64,000 nucleotides of DNA from Haliotis asinina (lineage: Eukaryota > Mollusca > Gastropoda > Lepetellida > Haliotidae), in contig NC_090288.1 in NCBI RefSeq assembly GCF_037392515.1, forward strand, positions 60,807,673-60,871,672, in the 5' to 3' direction. Positions 1-64,000 of the stretch are shown here, piece after piece. Within the stretch, counting starts at the first letter, position 1; each line of letters opens with the position of its first letter. Below the pieces are notes generated by a model, which had not been told where the DNA came from, did not search any database, and saw nothing but the letters and a program-made list of their open reading frames with translations. The translations under genes were made by a program, and so were the position numbers.

Positions 1-3000
1 CGCCCCATACCTCGCTTCCATGATACAATATGGTATTGAGATTTGTTTTCAAATTAACACTGCTTACTACACATTGCTGACCAAAAGGATTTTGCATGAA
101 CATAACGATTTCTTCCTCGGAAGCGAGGTTGTGGGCGAAATGACAATATTATTGTAAGTAATATTATATTGAACAGTTTGATGACGATTTATATTCTCTT
201 AACGCCCTGGATGCCACAGGGACATATATGTCCTTCCTCTACATCCCTCACTTTGAAGTCCAATAAAATTCTAAATATACCACGCATGTATAATTACTTC
301 ACAGTTTGGAATTCTGCGAGAAATTCCCTGTTTCTTGATACCATCCACTATTATCTCAGATCAGGCTAAAGTGCTTAAAATTGCCTTTCAAAATAGGCTT
401 CATTGTAAATGTCAATTTTCAAACTGTACAAAATCGATTTCACAGCGTTATTTGCAGCATGTTTTGAAACATGAAAATCGGGTAATTACTGGGAGTAATG
501 AATTTCAAAAATAGCATATTAATGATAACTGATATCACGTTTTCATGTAAGGAGTAATGATAATTCTGAAACGTCGCCGATGAACCCAGAATCGGTTGAG
601 ATGTTTTCGAAAATACACATACAGGAAGGCCGAAGTGCGCTTTCCGCCATATTGGATAGTGTTTACAAAATCACATTTCGAGAAGGCGTGACGCCTATAA
701 CATCACGTATATTTCATAGTCTGCTGCGACAAGCGCATCATTGAACTCCCCACACATCTTAGAATCTAATTACAAATGGCCTTGTCACCAATACCAACTG
801 TCTAGGTAAAACAAAACGAAAGATAACGGGTATGAAAACGAACGCTGTGCTCGAAAGACCGCGCTTGTTTGAAATGTAAACAAAGAAAAAATACAATTCT
901 ACACTGCGTAGCATTTTCGGAAATTTTCCAACATCCAGTCGTGTAATCATTGCTTACTATGGCTCAATAGGCTTAGTATATTCAGGGGAAGAGTATCGTA
1001 GCAAGAAATAGCAAATTAAAAATACATACAGTGAAATCATTTGGTAATTCATAAGAAACAATCAAACTTATAGTGCAGCCTGACGCCATTGACTGAAGCA
1101 AAATCACGCAGAACGACAGCGGTACTTATCGGCATTTCTGGTATCTTCCGTCATTTACAATGTAAACGATAAAAACATATACACAGATAGTCAGACTACT
1201 TCTGATTACTTACATCTCACATTTATGCACAAAAGATCCTGAATCAAGGAAAAAGTCCCCGCAAAATCCTGTGTACCCTTGTTAGCGAAGCCGCCATTTT
1301 GAAAGAAATCGGTCATCGGTAGTGATGTCACACGTCAACATTGTTGGACATATTAGGCACTTCCTTTGAGGTGAAGGTCGGTTGGACAAGAGTAAACACA
1401 ATGCCCATACCATTCTGATTGCACATTTAGTATTGTGATATATATTTTGCGTATCGTTCAGATATTTTTTCATGATACTAATTTCGGTATCTACATATAT
1501 CCATGTTCAACACCATACCATATGTGAATATAAGCTATGCGTTTTTATTCTTTGAAAGCTTTTGATTGTTTGAATAATATTTACATGGGAAATTGACTCC
1601 GTAAGTGTACTATACCACATTTTAAGCCTGTACACAAGTGTTGGAAGATCACACGTAACCATTACTGCAACATGTGCTTTAGTTCCCGTGATGTACAATA
1701 TTCAGTACGTTGGGACAAATATTGCAGTTTCATATGAGCAGGTTAATAAACAGCGAATTAATTCCAACTTACAAACAAAACTGATAATATTAATGAAAGT
1801 GATTTGTACATTTTAGGAAATGCAGGGGCACATATATTTAAAGGAATTGTCTTGTTCATTGTATTGGTTTGTGTCGTTTTTATAGACAAATCAGTTACGA
1901 ATATTGATTGACCAGGTGCGAGTTTGTCAAAAACGGTTTATGATTCATTATCATTTTTTAGATAATAAAGTCAATTCAAATTCGATTAAAATACATCTGA
2001 TGGCAGAATATCTAACTCAAACAATATTTATACGAAAATTGTTAAAAATATATAAACCAGGTCATGTTTTGATTTGGACAAGCGTTACATCCATATTCCA
2101 ATACTTCTGTACTGAAAAAGCGATCTCTTTGTACCTTTCACTGCATACTTATGAAGTGAAATAATTTTATAATCATTAGAAGAAATGTCTGTTTCCTAAG
2201 TGAATATACAATAAATATTAAGGTGTTGTGAAGTTTTCATTTGCGCTAAACTGATGCTAGACAGGTGCGCGTGTTGCTCACAATACGATATGTAGTAAAA
2301 CCGTCTAATTGATGACATATTCAGGACACTATTTCAGTGATAAAACCATTTATTTTTCATTTTGGCTAAAAAGTGTTGAATTCTGACACAGAAGCCGAGA
2401 TCTTTTACACATTGAGTTGAAATTAGGTTAGATATATACTAATCAGCATCCAGAGTTGTCTTTTTCCGACGGCAAAAAATGCACAAAACATGCCGTGACG
2501 TCTACTAGAATGTCGCATTATTTTCAGTTATTTCATTACATTTGAAAATGTGGCTGTTACTCCGTTAATAACGATGCAAAATTAATCCAAATACAATTAC
2601 ACAAACAGGACAATATGGGAATCTAAGATCTAAATTATGTATCGGATAGGGACATCCAAATCGCTGTTACCTGCTTTTTTATGGAGTACACTGAATTCTT
2701 TTCTTACAAATTGTGACACTACCAAAAGGTATCCTTTCTCATTGGAGAACTTTGTATTGGAATAGTTTGGTTCACTGTGAACAAAACATAACGAAAATAT
2801 ACTGTCCGTATCCACAGCAAATTCTCTCCATGTGATCTGAGTTACATTGACCTAATGTAAACCACAGCGGAGTTATACCCCCTTATCTTTATACGTGCAT
2901 CACCTCTCTCTTGACGTTTGACGTCATAAAAGAAAATCGATTTTTGACATTTATTGCGGATCATTTTTGGTTTTGTGAGTATTGCGTTATGCATTAACAC

Positions 3001-3650
3001 ATAAATCCATTTCATATACACTTATGTCGTTCAGATATCAAGCTGTCGTTTCTTCGTTCACACTTTCCGTAAAGATGCCAAATTAAAAAAATCGTAGCAG
3101 AGTGCAATTATCAGTGTCTATTCCTCAGACCACTGAGGTAGCCGCAGTTATATTTATACCAACGGATAGGATTCTACATTTCTGTGCAATTTTATGGCCG
3201 TGCGCAGATCCAGGACCACGTGAGCGCAAATCTCGCACAACGTTCACTTTTCAAACCTTAACTACGAAAATGTGCGCCTGAAAAAAAACAAACTCGGCAT
3301 CCAAGGGGTTAAACCATACAAGGTAATATGACTGTCTCACTTCTACTACCAACGAAAGTTTAGGTCAGTACATTCAGCTGAAGTTGACTAGTCATACGAC
3401 ATTCCACGACTGCATTGTGGGAATGTAAACATTGCAAACATTACCGTGTCTGTAAAATTTTGAGTCGAACTATGAGATATTTTATCCTTCGGAAAACATA
3501 AACTTAGTGTTTCCACCAATGATGTTAGCTGTGTGATGCAACTGCAAACCAAGAAACGGGATGCGACGAAGCACTTCACTGTGGGAGGCTGTACGAGGCG
3601 ATGGCAACTGACATCCATCGTGACGTGATTCTTCAAAGGCATTTAGAAGT
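1..3650. other. Gene-free AT-rich stretch
   Basis: Only short open frames occur on either strand. None carries a recognisable domain or a convincing pair of splice sites. I see no tandem array or mobile element that I can name here. Confidence 0.5.
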
Positions 3651-3705
3651 TGGCGTAGTAATACAGGACAATTTTTTATCGATAGCGACTTCTTGAGTTT
3701 ATTTT

Positions 3706-3750
3706 GTCGACGTTTCGGGGCTTATCCTAGCTCCCTCATCATATGACGTC
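3706..3750 (-). ncRNA. Degenerate hammerhead-ribozyme-like motif (retroelement remnant)
   Basis: Read on the minus strand, the segment has a GATGAG box, then a pairing block (GGGAGCT with AAGCCCC around a 5-base loop), then a CGAAAC box. This is the CUGAUGAG / stem II / GAAAC order of a hammerhead ribozyme core. GACG before the core can pair with CGTC after it, which would close a further stem. The conserved first C of CUGAUGA is A here and stem I is nearly absent, so it would probably not cleave. Such motifs are known from Penelope-like elements and retrozymes. No reverse transcriptase is recognisable next to it. Confidence 0.35.
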
Positions 3751-3799
3751 ATAATGCTATGACAACATGATACCAGTAGCTAACAGGAATGCTATGACA

Positions 3800-5740
3800 A
3801 CATAATAGAATAAGTGGTGAATGGTTCCAACTAACATGACTCACAGAATGAATACATCTTATCTGGATATAGAGTAGTGTTGTTGGATTAAATTAGAAAT
3901 GCCAGATCTCGTAAACTTGTAAGTTTAGACATGTACAGATATTGTTGATAAATGTATTGCATGTATAGCATGTTAAGTAATTATTGTTCATCCATGGGAG
4001 CCCGTGTCGGTCTTTTTAATATGATTTTGAAATGACTGGCATACCCTTTAGTCTGGGTGAGATTTTAAAATTGCTCGAGCATGTCGATAAATCAAAGTTT
4101 GGATGTCGGTTAAGTTACCGCCATCCTCGCGTAATATTTGAAGGTTTATCAGTGTGCTAAATAATTTTGATTTTAGGCAAGTGGAAGCCTGCTTATATTC
4201 GATGGAAATAATCGCCAAGGGATCGACCTGCCGCCATACTGGGATGCTGGTAACGCACGTTATCAACATCACCTTAGGTATGGTGATTGTACCTCAACAC
4301 CATCAATTGCTCATTTTGAACGTAATTTATATTACTAACCGATACCTTCTGATGTTTAATCAACTGAAATTTCAAAACTGTTCGCAGTCAGTATGATGGT
4401 AATTTGAAACAGGGTATGAAACAATTCAGCCAGACTACAGGACTGCTTAGATGTAAAACTTGTCAGCCATGACCAAACTTACCACAAAATATCTTCATAT
4501 ACCTGTCTAAATTTAATCCCGACCGTCGGTCAGATGCATTTGAGCATCTGGAAGTCAGTGCTGAATATAACCCGTCCTGGGCAGTCTGGCATGCAGATAT
4601 TTCAAACGGTGGAATTTGGAATGTAGTTTTGGCTTATTGGTATCTTGATGTCGTCAATAGCAACGGTCCCGAAGACTCGGTTGACAATACCAACAGAGGC
4701 TCGATAAACAGCAACACATATATTAAGTATTGTCAGCGGTGTCCAAAGTAAGTGTGAATCACACAAAAGTTACAATATCAAATATACATGACAGACCCAT
4801 GTTTGTCCGTTCGAGAATAGCTGACATGTTGTGGCGACCAAACAAACAGGCGCCAAATACAATATCTTTTGAACACTGACTACCAAGCCAGGGCTACAAT
4901 GATCTGAAAAGTTCCATTTCTACACTGATACAAATGCAAATACGTGGTTTTAACACTGTGAGCGGCACACATTCGGCGGTCGTTTTCGACAGGCAGTCTC
5001 TTCACGACTGAAGTGCGAGAGGTGAGTGACACTGATGCAGTGTAGTATTTTCCCATTTCTCGGTTTCTAGACATATAGTCTAAAACCTTTGTAGGTTGTA
5101 AAAGCAAAGACATAGATTTAAAACATTGTTTGGTATTTAATAGATTTGATAGATTCAAAACATTCAGCGTCCATGTAATGTAATGAATGCTCGCAACTGT
5201 TGGTGTAAGTGAACCGGGACATTGTCATACCGGGTATCTCAACGAGGAACTATATAACATTAGTAGGGGCTAAGTTTAAGCTCATGGATATCCGTACAAA
5301 TTTGAGAATTCAAATAGAATGCAGGCTGTTGAATTGACGTGACATTGAATTGTCAATCGAAAATCTGCTGTTGTATGGCTGTTATTTAATGTTTTTTTTC
5401 CACCATTAAACCTGAAACATAATTTCATTCCATACATAATCTCTCTCGTATTGTCGAGGATTGGGCTACATGTATGCAAAATGGATGCGAAATGTGAAGG
5501 TTTTGCATACAATGTGTGAATTTCTTCGGCTCGTACATGCCGGGATTTTGGATAGCATGAGGATTAAGCAAGCCATCGCCAGAAAACCAGTGTTCTATGT
5601 CCACTTTTGATTGAGCATTATGCGGAAGCTCAGAGTCTATTTTGCTGTATATTCCATCTCATGGCAAAATTTCACCGTGATATATAGCCAAGAAAGTGGT
5701 TTGCCTTGTTATATCGCCGTAAAATAACATAAATTGTCTG
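3800..5740. other. Gene-free stretch
   Basis: No coding frame, RNA gene or repeat in this interval can be supported from the sequence. Confidence 0.45.
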
Positions 5741-5744
5741 TGTT

Positions 5745-6535
5745 TTATTCACAAGACGTAGATACATTCATTTTACAGAGTAACAATAAATATTATAATG
5801 TTGGTAAGACATGGCACCGTCGCCGTTACTGTAAATATATATATAGTAATATTCACAAGAGAAGGTACATTCGTTTTACATCGAAATAATATGACGTTAT
5901 GCATGTTGGTAAATCGTAGCATCTCAGTCCATACTCTAAGTTGTAGTGTTCAAAAACGTAGGTATATTCGCTCTACAAAGAGATAAAATTATACATGTTG
6001 GTAAGTGGTGGCACCGCAATCCATGCTGTAAGTTAAGTAGTAATATTGGCAAGGGTAGGAACATTCGTTGTACAAAAGGATAATATAAGGTTGGTATCAA
6101 GTCGATGCTGTAAGTAATAATATTAGTATTCACAATCGTTTACTAAGTCATATCTTGTGTGGTTTACTAACTTCACAACGAACAGACGCCACAATCCTAT
6201 TCACTCTCGTTATCACTCTCTGCTATCTGTAGCTTCTTTTCTAAAGAAAGTTAGGACATTGCTGACGATTTCTCGACACTGACATGTCAAACGGCGATCT
6301 CTTCTCGGCTGTTCGGACATGTTGACAATCAACTGACAAAGTTGCACCCGTTCACAATCATTGACCCAACCAGTTGTAACACGGCAATGTAATGCATTAG
6401 TAGTCACTTGATCAGGTCAAAGAGAACAAACTGTAGTATAATGTTATGAATGTTGTTAAGTCGTGACACCGCTGTCAGTGCTGTATGTAGTTACTGCAGT
6501 ATTCACAAGAGTAGGTACATTCGTTCTATAGTCAT
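5745..6535. repeat. Degenerate tandem repeat, unit about 100 bp
   Basis: The pattern 'atgttggtaag ... tggcaccg ... tgctgtaagt ... attcacaagag.aggtacattcgtt' recurs about four times from 5745 to 6140. It occurs once more at 6435-6535, after unrelated DNA. A stray piece of the same motif ('cagtccatgctgtaagtac') lies near 7290. Units differ strongly and vary in length, so this looks like an old array. Confidence 0.6.
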
Positions 6536-6637
6536 GCATGCATGACTCTTTTTTCTGTCGTGAATAGGTATATTCAAATGTTAGTACACAAAGATCATAA
6601 TTATATATGCTGAAGAGTCATGAGTCAGGGGTATTTT

Positions 6638-7120
6638 TTTCAATTTTAGTGCCATTTGAACTTACATAAATTTTGTTGAATTTCCCTCTCTGAATATAGT
6701 GTTATAGGGGATGAAGTCTATCCATTTCTCCACAAAAGCTGCTTGATAGTATCAACATGTAGTTTCACTGAGACTCTACAGGTGTGCATCTCATACACCT
6801 TGTTCATCCAATTTGTTAATTTTGGTCCCCTCTACGGATGTTTTAACGTAGTTGAATTTGGTTCTATTCATCCTGTTCGTCCCATACAACAGGTGTACCT
6901 TATTCACTTCTTCTCAAAACCCACTGCACAAAACACACTTGTCTTACATTTATCTTTATTAGAGACTGTAAAGATGTGGATCTCATATTTTGTTTTTGTA
7001 TTTCACAGGTTTTTTTTGGTATGTTTAGAGACATTTGAACTTCGATAAACTTTGTGGAATTTGTCACTGATGATAGTGAACTTTGGGATTAAATCTACCC
7101 ACTTCTCCACGTAAACTGTT
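6638..7120. repeat. Diverged direct duplication of about 100 bp
   Basis: Segments 6638-6742 and 7015-7120 share the same order of words: 'catttgaactt', 'taaa.tttgt.gaattt', 'gatga..tctatccatttctccac.aaa.ctg'. They are about 375 bp apart and clearly diverged. Nothing else is seen between 6540 and 7445. Confidence 0.5.
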
Positions 7121-7447
7121 TATTCTGATAACGTACCTATTGAAATAGCGGTGGAGGTTTTTGAGGTCAAAGTTTAACTTGTACAGCTTACGTATGTAAT
7201 AGAGATCTATGCCGTTTCCCAGCCGTGAGTAGGGGCAGTTGTAACTTGCTGCTCACCCTACTTTGTACATGTTGACGAATCATCACACATCAGTCCATGC
7301 TGTAAGTACAGATAGCCATTTGCTCATTCATTCGTTTGGTCTGTTGTTCATTATCTTTCAAATATTTCTTAAAACAAGAATTCCAGAGAATTCTATGTGG
7401 TAATTGGACCAATCAGTATCGAGATTGATCACGTGACATGGAGATGA

Positions 7448-7628
7448 AACGATCTGGAGTGATTGAGTGGCTTTAATTTTAAGCTGCTTTTAGCAATATT
7501 CCAGCAATATCACGACAGGGGACAACAGAAATGGCTTTACACATTGTACCCATGTGGGGAATCGAACCTGGGTCTTCGACGTGACGAGCGAACCCAATAA
7601 CTGCCAGACTACCCCACCACCCATGGAC
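7448..7628 (-). mobile_element. tRNA-headed SINE (family A), reverse orientation
   Basis: On the minus strand the element starts with a tRNA-like head of the form 'GGTGGGGTAGTCTGG ... GTTCGCTCGTCACG ... CAGGTTCGATTCCCCACAT'. The B box GGTTCGATTCC is intact. A body with 'GATATTGCTGGAATATTGC' follows and it ends in a CACTCAATCACTCC tail. Other copies in the window lie at 9678, 13384 and 27843. Confidence 0.75.
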
Positions 7629-7629
7629 C

Positions 7630-8480
7630 ACTGAAACATCCCTTATTTATGATTTTTATCAAATGTAATTTGTAGGCTATGGAACTAAAACAAGATAAAG
7701 AACAAAAATACATCACCGTACAGGGACAATAAGCCTAGGGTTCATTTGCATTTCTGACACATAGAACACTAGGTTTGAACAAAATGACAAATCTGTTTGA
7801 CCAAGTGTTTAATCTGCAAGCGTTTTTCGTTAATTTCTTATTAGGAATTTACTTTGAGAAAATACTTTGAGTTATTTTTTCAAGTCTTTTTGAAATAACA
7901 CATATATATGTGCACAATTTTTGCACAAACATTTGATAGAGTATACAATAGTTTTGAAATTGCTGTTCTAAACATCAAGTTCGATTTTCTCGAAAAGGGG
8001 TTTTTTAGGACGTAGAACACTCTGGTTTTCAGGCGACGAGGTATGTAACTCAGAATGGTGAAGAAAACATATTCAAGAAATTGTGAACTTAGCGGTGTAC
8101 CTCGCGTTTTGAGGTAGCAAGTGCCGTGACAATAACTCAATTTTCAATGCGTATTTCGCGTTATGTCCTATCGTGCCTATTCGAATTGGAGTTGGAGATA
8201 TAACAAGTGATGCTGTTGTGAAATAACAATCACCACAAAACGTGTCTGCATGAGGTATTTCAGGGTATGCGACCGTATTTTAATGAATACCCAATAGGGT
8301 AACGATAACTGGGTTCTATCTATACATGTCGCTAGATGTGGCAGCGTATGGCAAGCCGCCCACATTTATGTAGAAATTAATAATATCTTCAGACGTCAGA
8401 TGTTATTATGATATCTGTATTATCTGTAAACATACCAATGTGAGTAAATATTTGAATTTTGTTTAACACCTTCTGAATGA
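7630..8480. other. Gene-free stretch
   Basis: AT-rich DNA with no supported feature. Confidence 0.4.
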
Positions 8481-8483
8481 AAA

Positions 8484-8484
8484 C

Positions 8485-8517
<33 letters not shown>

Positions 8518-8520
8518 GTT

Positions 8521-8560
<40 letters not shown>
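8484..8560. repeat. Compound microsatellite (AT)n(GT)n
   Basis: A run of alternating AT is followed by two runs of GT broken by GGTT. No gene is seen between 8560 and 9015. Confidence 0.9.
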
Positions 8561-8562
<2 letters not shown>

Positions 8563-9019
8563 ATGTACTATGAACTACATATAACCATGTGATGTATATT
8601 ATATTCCATGTGAGGTATCTTCAGTTTATTTCAATATATTTCTGTATCCATTCAGGATATCTTTAGAATATTTTAATAATTGTGAAAACTGTTTCTGGTC
8701 GCGATCGACTTTTGGTGAGTACGGTGTTAAATAACAAACAAGACTATTACTGCGACCCAAAATGGCTATAGCTAGTATGTCCAGTTTTTATGTCTCTCAC
8801 TAATACTCATTTGCTGTCACATAACCACTACAAGCAATATGTGGGTCACCTGTCTCGTGTGTTTAGTTGTACGCATGCACAACACAACAAAACACGGTCA
8901 ACATTAGTTCAATTCAGAATAAGAAGGTCATATTCAGATGTAAATCCATGTATGAGCGTTACATTTTCGAACGTTCAAATTTCACTCAGTTGCTGTCAAA
9001 TGAGCGAGAGCGAGGCTTT

Positions 9020-9041
9020 TACGTGTGTGTGTGTGTGTGTG

Positions 9042-9073
<32 letters not shown>

Positions 9074-9095
9074 CCTCTCTCTCTGTGTGTGAGTG
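9020..9095. repeat. Compound microsatellite (GT)n(CTGT)n(CT)n
   Basis: Runs of GT, then TCTG, then CT lie head to tail. The Val/Cys-rich and Thr/Arg-rich open frames over this run are products of the repeat and are not genes. Confidence 0.9.
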
Positions 9096-9124
9096 TGTTC
9101 ATTGACACGTATATCCCTACTGCG

Positions 9125-9240
9125 TAGACGATGCTCAAACTGCTGATCACTTGATTGTCTTTTGCAAACGCTATTATTTAAAGACCGCCGCCATATAGCT
9201 GGAATGTCGCTGAGTGCGGCGTTAAAGAAGAAACCACCCA
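9125..9240 (+). mobile_element. Gastropod short interspersed repeat (family B), 3' part
   Basis: The segment carries 'gatgctcaaactgctgatcact', then 'tatttaaagaccgccgccatatagctgg', then 'gctgagtgcggcgttaaa'. This matches the 3' half of the fuller copy at 46236-46525. The 5' half is absent. Confidence 0.75.
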
Positions 9241-9677
9241 ACCACGGATGTCTGGTCGGCAGAATGTTCAGTTTGTGAGTTAGGTCAATGAGGAACAATT
9301 GAGCATGCATGAAATGGCCTAGTCCAATGTCCCTTACGATCGAATCCTTTATATTATGATTTATGTTTTGATAAAAACCGGTTTCTAATTAAATCAAACT
9401 GACAGTATTTTGTAACACATCTGTAACGAAAACCACTTTCTCTTTAAATGACTTCTAAGAAAAGCATTGAATCATGAATGAACTGAAGGTATGGCGGTAC
9501 ATTCAGAACCGCCCAGATCCTTTCCCGTTTTAAACGCAGTTTGAATTTCGCTGTGATTGACCGAAATTAAATATGCACACCTCCTGTTATTTAAGAAATT
9601 CAAAACTGTTTCCTGCACTGCCAATTCTGCCTAAACAAAGTTTTCAACATCGGCTCCTTTATCATCTGTTGAGATGC

Positions 9678-9830
9678 TAAGGCGGTGTGGTAGCCTTATG
9701 GCTATAGTGTTTGCTCGTCAAGACCCAGGTTCGATCCCCCCACATGTAAACAATTTGTCAAGCCTATTTCTAGTGTCCCCCGCCGCGATATTGCTAGAAC
9801 ATTTTAAACGTCACACTCACTCACATTTGG
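9678..9830 (+). mobile_element. tRNA-headed SINE (family A)
   Basis: A tRNA-like head ('ggtgtggtagcc ... gtttgctcgtca') is followed by the B box 'ggttcgatccc', a body with 'gtcccccgccgcgatattgct', and a CACTCACTCAC tail. It lies about 150 bp upstream of the first galactosyltransferase reading frame. Confidence 0.75.
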
Positions 9831-9979
9831 GTAACTTCCAAAAATGCCACCTTACTTGGGCGTTTAAGGTACACCATTTGCTATCGTGGATCCAGTCCCA
9901 CAGATCTATAATACTCAATATGAAATCAGTTGTCAAATGTTATAGAGGTGTTGTTGAATAGTGATTGATCTGTTCTAGG

Positions 9980-11047
9980 ATGGCTAGCATGATCCGGTTG
10001 AAGAGGCTCAGAAGTATGTCATGGCCGTGCATGTTGACCCTGCTGTGTATTGTGACTACTGGGGTCAGTTTGCTGAGCAGAGAGTTCGTTACTGTTGCCA
10101 AGGACGATAGGGCAGTGGCGATCACGACAAGCACAACAAAGACTGGAAACGCATCGAGGCAAATAACCATTCCACCAACCACTCCAAAGACGATCAATAA
10201 ACACAAGGCAGATATTATGAGAGCTTCTAAAAGAGTTCGCGCGGTGTCTGACCCCATGCTGCGATATCTCAGCATCACACACAGTAAAGAGGATGTTTGG
10301 GATAATTTACATTTGTACAAATTCTCTATGAACGCCGACAACTGTAAGGGTAGGGCCCCCGTAGTGGTAATAGTGCATAGTGCCATGTATAACACACACA
10401 AACGAGAAAGAATTAGGAAAGACATAAGGGGCAGTGACTCAAAGCGCGAACCATTATTGACTGTTGTTTTTCTAGTCGGGGAAACGACCAACGCATCATT
10501 ACAGGCAAAAGTTAAAAGGGAATCGCAAAAGTATCAAGACATTGTACAAGGGAATTTCATAGATTCTTACCACAACCTGACCCACAAGCACATCATGGGT
10601 TACCACTGGGTTATCAATCATTGTAAAACTGTACGCTATGTTATCAAAATTGACGATGATGTCGTTGTCCACGTTGACAACGTCTTAAGGTACCTGTTGT
10701 TGAACCCTCTCCCTGAAGAGCATATTATGTGCGTCGTTCTGCCGATGACCGTGAAAAGTACACGCGGAAAGTGGGCCATTTCTGATCAGGAATACCCTTT
10801 TATCAGGTACCCTCGATATTGTGCTGGATTTGCATATATAACAACGCTGTCAGTTGTCAAGAGACTACACGCTGCTTCAACTTACATCAGGTCAATATGG
10901 GTTGATGACACTTATGCTACCGGCCTTCTTGCACTTGCATCCAACACCAAACTGATAAGTTTTCCCAATGGACAATACTATAACGGGTTGCAGAAGCCAC
11001 CCGCACGATATAAAACAGAAGGGATGTTTATATTGTACCGTGATTAA
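9980..11047 (+). CDS. Beta-1,3-galactosyltransferase-like protein, GT31 family (tandem copy 1)
   Basis: Encodes 355 residues in one coding exon. Residues about 12-32 form a hydrophobic signal anchor after a basic stretch (RLKRLR), as expected for a type II Golgi enzyme. A Thr/Lys-rich stem follows. The catalytic region shows GT31 landmarks: VVVIVHSAMYN..KR..IRKDI, a VVFLVGET strand, DIVQGNFIDSYHNLTHKH, the metal-binding KIDDDVVV (DDD at 225-227), a YP.Y.CAGFAY segment and a DDTYATG motif (309-312) where the family usually has EDV..G. By family, it should move galactose or a related sugar from UDP-sugar to a glycan in beta-1,3 linkage. The acceptor cannot be told. The start chosen is the ATG after TGTTCTAG, which could be a 3' splice site joining an upstream non-coding exon; a second ATG lies three codons on. 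NxS/T sites occur at NAS and NLT. Copy 2 is 4.2 kb downstream. Confidence 0.93.
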   Translation: MASMIRLKRLRSMSWPCMLTLLCIVTTGVSLLSREFVTVAKDDRAVAITTSTTKTGNASRQITIPPTTPKTINKHKADIMRASKRVRAVSDPMLRYLSITHSKEDVWDNLHLYKFSMNADNCKGRAPVVVIVHSAMYNTHKRERIRKDIRGSDSKREPLLTVVFLVGETTNASLQAKVKRESQKYQDIVQGNFIDSYHNLTHKHIMGYHWVINHCKTVRYVIKIDDDVVVHVDNVLRYLLLNPLPEEHIMCVVLPMTVKSTRGKWAISDQEYPFIRYPRYCAGFAYITTLSVVKRLHAASTYIRSIWVDDTYATGLLALASNTKLISFPNGQYYNGLQKPPARYKTEGMFILYRD

Positions 11048-11349
11048 GTGCGCCTTGTGGAGCACAAGAAGACGTACACGAAGTGTGATGTCGACCTCCA
11101 GATGATGACGCTGTCACAAGGAGAGTTATGTACTGAACTGTGACATGTCTGTGATGCTGCTTGCATAAAAGGAATTACAGACATAAATTGCGGGCGATTC
11201 TGCTAGTGTTCATCCAATGATGTGCAGAGGTAGGGTGGTCGAAATGAAAGCAATGCTGCTTGGATAAGGGGATAGCATTGTACAGCCAATCAGACTTGCC
11301 AATCTGCTACGCAAAGTCATTTCTGATGAATCATGATTTTCTTTTGCAG

Positions 11350-13380
11350 CAAACTTCTTTAGCATGGACATTTCTGCAATAATTTATTCCATTTACTAAT
11401 TCATTAAGAGGTACATCGTTATGACTAGTATACTGTTAAATATACATCGTTTCACTGAATGTATTTAGTTATGTTTTATTCTCTTTATAACAACACTCGC
11501 ACACACGCACACACGCACACAAACACCAAACACTATTTCGATTTCCATGGAAACGACTTAGTCTAAACAGGGAGTATGAGCTTCACTCAAAAGAACTCAA
11601 AAGCTATCTTCAACAAAGCGTGGTACATACATCAAACAACCTAAGCGGTGCCTTTTCTTATTTACAGATGTTTACATATACGTTTAGCTTGATTTCCATG
11701 GAAACGTGGTGGACTAAGTCTCAAGAAGGAGGGCTGGGTTTCCTTACCGGAGCACAACTCTAAAACCTTTCAATATCTTTCTGTAAGAATTTTGCAGATG
11801 TATCAAATAGATTTTGAAAAAGTGTTTTTTGCTACTTACAGATTTTTTAGCTATACGTTTTTCATAATATCCATGCAGGGGTTTAACACTTTTTCCAAGT
11901 CCACTGGCCCCAGGTCCAGAAAAGTTTTAAAATCCACATGACCAAATCTCATTTGATGATTAACATTAACAATCTGAGCTCGTGGCAGATTGCATTTCTA
12001 TTTCATTATCAAAATACATATATTTTAGTAGTGTGGCACTACTGTACCCGAGTAAAGTTTAATTTAATGTGGATATTTATTTGACTGACCGTCGGGCAAC
12101 AGTATTTTTACACCCCTGCCATGGAAACGGTGTTTTATTACTTTCATACATTTATACATATACTACTAGACATACACTGGATATGTAAAATGTACACTTC
12201 AATTATCAACACTTAAGTCATGATATCTAGGTCATTGCTAAGTGCAGGTAATGCGAAAATGTAACAGATTGGTTCATTTATGCTGTGAATAATTCGCAAT
12301 GATCCTGTACAAAATTATAGCGATTGCTGACAACGTTGATTCATCATTTTATGAGCGCTTTGACAGATAATTCAGGCTGTTATCAATTTCCTTGATGTAG
12401 CTATATCTGTTATTTTTTCATGCTTTGAATTGTTCAGTTTTCCAAATATGTCTTTTATTGCTTAAAAAATGAAAACAAATCTATTAAATGAGAGGGTAAG
12501 CTGTTTAATACATAAAAGGCATGTAGAATACATTCGGAATCAGTTTTACTAAAGCATAGATCATCATCAACTAAAAGCTCATTTTCAGTAAATCCTTTTT
12601 CGTGTATATTAATCTGTTTTGAACGTCTAATAGCTTGCAATCATTTGTTTATTTCCTGTAACAAGCAAAGGCATCATTACAGATGATATCGTGATCAAAA
12701 ACAGAGGTCAAGTGCCCCAATACTTTGGGAATATCATCATTCTTAATGGATTTATCATAAAGTATACTTTGTCTTGCATCATTTGAGATCATATCAAGAT
12801 TAATACTGTTGATATTCAGCTGACATAAACGATGAGTTGTTGCGTTGAGTTGATGAGTAAGATGCCTACAGGTACCTGAAGCATTGTGTAATAACTGCTG
12901 ATAATATAACTGCAAGATGATATGCCGGGGAAATTGGTGTTCTTCTGATGACTCTTGTATATGGTCTATATAAATCAGCACAACATGATACAGTGGAACA
13001 AGTCCCACACAAAAGGAATAAGAGACAGTGAAATCATGAATATTTCTAAATAATGCTTTATCAAGTAAACACTATAGTTTTGTTCACTATGAGAAGTGAG
13101 TATACGTACGCACATGTACTTACATAACTTACATGACTTACATGACTTACATGACATACGCGGTGGCTGATTTGATCGAATGAGTTAGATGTTGATATTT
13201 CCCACAAGTTTATAACTATTAATGCAATGTTGTTTACTTGAGATTGACGTAAATCTTGTTCAGGATAAGAAATTAATGCATTTTCTCGTAACATGAATCA
13301 TCTTGGATGTAGATTTTAGCTGTGAATCAATAGAACATGACGATTACATACCACCTTTGGATGTATGTGTTTTAACCTTT
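11350..13380. other. Spacer between the duplicated genes
   Basis: No gene is supported. It holds a short (ACAC)n-like run near 11500 and a 'gatttccatggaaac' word that recurs at about 11540 and 11690, with a partial match near 12120. It also holds a small ACTTACATG repeat near 13120-13155. Confidence 0.5.
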
Positions 13381-13383
13381 TCA

Positions 13384-13570
13384 TTATGCATAGTTCGAGA
13401 GTTCGATGCGACCATATGGTCACAGAAAAGATCCGGGTTTGATTCTCCACATGGGTAGTATCGGGTACAATGTATTAAGCCCATATATGGTGTTCCCCGT
13501 CTAGATACTGTTGGTATATTGCTAAACGCTTATTGCTAAACACTTGTACTCACTCACCCACTCACTCACT
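13384..13570 (+). mobile_element. tRNA-headed SINE (family A), diverged
   Basis: The B-box-like 'gggtttgattctccacatggg' is followed by 'gtacaatgta', a body with 'tatattgctaaacgcttattgctaaac' and a CACTCACCCACTCACTCACTGG tail. It lies about 165 bp before the second duplicated block begins. Confidence 0.65.
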
Positions 13571-13736
13571 GGATACGAGTCGATATGATATTCCTTTATG
13601 TTTTTCTTGGACTATATATAATTAGACAGTCTTGACCATCGTGACCGATGTCATAAATTGTGTTAATATCGCTATTCATAGCAGTTCAACAGAGACCGTG
13701 TTATCAGGGTTGTGTCTTTGTCAGAAGATCTTGTTG

Positions 13737-15975
13737 TACAGTTCAGTTTATGAGTTATGTCAATGATGAGCTTGCAGGAAATGGCCAAGTGCCGAGGAAT
13801 ACCCTCATATGTATTATGATTTGTGTTTTGATAAACGGTGATTACTAACTTGATCAAACTGGCAGTGACTTATTTCAATGCCATTTTTGAAGTTGGAAGT
13901 CAGATCGAACAAGTATATAAGCTCTAACTTTTTATAGCTCTAGAACAGACGTTTCATGCAGGTTCTTGCATCGTTTTCAAGTATGAATATTCAAACTCAC
14001 CTTAACATCCACATTCACTATTGCGTTATTTCCGCTGACTATCCACAGAAATGCATCTTTATATGGACTTGAAAGCTACACCAATTACTGTCAGTAACTC
14101 CAGTTCCAAAGAACTATAGCACTGTATATGAAATCAGTTGTCGAATGTTACAGAGATGTTGTTGAATATTGATTGATCTGTTCTAGGATGGCTAGCATGA
14201 TCCGGTTGAGAAGGCTCAGAAGTATGTCATGGCGGTGCATGTTGACCCTGCTGTGTATTATGACTGCTCTGGTCAGTTTGCTGAGCAGAGAGTTCGTTAC
14301 TGTTGCCAAGGACGATAGGGCAGTGGCGATCACGACAAGTACAACAAAGACTGGTAAACCATCGAGGCAAATAACCGACCCGCCAACCACCCCAAAGACG
14401 ATCAATAAACACAAGGCAGATATTACGAGAGCTTCGAAAAGAGTCCACGCGGTGTCTGACGCCATGCTGAAATTTCTCCACATTACACATAATAAAGGGG
14501 ATGTTTGGGATAATTTACATTTGTACAAATTCTCTATGAACGCCGACAACTGTAAGGGTAGGGCCTCCGTAGTGGTAATAGTGCATAGTGCCATGTATAA
14601 CACACACAAACGAGACAAAATTAGGAAAGACATAAGGGGCAGTGACTCAAAGCGCGAACCATTATTGACTGTTGTTTTTCTAGTCGGGGAAACGACCAAC
14701 GCATCATTACAGGCAAAAGTTAAAAGGGAATCGCAAAAGTATCAAGACATTGTACAAGGGAATTTCATAGATTCTTACCACAACCTGACCCACAAGCACA
14801 TCATGGGTTACCACTGGGTTATCAATCATTGTAAAACTGTACGCTATGTTATCAAAATTGACGATGATGTCGTTGTCCACGTTGACAACGTCTTAAGGTA
14901 CCTGTTGTTGAACCCTCTTCCTGAAGAGCATATTATGTGCGTCGTTCTGCAGGGTAGCATGAAGAGAACAACCGGAAAGTGGGCCATTTCTGATCAGGAA
15001 TACCCTTTTATCAGGTACCCTCGATATTGTGCTGGATTTGCATACATGACAACGCTGTCAGTTGTCAAGAGACTGTACGCTGCTTCATCTTACACCAAGT
15101 CAATATGGATTGATGATACTTATGCTACCGGCCTTCTTGCACTTGTAACCAACACCAAACTGATACGTTTTCCCAATGGACAATACTATAACGGGGTGCA
15201 GAAGCCACCCGCACGATATAAAACAGAAGGGATGTTTATATTGTACCGTGATTAAGTACGTGATTTGAAGCATAAGATGAACGCGATGTGGATGTCCAAA
15301 CTATAGATACAGCTGCCGCTATCCCAAGGAGAGTTATTGTCCAAGTGGCTATATAACAGAGTCATATATATATATCACTTTTGCTCAGCAACCATTGTTT
15401 CTGTAGAACGTCGTCAGTTATTGAATGATTGAAGTGACGTCTATGAAGAGGGCATTAACATTTGCTCACCGTGTTTTACTGCACAAACGTTTTTGAACGA
15501 AATGGATAATAAATATATTGTTGCACACACCTATGCGTAACTTGTGCTAGCGGGTGTATTGCCGTCGATCTCGTTCGGGGATAAAACATTTCACACTCGT
15601 TTCGCATCAATCGTATGACACGCATGTTCGTGTAATAATCTCTACGTAGGGAACTGTGGCGTGTTGGTGGTGCTGCTTGCATAAGGTGGGTTACAATTAT
15701 ACATTGCGGGTAATTCTGCTAGTGTAATGGGAATTAATATTATGTACACAAGTCGGCATGCCTGTCTACAGGCTATCTTGCTGGTATAATGGGAATTATG
15801 TACACAAGGAGGAATGCCTGCCTACCGGTGACCCTGCTACTATATATTCAGGTATGTATAGGGCCTGGGGTGGTCGATCTCTGGAAAATGTTACTGGACA
15901 ATGGGGCTGCCTTGTGCAGATAACAGGACTTGTCAATCTCGTACACAAAGTCATTTCTGATTAAACATGTTTTTC
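13737..15975 (+). repeat. Segmental duplication, copy 2 (partner 9262-11345)
   Basis: Matches copy 1 upstream of, through and downstream of the galactosyltransferase gene. The 3' part near 15668-15960 holds the same words as 11155-11330, separated by an extra internal stretch. This stretch repeats 'ctatcttgctggtataatgggaattatgtacacaag' in two overlapping forms (15720-15810). Confidence 0.75.
14188..15255 (+). CDS. Beta-1,3-galactosyltransferase-like protein, GT31 family (tandem copy 2)
   Basis: Encodes 355 residues and is collinear with copy 1: N-terminal signal anchor, Thr/Lys-rich stem, and a GT31 domain with KIDDDVVV (DDD at 225-227) and DDTYATG. Differences from copy 1 cluster in the N-terminal 105 residues and in the last third. 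The block from about WDNLHLYKF to HIMCVVL is almost identical, which suggests gene conversion. The NAS site of the stem in copy 1 is KPS here, so that glycosylation site is lost. The start is the ATG after the same TGTTCTAG as in copy 1. Both copies have intact reading frames and look functional. The role is as for copy 1: a UDP-sugar-dependent glycosyltransferase of the Golgi, with unknown acceptor. Confidence 0.93.
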   Translation: MASMIRLRRLRSMSWRCMLTLLCIMTALVSLLSREFVTVAKDDRAVAITTSTTKTGKPSRQITDPPTTPKTINKHKADITRASKRVHAVSDAMLKFLHITHNKGDVWDNLHLYKFSMNADNCKGRASVVVIVHSAMYNTHKRDKIRKDIRGSDSKREPLLTVVFLVGETTNASLQAKVKRESQKYQDIVQGNFIDSYHNLTHKHIMGYHWVINHCKTVRYVIKIDDDVVVHVDNVLRYLLLNPLPEEHIMCVVLQGSMKRTTGKWAISDQEYPFIRYPRYCAGFAYMTTLSVVKRLYAASSYTKSIWIDDTYATGLLALVTNTKLIRFPNGQYYNGVQKPPARYKTEGMFILYRD

Positions 15976-16374
15976 ATTTAACCTGTTCTGTTAACCCACA
16001 TATGCATAGTGTCTTAGATTTTCCTCAGATTTTGTGAGCAAGTTTTTTTTTGACAAGCAATGATAGGAATGGGGTGTCATTTTACCATAAAATTGTTTTT
16101 ACCCCCGTCCCCGTCCTGCAAAGTGCGTCGTAGAAATAGTACGATATGCACAGATGGGTGCAGGATTATTTTCCAGTGTTGGGTAGGCGCGTTCACAAGC
16201 ACGATAAAATGCCAGTACCAGTGTATGCATCTTCCTTCGTGGAGAACGTGGACAGCCTTTTGTACATACCGAAACATGAGTCTCCTTGACTTCAGACAAT
16301 GACCTGCCTTTCAGCCGATCCGAATTTTCTCCAGTGAAAGTGAAAATAGACACCATCAACGACTCTGGTTACAC

Positions 16375-16499
16375 TGAATTCCAAGTCATTGTTTCATAAG
16401 AAAATTTCTCTATTTTATGTCGAGGTTTAGACAAGTCAAGTGAATTCCAAGTCATTGTTTCATAAGAAAATTTCTCTATTTTATGTCGAGGTTTAGACA
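16375..16499. repeat. Fresh tandem duplication, period 66 bp
   Basis: The stretch starting 'tgaattccaagtcattg' at 16375 is repeated at 16441 with no differences over about 59 bases. The copies are joined by a short AGTCAAG spacer. The identity implies a recent event. Nothing else is seen from 15980 to 16880. Confidence 0.9.
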
Positions 16500-16918
16500 G
16501 CATACCTTAACTAAGAAATCACGGCCTCTGTTTGATGAGGTCGTAAAATGATTCACAATGCATCAGACTAACTTGTTAGGTGTTTAGGGGGTGGGTGTGG
16601 GGGGTGTGGTGTGGTGGGACGTCGGGTGACAAAGTTTATTTTGCAGACTGTGTAACTGACCTGTATTGTCACCAAGCCTAGGCAGGAGCGGCATGGTTTA
16701 CACACCTGAAGCCGTATTAAAAGCTTGGTTAAAACAAAACATGCAGGAACTGGATCAGGAGGCTGAAGATCATGTGCCATATGTTTAAGAATCATATCCC
16801 AATGTGTAACTCCAACCACCACCCACACCCCTCCAGTGTTTCATGTCCCTAGATTATACTAAACAATGATTCTGTTCCGATGGAGACTGCTTCGATGTGT
16901 TTTCAGAAAACAACAGTA

Positions 16919-17060
16919 ACCCATGCTTGCAAGAGCGACTAATAACATCGGGGGGTTAACGCTGTTTTCAGCATGATTCCAGATACATGGCAGCAATCTG
17001 TAAATAATCGAATCTGGACACGAAAATCCAGTATAAACAGCTTGAGCGTCCACTTACACA
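16919..17060 (-). mobile_element. Short interspersed repeat (family B), rearranged
   Basis: On the minus strand, 17058-16960 reads 'GACGCTCAAGCTGTT ... CAGATTCGATTATTTACAGA ... CTGGAATCATGCTGA', the 3' half of family B. Next to it, 16919-16955 reads 'acccatgcttgcaagagcgactaa' on the plus strand, which resembles the 5' half in the opposite direction. The copy is therefore inverted or composite. Confidence 0.55.
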
Positions 17061-17061
17061 G

Positions 17062-18215
17062 CTGGGATACTATGACGTGTCCATAAATGACGTGTCGCCT
17101 CTTGACCATGACAATCGAGGCTTTGAGATGCTCCCTTTGTTGCTCAGATTTCTCGTCTTTTCACGTTAGTATCTCCCGTTATCAATTGCCGACCAACCGA
17201 CTGCTAGATTAGGGTCGCATGTTATGAGCGGATTATTGCCCTCAGTTGTGATAAACAATGATATACATTGCCCACAAACATTTCCCACTGATTCCCTCGT
17301 TAACTTAGTGTTGTGGTAAAAATCTATCTAGTTTCACAAGAACTAGGGGATGTGTTGGAAAGACAAGCGTTTTATTGATCACATATAAAAATGCATGTAA
17401 CTTGTTATATATACCATTAAATGGTTGGACATATTTCTCACGACTGTGCACAGACGTAAGTACGCTCTGGCATACATTGAGTACTTTGGGCCAAATTGCG
17501 GTATAATACATAAACATAGCAACGTTGATACAGTGAGTTCACGAAGACAGAATTTGACATTAACCAATGACAAGAAGTACAATTTGCGGAACGACTGATT
17601 AATGGCACACTGCCATCGACATATAGAATCAGAGCTATTTTTATTTTTATTGTTGGAAATGACGGTAATATACGAAGAAATGAAAGGATAGCTCCTTAAA
17701 GGTCAGTTAGTGAGATATACAAGAGTGTACTGTACAAAACAAAGCCAATGCTAGGCATATATCTATCACAAAGTATCAGGTACAGGTTTCTTATTAAATG
17801 CTGCTTAGATGCAAAAGAACATGGGCCCCTTATACAATCTTTATACTCAGTGTGGGAGATAGTTTCCCAATGTTGCTAGCTAGTCTGGATAATTATGCCT
17901 GAAAGTTACTAGCCCACAAAAAAGTTTACTAGCACGAATTTGAGTGTAGAAAGTAAGAAAAAGATTACAGAAATAGATGTGAATAAGATATTGTCGACAT
18001 GACACAGGTTCATCATTAAACTGCTGACAGTTTTCATCAGGTCATGATCCTCCATGATTTAAAAGTGTATAATAACGTAACAGGTCGGAGAATGTGAATG
18101 TTCAAGGTGTTTTTCCCAGCGCGTATGCATATGTGGTGTGCTGGATCATATTGGTATGGCTGTCTGTAAGGGATTTGGGGGTGGCGAGTCTCTGTGGTGT
18201 GCTATTGTGGTCTGT
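17062..18215. other. Gene-free stretch
   Basis: No supported coding frame or repeat. It lies downstream of the SSUH2-like gene and may hold the end of its 3' UTR. I could not fix a polyadenylation site. Confidence 0.4.
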
Positions 18216-18217
18216 GT

Positions 18218-18931
18218 GCCTCTCCAGGATGTTGGTTTGCGGAAGCCCAGGAGCGTGTTGATCTGGTGGATCTTTTAAGGATGTTGGTCTGGTGTGGCTC
18301 TTGGGGATGTTGATCTGGTGTGGCTCAAGGGGTTGTTGGTCGGGTGTGGCTCTAGAGGATGCTGACCTGGTGTGGCCCAAGAGGATGTTGGTCGGGTGTG
18401 GCTCTAGAGGATGCTGACCTGGTGTGGCTCAAGAGGATGTTGGTCGGGTGTGGCTCTAGGGGATGTTGATCTGGTGTGGCTCAAGGGGATGTTGGTCGGG
18501 TGTGGCTCTTGAGGATGTGCACCTGGTGTGGCTGTAGAGGATGTTGGTCTGGTGTGGCTGTAGAGGATGTTGATCTGGTGTGGCTCTAGAATATGTTCGT
18601 TGGGTGTGGTTTTGGAGGATATCGATCTGGCAGGTCTCATAAAGATATTGGACTGCTGTGATTCAAGAGGATGTTTGTCTGGAGTTGACCATGAGGATGT
18701 TGATCTTAAGTTACTCTAGAGGATGTTAGTCTTGAGTTGCTCTCGAGGATGATGGCCTGGTGTTGCGCCAGAGAATGCTGGTCTGGTGTCTCTGGAGGAT
18801 GGTGGTCTGGTGTGTCGCAAGGATGATAGTCTGATGAGTCTCTGGGGAATGTTGGTCAGGTGTATATCTGGAGCTTGTCCGCGGACATCTCCAAGGGTTG
18901 GCGGTTTGATCTGTTTCTCTAGAGGATGTTG
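18218..18931. repeat. 26-bp minisatellite seeded at the SSUH2 stop codon
   Basis: About 27 degenerate copies of a 26-bp unit. In gene sense the unit reads AACATCCTCTAGAG followed by CCACACCAGATC. The last codons of the SSUH2-like gene are AAC ATC CTC TAG, then AGAAACAGATC. The array therefore starts at, and appears to copy, the end of the reading frame and the first bases of the 3' UTR. Open minus-strand frames rich in Pro, His and Thr across it are repeat artefacts. Confidence 0.85.
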
Positions 18932-21900
18932 CAGCCCCAGCAGCAGGTCTGTGGGTATTTAGGGGCGTAAACCTTGTTCTCAAAACCATAGATGAAGAAG
19001 TCCGAATCCGACTCCTTCCAGTGGAAGAAGGCCTGTGTGACGGGCACAATCCGTACTTGGTGGCGCTGCAAATACAACGTTTGGTGAAAGTATCTGGAAT
19101 GTCTATACTCACTCAGACGCATTCGGTTCTATTTATATGGCAACATGATTACATGGTACAGCAACAAAGTAAGATAGGTACCAGGACTACTAAATAGCAT
19201 TATTCAAAGCGGCATCATACCCAACTCGGTCACGCAACAGGAGAGTGTACGAGATCATAACCTGGTCTACCTAGCATTCAGTCAGATGGCTCCACACCAC
19301 TATCACCCAGTAGGAGAATGTATGAGACCATAACTTGGTCTACCTAGCATTCAGTCAGATGGCTCCACACCACTATCACCCAGTAGGAGAATGTATGAGA
19401 CCATAACTTGGTCTACCTAGCATTCAGTCAGATGGCTCCACACCACTATCACCCAGTAGGAGAATGTATGAGACCATAACTTGGTCTACCTAGCATTCAG
19501 TCAGATGGCTCCACACCACTATCACCCAGTAGGAGAATGTATGAGACCATAACTTGGTCTACCTAGCATGCAGTCAGATGGCTCCACACCACTATCACCC
19601 AGTAGGAGAATGTATGAGACCATAACTTGGTCTACCTAGCATTCAGTCAGATGGCTCCACACCACTATCACCCAGTAGGAGAATGTATGAGACCATAACT
19701 TGGTCTACCTAGCATTCAGTCAGATGGCTCCACACCACTATCACCCAGTAGGAGAATGTATGAGACCATAACTTGGTCTACCTAGCATTCAGTCAGATGG
19801 CTCCACACCACTATCACCCAGTAGGAGAATGTATGAGACCATAACTTGGTCTACCTAGCATTCAGTCAGATGGCTCCACACCACTATCACCCAGTAGGAG
19901 AATGTATGAGACCATAACTTGGTCTACCTAGCATGCAGTCAGATGGCTCCACACCACTATCACCCAGTAGGAGAATGTATGAGACCATAACTTGGTCTAC
20001 CTAGCATTCAGTCAGATGGCTCCACACCACTATCACCCAGTAGGAGAATGTATGAGATCATAACTTGGTCTACCTAGCATTCAGTCAGATGGCTCCACAC
20101 CACTATCACCCAGTAGGAGAATGTATGAGACCATAACTTGGTCTACCTAGCATTCAGTCAGATGGCCCACTGGGTATGATTGGTTTTATGTTGTTGGTTA
20201 GTACTGTACCATCCACACCACTATCACGCAAATGAAACTCCATCCACAGAAAGCGAACACTTGACCCATTAGACTAACCCCTTGCATCACAAGAACTTCT
20301 GATAAAGAATCAATGTTTGTTTAAAGAGGGACGGTAACAAGAACTTCTGATAAAGAATCAATGTTTGGTTACAGAGGGATGGTATGTGGCATGGCACGCA
20401 TAGGTTATTGGTTTGGTTTGGATTGTGCACTTGGTTTACTTTTGGATTCAGGGCAGTGGGGTAGTGTATTTTTTTACACTATTTCCATCTTTTGAAGTTC
20501 CATTTTTCATCTTGTGTGAGTTGTCATAGATCAAGTTTGCATCAGAGGTTATTGTTGTGCTACTGCTGAGGAAGTATTAAAACAGATGCAGACATACACA
20601 TGTATAGGTTATAATACAACACGTATAATATATCGAATTTGCAACATATGCCTACCTACAAAATGTCATATACACACACATACACATACAGATGTAGCAG
20701 TGATGAAATATCTGGGTTTGAACCCTTGATACATCATGAGCTTATTCAATATTTTATTACTGTCTCAATTGTATTTTTAGGAATGTCATTATGTTGTGGT
20801 TGAGGTCATTTTAATATATGTTATAAAATGCAAATAAAAAATGTATATAAAGAAAATGGGCTACAAAAAAGGTTTTAGGTGGCAGTATTCTTTTAAATTA
20901 TTAAGTTCATTTGTGGTGAAGGAGTTCATCAATTATCTTGATGGAAAAGGTAGCAAAAGAAATGCATTTATTTTGAGATCACTGTATATAGTGAAGGCTG
21001 TCAGTCAAAGATCATAGTTCAAGGGGTTGTCATGTCAGGTCATGACACTGGAAATTGTTTATCACGTGGTCAGCTATGCTCATTTCTGATTGGTTGATGA
21101 GCCAATAGTTGGTTCTGCATGTTGCACCTGAACAATTAACCTTCACTTCACATTGGGACACAGAGATAGACAGGTGAGCCATTTTTTGTGTTGGCATGAC
21201 ATGTTCTAAGTGCTTGTTGGTGCGAGTAGAGCAGGTATTATAATTCAATTCTTAGTGGAATATTATTGCATCTTTAGCTGTAATTGTATTACAACTTTTT
21301 GTAGTTAATAAGTTAACATTTGATTTTGCTTTGAATAAGCTTTAGCATCAGCGTTATAAACTTAGTTACTGTTTAAATGAAATAGTGCTACTTTATTGTA
21401 CAGTTTTCTGCACTTTACTGGTCCCAAGGGTGATTTGTGACTGAATGAATTTTTCTGCTGTTTGTGTACTGCAGACGGTAGCGTGTATGCCATGCGGTCA
21501 TGGAAGGCAAGGGCGTCGCCATGTGCTCGCTAGGCTGTGTTACTTTTCTTTTATTCTTTGTATGTATTGGGAGACTATATATCATGTAATATTTGAAATG
21601 GGCATTTGTATCTTAAGGCATTTGTATCTTAAGAAATGAAATGAAGTACATTGTAACCTAAATGTGCATGAATCTGTAATGCCTGTTCTAAGTTGATCTT
21701 GAACTTAAATGTGATATGTTGAAATGTAAGAATTCCCTAAATGTTCCAGGGCATTGAATACTAGCGGCTTACGCTGGATCACCAGAACTAGAATAAAAGG
21801 CTTGAACCCCATACAGCCTCCATCGTCATTTCCCGGCGAATAGAGCTATTACACAGATATATTGCATGCACATACATATATAATGTATTCAGTTGTCAGT

Positions 21901-24900
21901 GATCAATGTAGTGGGTTCCCAAACAATAAATGAAAAGACGACCAGAAGGCATGAAAACTTGCAAAGTTACAATTTGAATATGCGATAAATTAGAAATTTC
22001 ATAATAAAGGTTAAGAGCTTGGTTTAGTCATGTTTCTATTAAATTTGTAAAGGAGTGATTTGGTCATCATGACAAAAACATTCAAAGGATAATTATGTTT
22101 ACCCTTTAAGCCAAACAATATATGCTCCTCACCGAAGGTGATTCTACCTTCTATATAATTTCTAAGCCATTCTGATAGCTTTTCCCAATATCAACAATAT
22201 TTAACATTTACATATGATATGTGAAATCGTTTCATTTGGTTTGTTACATAAACTACATGCTGCTGATGGAATATAACAAATCTTGAATAAATGACTGTTT
22301 GTACTCAGAATTTTGTGCAAAACATTCAACTGAAAACATCTTAATTCACTACTTGGAGTGCATCCTTTCACCATTAGAATATAGTGTATCCATTTTGAAT
22401 CCGTATATGTTTTCCCAAGGTAGTTTTCTCACTTTTTTGTAGTTCTTAAGTAAAATTAGACTCATGCAGAATTTTATAAAGAACCTTGCATTCAGATTTA
22501 CTGTGTATTTTTGATATGTTAAATGGCAATATTGGTCCATAAGACATTTTCATTAAGTCATTTCTATTAAAGTTTCGTAAATACCTCAACATAGATTGTC
22601 CAATTCCTTGATAGGTCACGAAATTGGCTCTAATTCTATACTTTTCAAACGAATTCATCAAACTCATATATTTTACCATGTTCATTAATAAAATCATTCA
22701 TAAATGTTACACCCTTTTTTTAATGGGCTTACCATAATATTTGTATAGAATTGTTACGCCAAACTGATTTGTTCATAATGTCTTCAACAGTTTGTTTCGT
22801 GTCGAAACAGTTCAAATATGTGCTCCATAGAAGCCCAAGGATGTGCCCTTTCCCTAAATTCCAATAAATCCTGGCAACTGGTTTGACGGTACCTGCATCA
22901 GTATGCGTTCTGTTGGGAAGGCCCCCGCGTGAGATCCCACGATAGTCTTGGAAGCGTTGTTGATTTCCTGATCCGGAAAGTGGTTTATTGGAAACACCTT
23001 GAAATGCATAGAAATTGAAAGAATGTATAAGTTGTCAATTTTCAGTTAATACTTGTTAACTGATGCTTGTGCATCTCATTTTAGTTGTGATACTTAACAT
23101 GTAAAGTTTTGAGTCCATATATTACGTTCTTTTACTGTCTATAAGTTCTATTGGTTTGGTGAGTTCAACATCTTGAAAACTATTGGTCATGGAACATTTT
23201 GAATATGTGGTATTACCAACACCGTATGGAAGATATAACATGTCATAGTGTCTGGAACAGGGTAGTTTTCGATATCTACTTCAAATGATTTCGAAGGATT
23301 CCAAATGTCAGCAAAAACAGTTGTATTTAACTAAACAAACAATATAGTACAGGGCAGCTTTTAGAACAAATCAGTTATTTCAGACGCTAACAACGCCCAT
23401 CGCTCACCCCGCCCATTACATTGTTCTTGCCCCTCCTCCGCTATCTTGGTGAGTACAACTGCTTACCCTGGGGGCTGTCTCCTGGAAGGCCTGGTGACCG
23501 GTCACCTCCCGGATCAGGTGGTCCGGAAGCTCCGTCCTCTCCACGATGTGGTCATTGACGTGGTTCACCCTGGAAGTCGTTAGATGGTGAGTAGTTGGTG
23601 GAAGATTGGTTGGTTGTGCGAGTGACTGACTGAATGCGTAGGGTAGTTAGTGAGTAGGTGGTTGATTGGTTGAGTTAGTGACTGGCTGAGTGGGGTAGTT
23701 AGTGAGTTGGTGGTTGATTGGTTGGATCAGTGACTGGCTGAGTGGGGTAGTTAGTGAGTACGTGGTTGATTGGTTGGATCAGTGACTGGCTGAGTGGAGT
23801 AGTTAGTGAGTAGGCGGTTGATTGGTTGGATCAGTGACTGGCTGAATGAAGGGTTAGTGAGTAGGCGGTTGATTGGTTGGATCAGTGACTGGCTGAGTCG
23901 GGTAGTTAGTGAGTAGGTGGTTGATTGGTTGGATTACTGAAGATACAGGCCCTTTACGAAACATGAAAGATTACACCTTTGTCAAAGTGCTGACAGTGGA
24001 AACAGCCTTCCACTCATATTCGTGACTGTTTGAGCGATTGTGATACAGCACTATTTTTCCACTATTGCAGTAGATCGATATATATCCCTACACGCCAGTT
24101 ATATGCCTCAGGAAAGGCACTAATGTCACGCGGGATTTAGAAGTTCACCCGTAAATCTCCCAACAACCATTGGTGTTGATGATCGGTGCCTACCATATTA
24201 TACTCAGCTTGATGTAGCACTTCAGTCTGGTTTTGCCGTCACATAGCGGGCACGTGACGCGTCCGCAACCATGGCAGCGGTGACATCTGAAGGACAAGAG
24301 AATTGCATGTCCAATGTGCAAATAATCGGTTCAAATTTAGGTTAAATTAGAAAAGAGTTTGTTGTCTGTAATACAAAGTGGTTCATGCATCGGTTCCTTT
24401 TGCACAGTCAACTTCGGAGTGGGTAATTAACTAGTGCACTGCATTTCAGCAATCAGATAGCACCTTTCAAACATTTCCTATCAAATCTTTTTGTCCCCTT
24501 GGAAACACCAATTGTGATCCTTACACAGCCTCTGAGAGAGGAAACCACAAGAAATAGTGAAAAATATCAAAAAGGTCCCACTCAACTCACGTCCTCATTC
24601 CTCTGCCGTTGCAGCTGGTGCAGCTGCGGTCCACCCAGTCGCCGTCGATATACTGCCTCGAACACCCACGACCATTACAAAACGTGCATTGTTCCTGTAA
24701 CGACATCGACGATAAAGATATTTACAACAGTGTAGTAACGACATCGACCACGTTTACTGCAGTTAATTAGCGACATTGACCACTGGGACACCACAATTAA
24801 ATAATGACATCAACAACGGGGACATTTATTACAGTTAAATAACGACGTTGACCACAGAGATATCTACTACAGTTAAATAACGACGTTGACCACAGAGACA

Positions 24901-27900
24901 TCTACAACAGTTAAATAACGACATTGACATTACACATTAATGTGTACGTGACTATCACAGGTAGATCAGGTATAAACCCCAGCCCGGGCTACTGGCTGAC
25001 AAGGAACCTTATCAGTCATTAACACAGCACATCCGGGCAGAGGATTAGCTATAGATGACAGGAGCAAAGGGATAGCATCCGTGTCTAGCGAAGTACCCTA
25101 TCTAACAATGCTCAGGCGATATTTATTTGTTTAACGTATTACCTATTGATATTAAGAAATTATACATCTTCATTCATTCAATAAATCTAGACCAGTTCAC
25201 ACTTACATGGAATATGAGAGATGTATTACGGGGTCTGAATGAGACAAATAACCTACCCTCCCCAAACCGAAGCACTTGTTACACTGGATCCATCCAGAGG
25301 CACAGCAGTTGTGACAAGCCTGCAACAACACAGAACAAGTTGTAACTTTGGGTCACTTTTACAAAGGACGCCCGGATCAACACGTGACTTATTCAGATCT
25401 GCTGTGTAGGGAGCTGAGTGTAAATCCGGAAGTGCAGTTTCCGATGCACATTTCCTCCGCTAATGGCCCTCATTCACCATAATACCCATTCGCTTACTTT
25501 ATGTAACCGACGGAAGGAACATTTACGTAACTGACATCCAACAATTTGAGCTCGCCTCTTTGTACACCCCTCAAGTCTAGATTTTCTGAACGTTTTATGT
25601 CCTTTTCAGATGTAGAGAGGTAACATTTATTAGAAAGAGTTTTTCAGTATTTTTCTAAATTTCTTGCACTTCAATTGGTCTCGGAAGCTTTGCGAGATAT
25701 CTCCTCTGCTCTTACCTACCTTGATGCTTTGTGGGATACCATCAACTCCCAGTTACCTACCTTGACAGATGCTGTGTGTGGTACCTCCAGATCCATCTTG
25801 CCGTCTTGGAACATTGTGGGGCCGGGGCTAGGGGTGATGTCCCATGGCCCGGGGGCGGGACCATTTGCTGGGGTGTCTAAAATCTGACCTGTGCAAGAGT
25901 CGTGGCGTTGATGTCAGTATTACTACAACCCTAATAGCGATGAATAAAGGCGTGATATCAGCGAAACGAACAGGGAATCATAAGACTTGGCCTGACACCG
26001 CCCGTCCCTTCCCAGCAACTGGACATCCAGGAGATTACCCACATAGGGAACATCTTCATGTGACGAGCGAATGATTTTCAACTTTGCCTCTAAATCGCCA
26101 AATTCCTGTATGAAATGTGGTGTGTACTCTTATCAGAGAACCATGAACAAATCATAACCTGGTACTCACCACAAAATGGCTCAAAGGCCCAAGAAGTTGA
26201 CCGCGACTCACAGAATGTCTCAAGGGTGTACTGGAAGAGGAAACAAGAACTGAGTGAGTGAGGGAGGGAGGGAGTGAGGGAGGTAGGTAGGTAGGTAGGT
26301 GTATTTGTGAACAAGCACGTGCCTGGCGAGCGACGATCCATGTCAGGTCACACGATCTATCAGGTAAGACGGAGGTAAAAGCCACTATTCAAAGGGCACA
26401 TGTCATTCTAGCTACCTAATCCTCCGTATTTCACCAGTCCCATCCAAGCTGACTAAGCAAACCAGCTGAATATTAGATGAAGAAATCACATGGGAGTTTC
26501 AGGTGAATATAAGCTGCTCGTCAGAAGAGACTGCCTGCAGGATTGGGAGGTCTGGCTCGGGGTTTGCATGTCATATTACATCAATATCGATCACTGTTTC
26601 TTTGGTCCATACTCCATTATTTGCAGACCAGTGATAGGTTGCTGCTGTGCAATCTGACCATAAAAAGACATTCTTTGACGTGAAACAAAGACGGTCGTAC
26701 ATGGAAAGCATTGGTAGGCTGCAGCTGGGTGAACTTCATCGTCTCGGCAGCTCCCTTCCCGTAACAGCAGTGCTGCGCCACATACATCAGCAGCGCTTCA
26801 CGTGCCTGGTCTTCATTCAGTACGTCCACCCTGAAGAAAAATCAGGTCATCAGTGAATATACCCCAACACCCTGGCCGACTTAAAGGGCAGGTGCCCGTT
26901 CGCCGCTTTCACCCTGAAGAAAAATCAGGTCATCAGTGAATATACCCCAACACCCTGGCCGACTTAAAGGGCAGGTGCCCGTTCTCCGCTTTCACTCTGA
27001 AGGAGAATAAGGTCATCAGAGAATATACCACGACAACAGGGCCTATTTAAAGACAGGTGCCCGTTTACCGCTTTCACCCTGAAGGAGAATAAGGTCATCA
27101 GAGAATATACCACGACACTAGGACCTACTTAAAGACATGTGCCCGCTCACCGCTTTCACCCTGAAGGAGAATAAGGTCATCAGAGAATATACCACGACAC
27201 CAGGACCTACTTAAAGACAGGTGCCCGTTCACCGCTTTCACCCTGAAGGAGAATAAGGTCATCAGAGAACATACCCAATACAAGGCCACCCATCCCGTGA
27301 TCTACCGAGCCACAGGTTTCCTTTCACCACATCAGCTGAAGGAGAATCAAGTCACCAATGAATATACTCCCGAACCCTGTGATCTACCAAACGACAGGTC
27401 TTTATTCATCACGTCCGTCAGTGAATATATCAACTCGATCTACCAAATGGCAGGTCCTCGTTCAGCACGTTTACCCTCACTGAATGTACACCGACACCCC
27501 CTGATCTAAGCTAAGAAAGGTGCCCATTCACCAGTACATTCTGAAAAAGCACCAGCGATTTTACCAAGAATAGTCTTATACAGCACGACATGGAAATACA
27601 CAGATATAGACTGCACAATAGGTGTGAGTACAAAGCATATCGCTTGTAGCCATACACAAACGTTATGGTATTTCCTGTTGAACAGACAGAGATTTATTGA
27701 CATGTAGCGTTCACTTCGGAATGTGATAAGGAGCCAAACAATATTTCTTGGGAGATCCGGGTGTGTTTTTCAGGATAATGAAAGGTTTTACTAATATATC
27801 CCTGCACTCACAACCCCACCGTGAGATATCAGGTGGTCTGCTCTGAGTGAGTAAGTGAGAGTAGTTTTACTTCTCTTGTAGCAATATTCCAGCAATATCA

Positions 27901-28905
27901 CGGAGGGGGAGAACAGTAAGGGGCTTCACACATTGTACTCATATAGGGTATCGAATTCCAATCTTCGGAGTGACGAGCGGACGCTTGAGCCACTACACTA
28001 CCCCACGGCCCCAGGTCTGCATGGAAGAGGTGATGACATACCCCTTGATCTCCGGTCTTTCCGCTGGGGGCTGGACTGACTCATCATACGACGGGGGAGG
28101 AAGACAACCTGGAATAAAAGAAGTTGGTTCTGTCACAGTAGAATGAACACCTAAACTATCACTATATGTGCTACAAGTACCAACAATTTAACTGTTCACG
28201 ATTTGATGTTATAGCGCAATGTGACGAAGATAATCGGATCAAAGTCAACCCTTACAGTTGCAAACACACAATGTGTTTACAGAGCGGTCACATGTAACAT
28301 GTGCTATATATGGGATGACACATTTGAAGCAGTAAGATTCTAGAACCATTGCAGGGTTGAATCCAATGCGGGATTCGAACCCTCACCCGTAAAATGTGGC
28401 ACACAATCGCAAGCACAGCCATGACAGCAAAAACTCTTTAACGTCCTGGAATCTGCATGTACTTCCTCGGGAAACTGTTATCTCCAATATAACACATGTT
28501 GAACCCTTAAAATAATATTTTATTATTACCCGTCGTTTAAAAACAAATCAAATATCAGTTTAGCCACAGTGTTAATCAAGATTGAAAGTAGTTCCGGCAT
28601 TACTACTATATTTGCCTCTTGAAAAGATTTAGTTAACAAATGTCAGTCAAATATTGTATTTGGAACTAATTTCATAACAAGACTTACTGCCCGAGAAGCC
28701 GACACCTTCGTACCCCCCTACGTTGTCCATCTCACTGAGGGAGGGGGCGGAAGGGGTGGGAGCTGCCTGTCCTCCTGGAAGCGTGCCTGGCTGGCCCTTC
28801 TCGTTAGGATTCATTGCTCCGTAGTTCGACGGCTGAGCCAGGGGCGGTTGTCCTTGCCCTGGAACTGCACCCACAGCACCGGCTGGGGATACGCCACCTG
28901 GGTAT
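18919..28905 (-). CDS. SSUH2: SSUH2-like protein (ssu-2 homolog), multi-exon
   Basis: Eleven coding exons join with matching phases: 28905-28688, 28108-28042, 26830-26701, 26230-26170, 25888-25761, 25319-25257, 24694-24591, 24286-24194, 23569-23467, 22997-22893 and 19065-18919 (stop TAG). Every intron between them is GT-AG. They give 405 residues; the first exon with the start codon was not found. The order is: a Pro/Gly-rich N-terminus with PPPSYDES (a WW-binding type PPxY), the family core QAREALLMYVAQHCCYGKG and YTLETFCESRS, PWDI and VPHTASVK. A DnaJ-like zinc region with six CxxC motifs follows (about 202-275: CHNC, CNKC, CTFC, CTSC, CHRC, CPLC). The C-terminus has FFIYGFENKVYAP and CCWGCNIL. 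SSUH2 proteins are poorly understood; the cysteine-rich region should bind zinc. No break is seen. Several introns and the 3' UTR hold minisatellites, and the last intron (3.8 kb) also holds a LINE tail. Confidence 0.93.
19240..20166. repeat. 73-bp tandem array in the last SSUH2 intron
   Basis: About 12.7 head-to-tail copies of a 73-bp unit ('ggagaatgtatgagaccata', 'acttggtctacctagcattc', 'agtcagatggctccacacca', 'ctatcacccagta'). Units are almost identical. The first is the most diverged. A T-to-G variant (CATG for CATT) recurs 365 bp apart, near 19570 and 19935. Confidence 0.95.
20290..21950. other. Intronic stretch without a named element
   Basis: Starts with a 47-bp tandem pair (20290-20385, 'caagaacttctgataaagaa' repeated). 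The rest is AT-rich intron with no supported gene, RNA or mobile element. Confidence 0.45.
21960..22720 (-). mobile_element. LINE 3' fragment, L1/Tx1-like
   Basis: Minus-strand frames read, in order, IHSKSECKVLYKILHES, then LRCFQLNVLHKILSTNSH, a zinc-knuckle CSLCNKPNETISHIICKC, then FWEKLSEWL and DILFG/LNVFVMMTK-like segments. This is the usual C-terminal layout after the reverse transcriptase in L1/Tx1-type LINEs (C-x2-C...H-x3-C, FW..L..W). The reverse transcriptase itself is missing and the frame is interrupted several times. It lies in the last intron of the SSUH2-like gene, in the same direction. Confidence 0.7.
23580..23936. repeat. 51-bp minisatellite next to an SSUH2 3' splice site
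   Basis: About seven copies of a 51-bp unit ('gtagttagtgagtaggtgg', 'ttgattggttggatcagtg', 'actggctgagtgg'), some shortened. The array begins about 10 bases from the acceptor AG of the exon at 23467-23569. In gene sense each unit carries CTCACTAACTAC, which resembles a branch-point sequence. Confidence 0.85.
24697..24930. repeat. About 42-bp degenerate repeat next to an SSUH2 3' splice site
   Basis: Five to six copies built on 'agttaaataacgacgttgac' and 'cacagagacatctacaac' directly adjoin the acceptor of exon 24591-24694. The last three copies are the most alike. Confidence 0.75.
26831..27510. repeat. 82-83-bp minisatellite that copies a splice acceptor
   Basis: Six clear copies (CTGAAG words at 26831, 26914, 26997, 27079, 27161, 27243) and two or three decayed ones lie against the exon at 26701-26830. 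In gene sense every clear copy contains a pyrimidine tract plus CAG|GGTG, as at the true acceptor (TTTCTTCAG|GGTGGAC). Confidence 0.85.
27843..28013 (-). mobile_element. tRNA-headed SINE (family A), reverse orientation
   Basis: On the minus strand: 'GGCCGTGGGGTAGTGTAGTGG ... GTCCGCTCGTCACTCC', a damaged B box (GGAATTCGATACCC), the body with 'GATATTGCTGGAATATTGCT' and a CTCACTTACTCACTC tail. It sits about 25 bases inside the intron, just past the donor of the SSUH2 exon at 28042-28108. Confidence 0.75.
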
Positions 28906-28909
28906 CTGT

Positions 28910-30970
28910 AGAAAACATGATTGTAATTGTTTCTGCATCTTTTGAACCATTGGTTTTGTTTTTCTATCAGTGGGATAATCATGTAATAAATATAACGGAT
29001 TGATATGGTGCCCGGTGTCTCGAAGCTGTTCAACGGCGCATCACAAAGTCATCTGGATACCCTTACACCGGATAAGACAAGCTGCTTGTGAGCCGCAATA
29101 AAATTAATGATCACATGACTTATCCCGTTGGGTTTTTCATTTTTCTGCTGGGTGAACAGAGACAAGTTTGAACAAACTCAGTTGCGAAACCATATCGCTG
29201 TGGGGCAGGACTGAATTCCTGTAGAAACTTTCAGGACTTACTTAACTTGGACTGATTTGTGACCTATGCACACGACCAGATCAGTGGATATACGCGTCTC
29301 TCACCTATCACACTTACCGACCTTAACGTTAAATCGTAATACCTCTTGGCATGCAGTGGAAATATAGTTCCTACACGCATCGTCATTACAAGGCGTATGT
29401 GTTCCCTCCGGCGTTGTATTTCCATGACGTGAGTCCATTGTCATGTTTGATGTCGTCAACACTTCGTGTCGTGCATACATTCATCTCATGTCACGAGACA
29501 ATCTTGAAGATTAGAATCAGTCCTTCAAGGTCAGTGTGACTGAGGGATTTTATGACTTCACGTTGATCTTGTATTTATTCTCTAAATTGTCAGTAGAACA
29601 CCACTTTGCTATAATGGAACTTCCTGATTTCTCCCTATCGTATTCCATGAGAATAGAACAATGTACACGTATGATAAAACGTCTGTCAACCACTGTGTGA
29701 AGGCCATAAGATGCTATTTTATGAATGACATTTACGTGTGTTATCTTAGCATGCCTGTATTTGCTCATGATAGGCCTATCAACATGGGCTAGTGATATTC
29801 AGGTTGTTGATAAATTCACTTGGACTTAGTTCAATCACATATTTGCCCTGAAAAAGAATTCCAACTTGGCTGCAATTCTCGAGTCCCGCGTTTGTCGGCC
29901 GAGGGGTGCGCTAGGGAGAGATTAGTTCAGAAAATAGAAATGTGACCAAAAGCGACTTTGAGGGGAACAGAACATGGCTTTATGCAAATTAGTATTACAA
30001 AGGGAGTTTTGTACATGCCCATTTTGAAACTAAACTTAACGTAATCATGAACTATAGCTTACGTAAAAAATACTGTTAAGACTGAAACTATTCAGGATGT
30101 AGCTACCATGGAGTCTCACAGTCACTATGAAAAGAATCTGGTAAGAGGGTCATCTCAAACGCAAAGCCAGGACGGGTGTAGCAGACCGTAGTCGGGGTCG
30201 GGCTGGAGATATCCTTTAGGGGAATGAAATTAGGGGAGCAAACGGCATGTCATAACAATAATTACCAATCATGTATAGCCAGTCGTTTAGATCATGGGGT
30301 GGTCGTTCAGTACGATGCCAGATTTAAGCGGTTCTATGGGCATCGTGTTCTTTTATACATTTCAACATATGAAAGAAAACATTTAAGGTTTTAGTCTATA
30401 GATGAGATATATTCAACGCACGTGAAAAGCATAAAATATCTTTGAGATGATCCCTTGTGATTGTAGGCAGCATATGCATTTCATGCCAGATGAGTCGACG
30501 GCCCTCTTCATACCTGGTTGAGAGACATAACTGCCATAGTCTGATCTATTGTTTTCAGCAGATATTCGCATTTTCAAAGGGTTTTTCCCGATTTTACGCG
30601 TAAACATCTGTTCTGGATATCCTATCACGCATCCCACTGAACGCCCAGGTAGGCCGATGTGGGTTATCTCTACATGAAATTTGCAATTTCGTAAATTGCA
30701 GGGATGTAGAATAACAGCCTAAAACAGTCTTTTTTCAACTTCCGACAGTACTTTAGTGCAGCGAACCTACTTGTTTATCAATACACCTAGTGTTTTATAA
30801 GAGGCCCGGGTTTTTTTTTAATTAGTGAGTAAGATCGGAATAGCGCCGCTTTGAACATTGTACGCCTTATAATGAGGTGTCAGCTGGGTATGGCAGGAGG
30901 TCCCACGTGATAAAGAGGCGGGAATGGGGAGTGAGTGAGGACAAGGTCGGGCAGACGGACGGAGGACTAC
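28910..30970. other. Region upstream of the first recovered SSUH2 exon
   Basis: The missing 5' exon(s) and promoter of the SSUH2-like gene should lie here or beyond. A minus-strand fragment ATG GCA GTT ATG TCT CTC AAC CAG followed by GTATGA (near 30510-30545) could be an exon end. Its phase does not fit the next exon, so I do not call it. Confidence 0.4.
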
Positions 30971-30972
30971 AG

Positions 30973-31020
30973 GACATTCTATTCGTTCACCGATAGATGG
31001 ACTCTCGATAACTCCAGGAC
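30973..31020 (+). repeat. Left member of a 48-bp direct repeat flanking a LINE
   Basis: Starts 'gacattctattcgttcaccg' and ends 'ccaggac'. It matches 35287-35334 at 39 of 48 positions with no gaps. Confidence 0.6.
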
Positions 31021-34000
31021 GTTAGGGACGTTCATCAGTCTCTAAGCAAATCGTGTGAGTTACTGAAATCTGATTTTGGCAACTTTATATGTATAAAATT
31101 CAGTAAGTTGATATTTGCAACTGATAAAGATACTATCCTGATATGTGCATAGATCCCACCAGCGGGTTCATCGTACTATAAGACTCACGCAAGATATAGC
31201 CTCGATAATGTAGATCAGCTTTTAGTATCTAATTTGTCTGAGTTTAGAGATTCCCATGTTGTACTGTGTGGCGACATGAACGCGCGTACTGGGGAGAGTA
31301 ACAAGCCCCAAGTGACGTGGTGATGATAGAAACGTCACTAACATACTTGAGGAGGAGGAGGATATCCCTGGTGGGGATCGTAAATCACATGATAAAGTCA
31401 TAAATAGATTCGGACAAATTTTGCTGGACATGTGTTATGCATTTCAGTTATTTATTGTCAATGGTAGAGTGTTTGGAGATGAACAGGGTGAATATACTTT
31501 TGTCAATGGTAGAGTATTCGGAGATGAACAAGGTGAATATACTTTTGTCAATAGTTGCGTGTTTGGAGATGAACAGGGTGAATATACTTTTGTCATTGGT
31601 GGAGTGTTTGGAGATGAACAGGGTGAATATACTTTTGTCAATAGTTGCGTGTTTGGAGATGAACAGGGTGAATATGCTTTTGTCAATGGTAGAGTGTTTG
31701 GAGATGAACAAGGTGAATATACTTTTGTCATTGGTAGAGTGTTTGGAGATGAAGATGGTGAATATACTTTTGTCAATGGTAGAGTATTCGGAGATGAACA
31801 GGGTGAATATACTTTTGTCAATGGTAGAGTATTCGGAGATGAACAAGGTGAATATACTTTTGTCAATAGTTGCGTGTTTGGAGATGAACAGGGTGAATAT
31901 ACTTTTGTCATTGGTAGAGTCTTTGGAGATGAACAGGGTGAATATACTTTTGTCAATGGTAGCGTGTTTGGAGATGAACAAGGTGAATATACTTTTGTCA
32001 ATGGTGGAGTGTTTGGAGATGAACAAGGTGAATATACTTTTGTCAATAGTTGCGTGTTTGGAGATGAACAGGGTGAATATGCTTTTGTCAATGGTAGCAT
32101 GTTTGGAGATGAACAGGGTGAATATACTTTTGTCATTGGTAGAGTCTTTGGAGATGAAGAGGGTGAATATACTTTTGTCAGAGGTAGCATGTTTGGAGAT
32201 GAAGAGGATGAATATACTTTTGTCAATGGTAGAGTGTTTGGAGATGAACAAGGTGAACATACTTTTGTCAATGGTTGCGTGTTTGGAGATGAACAGGGTG
32301 AATATGCTTTTGTCAATGGTAGCGTGTTTGGAGATGAACAGGGTGAATATACTTTTGTCAATGGTAGAGTGTTCGGAGATGAACAAGGTGAATATACTTT
32401 TGTCAATAGTTGCGTGTTTGGAGATGAACAGGGTGAATATGCTTTTGTCAATGGTAGAGTGTTTGGAGATGAACAGGGTGAATATACTTTTGTCATTGGT
32501 AGAGTGTTTGGAGATGAACAAGGTGAATATACTTTTGTCAATGGTAGAGTGTTCGGAGATGAACAGGGTGAATATACTTTTGTCAATGGTAGAGTGTTTG
32601 GAGATGAACAAGGTGAATATACTTTTGTCAATGGTAGAGTGTTCGGAGATGAAGAGGGTGAATATACTTTTGTCAGTGGTAGAGTGTTTGGAGATGAACA
32701 GGGTGAATATACGTTTGTCCATGGTAGAGTGTTTGGAGATGAACAGGGTGTATATACTTTTGTCCATGGTAGAGCGTTTGGAGATGAACAGGGTGAATAT
32801 ACTTTTGTCAGTGGTAGAGTGTTTGGAGATGAACAAGGTGAATATACTTTTGTCGGACAGCATGACTGAAGTGTTAATGATTATTTCCTCTGTTCTAGTG
32901 ATCTCTTTGAATATATAAGTATGTTCAATATAGGTGACCTATTAAGTTCCGATCATGTGCCTTTAGAGCTCAAATGCCAATTTCCTAATAGGAAACAAAT
33001 TAAAGGTAAATCAACATCGGTGACGTCCACTAATGAAAAATTATGTGGAATGAGTCCTTATGTAAGACATTTTTAGAACATCTTCAAGAGATGACCACAG
33101 CTTGTTTTCAATCGGTGTTTGATAAACTTGACAGTAATATAGAACATGCTATTGATGATTTTGTAAGTATGGTTTTAGATTCTGCGAGCTGTATGAAGAC
33201 ACGTGTATCGTTCGCACCGTCGAGAAACATTCCACCCTTAAATACTGAGTGTAAGGTCGCACGGCGGGTTGCACGAAAATCTTTAAAGACGTTTAGACGT
33301 AAACGTACTGATACCAATAGAAAATTATATTGTAAAGAACGAAATACATACAGAAACTGCTGTAGAAGACTTAAATCGGACCAGAGTAAACGAAATGTCG
33401 ATAAATTAACAAAGGCAACAAATAACCGACTTCATTTTGGAAACAGATCAGATATTTAAAAAGTCGACCATCACGAAAGAATGTAATTCCGAAAGCGGAA
33501 TGGCTAAACCATTTTAAAAATGTATTTCATTATGATTTTGTTATAATGATTCTTTTGATGATTGTCCTTTGCAGGAGAGTGTAACACCAGATATCTTAAC
33601 TGCTGATATGTCACACGTCGAATGACTTCCATTGGACTCACCCATAACAGTTAATGAAATATCAGAAGCGTTATTGCATTTGAAAAATGGAAAATCAGCT
33701 GGTCTTGACCTCGTTGTGGCGGAAATGCTTAAATGTTCAGAGTGTGTTATCATGCCCTTTTTGAATAAGTGTTTTAATAAATTGTTTGAGAATGGGATTT
33801 TTCCCCTTTGTTGGGCGCGATCAGCCATTGTACCCTTACATAAGAAAGATGATGTCACCAATCCAGATAATTATAGAGGAATTTCCCTGAGTATTTTAGG
33901 TAAAGTCTTTACATCTGTTCTAAATAACAGGCTGACCAAATGGTGATATGACAGATAAAATTCCCCAATCACAAACAGGCTTTGGGAAGAATTATTCAGC

Positions 34001-35286
34001 TTCTGGTCATATCTTTACACTATTTGCACTATCCTAGAAATGTCTATCCAGTTGCAAGCGTAAACTATACGTAGCTTTCGTTGATTTCCGTAAAGCATTT
34101 GATTATGTCAATCGTTCTAAATTGTGGTATTCTTTAAGTAATGCTGGTCTGAAAGGAAGAATGTATTCAGTTTTAAAAGCAATGTATACTAATGTGAAAG
34201 CTTGTGTACGTTGTAATGATGACAAGACTGATTTTGTCGACTGCCTCGTTGGCTTAAGACAAGGGTGTGTTGTGAGTCCAATTCTATTTTCCCTGTTTAT
34301 CAACGAATTGTTCTACGATATTATGGCAAATACTAAGCATGGCATCCAAATGTTTCCAGATCTCTTAGAACCTTTTATTCTTTTATTTGCTGATCAGAAT
34401 CTGTAGTTGGACTACAAACCATTCTGATCAGTTGGACTACAAACCCAGTTTCATATTATGGAACGGTATACTAAAACATGGGATTTATCTGTTAATCTAG
34501 ATAAAACTAATATTGTTATGTTTAGAAAAGGTGGCCGGATATCTTCTAAAATACGGCGGTCCTTTAATAACCAACAACTTGTAATTGTCTCCGATCATTA
34601 CACTTATCTTGGTATTAAGTTTACGTCTTTTATGAACCGGAAAACATCTGTTACTGATATATCACTGAAAGCTAAGAAAGCATCGATAAGTGTTTTATCT
34701 GCTTTGTGTAAAATTGGTGTGTTGACGCCCAGTATTTACTTTAAAATATTTGATTGTTAAATTCAGCCTATACTTTTGTATGGATCCGAGATTTGGGGAT
34801 ACCAGAGATATGAATGCATAGAAAAAATACATCTGATGGCCTGTAAGAAATTTTTAAATGCAGGATCCACCACACCGAATTGTATGGTGTACGGTGAATG
34901 TGGGAGGTACCCCCTATATATAAATGCTCATATTCGATGTATAAAATTCTGGTTTAAGATATTGAGTATGTAAGAACATAGATTACCAAAAAAGGCTTAT
35001 AACATGCTTGTTCATTTGGACAACATTGGCAAAGAGACGTGGGCATCTCATGTAAGAAATCTCCTATTTGCACATGGTTATGGTTTTGTATGGTTAAGTC
35101 AGTCAGTTGGTGATGCAAGGTTGTTCTTAACTCAGTTTCGAGAGAGAAGTCTTGATATGTTTAATCAACAATGGTGTTCATTTACACTACTTCTTTTATC
35201 AATTGACCAGCATGTAATAATAAAGCTGTCGTGTTATATCAAATATATAATATTATATATACTATAAACATCCTTGACTTGACTTT
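31021..35286 (+). mobile_element. APE-type LINE, 5'-truncated and decayed, with an internal minisatellite
   Basis: The recognisable part begins inside an apurinic-type endonuclease (LIFATDKDTILICA at about 31095, then LCGDMNARTGES). It continues past the minisatellite with SVNDYFLCSSDLF and the catalytic-type SSDHVPLEL. A linker follows, then a reverse transcriptase: EISEALLHLKNGKSAGLD, AIVPLHKKDD..NPDNYRGISL, AFVDFRKAFDYVN, GLRQGCVVSPILFSLFINEL and LLFADQNL, where FADD is expected. The C-terminal part has ILLYGSEIWGYQRYECIEK and a GECGRYPLYIN segment. The 5' end of the endonuclease is missing and the frame is broken at several points, so the copy is inactive. A close relative lies at 51365-52770. 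I do not assign a clade. Confidence 0.88.
31469..32854 (+). repeat. 45-bp coding-derived minisatellite, 31 copies, inside the LINE endonuclease
   Basis: Thirty full units and one partial unit of 15 codons (consensus VFGDEQGEYTFVNGR) follow the LINE text FQLFIVNGR and run back into GQHD-SVNDYF. Variants are ordered: NSC, then EYAFVNG(R/S), then IGR recurs at units 4-6, 13-15 and 21-23. Units 27-31 are the most diverged. Because 45 is a multiple of three and the unit lacks stops in four frames, very long open frames exist on both strands. I read none of them as a gene. Confidence 0.95.
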
Positions 35287-35334
35287 GACATTCTATCCGT
35301 TCACCGTTAGCAGGATTCGAGATAAGTGCAGGAC
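35287..35334 (+). repeat. Right member of a 48-bp direct repeat flanking a LINE
   Basis: Starts 'gacattctatccgttcaccg' and ends 'gcaggac'; partner of 30973-31020. The LINE tail ('cttgacttgacttt') ends directly before it. Confidence 0.6.
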
Positions 35335-35339
35335 ATAGT

Positions 35340-36565
35340 TTATGGCTAGGGGTAATGATGACTGTGGTGCATGTGCAATGTGAAAACGACCACCACCACC
35401 CTCCCCTCCCTCCCTCCACAGCATGTGTACAAAAAATAAGGAACGGCCCTCAACCTTGATGTCCGTTTAGTTGCACGTTATGGGACAAGGAAACGAAAGT
35501 AAAAGCATATTGTCAGTGTTTTGTTAAAGTGCGGGAAGTATTTTCTTAGTAAAGCTCTGGTTTTGTACATGCTGCTGCTGTATAGCCATTTTTTCCAGGT
35601 TTCCCCCCAAATATCATTGCGGTTTATCAGATTCAGTGGTGCAGGTCTCATACGTTGCCACAGATAAACACACGAGCACGGTTTTAATTGTTGTGGCAAA
35701 ACAAACAAACAAAAAAAACCCCAGACATTGGTTTTTGCATACCCAAGTAAATCACCACATCGTCCTACCATAGATGTATTTTACATTTCAGTGACTTCTA
35801 TGAACTTTAATATTAACATATATTTATATTTTACATACTTTTGGACAGACTGTAGTCTAGTACCTGCACATTGTATGATTCAGATATGTTTCCAATGAGA
35901 TCTATAACGATAATTACAGAACTCTGGTCCAGTTTCGATGGACCCTGTGCCCATGTGCGACATATAACAAAGACGTGGTTATAAGCCTTGTCAGTGAGGC
36001 CCTGTGGCCACCGATAAGTCCGGTAACGACATATCTCGGTGTCGGGTCACATGCTACGTCCGGATAGGAGTGTTCGTAGGATGTGTCACGTCACAGGTGT
36101 CCAGATACAGTGACAGGTACATTTTCATTGTCCTCATTGCGGATGTCATACCATGCCGTGTAAATGTATACAGCTTGGCTGCAGTGGGATATGTAGCTTC
36201 AATGTCCTAAAGTCACACAGTCATATAAAGATTACATGCGGTGGCGAAGGAGACAGCTCGGCAGGTTCGATGGGGAAGGCGCATGGAGACTTCATATTTT
36301 TTAAATATCCCATTATATCTAATAGTTGTTCCCTTATTTGCGTCCACACGCCACAACATTTCATCGATCTACTGAAATATCTAGGTAACATCAGCACCAT
36401 GAAATGCTCTCTTGTTGCTCACTGGCTATACGGTGGTAGGGACCATCAAGGTGTGATGTTCATATATCCCATTATATGCCTGTATATCAACAAGTCACGC
36501 CAATAACCGTGCATGTAAGTAACTGGTTAGACTAGGATCAGTACATCAATATTACCCCACGTCAA
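35340..36565. other. Gene-free stretch
   Basis: Contains a pyrimidine-rich patch near 35385-35415. Otherwise no supported feature. Confidence 0.4.
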
Positions 36566-36569
36566 AAAT

Positions 36570-38262
36570 GTTATATTGCATTTTATGTAAAATTACGTCA
36601 GTATGTCATACTGTATCATATGTAATAGTACGTCGACATGTAAAACTGTATCATTAATAATACTGCGTCAGCATATTACACTGTGGAGGATAAAATCCTA
36701 CGTCAGCCTATACTGCGGTGCATATAATCCTACATGAGCATGTTATACTGTGATAGATATAATCCTACATGAGCATGTTATACTGTGATAGATATAATCC
36801 TACATGAGCATGTTATACTGTGATAGATATAATCCTACATTAGCATGTCATACTGTGATAGATATAATCCTACATGAGCATGTTATACTGTGATAGATAT
36901 AATCCTACATTAGCATGTTATACGGTGGTCTACAAAATCCTACATCAGCGTGTTATAATTTGGCCTATATATTCCTACATAAGCATGTTATACGGCGGTC
37001 TATATAATCCTACATCAACATGGTATACGGTGGTCTATATACTCCTACATCAGCATGGTATACGGTGGTGTATATACTCCTACATCAGCATGGTATACGG
37101 AGGTCTATATACTCCTACATCAGCATGGTATACGGCGGTGGTCTATATACTTCTACATCAGCATGGTATACGGTGGTCTATATACTCCTACATCAGCATG
37201 GTATACGGAGGTCTATATACTCCTACATCAGCATGGTATACGGTGGTCTATATACTCCTACATCAGCATGGTATACGGTGGTCTACGGAGGTCTATATGC
37301 TCCTACATCAGCATGGTATACGGTGGTCTATATACTCCTACATCAGCATGGTATACGGTGGTCTACATACTCCTACATCAACATGGTATACGGTGGTCTA
37401 TATACTCCTACATCAGCATGGTATACGGAGGTCTATATACTCCTACATCAGCATGGTATACGGTGGTCTATATACTCCTACATTAGCATGGTATACGATG
37501 GTCTATATACTCCTACATCAACATGGTATACGGTGGTCTACGGAGGTCTATATACTCCGACATCAGCATGGTATACGGAGGTCTATATACTCCTACATCA
37601 GCATGGTATACGGAGGTCTATATAATCCTACATCAGCATGGTATACGGTGGTCTATATACTCCTACATCAGCATGGTATACGGAGGTCTATATACTCCTA
37701 CATCAGCATGGTATACGGAGGTCTATATACTCCTACATCAGCATGGTATACGGTGGTCTATATACTCCTACATCAGCATGGTATACGGTGGTCTATATAC
37801 TCCTACATCAGCATGGTATACGGCGGTGGTCTATATACTCCTATATCAGCATGGTATACGGTGGTCTATATACTCCTACATCAGCATGGTATACGGCGGT
37901 CTACGGAGGTCTATATACTCCTACATCAGCATGGTATACGGTGGTCTATATACTCCTACATCAGCATGGTATACGGAGGTCTATATACTCCTACATCAGC
38001 ATGGTATACGGTGGTCTATATACTCCTACATCAGCATGGTATACGGTGGTCTATATACTCCTACATCAGCATGGTATACGGCGGTCTACGGAGGTCTATA
38101 TACTCCTACATCAGCATGGTATACGGAAGTCTATATACTCCTACATCAGCATGGTATACGGAGGTCTATATACTCCTACATCAACATGGTATACGGTGGT
38201 CTATATACTCCTACATCAGCATGGTATACTATGGTACATATAGTCCCACATACCGTTTAATC
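36570..38262. repeat. 35-bp minisatellite with graded decay, about 48 units
   Basis: Unit 'tcctacatcagcatggtata' plus 'cggtggtctatatac'. From about 37010 the units are near-identical. From 36570 to 36960 they grow steadily more diverged but keep the 35-bp spacing. A 10-bp insertion (CTACGGAGGT) marks four units, near 37281, 37536, 37899 and 38084. The unit has no stop in any forward frame, so open frames of up to 480 codons arise. They are Tyr/Ile/Gly-rich and cycle through three phases, so I do not call a gene. Confidence 0.95.
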
Positions 38263-38269
38263 GGGCATG

Positions 38270-39015
38270 TTATCACAGTTGTCCTTCAAACATCATGTCT
38301 TGCACTAAGCAAATGATACTCCATTATACCTGTGCGTTAACGTTTTAAGTTACTGGGATTTCAATTTATACGATGCCTCCACGGATCATGTTTTGAAAGA
38401 GACAGGAGGTGTCATGAAGGACAGTAGGACATGATGTGACAACATGACAAGGCGAGTGACATGGTCTTCCACAATATTTGTAACCACCTGTCACATAGAG
38501 TCGTCACTGCTGCACGACTAAATACTCACTGACTAGTGTCCATGTTGGTAGCTTTCCCACTGTCAAGTTTCCAGACACGCTTGGGCTGTATGTATGCAAA
38601 GGGGGTGGGTTTTGCACACGGCCCGCTAAGTGCGATGTTGGAGACTTTGATCAGTGATGTTGACGTTGCTGGAAGTTGTGAAATCCATGGTGTTAATGTC
38701 CATTCAGAGATGCTGCGAGGAGCCCTGACATGTACAGTCTGGAGTAGGGGGGCGTGTGTCGAGTGGGCTTGTCACGAGGAGAAATAGTTGAATTTCGCGT
38801 CCACGGTTATATTACTTCCTTCTGGACATGAGGTGGAAACGAGGCTCATGGGTGTTTATATTTATACATGATGTAGCCTTCATACTGACATAGGGGGTAA
38901 AAGACGAAACTTCAAGGCAACCGCTGAACATATGTAGGTCGCATGTATATCTGCCTCGGATGGCATACCACAGATTGTGAATGAAAGAGCAGGGATTGGC
39001 TCCCATGTGCAAAAA
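38270..39015. other. Gene-free stretch
   Basis: No supported feature. Confidence 0.4.
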
Positions 39016-39017
39016 CT

Positions 39018-39180
39018 TACAGTGTCTGGTTAAATAACTTATTATGTCGAGTTAAATACCTTACAGTCGAGTTAAATGCCTTACCGTATCAGGTTAAATA
39101 TCTTACAGTGTATGTTTGAATACATTACAGTGTTTGGTTAAATACCGTATAGTGTCAGGTTAAATACTTTACAGGTATAG
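39018..39180. repeat. About 27-bp degenerate tandem repeat
   Basis: Six copies or so of 'gttaaatacctta' plus 'cagtgtcag', with clear drift between copies. It runs into the left arm of the inverted repeat that follows. Confidence 0.7.
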
Positions 39181-39191
39181 GCTAGACGGCG

Positions 39192-39267
39192 AGGATGCGT
39201 TCTGCAGCCGTGGAATAAGGCGGTTAGAGGGCTCGAACCGCCTTAATCCACGGTTGCAGAACGTGTC
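39192..39267. repeat. Hairpin-forming inverted repeat
   Basis: The arm 'cgttctgcagccgtggaat' 'aaggcggtt' pairs with 'aaccgccttaatccacggt' 'tgcagaacg' across a loop of about 10 bases (agagggctcg). There are 2 mismatches in 28. Weaker pairing extends the arms outward to roughly 39178 and 39290. It may be a small MITE. Confidence 0.8.
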
Positions 39268-39674
39268 CGAGTCTTCTAACCTACTTAGAGCATGCATACA
39301 AGTATTGCTTTTAACAAAATAAAAGAATGATGTTTATTTGGTACGCGTCTGTAATTTAATGAATACACTATAGTTTTATTTTGAGCGCTAGCAAGTTTGT
39401 GGTACGGTCGACTTATGTCATGAACGGCACGTGCTAATATGTGTTATATTCTGTATTCTACCTGAAGGCCCGCACAGTCGCTATCGTTAAATCAACGCTA
39501 ATATGTCTTGGCCAGTTACCGAAGGTCGTCTTGTGAAAGCGGCCTGATGCTCTTTGATTAATCAGCTTCAGGGTTATATAGGATTTCATTCCGGGCCCTC
39601 ATCAAGGATGGTTAATTATTAATGAACCGAGGACTCAAAACTCGTGCTTTTCAGAAATCTCACCTTATAAACAC

Positions 39675-40260
39675 ATGGACTCCGCGCACGTCTCTTCATT
39701 ACGCAGCAGGTATGGGTGGGACCGACATCGACGATACGTTGATTCCAGCTTCACAGTGTTTTTGACAGTAAGTGATGAAGATGAAATTCTATGTACAGCA
39801 CTGGAAACTGAGGAGGAAAAGGATCTTCTTCAGCAACATTACAGCGCTGTTAGTGACGTATAGGAAGTCCACGTGAGTGAGGATGTATTTGGCGGCGCTC
39901 CGTAGTGGGAAGCATAGTGATCATGAAAGATTTTCTGTACCGTTGTTGGATTCTGAAATTGCAGGATTACTCGAGGCAAGTGTGCCTCAAAATACCAAGC
40001 AGAATTTACGTTGGGCCTGTGGTCTATTTGAAACTTGGAGATATTCACGTAATCAGAGAATTTTACGAGGGGAAACATCCTGACATCGTTTAATAGCTAA
40101 CAAACTCGATGATCTGAACCACGATGAACTTAATTACTCTGTGTCGTTTTGTATGCGAGGTGCGCAAAAGCGATGGATCTGAATATAATCCAAACACTCT
40201 CCGGCAGGTAGTAGAGACCGCACCGGAAATACAATCACGCCGCCTGGTGGTATGCTTACA
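39675..40260 (+). mobile_element. Crypton-like tyrosine recombinase fragment (N-terminal part)
   Basis: Broken frames read VPQNTKQNLRWACGLFETW, LIANKLDDLNHDELNYS and CRFVCEVRKSDGSEYNPNTL. This order (nTk..l..F..W, L..L..F..EvRk.DG..Y.p.TL) is the N-terminal helical part shared by Crypton transposases and their domesticated kin (QRICH1/ZMYM/KIAA1958 type, DUF3504 neighbourhood). The catalytic C-terminal part with Arg..Tyr is not visible and several frame changes occur. I take it as a decayed DNA transposon piece. An acidic stretch before it (SDEDEILCTALETEEEKDLL) may belong to the same element. Confidence 0.6.
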
Positions 40261-40550
40261 TAGAAACGGGTTTTGGTTTGCAGAATGGGTTCACTGTTAC
40301 GTGTTCATTCACAATTATAACGCTATGGTAAAAAGCATTCTTCAACACGTGAAGGTAGAAAACGCCTTCAATTCCGGTTTGGTGCCCACTGAAACCAGTT
40401 GCAGTTGATAATTTGCCGCGTTTTTGCATTTGGACAGAGAGACACCAAGGTGAGTAGACCCTCATAAACGTACATGCTTAAATGTAATCTTTGTCTTCAT
40501 ATACATTTGATGGCAAACGCAACTTGAATGTATAGACAAACGAGTAAAAC

Positions 40551-40712
40551 GGTCCAGGGCCCCGTTTCACAAAGCTCTCGTAAGCCTGAGATCTCGTAAC
40601 TTTTCTCGTAGCATTCGTACCTCCTATACTGTAACATAGGAAGTAGGAATGCTACGAGAAAAGTTACGAGACCTTAGGCTTACGAGAGTTTTGTGAAAGG
40701 GGCCCCAGGACC
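40551..40712. mobile_element. Palindromic MITE
   Basis: About 160 bp made of two arms of some 75 bp. The left arm starts 'ggtccagggccccgtttcac' and the right arm ends 'gtgaaaggggccccaggacc'. The arms pair along 'aaagctctcgtaagcctgag' and 'ctcgtaacttttctcgtagc' with few mismatches. The GGGGCCCC-plus-TTTCACAA terminus is typical of foldback MITEs in marine invertebrates. No clear target duplication is seen. Confidence 0.85.
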
Positions 40713-41044
40713 ACATGTGACGTGTGAGAGAGACGCTGTAACACAATAAACAAAAGTTGAGCACGCAGCCATCGTGGCCAAGATGGCCGACATGTTTATC
40801 TTAGATACATGTACATGTTAATTGTAATGTGTTATAGAGCAAAGCTTTATATTTCGCAGGTAGTCGTCCGTGAAACGTCAACCAGCAGATATGCAGAAAT
40901 CAATGCAGAGGAGTTTGAACTAATTTGAGGTATTTCGACTCACCTATATTCATTCAGATTATACTGAAAATGCATCTCGACAGTGACATTGTATAAATCT
41001 CTAAATCTTTGTCATGATATGAAAATGCAATTGAACTCTGCAGA

Positions 41045-44000
41045 ATGGCTCGACAAGGAAAATTTCTTTTGGGAAATCTAAAATCCATGTTTAGAGACAT
41101 GCCTGTTACAGAAATACACAATGTTGTCCATGCACAGAAGTTATATGATTTCATGGAACGTGTTCAACCAACTGTTATAAATGAAGCAGAAAAGATAATC
41201 ATTCAGGACTTGGAGGAATGTGGGAGTGTGTCGTATCATATATTCAAAGTGTTTGTCCGCAACATGAAATCCGAATGTACATGTATTTGAAGATGGCAAT
41301 TGCAAATAAGTTCACTTTTATTAATGACCACTACCACATGAGAGTTCTGAAAGAATTGGCTTGGTTTGCCCTAGACATGCAACAAAACACAGACGCTGAC
41401 TGGCTGTTGTATTTTTAGATTGTGTGGTTCATCTGTTTTATACTAATGCTCCTGTGACTGTATTGTGACATTTCATGATGGGTTATAAATATGCCTTTGC
41501 TCATGAGTTTGGCATCATACCCACTGATGTTCCCAAAACTGTCCTTCCAAGGGGGAAGTGTATTACTAATGGGCTTGTACTGGATTTGTACTCTGAGAAC
41601 TGAAAACCCAGATATAACACCTGAAGTAGTGTGTAGATTTTTGCACATTCACAGTAGCTACAAAGATCACTTATCAGCAAGAGTTAGTAAACTTGACAGA
41701 GAAAGATGAAACGTGGTAAGTATCTATAGATACTGTTGAACACCACATTTGAACTGCCCTATGAATGATGCAGAAAACAGCATCAGACAGTGATAACTGA
41801 ACTACAAACTAGCACTGAAATACAGAAGCAAGAACTTCATCAGTTGAAAGGTGAACGAAAACATCTGAAACGCAAAGTCTTCCAGCTCATAGAGAGCCGT
41901 GAAGCAAAGGGGTAGAAAGTATCAGAACTGAAGGAGAAAGTCAACAGGTGTACAAAAAAACTTGAAAAAGAACTGATTAAATGTCAAGTTGACAAGGCAA
42001 AGGAAACAAGTTCACTAAAGTTTTCTCAGTCCAATTTGGGAGCAGAGGTAGCTCAACTAAGCAGACATATATCTTGTATTGAAACCACAAATGCTAGTCT
42101 TGAGTCACAGATTGTAACTTTGAAGATGGAGAGGACAACTTTGGAACTTGAAATGAGGCAAAAATCTGACCAAATATCATACTTATTGAAGAGGAATGAA
42201 GAGTTGGAATCAAATTGTCGATATCTTGAGCAGTCTGTTGGAGATCTGCAAAGTGATCATCTTAAACTGTATGATACAGACACCAGAATGTTCAAACCTG
42301 AAACAGAACTCTGTGTATATAAGTTACTTGATTATAAGGTGGCATTTGATAACGTGGGTGGAGTTATTAAATCTGTGGCATCGTTACGCGGAAAAACAAA
42401 CATTGATCGATTGCCAAAAGAGTCTACTGTGAGGAATTGTCACAAATGCAGGCAGCTGAAGTATTGCCAGCAGCAGAAACGATGACTCTATACACTGATG
42501 AAACTGCAAAGCGTGGAGACACGTTTGGTGGATATCATGTCAGTGATGAAGAAGGAAATATGTGGGTTCTGGGACACAGAAATATGGCAAACAAGTCAAG
42601 AAAAAAACAGCACTAGATACCTTCAAAATGGTGCTGTCGGATATCGATAGGAGCTTGGAATCAGCAAAGGAATCAGAAGCTGACCATCAACCCACTGGAC
42701 ATCAAATTCTCTCAAAGATCAGATGCACAATGTCTGATCAAGCTGCAACAGAGAAGCACTTTAATGATTTGTTGACTCAGTACATATCTGAAATACTTCC
42801 TGAAGTCACAGCTAGCTGGCAGGACTTGACTGTGGATCAGAAGGGTGCTTGTGCCAAAATGTACAATTTCTTTTGTGGACTACACCTACTTGTAAATTTA
42901 GCAGAGCTGACCAACACTACCCTGAAGAAATTTGAGTCCAGTTTGGACTTTGCTACTTTGCCTGAAACCACAATGTTTACATACAAAGAAGTCTGAAGCT
43001 GGAACAGTTCCGTGTGAGGACGGCATGCAAAGCATTCACAAGAGGAGGGGACGAGAAAAATGGAGCTTACAGGGCATTTGCAGACTATATTGACGATCAA
43101 AGGGATGAGATCCTCCGATTTGCCCTCTTTCGTGGGAATAGTTTGTTGATGGAGGCCTAGTCTACTACTACTACTACTCCAAAGATATTACAGAATTCAT
43201 AGGAGATGTTCATGGTGAATCTAACACACTCTTGACAGCAGTTCATGCTGACTCCAAAGTTCCAGCATTCCGTGCGGGCACAAAGGTTTTAGGTCTGATA
43301 GAGAAGCAGGTGACATCCCAATTGTGGAGAGTGATTGAAGACAAGGGACATCTTCTCGACATAAATCAGCATTATTTTCGTCTTCTAACATTTCTCAGAG
43401 AGGCATCAATTGATAGCTCGGCATTCCTAGCTGGGAAGCAAGTACCTTTTCCAGATCACGTGAAACATGACCGAGTCCTTGAATATCTACTAGCGGAGTC
43501 TGATGTTCATACCATTTGTCAGCGGATGTTACAGTTCCTGTTCTCATCATGGATAACATGTATTGAGAAGGCTGTGAAGGATCATTTACCAGGAGGTGAC
43601 CATGAGAAAGTCAATGCAGTGATGAGAACTCTCACTCTCAAGCACAAGTTTCCCGAAAGTATATTTGGATTACTCGATCACCTACTCACTGTGCGGCCAA
43701 ATGCAACTACTCTCTGCAATGAGGCATACATCATGTTTTTCAAAAATAAAACATTTCAATGGATTGACAGCAAGCCAAACCATGAGCGCAATGAGTTGTC
43801 AAAGAAGTGTCACACACTGATAAGGGAGATCAAAAAGGAGTTCAAGCTTCGCTGTGAGGACATCATGGAATCAAGAAAAAAGCTCAGAAAGAGAAGAAAT
43901 TGCAACTACTGAGCAAAAAAACCAAAAGGAACTTCCCGAAAAGGAGAAACTGACTAGTGACATTATCTATTATGGTCTCTGGCAGTCCGAGGAGGAAATC

Positions 44001-44564
44001 CGTGTAAACGTACGTGACCTTATGGCGTCCCAGACAAAACAAGAATGCAGGAAAGCCCTTTGTGCTCACCTGAACTTCAGAAAAAATGTCCTGAACCAGA
44101 AACATCATGATAGAGCTATCGTCAACATCACCCGAAGAAATAATGTACCATTGACAATACTTGATCTTGAGAAGAACCTTGGGGAACTTGTGCGTGCTTC
44201 ACTTATGTCGCCAAACATTGCTGAGAGACATGTAGCTGGACATCCCTTGTTAGTAGGCAAGACTGTTAAGCACACTTTCAAAGACAGTGATGAATGTGAC
44301 ACCTACACTGATTATATTGGCTATGTCATCAATACTGTTCCTTGGCATCCAACCTGGTATAACATCAAGTATGAACATGACTGTGCAGTCTACACATACC
44401 ATTTGCAGGATAATTATGCTGATGGTTCCTTGAAAATCCATGTTGGTAAGATGCTTGAGGCATGGAGTTACCTGATATGGAATGATTACAAGGACAGTGG
44501 TGAACGTTCATTGCCACAGGACAGTGGCGGCATGTGGCCAGGATGGCATATACTTATGAACTAA
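41045..44564 (+). mobile_element. Decayed multi-domain element: coiled coil, possible DDE core, spindlin-like C-terminus
   Basis: A series of plus-strand frames in several phases forms one collinear protein-like text. In order: an N-terminal region (41045-41710); a long coiled coil (about 41790-42260); YKLLDYKVAFDNVGGVI; LYTDETAKRGDTFGGYHV (about 42490); CTMSDQAATEKHFNDLL (about 42733); NFFCGLHLLVNLAE (about 42870); VRTACKAFTRGGDEKNGAY; KAVKDHLPGGDHEKVNAV; NEAYIMFFKNKTFQW (about 43720); and a C-terminal segment with VGKTVKHTFKD, WYNIKYEHD and VYTYHLQDNY (about 44250-44440). TDE, SDQ, C-G-L-H and a late Glu resemble a DDE transposase with the C(2)H signature. The C-terminal segment resembles one spindlin/Ssty repeat. 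I recall multi-copy proteins of this type in marine invertebrates, without a family name. At least five breaks make it inactive. No terminal repeats were found. Confidence 0.6.
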
Positions 44565-44700
44565 TGGTTTCAGGCAGGACCTGGAAGCACATTGCCAGGA
44601 TGGCATATTGTTTTGGAACTAACGGTTTCAGGCAGAAACCTTGATGCATATGGCCAGGATGGCATGTATTTGTTTTAACTAATGGTTTCAAGCAGAAACT
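44530..44700. repeat. Three tandem copies of a 55-60-bp unit
   Basis: The words 'ggccaggatggcata' and 'aactaatggtttcaggcaga' recur three times, starting at the 3' end of the element's last open frame. The first copy overlaps its final codons (MWPGWHI). Confidence 0.8.
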
Positions 44701-44719
44701 TGGCATGTTGTTATGATCA

Positions 44720-45760
44720 GAAACAGGTTGCATGCAGCGATCATTAATGTTGTGTTGTTATGACACCATTGCGAAGCAATCGGTTGAGACAATATACATA
44801 ACTTAATGTCATAGTGATGCCCACCATGGTTTTATATACACACCATACAGTTTAACATAGCTGCAGCTATAGGGACTGAATTAAACAGCCTCTGAGTCAG
44901 CTGCATCACAGTAATGTCTACAGTAATTTTAGGGCAGTTGTGAAAAGTTTTACTAACAGATTACAGTTCCCTCATTTTTCAGCCCCTCCCTCCTCAGTTC
45001 AATCCCCATTACCTGGCTAATACTAAAATCACTCACTCATTTGTTTGTTTTCTGATCATTCAATCATTGCGACTACACAATGTTAAAGAGCTGAAACGTT
45101 TATTGTTTTTATTGTTGGTAAACATTCACTTCCAGAGGTCTGTAACAAGACAATAAATGAGTACTTATTTAGGAAAGATCTATGTACGGAGAATCTGAAC
45201 AGGGCCAGGGTATTCAGATTTCATGTTCAGTTTAGTTATCATGATTATGTATGCTATTGGGGCAATTTGCATTTTTCAATTCTTCATGCTGCTCTGTCAC
45301 GACTATGTCAGTAATTCAATGTATTTTACATCATGGTCTAATTTATATATCGAAAGAAATAGAATGTTTCTGTATTTTAGTTGTGATTTAACAAACCTCA
45401 AATGCGATCATTTTTTGTCATAAACTAAGCCATCCTGAGTTATCTCCCTTTCTGACCGTTCACGAAGTATTGTGTCACGTTTTGCGTCTTATTCTGGAGA
45501 ATGCTGAACGTTGTTGTTTAAAGATGAGCTTATTTGAAAGATCTTGAGGGTAAAAAAATTGTCAAACGGTGTACGGGTGTACGGCGCCTCAGGAAATAAG
45601 GATTTACAAGTCTTACGGTCTCGTACACTCTTTCAAAACACAGTGTATCCAATAGTGTCTAACTAAATACCTTAAAAAATTGGTATCTGTGTATGTGCTT
45701 TACGGTAGTTGAAGTGTCATGATATATTTGTAACGTCAGGTTATGACATGCACCACCTTT
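44720..45760. other. Gene-free stretch
   Basis: No supported feature. Confidence 0.4.
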
Positions 45761-45761
45761 C

Positions 45762-46238
45762 CTCTTGTTGAGGCACGGGGCATTCCTGTTTACTGTCGTA
45801 TGAGAGACAGGGTATTCCTGTTCACTCTGTGTTGAGGCACGGGGCATTCCTGCTTACTGTCGGGTGAGGGACCCGTTTACCCTCGGGTGAGGGGCGGGGT
45901 ATTCCTGTTTACTCTCGGGGGACGAACTGGGTATTCATGTTTACTCTCGGTTAAGGCAGGACGTACTCCTACTTACGGGTGAGGCACAGTATTCTTGCTT
46001 ACTGTCGTGTGAGGTAAGAAGTGCTCCTGTTTACTGGCGGCTAAGGCACGGGAGATTCCTGTTTACTCCCGGGTGAGGCGCGGGGTATTCCTGTGTACTC
46101 ATGGATGATGCACGGTGTGTTCCTCTTTACTGTCAGTTGAGGCACGGGGTAATCCTGTTTACTGTCGGGTGAGGCACGGGGTATGTCTGTTTATTCTCGG
46201 GTGAGGCATTCCTGTTTTGTGTCGAGTAAGGCACGGGG
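45762..46238. repeat. About 32-bp degenerate minisatellite
   Basis: Some 14 copies of 'ggcacggggtattcctg' plus 'tttactgtcgggtga', with many small indels. A lone similar word ('tttactgtcgggcaaggcac') occurs at about 47714. Confidence 0.8.
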
Positions 46239-46525
46239 TAGATATACTAACTGGACCCGTGAAGGTCCCGGGGTAGAATAGGCCTTCAGCAACCCATGCT
46301 TGCCATAAAAGGCGGCTCAGCTTGTCGTAAGAGGCGACTAACGGGATCGGGTGGTCAGGCTCGCTGACTTGGTTGACGCGTGTCATCGGTTCCCAATTGC
46401 GCAGATCGATGCTCATGTTGTTGATCACTGGATTGTCTGGTCCAGACTCGATTATTTACAGACCGCCGCCATATAGCTGGAATATTGCTGAGTGCGGCGT
46501 AAAACTAAACTCACTCACTCACTAT
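46236..46525 (+). mobile_element. Gastropod short interspersed repeat (family B), nearly full copy
   Basis: Contains in order 'cccatgcttgcc', 'gtaagaggcgactaacggga', 'tcaggctcgctgacttgg', 'cagatcgatgctcatgttg', 'ttgatcactggattgtctgg', 'ttacagaccgccgccatat', 'gctgagtgcggcgtaaaac' and a CTCACTCACTCAC tail. This is the best copy in the window and the reference for the partial copies at 9125, 16919, 48015 and 49625. The sequence is one I associate with abalone genomes. Confidence 0.85.
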
Positions 46526-46529
46526 ACTA

Positions 46530-48000
46530 ACTGCCTGGTGAAGCACACTGCATCCATTTTGGGGATGAGGCTTTGGGTAACCCCCAGTAACAGAGACACG
46601 TGTTATTTAAGGTTACTTGGTGACAGAATTACGTTTTTAGCATTCTCAACCAGGTTGGGACAATATGATTGTCTGGAAATGCACATGCTTTTCATGCATA
46701 TAAACCTAAAGTGTGCCTCTCACTACACATTATAGGTCATCTCTTTGTTTTCCCAGAATAACCGCATTTGAGGTTTTTGTTTTGGAGTAAGACCGCTAAT
46801 CAGGTTTCACTTTTCGTTAGTTAGACCGCCTTCCAGGGTTTTAGTATTTTTAACTTTATATGAACATCAACAATCAAATGATCCACGAGTGTTTGAAATC
46901 AATTGAAAAATATCGCTCAAGAGTAAAGTCACAATACAAAAGTGTTCCGAAGCGAGATAGGAACCGCAGTTTTCTCATCAGCAGGCAGACGCTCTACCAC
47001 ACCTTCACCGGGCCGACGAAGGTGGAGGGATTAAATTATCTACTTATAGTTACTGTCATTACATTGATTTTACACGCGCTTCAGTTATTGTTATGTAGCT
47101 TCATTAAATGATCATCTACATTGTACTTACCCATCATTGACGGTATATATGATAAAGAAAACACTTCTCGGTTTTGGTAGAAAACCTCCGGTTTTACATT
47201 GTCTGCCAAAACCTCGGAGGCATGTTTTCTCCTATACTGATAGTTTCATGATGCGACGTTTCCTTGTTCACGCTTACACCGCCATCAAGCAAGTTATTAA
47301 CATGTATGAATCGCATTCATTGCAATAAAGAAGTTGTCTATCCATAAAAGGTATTGTAAATGCCACTCAAAGAAGAAAAATAACCTTTGAATGTAAATGT
47401 CTGACTGGTTTGGCTATGATCTAATGTATTTTACAAATTGATAAATTCAATACAATGTCGGGTTACCAGGTCATTACCTACCCTGGAAGACGTGGTTCCA
47501 CCGATAGATGCCTATTTTATATATGTTTTAGCCATGTAATTCCTGAAATATGGGAAAGTCTGTATAAAAGACGTTTTACTAATTATATTTTACTAATATA
47601 AATTATTCAGAGAATAGTCGGTTAGTGAATACAATAATCTTGACAGGTGAAGAAAGATCTGAAAGATTCGGCCTTTACACCTACATTTACTGTGATATAC
47701 GGTGTGGCTCTGTTTACTGTCGGGCAAGGCACTGGAGTTCAGAACGTAAAGAATGGATTGCGTTTTAGGGGTACCAACATCATTTTAAGTCAAGCTTGTG
47801 TCTCAGCTGGTACAGACGTTCTATTGACACTCGTCTCAGCTTTTGCAATTCGATGTGAAGAGTTGCGTGCCTTGGACTAGCCCCCCCACCATTCATGTGC
47901 TGTAAGAAAGTTCCCCCATGGGACACGCTCGTTTTGTTTCACGCGAGTGCTTGCTTGCGCATGCTCAGTTGGTCACCTTGCAAGAAGTACACATTGCTCA
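46530..48000. other. Stretch without a supported gene
   Basis: A 77-codon open frame at 47647-47880 follows a possible acceptor but includes a stray minisatellite word, so I do not call it. A tRNA-like word on the minus strand near 46960-47020 (TGGTAGAGCGTCTGCC) does not fold into a full tRNA by eye. Confidence 0.4.
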
Positions 48001-48014
48001 GCTGGGTGACACAC

Positions 48015-48125
48015 TCGGTTGAGTGAGTGGGTGAGTGAGTGAGTTTAAGTTTACGGAGTGAGTTTAAGTTTACGCTGCACTCGGCAATATTCCAGCTATG
48101 TGGCGGCGGTCACACCCTGTTGACT
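48015..48125 (-). mobile_element. Short interspersed repeat (family B), 3' end, reverse orientation
   Basis: On the minus strand: 'GACCGCCGCCACATAGCTGG', 'AATATTGCCGAGTGCAGCG', then a doubled 'TAAACTTAAACTCACTCC' and a CTCACTCACTCACCCACTC tail. Confidence 0.7.
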
Positions 48126-48589
48126 GTTTACGAACAAATATGTATGTTTAGGTCAACTGATTAAACATCTGTCAGAAATTATTTTCTAGCTAGTAATTGT
48201 GGTCCATAGACGCAGACATGATAGTGTCCGGGTATGACTCGTACGAGTCTGTAACACTTACTTAACTTATCTGTTAATCAATTCAATGAACCAAACCCAA
48301 AACAACAGCTTTGTTGATTACGAATTTGTTCAATTGTGTAAGTAAGTGAATAAGTTCGGACGAACATCTTTGGCCTACTCATCCGTGTTGTGTAAATAAT
48401 CACTGTGATCAACAGCATGAGCATCCATCAACGATTTCTATACAATGACATGTGTCATGTGTTATTTCCTTAAGTTCTGTGATAACTAATATCTCGTAAA
48501 CCGGATTACCAATATATGTGAAATATGGCTTTGCTAAATTGATTCTCCTTCAAAAATAAAATTAATGGAAGCTTTTCAGACACTGGGCC

Positions 48590-49265
48590 TCGACAACATA
48601 GAAACAAGCTCCGTCCGTCCGTACGTACGCGATACTTTGTCCGAAGCACATCTCCTAAACTATTTGTGATAATTAACCAAATTTGGTACACATAACAAGC
48701 ATGGTCTGTAGATGTGTCTTTTGGGGATTAGAGTCAGACATGAATTTTATTTTTGCGGTTTCCATTGAAACATGACTTTGGCTGTGGCTATGACGGGTGA
48801 TGAGGGTGTCATCTTGTCCGACGCAGATCTTACAAATTATAAATGTTAACTTCATCAAACTTGGTACACATGTCAAGCATGATCCATCCCTACATGTGCC
48901 TCTTGAGGATTAAAGCCCGATATAAAATTGATTTTGCCGGTATCCACGAAAACATGGCTGAGGCTGTGCCTATAAGGATGTTACCTTTCCCGGAGCAGAT
49001 CTCCTAAACTGTCCATTCTGGCGTCATCAAACTATCAAACTTGGTACACATGTCAAGCATGATCCCTAGATGTGTTTGGGGGAGGGGGGGCGGGGTTAGG
49101 CCCAGATATGAATTATATTTGTAGCGGTTTCCATGGACACATGGCTTAGGTTGTGGCTTTGAAGATGTTATCTTGTTCAGAGCAGATCACGCAATTCCTT
49201 TTATCAAACTTGGTACACGTTTTCCATGTCCACCATGATCCCTAGATATGCCTTTAGAGGGCTTT
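48590..49265. repeat. About 178-bp degenerate tandem repeat, four copies
   Basis: Each copy has 'gagcagatctcctaaac', 'catcaaacttggtacacatg', 'tcaagcatgatccctagatg', 'tgcctcttgaggatta' and 'ggtttccatggaaacatggc'. CAAGCATG-type words lie at about 48696, 48874, 49054 and 49227. A G-rich insertion ('gggggaggggggg') marks the third copy. Confidence 0.85.
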
Positions 49266-49624
49266 ATTTCTTGTGTTATCCGTGACGAAAAGGCTTGACT
49301 TTGACTGAACTTGGTGGTTCTGCTCTTTTTTTTGCGGAGCAGAACTTTACAAGTTTACGAAACTCTCCTTCTACTCTGCCATATGCACAACACATTAACA
49401 CACTGTAACAAACACAATTAGTAGACATATTCATGAAGAGTATTTTGCCATTGCGGTAAGTGTTGATGACTTTGTCTTCTGTGTCTCGAATCTTGGTTGT
49501 TTTGGTAGTCTAAATAGTCCGTGCCTGTGTCACATGTTTTGAAAACGTTTTATGCCATGAGAATGAGGAGAAACCAATCCTGTTCCGTTATCGACTCGCC
49601 CCTCCGTGTATTTATTTGTGGTTC

Positions 49625-49800
49625 ATGTACACGTGGGATCAAGTGGTCAGGCTCGCTGACTTCGCTGACACATGTTATCGGTTCCCAAGAGCCCAGGATG
49701 ACAATCACTGGATTGTCAGGACTCGAACTCGCTTATTTACAGACACATAACTGGAATATTGCTGAGTGCGGCCTAAAACTAAACTCATTCATTCAAACAT
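49625..49800 (+). mobile_element. Short interspersed repeat (family B), internally shortened
   Basis: Carries 'gtggtcaggctcgctgactt', 'cactggattgtcaggact', 'ttatttacagacacataactgg', 'gctgagtgcggcctaaaac' and a CTCATTCATTC tail, with deletions relative to 46236-46525. Confidence 0.7.
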
Positions 49801-50424
49801 TGTGTCGTCCCACAAAGCGATCGAAAAGTTAAGGTGATCGTAACTCCCATACTTCAACATAGACTTACGACCGGTTTGTGGGGCGGATCCCGGACCTATT
49901 AAAAAACAACCTCTCGGTTGAACTACCTTCTACTGTATGCACGTAGTACGTGATTTACACAAGCAGGATAATGTTTGCTTACTGGAAATTGATAAGACCA
50001 CGACCTGAGGCACGCCTGCGTTTGGGTAAACGATGGCCTGGTAACTGCACAATACAACACGGCTGTGGTTGTGAAATACTCCTCACCGTCAGACACTGGT
50101 TTTGATTTCGAAATGTAGAGCGAATTGCGTAACTCGACCGATTAGCTGAACACTTGAGACTGACGAGTCGGGGTTTGCAGTATGCAGACACTTTCGTCTT
50201 GGGTCGGTTTAACGTCGGGAACCGTGAAGATGTGATTGTTTATAAACTGGAAAACGAAATGACGCTGACGCTCAGTGAATGTATGAGCTTATTATTGCGT
50301 TCAACTGAAACTCTCTGGTATGTTGTATGATTTGCAGAAACTTCATAATCATAGTGAACCTTACATTGATATTTACTCGTTTTGCTAACGGAGATTAATG
50401 ATCAGAAGCAGGACTTAATCAAAA

Positions 50425-53307
50425 ATGCCGAGACACGGACGAAGACATGGACTTGGTCATGGGAGGCATTTTGGCCATGGCGGCCATTTTGGTCACCGCA
50501 GTCATTTTGTTCATGGCGGCCTTTCTGGCCATCGGAGCCACATTGTTCATGGCAATCATTTTGGCCACACCAGCCTCTTTAGTCATGGCCATAATACTGG
50601 TCGCCGCCGATCTAACCTTTCACCGGCAGAGCTATTGCTTCTAAATCAACTGAACGCGCCACTGAATTCAGCAAACATTGTGATGAATACGCCATCGACA
50701 TTTCAGGTAGGGAACTACTATGGAATTCTGGGAACTCCCGGTGGTGCCCGAGTAATGGTATCGTCTGCTCCGGGATCCGAAAACTCTACCCCTCAGTCTC
50801 TTGGGTCTTCCGTGGGTGTCTGGCCACAGACGCCACAACGTGGACAGGGTGCGGCACAAGTCGGATTTGAGGGGATGCTGAACGAACCAAGCGCTCCCTA
50901 TATCAATGCCCCTCCGTCTTATTCGGACGCCACTGTGGATTACCAGGTAGTATCAACGGCTGGGACGTCTAACGGAGTCCTGAAGCCATTAGGGATGGAA
51001 GGCCGGGAGCAGAGTTCCAGGTAGGGACACAGTAGTCGTGAATCTCTTTGTCTGCATATTCATTTTCGGTTCTGAGTGAACCAATTTCCTTTACATGCAG
51101 TCTTCAGTAAAATATCTTAGTGCATATCTTGAGTTTTTCTATCAGTCCAGCCCAGGCTAGCCCACGATGGTTACTGCAGAGTCCCAGGCTACACTGTGGG
51201 TTATCGATGTATCTATAGCAAAAGCAAAAGAAAGCATGCCGAGTTTGTGTGGAACTGAAAAGCTATTTAAGTATATGTATAATAAATGAGTTCTTTGAAG
51301 ACTGGTGGATGATCTGCAGCCTCATGACACTCAAGTATTTTATATTGTTCCATTATGATTTGAGTTGAGAGATGGACAAAGCCAAAGATCATGTGTTCGT
51401 TGCAGGGAAGGTGTGACAGATCTCTGTGGTTACCCTTTGGGTTTAAGACAAGACTGTATTCTGAGTCCTATCTTATTTTCAGTTTTCATTAATGAATTAT
51501 ATCTTGAAATAGCTTCAAAAGGTAAACATGGCATCCAAATGTTTCCAGATCTAATAGAAGTTTTGATGTTACTGTTTGCAGACGATGTCATTTTTAGTGT
51601 CAGATACAGTGGCTGGTCTCAAAAGGCAAATAATTATTCTAAAAACATACACAAATGAATGAAAATTATCTGTGAATCTAGATAAAACTAAATTGTGATC
51701 TTTAGGAATGGTGGTCCAATAGCGTTGAAAGAAATATGGGTATTTAATGGTCAGTTGGTCAATGTAGTGGATCATTATTCATAGTTAGGAATCTAGTTTT
51801 CACATATTATGAACTTGAACAACTGTACCGTGGATTTGCCATTGCGTGCAAAGAAAGCCCTAATGAGTTTAATTTCAATTGTTCATTAAGTTGGACCCAT
51901 GCCACCTAAAATATTCTTTAAACTCTTTGATACCCAGATACAACCAATTATATTATACGGCTCAGAAATATGGGGATTCCAGCGGTATGAATGTTTGGAG
52001 AAGGTCCATTTATTAGCATGTAAAAATTTGCTTAGTGTTGGGTCTTCTACACCAGATTGTATGGTATATAGTGAATGTGGTAGATACCCCTTATATATTA
52101 ATTCCAAAATTAGATGTTTAAAATACTGGTTCAAACAGCGTCTTCCTAAAATAGCATACAATATGCTTTTACATTTAGATAACATGGAGAAAATTACATG
52201 GGTAACGCATGTAAGGAATCTTTTATTTTCCCATGGTTATGGTTTCATATGGTTTTGTCAGTCAGTTGGAAGTGTTTTAAGGAATTTAGAACGCAGTCTG
52301 CAAATATGTTTTACCAGGAATGGCATTCAACTTTAGAAGATAGCTCACGTTATGCTTACTACAGAACTTTCAAGACTTTACTCCAACCATAGATTTATTT
52401 ATCAATACTCACGACGGAAACTTTTTAAGGAACCATTTTATTAAATATCGATTAGATTTATTAGACCTTGTTGAAAATAAGGGCAAAATGTGTCCATTGC
52501 AAAATCGAAACGAATTTGTCGGTTATGCAATATTTTACAGTGACCCTCGAAAGAAATATATTAAAGATAAAGATGCCGCCATCGCAAGCTTTCGTATACG
52601 TTTAAACTGCTAAGAACGAATCTCAAACCTTTCACTACATATTAAACATGCATTAGTTAAAAGGAATGAATTGCTTAAAGAACGTGTTACTCCATGTGTG
52701 TAACTTTATGTTATATACATACCCTCTTGTACATGGACCGGAGGCCTTTTGTACAATAAACCTTTTGACTGGACGACAAAGACAAGATTTAAAAATACAC
52801 CAAAACAAAAATGTATTAAGCGATGTTGTTTTCCGTTGTTTTTGTTAAAGAAATGATTCGTATAGTCATGTGCTGTATTAATCCATTAAGTTGATCCATG
52901 AAGAAGTTTGTACTTGAGTACTAAGCACAGGTCGTGTCACAGACATAATATTGCTAATGAAATATATTTTGAAAATAAATAATTGAGAATAGAACACAGT
53001 TATTTGTGTTGAGATGAACTTGAAAGAAAGACTTTCTTTTTCCAGTAGGTTATGAGAACCTGGAACAATTCCATTTGGGGACCACCGTCATGTTGGTGGA
53101 GTATTTCTGAGTTCGTCGTTTAACAGTCATTACTTTCTTTGTTCCAGTTCCATCACCAAAGGTCAAGGCTATACTGACCTCTTCCCCAAACCCGAGGTCA
53201 ACTCGCCGGACCCCATGGAATACATTCATGCCGCGCCCCACAATAGATACAGCTCCACACCACGTGATGAGGACTCGCACAGCAGAGGTTGTTGCGTCAT
53301 ATCCTGA
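50425..53307 (+). CDS. His/Gly-rich protein with PSAP, PPSY and CaaX motifs, two coding exons
   Basis: Exon 50425-51020 ends TTCCAG|GTAGGG and exon 53148-53307 follows TTTGTTCCAG. The split codon AG|T keeps the frame open to a TGA. The product would have 251 residues. Residues 3-58 are a His/Gly/Arg-rich run built on a six-residue period (HFGHGG, HFGHRS, HFVHGG). A Ser/Pro/Gly-rich middle follows, with PSAP at 155-158 and PPSY at 163-166. The second exon ends RGCCVIS, a CaaX box (CVIS, predicted farnesylation) with an extra Cys that could be palmitoylated. PSAP-type and PPxY motifs are known to recruit TSG101 and WW-domain ubiquitin ligases, so a membrane-tethered adaptor is a fair inference. 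I do not recognise a family. The ATG (AAAAATGCC) is the first in frame, but further 5' exons are possible. The 2.1-kb intron holds a LINE fragment. Confidence 0.72.
50450..50610 (+). repeat. 18-bp coding repeat (His-rich)
   Basis: The exon repeats 'cattttggccatggcggc'-like 18-bp units about eight times, as pairs of about 36 bp. This produces the six-residue His pattern of the protein. Confidence 0.8.
51365..52770 (+). mobile_element. APE-type LINE fragment, same family as 31021-35286
   Basis: Begins inside the reverse transcriptase (LRQDCILSPILFSVFINEL, then LLFADDVIFS with the FADD motif intact). It continues with QIQPIILYGSEIWGFQRY, a SECGRYPLYIN segment and NLLFSHGYGFIW, and runs on to YAIFYSDPRKKYIKDKDAA near 52560. 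A TACAATAAACC word near 52760 may mark the 3' end. The 5' two-thirds are missing and the frame is broken at several points. It lies in sense orientation in the intron of the CaaX-protein gene. It retains more of the C-terminal part than the 31-35 kb copy. Confidence 0.85.
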
Positions 53308-53309
53308 GT

Positions 53310-54140
53310 ATCTCATCAATGCGTGGCTTGGACACCGAAGGGTCCATCACCTCATGAGCACTGCTATCGCTTGCTGCGCTTGTGCGCTGCTCTCTCAATA
53401 CATTTCCCAGACCTCATAGTATGAATTGTTGCAGATTACCTGGCCCGACTGTACAGCAAGCACGTGCGCTGCCAATATACTTTACAATGATATTGGATGA
53501 CTGGTGTACAGAAATGTGTTCACGGGGGCAGGAGGAGGGGGCGTGGAGGGAAGAGGGGAACACTGTCCAAATATCGAGATTGTAGATCACGCAGCCATAT
53601 CAACATGAAAATTCATAACTCAATATATACGTATTGTTGAGCGATATAAAACACTACACACATACACGCACAGACATGAATGCCAATTCATGCTTTCCTT
53701 CCTTCCTTCCTTCCTGATATCCGGTATCCTGTAACCTCACTGCTTATGTGAATGAGCTTGGCTAGATTGGATCTACTGATGTTACTTGTTTCAGTCGACG
53801 ATGTAGATAGCGTGACGAATGAACAGTTTCGTGGTTTCTTGTCTACACACAAACAACACAAACGACGGCACTCCTATAACATAGGTAATGTACTGGATGC
53901 TATAGCAAATGATATCCTTGAGATTTGCGAGAGTGATCACAACAGAGGAACGGATGGATGCACACCGCTTCAAAGGACGTGTCAGATGACCGCAGACTAT
54001 CCGAGGTATCTCGTTTTCACCTTAAATGGATACCCACATTAGTTTCCCTGGTTACAAGAGAAGTGGAAGTGCTCGGGCAAATGTATTACTATGAAAAATA
54101 ATGAAGGAAAACATGATATATTGCCATGGTAGATCGGGTC
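53310..54140. other. Stretch with a (TTCC)n microsatellite
   Basis: It may contain the 3' UTR of the CaaX gene. A short TTCC run lies at 53693-53716. The 96-codon frame at 53752-54042 has no feature I recognise. Confidence 0.45.
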
Positions 54141-54144
54141 AACG

Positions 54145-54490
54145 AGATATACTCTGTTGGTCTAGCATTCCAACCACTGCTCCATAATTATTACATACCA
54201 ACCCTCAGTTATTACATGTGAGGTATACTGGGTCGTTCTACCAAACCGACCCTTGCTCTATAGTTCTTACATTTGAGGTATACTGGGTCGATCTACCATA
54301 CCAATTCTTGCTCCATGGGTATTGCATTTGAGGTATACTGGGTCGTTCTACCACACCAACCCTTGTTCCATGGGTATTACATGTGTGGTATACTTGATCG
54401 ACCTACCATACCAGCCCTTGCTCCATAATTATGACGTTTGAGGTACACTGGGTCGTTCTACCATACCAACCCGTGCTTCACAGTATTGTG
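54145..54490. repeat. 55-bp tandem repeat, about six copies
   Basis: 'gaggtatactgggtcgttct' plus 'accataccaacccttgctcc' plus 'atgggtattacattt' recurs at exact 55-bp steps (54220, 54275, 54330, 54385, 54440), with an older copy before them. Confidence 0.85.
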
Positions 54491-57400
54491 TAAATGCAAG
54501 GTGACGAAGACGGCCATTGGCAACTGTTCGATGGCTGATCGGTGATGACCAATAGCGGGTTAACTGCATTGGTATTTATATAATACTGTTATCTAATAGG
54601 ATTTTAAAACTGGCAAACGTATGCCGAAATCAGATTCTGAGAGAGTTTCAGTTCCTCCTCAGTCAAAGTTATATTTATGTGAAAATATGACTTATTATTC
54701 CCTTCAAATATTTCAAATTTGAACAAACTCAGCCAAGAAATGAATATGTCAGAAGATTCTACTCTCATCATATAAAATAAACTTGAAACATATGTTAACC
54801 ATGACATATAAAACAATATACGATTGCAAAATTCTTGACTTTTACTTTTACAAATACTGTCCAAACGTTGACTCGAAACCCGGTAGCAAGGGTCTTCACA
54901 CACAGAACACAGTACTGGGGACCAGTGGAGCATGTTGTGAAATATTCTGAAATTGAAGGAAGCAGGTAGGGTAACCAAACTGAACTCAGGTATAAGAACT
55001 CAGTTTGGCGTCTATGACAGTCGCATTTGTGTTCATAATATTAACCATGAAAGGAAAAATACAGACCTGGACTACAGAGCGATTTCGAAAGCAATTATCG
55101 GAAATGACTTGAACTTTCATTAAAACAGTCGTTACCTTCTAAAGTTCGAGCGCTTCATGAACTAACTGGAAATACGGGAGACCAGCTGAGAAAAAAACCT
55201 TTGTGTTACACCATAGCCTTTTAATGTGCCCGGGAGTATTGATTCATGTCAGTCAAAATAATTTCATATATATGTTATGTAAGCACAAGGGCGGATCTAC
55301 ACATTACCCCTCACGTCGTGAACTTTTATTAAATGACCATTAAAACTTGGGTGTGAATGAAGTGTGTACTCCTACGCTTTCTCAAAAAGCTGTATCCGCC
55401 CCCTTTAACTGATGTGTTAAGATGATGGAACAGCGGTATTTCCCAACAATCGTTGAAAGCCGTCTGGACTGAAGCATGCATTAGGAAGACTTTGAGCTGT
55501 TCGCCGTTTGTAGGTTTGGCGAAGCAGTGTTGAACAAACCCAGCTCAGTGACTATCTCGTATTCCCTGTTATAATGCCAAACTACATAATGTATCATGTT
55601 TGCCAGCAAAGATATTCCTCCAAACTGCCTGGATATTCATGTTAAACTTAGAAACTATGTCATAGTAGAAATTACGTCCATTCAGTGCACAGATTATGAT
55701 GTTATCTCGTTTCCATACAAAGGTATGTACTCGTTCTTTGAATAAAGATCTTTATTTCTACAATGTATTCACTTTTGTGAACTAGATTTTGCTAAATATG
55801 CCATACTGTTTCAAGATACAAATTTGTTCATGATTGAACAGTAACGCTGAAAGGATTATTGCCACGTTCACTAAATGACAGACCTTGGTGAAAATAGACA
55901 AAGCCTTAACACCAAAAATGCAGTTGTTCACATGCAGCACACTGAACATGCTTTCCAGCATTTTGATGCATGATTCTTGTGCTGTTCATCTGAAGTTTGC
56001 AGTTGGGATTCCCCCTGGAGTCATCTTCGATGTAACCATGTGTATAATTGTAAAAGTGTTTCGATAGGTAGGATACATACAATAACCCCATCACCGTGGA
56101 TGTATTTGGAAAAAGTTTCAACCCGAAAGTTTTTAATTGTTTCGAATCCCATCTACGATATCCGTACTGTGGTGATGTGGACCTGTGACGCGGATCATGT
56201 TCCGACTGTGGATGAGACGCATGCACATTTTACATTCCTGCTCACGTCCATTAACAAGCTGCTTACAACACTAATGTAGGTCCCACACTGTCAGCATGTA
56301 AGCACAACCAATATTATGGTCTCATAACTGACTTTCTATGCAGGGACAAGGAACAATACACCATACGAAATATCCCAATTCAGAACCTGTCAATCATTGC
56401 CAAATCCCTCCATTCAAAATTGCTGGCTATCCACTGAAATCGATATCGATAAGTATCAATTAACGACAAATATTTGAGTGCACAAATAAGTAAAGGAATA
56501 TACATACATATATTTCACATAGCTGTTCGAGTAAGGACTTTTTCTGCATAAACCCTAACCTACTGAACATAACTTACTAGACATGAACACGTCCAAAATA
56601 TATACATTGACAACATTCTATCACAAAGTCAATGTACGATATTTTTTATCAAACGTTTTCACATGGAATAGCCTAACAATCTGACATTTCCAATTACCGA
56701 TGATTTTAGCCAGTCTTCTGCAATTCATCAGGAACATGTTTCTGAAAACACAGGCATTGAACAAGTCCTTTCACAACAGGGCATTTCCGACAACTGCCAA
56801 TTCCTATACAACATGACACATAAGCAGGGTCAAGATATTTATTATACCTTGTGTTGATACAGGTAAACAAAGCCCACAATGAAATACCCAACGATGACCT
56901 GGTGCCTCGTGGAATTGTTTGCTTCATTACTGAGCAACTTGTCTTGAACCTGCCTGTATCCCTGGGTTAACAGCAGGATTTACGTTGGTTCACCACCCAC
57001 TGTTGTACATTCCTGGGTTAACAGTAGGATTTACGTTGGTTCACCACCCACTGTTGTACAAACCTGACAAAGAAAACATGCAATTACCAAGAGAAAACAG
57101 AATAATATTGTGTTTGCCAATAAGCTAAACAAGAACACATGGGTTTGTTTAAAAAAATGAGTAAACAAATATTTACAAGTTTCAAATTCATTACTTGGAT
57201 TTTACCTATGTTTGACGATCCTTTATGAACGGGCACCAATGACAGAAGTCATTGATTTAGCTTGTTTGTGGATTCCTAGAACACAAAAAAGACACGAATG
57301 ACGGCCAGAAAAAAGAAATCAAAGACATTTAACCAGATTTCAACCACTAACTTTTTTCAATGTTCAAGTACTACAAAAGATAAACATTAATAGTAATTTT

Positions 57401-59180
57401 GAAAGTATGCATAGTGGAATGTTTAAACAACTTCCAAATATTATATCAAGGGTAGTAATTCTAGAGATTGAATGCTATGAATTTGGGTAGTTTATGAAAT
57501 CTGGTTACAGGGTTAATCATATGGGTAAAAGAAAACGGTGATAGGCAAAAAAAAATCTATTACAAGAAGCTATAATGAAACATACTTAGAAAATGAAATC
57601 TCATTATTCCTTAAGCATTACTTAATCCCATTTACTTTTATGTGTACTCAACTCAAACCATGAAGAGCCCAATAATCAGTAAACACTTAGAACAAACTCC
57701 TACCTTACCTTACTACACAGACGTTCCTGCATTGCTAACTTGCTGGTGCTATCTAGCCTGCATTTGGAGCTGAAGGATGATTGCCTACACTAGGTAACCT
57801 CTAGGAGACCAGTGTTACATATAGCTGGTAACTAACACACATCTAAAACATACAACATTCACCCACCCCAACAATATTCGTGCACAAACAATAACAATGA
57901 TTTACCTGTGTCATAGAAATATGGTACATCGAAACCCAAGGCAGAAAGCCAGCAACTAGTGGGTATGCCAATTGAAATGAGAATTAACATTTCCCAATGA
58001 ACAGATGGGTATTCTTTTAGCATGTACCAATTTCTAGCCACTTGATCCACAAGTAACATGCATTGAGACTCATCTAACCTGGTTCCACATAAATCCACTG
58101 TGCATTATCTGTATCTTGACTAGATCTGAAGAATTTCAGCAGTATACCAAGAAACACTACTTCATAGTTTTCCAAACTGCTAAAATCAACAGACAATACA
58201 GAGGCTACATAAACTTACGGTGCACAGTTGAATTTGACCTGCATGTAACCAACAATGCTTAGTGTTGCAATGCATTTCATTCCTTCCCCTGATCTATTGT
58301 TTACAGATGCAGAGTCAAATTTCTGGCCTTTCTTGAACACAATGTAGAGAAACTGAAGACACTGAATAACAGTTCTATTTCTTTTGTTTTCACTTTTATT
58401 AAGACTGCCCACAATTTGTTACAAATGAGTAAAAAGATAGCACAAATAGTGAATAGTCTCGCAATGGTGGTCAATGTGATGATTTCCATGACATATGATC
58501 AAGTTTGATTCATGATACATGTAATAAAATATTTTCTTGCTCTCCCTACAGCTTCTGGGGACAGGAAGATAGCTGCTGGACTATCTTTGACAGTTCATTT
58601 CAGGTTGTTCACTAATAAATACTCCTTGCAATGTCCATTATGCCTGCTCTAGCACTACGCTCACATAGCCACACCGGCTAAAACAGACAGCCGCCAACTA
58701 TCCTCAAGGTGACTCTTGCTTAGAGCTATCCATGTATGGTCGCCTGAATTCCTTACTCTCCCTTCAGTCTTGGTCATATCTTGAAGCTACCGTCTCTGAT
58801 GTCCATAGTGGACACTTGCCTCCTTGTAGCTATGGTAACATGGTGCTATGGTAACCATAATTGCTGGAAACACTTATCCCTGATCTATGTCTGCCTGCCT
58901 GTCTTACGCTGCTTCTTAATGAGAACCTGCCTGGTACAATCAAATAATGCAAAATATGTAAAAATGTCATAACAACTCAAAATCATCAATGTCTTTTAAT
59001 CATTTTCATTACCAGTAAATAACTGTGCTTCAATATACTCTAATTCTATCATAACCAACTGATGTTTACACAGGAAAACCTTATTCGGCACTTTAAGAAC
59101 TTAGCTTCATTAATGGGATGATGTACTCTGGGTGAGAATGGGATGAGATACTTACATGGAGAGCCTTTTGTGAGTGGGAT
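54490..59180. other. Long gene-poor interval
   Basis: No coding frame can be supported. It holds a 51-bp tandem pair at 56960-57062 ('cctgggttaacagcagga' repeated once with one change). The part nearest 59180 should contain the 3' UTR of the hnRNP gene, but I could not fix a polyadenylation site. Confidence 0.45.
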
Positions 59181-63012
<3,832 letters not shown>

Positions 63013-63059
63013 ATTCTGTTGTGCTTCTTGTGCTGGTTCACACGCAGGAATGAACTGCA

Positions 63060-64000
63060 GACAAAGAGATCAGCCTACTTATAATACTAGGCATGCGCAG
63101 TTGGTGGTATGATGTCATTTGTCACTTCGGTAGTTTCCGGCGAGCTTCCCAAACGATTCGGCTAGTGTCGTATATTTCCGGAGTTGTTATCGCCAAAGAG
63201 TTTTTCTCCTCGCATCAAATTACCGTTCGTAGTATAGATTTATCTACAGATGTATCCATTTCATTTTGCAAAATATGAATATGTATTGCCTTTCCCCCTT
63301 TGTTCATTCATTTGAAAGTAACGGGTCAAAAGTAAATATGTTTTCAACAATACAAGAACTAATTTATTTTTATTACAAGTAATGCGTGAATCATGACAGA
63401 CAAGTATATGGTCTCTGATTATCACCACTGCTCGTTCTTTGATCAACTTTGTCATTGGTAAACCAATTTACGGACGTTGTCTTTTAATTTTTGGCACAAA
63501 TATATCCATGAGTGTGTGATTTGGTGAAATAATAACGATCAAAGATATGTGAATTGTGGTGATGGATTGTTTCAGAGGGATTTGGGGGCATATACATAAG
63601 TTCAAGTATTTCTACATACACCCAAGTACATGATGTGTTATTATTCCGTATTGGATATTGATTGTTCTCTTGTATATAAATATATTTGGTTATCCATTCT
63701 GTTTGAGATCATTTATTTCTGGCGCACACAGACAATATATATTTTAGAATACTGTTGACGCATAGAGTGTGAAACTCGTACATGTCTATGGGCAATTTCA
63801 TGACAAACAGAACCTTTCTAGAGCCAGGATAGCGTTTTTATCAGTTTACATGGCTGTATGTGAAAGTGCCGATATGAATAAAGGCATACGAAAAATAAAT
63901 CAACTGTATTTTTGTCAAGTTACATTGTATGTGAATAAAGAATTAGCAACCCGAATATCTTATTTTTCTGAACATTTGTTATAAAAAGTAGGACCTTTTC
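63060..64000. other. Upstream flank or first intron of the hnRNP gene
   Basis: Any 5' exon and the promoter of the hnRNP gene would lie here or beyond the window. I could not identify a further exon. Confidence 0.4.

Follow-up and report, generated by a model that had tools for sequence, protein, structure and literature searches.

The window is a stretch of 64,000 nucleotides of Haliotis asinina DNA (C9:60807673-60871672) from a genome of 1.14 Gb in 159 contigs. Two similar frames of 360 aa lie on the same strand at 9965-11047 and 14173-15255 and match the galactosyltransferase model PF01762 (1.5e-36 and 1.3e-37, respectively). A tandem repeat with 31 copies of a 45-bp unit occupies 31455-32854, where several frames are open on both strands. 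The feature analysed in this report is an element remnant on the plus strand, assigned to group A, whose homologous unit runs from 40210 to at least 45272. A dispersed repeat (45345-45665), for which 40 of 311 genome candidates were scored, lies just to the right of it.

Structure of the remnant in the window

The unit 40210..45272 is common to the copies at C9:42.03M and C13:33.68M, and the flanks differ among the copies. Its left edge in the window reads TAGAGACCGCACCGG (TAGAGACC... from 40210), and homology to the window reaches its left limit at 40209 in the C9 copy and at 40210 in the C13 copy. The right limits, at 45272 (C9 copy) and 45231 (C13 copy), are limits of homology and not proven termini. 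A sequence-only reading of the same DNA had placed the feature at 41045-44564; this range was retained as that of the coding remnant and was too short for the whole unit, since homology among the copies spans 40210-45272. A foldback insertion (40551..40712, without assigned strand), formed by 77-nt arms that are 90% complementary and separated by an 8-nt loop, lies inside the element. The C13:33.68M copy lacks the foldback and runs on across 40567/40705 with a 14-nt overlap, and the C9 copy has approximately 257 nt of other sequence at this position.

The transposase-like coding remnant (41045..44564, plus strand) is made up of nine open stretches, counted at a minimum of 50 aa, with seven changes of frame, and the gene in the window is therefore broken. 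Positions of the motifs were counted in bases from the translations of the open frames. A coiled-coil-like segment (41916..42485) forms a 189-aa open frame, and its comparison with Pfam returned 16 families, mostly coiled-coil, all below the cut-off. It is followed by the first acidic residue, the D of LYTDE (42497..42499), the second, the D of TMSDQA (42736..42738), a C(2)H motif, CGLH within FCGLH (42874..42885), located 46 residues past the second D, the third acidic residue, the E of NEAYIM (43721..43723), and a Spin/Ssty (Tudor-like) C-terminal domain (44253..44405). LYTDE, TMSDQA, C-G-L-H, NEAYIM and the spindlin-like tail, which had been picked out beforehand from the letters, were thus all recovered, in collinear order on the plus strand. 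Chance is not considered to account for the remnant, because it has DNA matches at six other loci, its motifs align in diverged copies, and the match of its tail is significant.

Neither an inverted repeat nor a target duplication was established for the window copy, and its right end was not found. A candidate approach to the right end of group A, based on repeated left-flank 8-mers, was rejected: it gave many 7/8 matches, as expected by chance, and two isolated 8/8 matches (in the window and the C9 copy) that occurred in shifted registers only and did not define a common end.

Dispersed copies and their ends

Searches of the animal's own genome were performed with DNA and protein queries. 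The DNA search returned 17 matching stretches, located in the window and at six further sites in the genome, and the protein searches returned 22 and 18. Copies are spread over 15 contigs, so that the multi-copy family proposed earlier is confirmed as a dispersed one. Scans with six short peptide patterns each yielded no relatives in viral contigs or prokaryote genomes.

The copies were sorted into groups, for which the letters A to J are labels of this analysis. Group A includes the window and the copies at C9:42.03M, C13:33.68M, C13:32.6M and C14:12.76M, plus fragments. Group B consists of the C6:28.10M and C11:18.13M copies, which share 94% identity over 5.4 kb, and the C9:57.9M and C1:60.35M copies are B-like. 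Group C (38 stretches from 18 candidates) includes C2:30.20M, C4:80.25M, C7:9.88M, C11:45.73M and more, and groups D to J hold several diverged copies. A group B query matched group C at 2.5e-24 in its second half and 8.6e-11 in its first, and the two groups are homologous over most of the protein. None of the copies read carries the whole protein in one frame. The dN/dS values within groups A, B and C (0.46-0.77) and against the B-like C9:57.9M copy (0.44-0.86) mix decay and constraint; comparison with the E and F copies gave a dN of 0.60-0.66 with saturated dS. Both group B copies (L059 and L060) share the same in-frame stop, which may mark two proteins, between an open frame of 151 or 150 aa and the next frame. 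A reverse-transcriptase RNase H domain (PF17917, 2.5e-24) is located at 6313-6915 of L060, beside the C11 group B copy.

The ends of the element were read in group C. The left end was the same base at the first three loci read; when it served as a query, 9 of 15 rows began at its first base, two of these being one locus, and with the right end as query the last or last-but-one base was reached in 11 of 19 rows. Outside these ends the sequence varies between loci. The ends are approximately 9.2 kb apart in the C4 copy and approximately 11.0 kb apart in the C2 copy, the latter distance including another, nested element. The termini form an 11-bp imperfect inverted repeat, TAGGCTTCCTA/TAGGGATCCTA, in which 9/11 positions match on inspection by eye. 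Four loci were read at both ends: an exact 8-bp duplication flanks the copy at C4:80.25M (ATTCCAGG) and at C11:36.34M (GATGAAAA), the flanking 8-mers match at 6/8 positions at C11:55.91M, and no duplication in register was found at C2:30.20M. The extreme left end is lost at the C10, C15 and C5 loci, and at C5 the right end is lost as well. The base following CCCT is A at 6/8 loci and G at 2/8, so at some loci, C4 included, a 7-bp duplication with an additional terminal A is also possible.

The C4 copy is inserted in a dispersed repeat. A query made by joining its flanks over one ATTCCAGG aligned through the junction with unoccupied repeats in 7 of the 13 rows; in the same search the halves of the C4 copy itself overlapped by exactly 8. 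In an alignment of four unoccupied sites the junction was whole in three and carried small changes in the fourth. Group C, a subfamily related to the window copy, is a DNA transposon. Defined ends, a terminal inverted repeat (TIR) and target duplications, for which a check had been suggested, were found in part: group C has constant ends, a TIR, 8-bp duplications at two of four loci and empty sites for one insertion, and in groups A and B no right end, TIR or duplication was established. The C2:30.20M copy (L070 and L074) holds in its right part a nested, Tc1/mariner-like open frame, recognised by eye, that lies between 37-nt inverted repeats. At C10:57.20M and C11:55.92M the right end of group C occurs twice nearby, and the 80-bp reads look identical.

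No inverted repeat or duplication was found at the ends of the group B copies. Their upstream intron-like stretches, judged by eye and located ahead of the coding part in both copies, led to the rejection of a retrocopy origin and make copying at the DNA level more likely, being common to both. An internal deletion common to the C17 and C4:40.76M copies was discarded as proof of mobility, because their flanks are 99.7-99.9% identical and the two are one locus seen twice.

The same observations bear on the explanation that this is a family of host genes, equipped with a spindlin-like reader, whose copies arose by duplication or as passengers of other elements. The want of a defined right end, inverted repeat and duplication in groups A and B would fit it, as would the intron-like stretches that the two group B copies share and their 94% identity over 5.4 kb. 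Against it, however, the same gene in the related group C is bounded by constant ends, with target duplications and empty sites, the residues D, D, C(2)H and E are conserved, and copies on 15 contigs include none read in one frame, so that a host gene family is considered very improbable. Assignment to a family of DDE-type DNA transposons is well supported. By homology, groups A and B would have moved in the same way as group C.

Conserved residues and relation to named superfamilies

Conservation was assessed in a 19-copy alignment that includes the C6 query and in which copies of the same group are not independent and one row is empty. Among the copies with an aligned residue, the first D is kept in 8/8, the second D in 11/14 and the E in 14/14; within the C(2)H motif the C is kept in 16/16 and the H in 15/16. 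For the second D, the C and the H, one row of each count comes from a match weaker than 1e-3. The second D of the C6 copy follows the first by 78 residues, and the C follows after 46 more. The DDE and C(2)H signature proposed for the window thus holds across subfamilies. Loss of the second D in 3/14 copies would be expected under decay, yet it also counts against a transposase.

Model searches of the core were negative. Pfam scans of the pieces tested, at E up to 1 or, in one scan, up to 5, returned no transposase model, although the HMMER filters hide weak matches, and a profile from the D to the C(2)H motif found nothing related in PDB, just an unrelated match at 0.96. AlphaFold was applied to two single pieces from the window, neither containing the whole core, and gave pLDDT values of 31 and 47; the second piece was predicted, at low confidence, as helical throughout, the position of the E included.

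Two superfamilies of the C/DxxH group are the closest in features. Elements of the hAT superfamily have short terminal repeats that start with TAG, and their transposases have a long insertion ahead of the E; P transposases have a coiled coil before the core. In the literature hAT is described with C/DxxH between the second D and the E and a target duplication of approximately 8 bp, and the P superfamily is likewise placed in the C/DxxH group with a duplication of approximately 8 bp; the combination is therefore not specific to hAT, being common to P too. The element studied here resembles hAT in its C/DxxH motif, approximately 8-bp duplication, short TAG terminal repeats and long insertion before the E, and differs from it in having a Spin/Ssty tail and no hAT Pfam match, BED finger or hAT dimerisation domain. 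Its likeness to P lies in the C/DxxH motif, the approximately 8-bp duplication and the segment before the core, here coiled-coil-like; unlike P, it matches no THAP or P-type RNase H model and carries the Spin/Ssty tail.

Other superfamilies were compared mainly by their target duplications. Zisupton/KDZ elements produce 8-bp duplications (PMC12730594), in which they agree with the present element, whereas no KDZ model matched in the pieces tested. Dada elements generate duplications of 6-7 bp inside small RNA genes and are without TIR; group C has 8 bp and a TIR, and its sole target examined, that of the C4 copy, is a dispersed repeat and does not fit the Dada pattern. IS3EU elements have TA..TA termini and usually a 6-bp duplication; in group C the duplication is 7-8 bp, not 6, and the termini would read TA..TA if the A found after CCCT at 6/8 loci belongs to the element.

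It is a nearly even possibility that the family does not form a new superfamily but branched off deep within a named one of the C/DxxH group, most likely hAT or P, with the tail as a lineage-specific addition. The C/DxxH motif between the second D and the E, the 8-bp duplication and the short inverted repeats argue for such a placement, and the region before the E, which is predicted to be helical at low confidence, would agree with it. It is opposed by the absence of any hAT, P, KDZ or MULE match in the Pfam scans of the pieces tested, and by the coiled-coil-like segment that stands where a BED or THAP finger would be, none having been recognised.

The Spin/Ssty tail and its possible role

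The identification of the tail was based on Pfam and on solved structures. The window tail matched the Pfam model Spin-Ssty (PF02513) with 42 bits against a cut-off of 25 (8.2e-11), and its best match among solved Spindlin structures was SPINDLIN-3 (5a1h, 1.6e-18), with the strongest stretch in the second repeat. The spindlin-like tail noted earlier in the window is thus a true Spin/Ssty domain. The other eight scanned pieces of the element gave no Pfam matches over the cut-off. Weak results below the cut-off were DUF5520 (0.0015) in the frame of the window tail and a plant Tudor model (1.7e-4) for the C6 tail.

At least 10 Spin/Ssty matches over the cut-off were found in this genome among 27 candidates scored, and none in 14 control genomes. 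Nine of the ten matches listed have homology to the core within the same 3-kb locus, and the tenth (C16:14311229) is on the same strand as a group D copy, approximately 3.1 kb downstream of it. For groups A, B, D, E and F, the position of a Spin/Ssty tail next to the core is well supported. The tail of group C is Tudor-like in pattern and was not called by Pfam, and its alignment to Spin/Ssty is weak (E 0.018). Of the earlier proposal of a transposase with its own chromatin reader, the multi-copy nature, the D, D, C(2)H and E residues, the defined ends (in group C) and the position of the tail beside the core stood up; the core is a putative RNase H fold, and the tail of group C a putative Spin/Ssty domain.

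The residues of the histone-binding cage were examined next to those of Spindlin1, in which F141, W151, Y170 and Y177 of the second repeat hold trimethylated H3K4 (PMC7878818). These numbers were placed on the tail alignment by our own count. The window copy and the copies at C6:28.1M and C1:60.4M have F, Y, Y and Y at the cage positions. Over nine copies, counting one weak row (group C), the F is kept in 9/9, the W is replaced by Y in 8/9, the alignment being doubtful in the ninth, and of the two Y positions that follow the first is conserved in 9/9 and the last in 6/9; the last Y is F, C or S in the remaining three. The domain is single in the window copy, as opposed to the three repeats of Spindlin.

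These data support the interpretation that the remnant in the window is a cut-and-paste DNA transposon, now dead, that encoded a C/DxxH-type DDE transposase with a C-terminal Spin/Ssty chromatin reader, which we regard as quite likely; the enzyme probably carried its own histone-mark-reading tail. The protein would consist of a coiled-coil-like segment, a C/DxxH-type DDE core in which a long and probably helical insertion separates the C(2)H motif from the last E, and the Spin/Ssty Tudor-like domain. We infer an RNase H fold and catalytic activity for the core, which would bind the short terminal repeats, excise the element and join it to the target, resulting in the 8-bp duplication. The tail may read histone methylation and guide insertion: by binding a methylated histone tail it would direct insertion towards marked chromatin or bring the enzyme there. 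Besides the negative model searches of the core, the losses of the second D and the want of a copy with the whole protein in one frame, two observations on the tail count against this interpretation. The groups with a clear tail, A and B, are those without an established right end, TIR and duplication, whereas group C, with proven ends, has a weakly Spin-like tail; and the apparent replacement of the cage W by Y, together with variation of the last cage Y in three of nine copies, would weaken the case for a reader.

The second point leads to another explanation of the tail, as a structural or self-association module and not a chromatin reader for target choice. It would be consistent with the Y in place of the cage W, with one domain against three in Spindlin, and with the strong alteration of the tail in group C and the variability of the last cage Y. 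However, the cage F and the first Y are kept in all nine copies, and the repeat matched best is the second, the one that holds H3K4me3 in Spindlin1; a structural or self-association role is therefore judged somewhat doubtful, and a transposase with a chromatin reader is preferred. The likeness to the Spindlin (SPIN/SSTY) readers is greatest in that repeat, and the differences are the presence of one repeat in place of three and its fusion to a transposase-like core.

Among LTR retrotransposons, integrases with chromatin readers are known (PMC12477816). Gypsy-10_Ec32 of the brown alga Ectocarpus differs from the present element in being an LTR retrotransposon, not a DNA transposon, and in its unrelated host. 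Among the literature matches listed, none described a transposase with a spindlin domain in its title or at the beginning of its abstract. If the interpretation is correct, a transposase joined to a histone-reader tail would be a new combination among DNA elements of this kind. It would point to an independent evolution of histone-mark-based target choice in cut-and-paste elements, and would provide a natural histone-guided insertion enzyme to test.

A further question posed by the finding is whether a mobile element gave rise to the Spindlin family of readers. The idea arises because all ten listed Spin/Ssty matches lie in or beside copies of the family, and because no free-standing spindlin gene was found among the best candidates scored in this genome, although one could have been missed since the best candidates alone were scored. 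A wider proposal, in which the family is a new superfamily of C/DxxH DDE transposons with its own Spin/Ssty reader and vertebrate Spindlins may derive from, or share an origin with, its tail, is considered unlikely at present. At the DNA level, the Spin/Ssty frame of the window copy runs into a 59-bp tandem repeat (44535-44703), which starts within the last codons of the frame.
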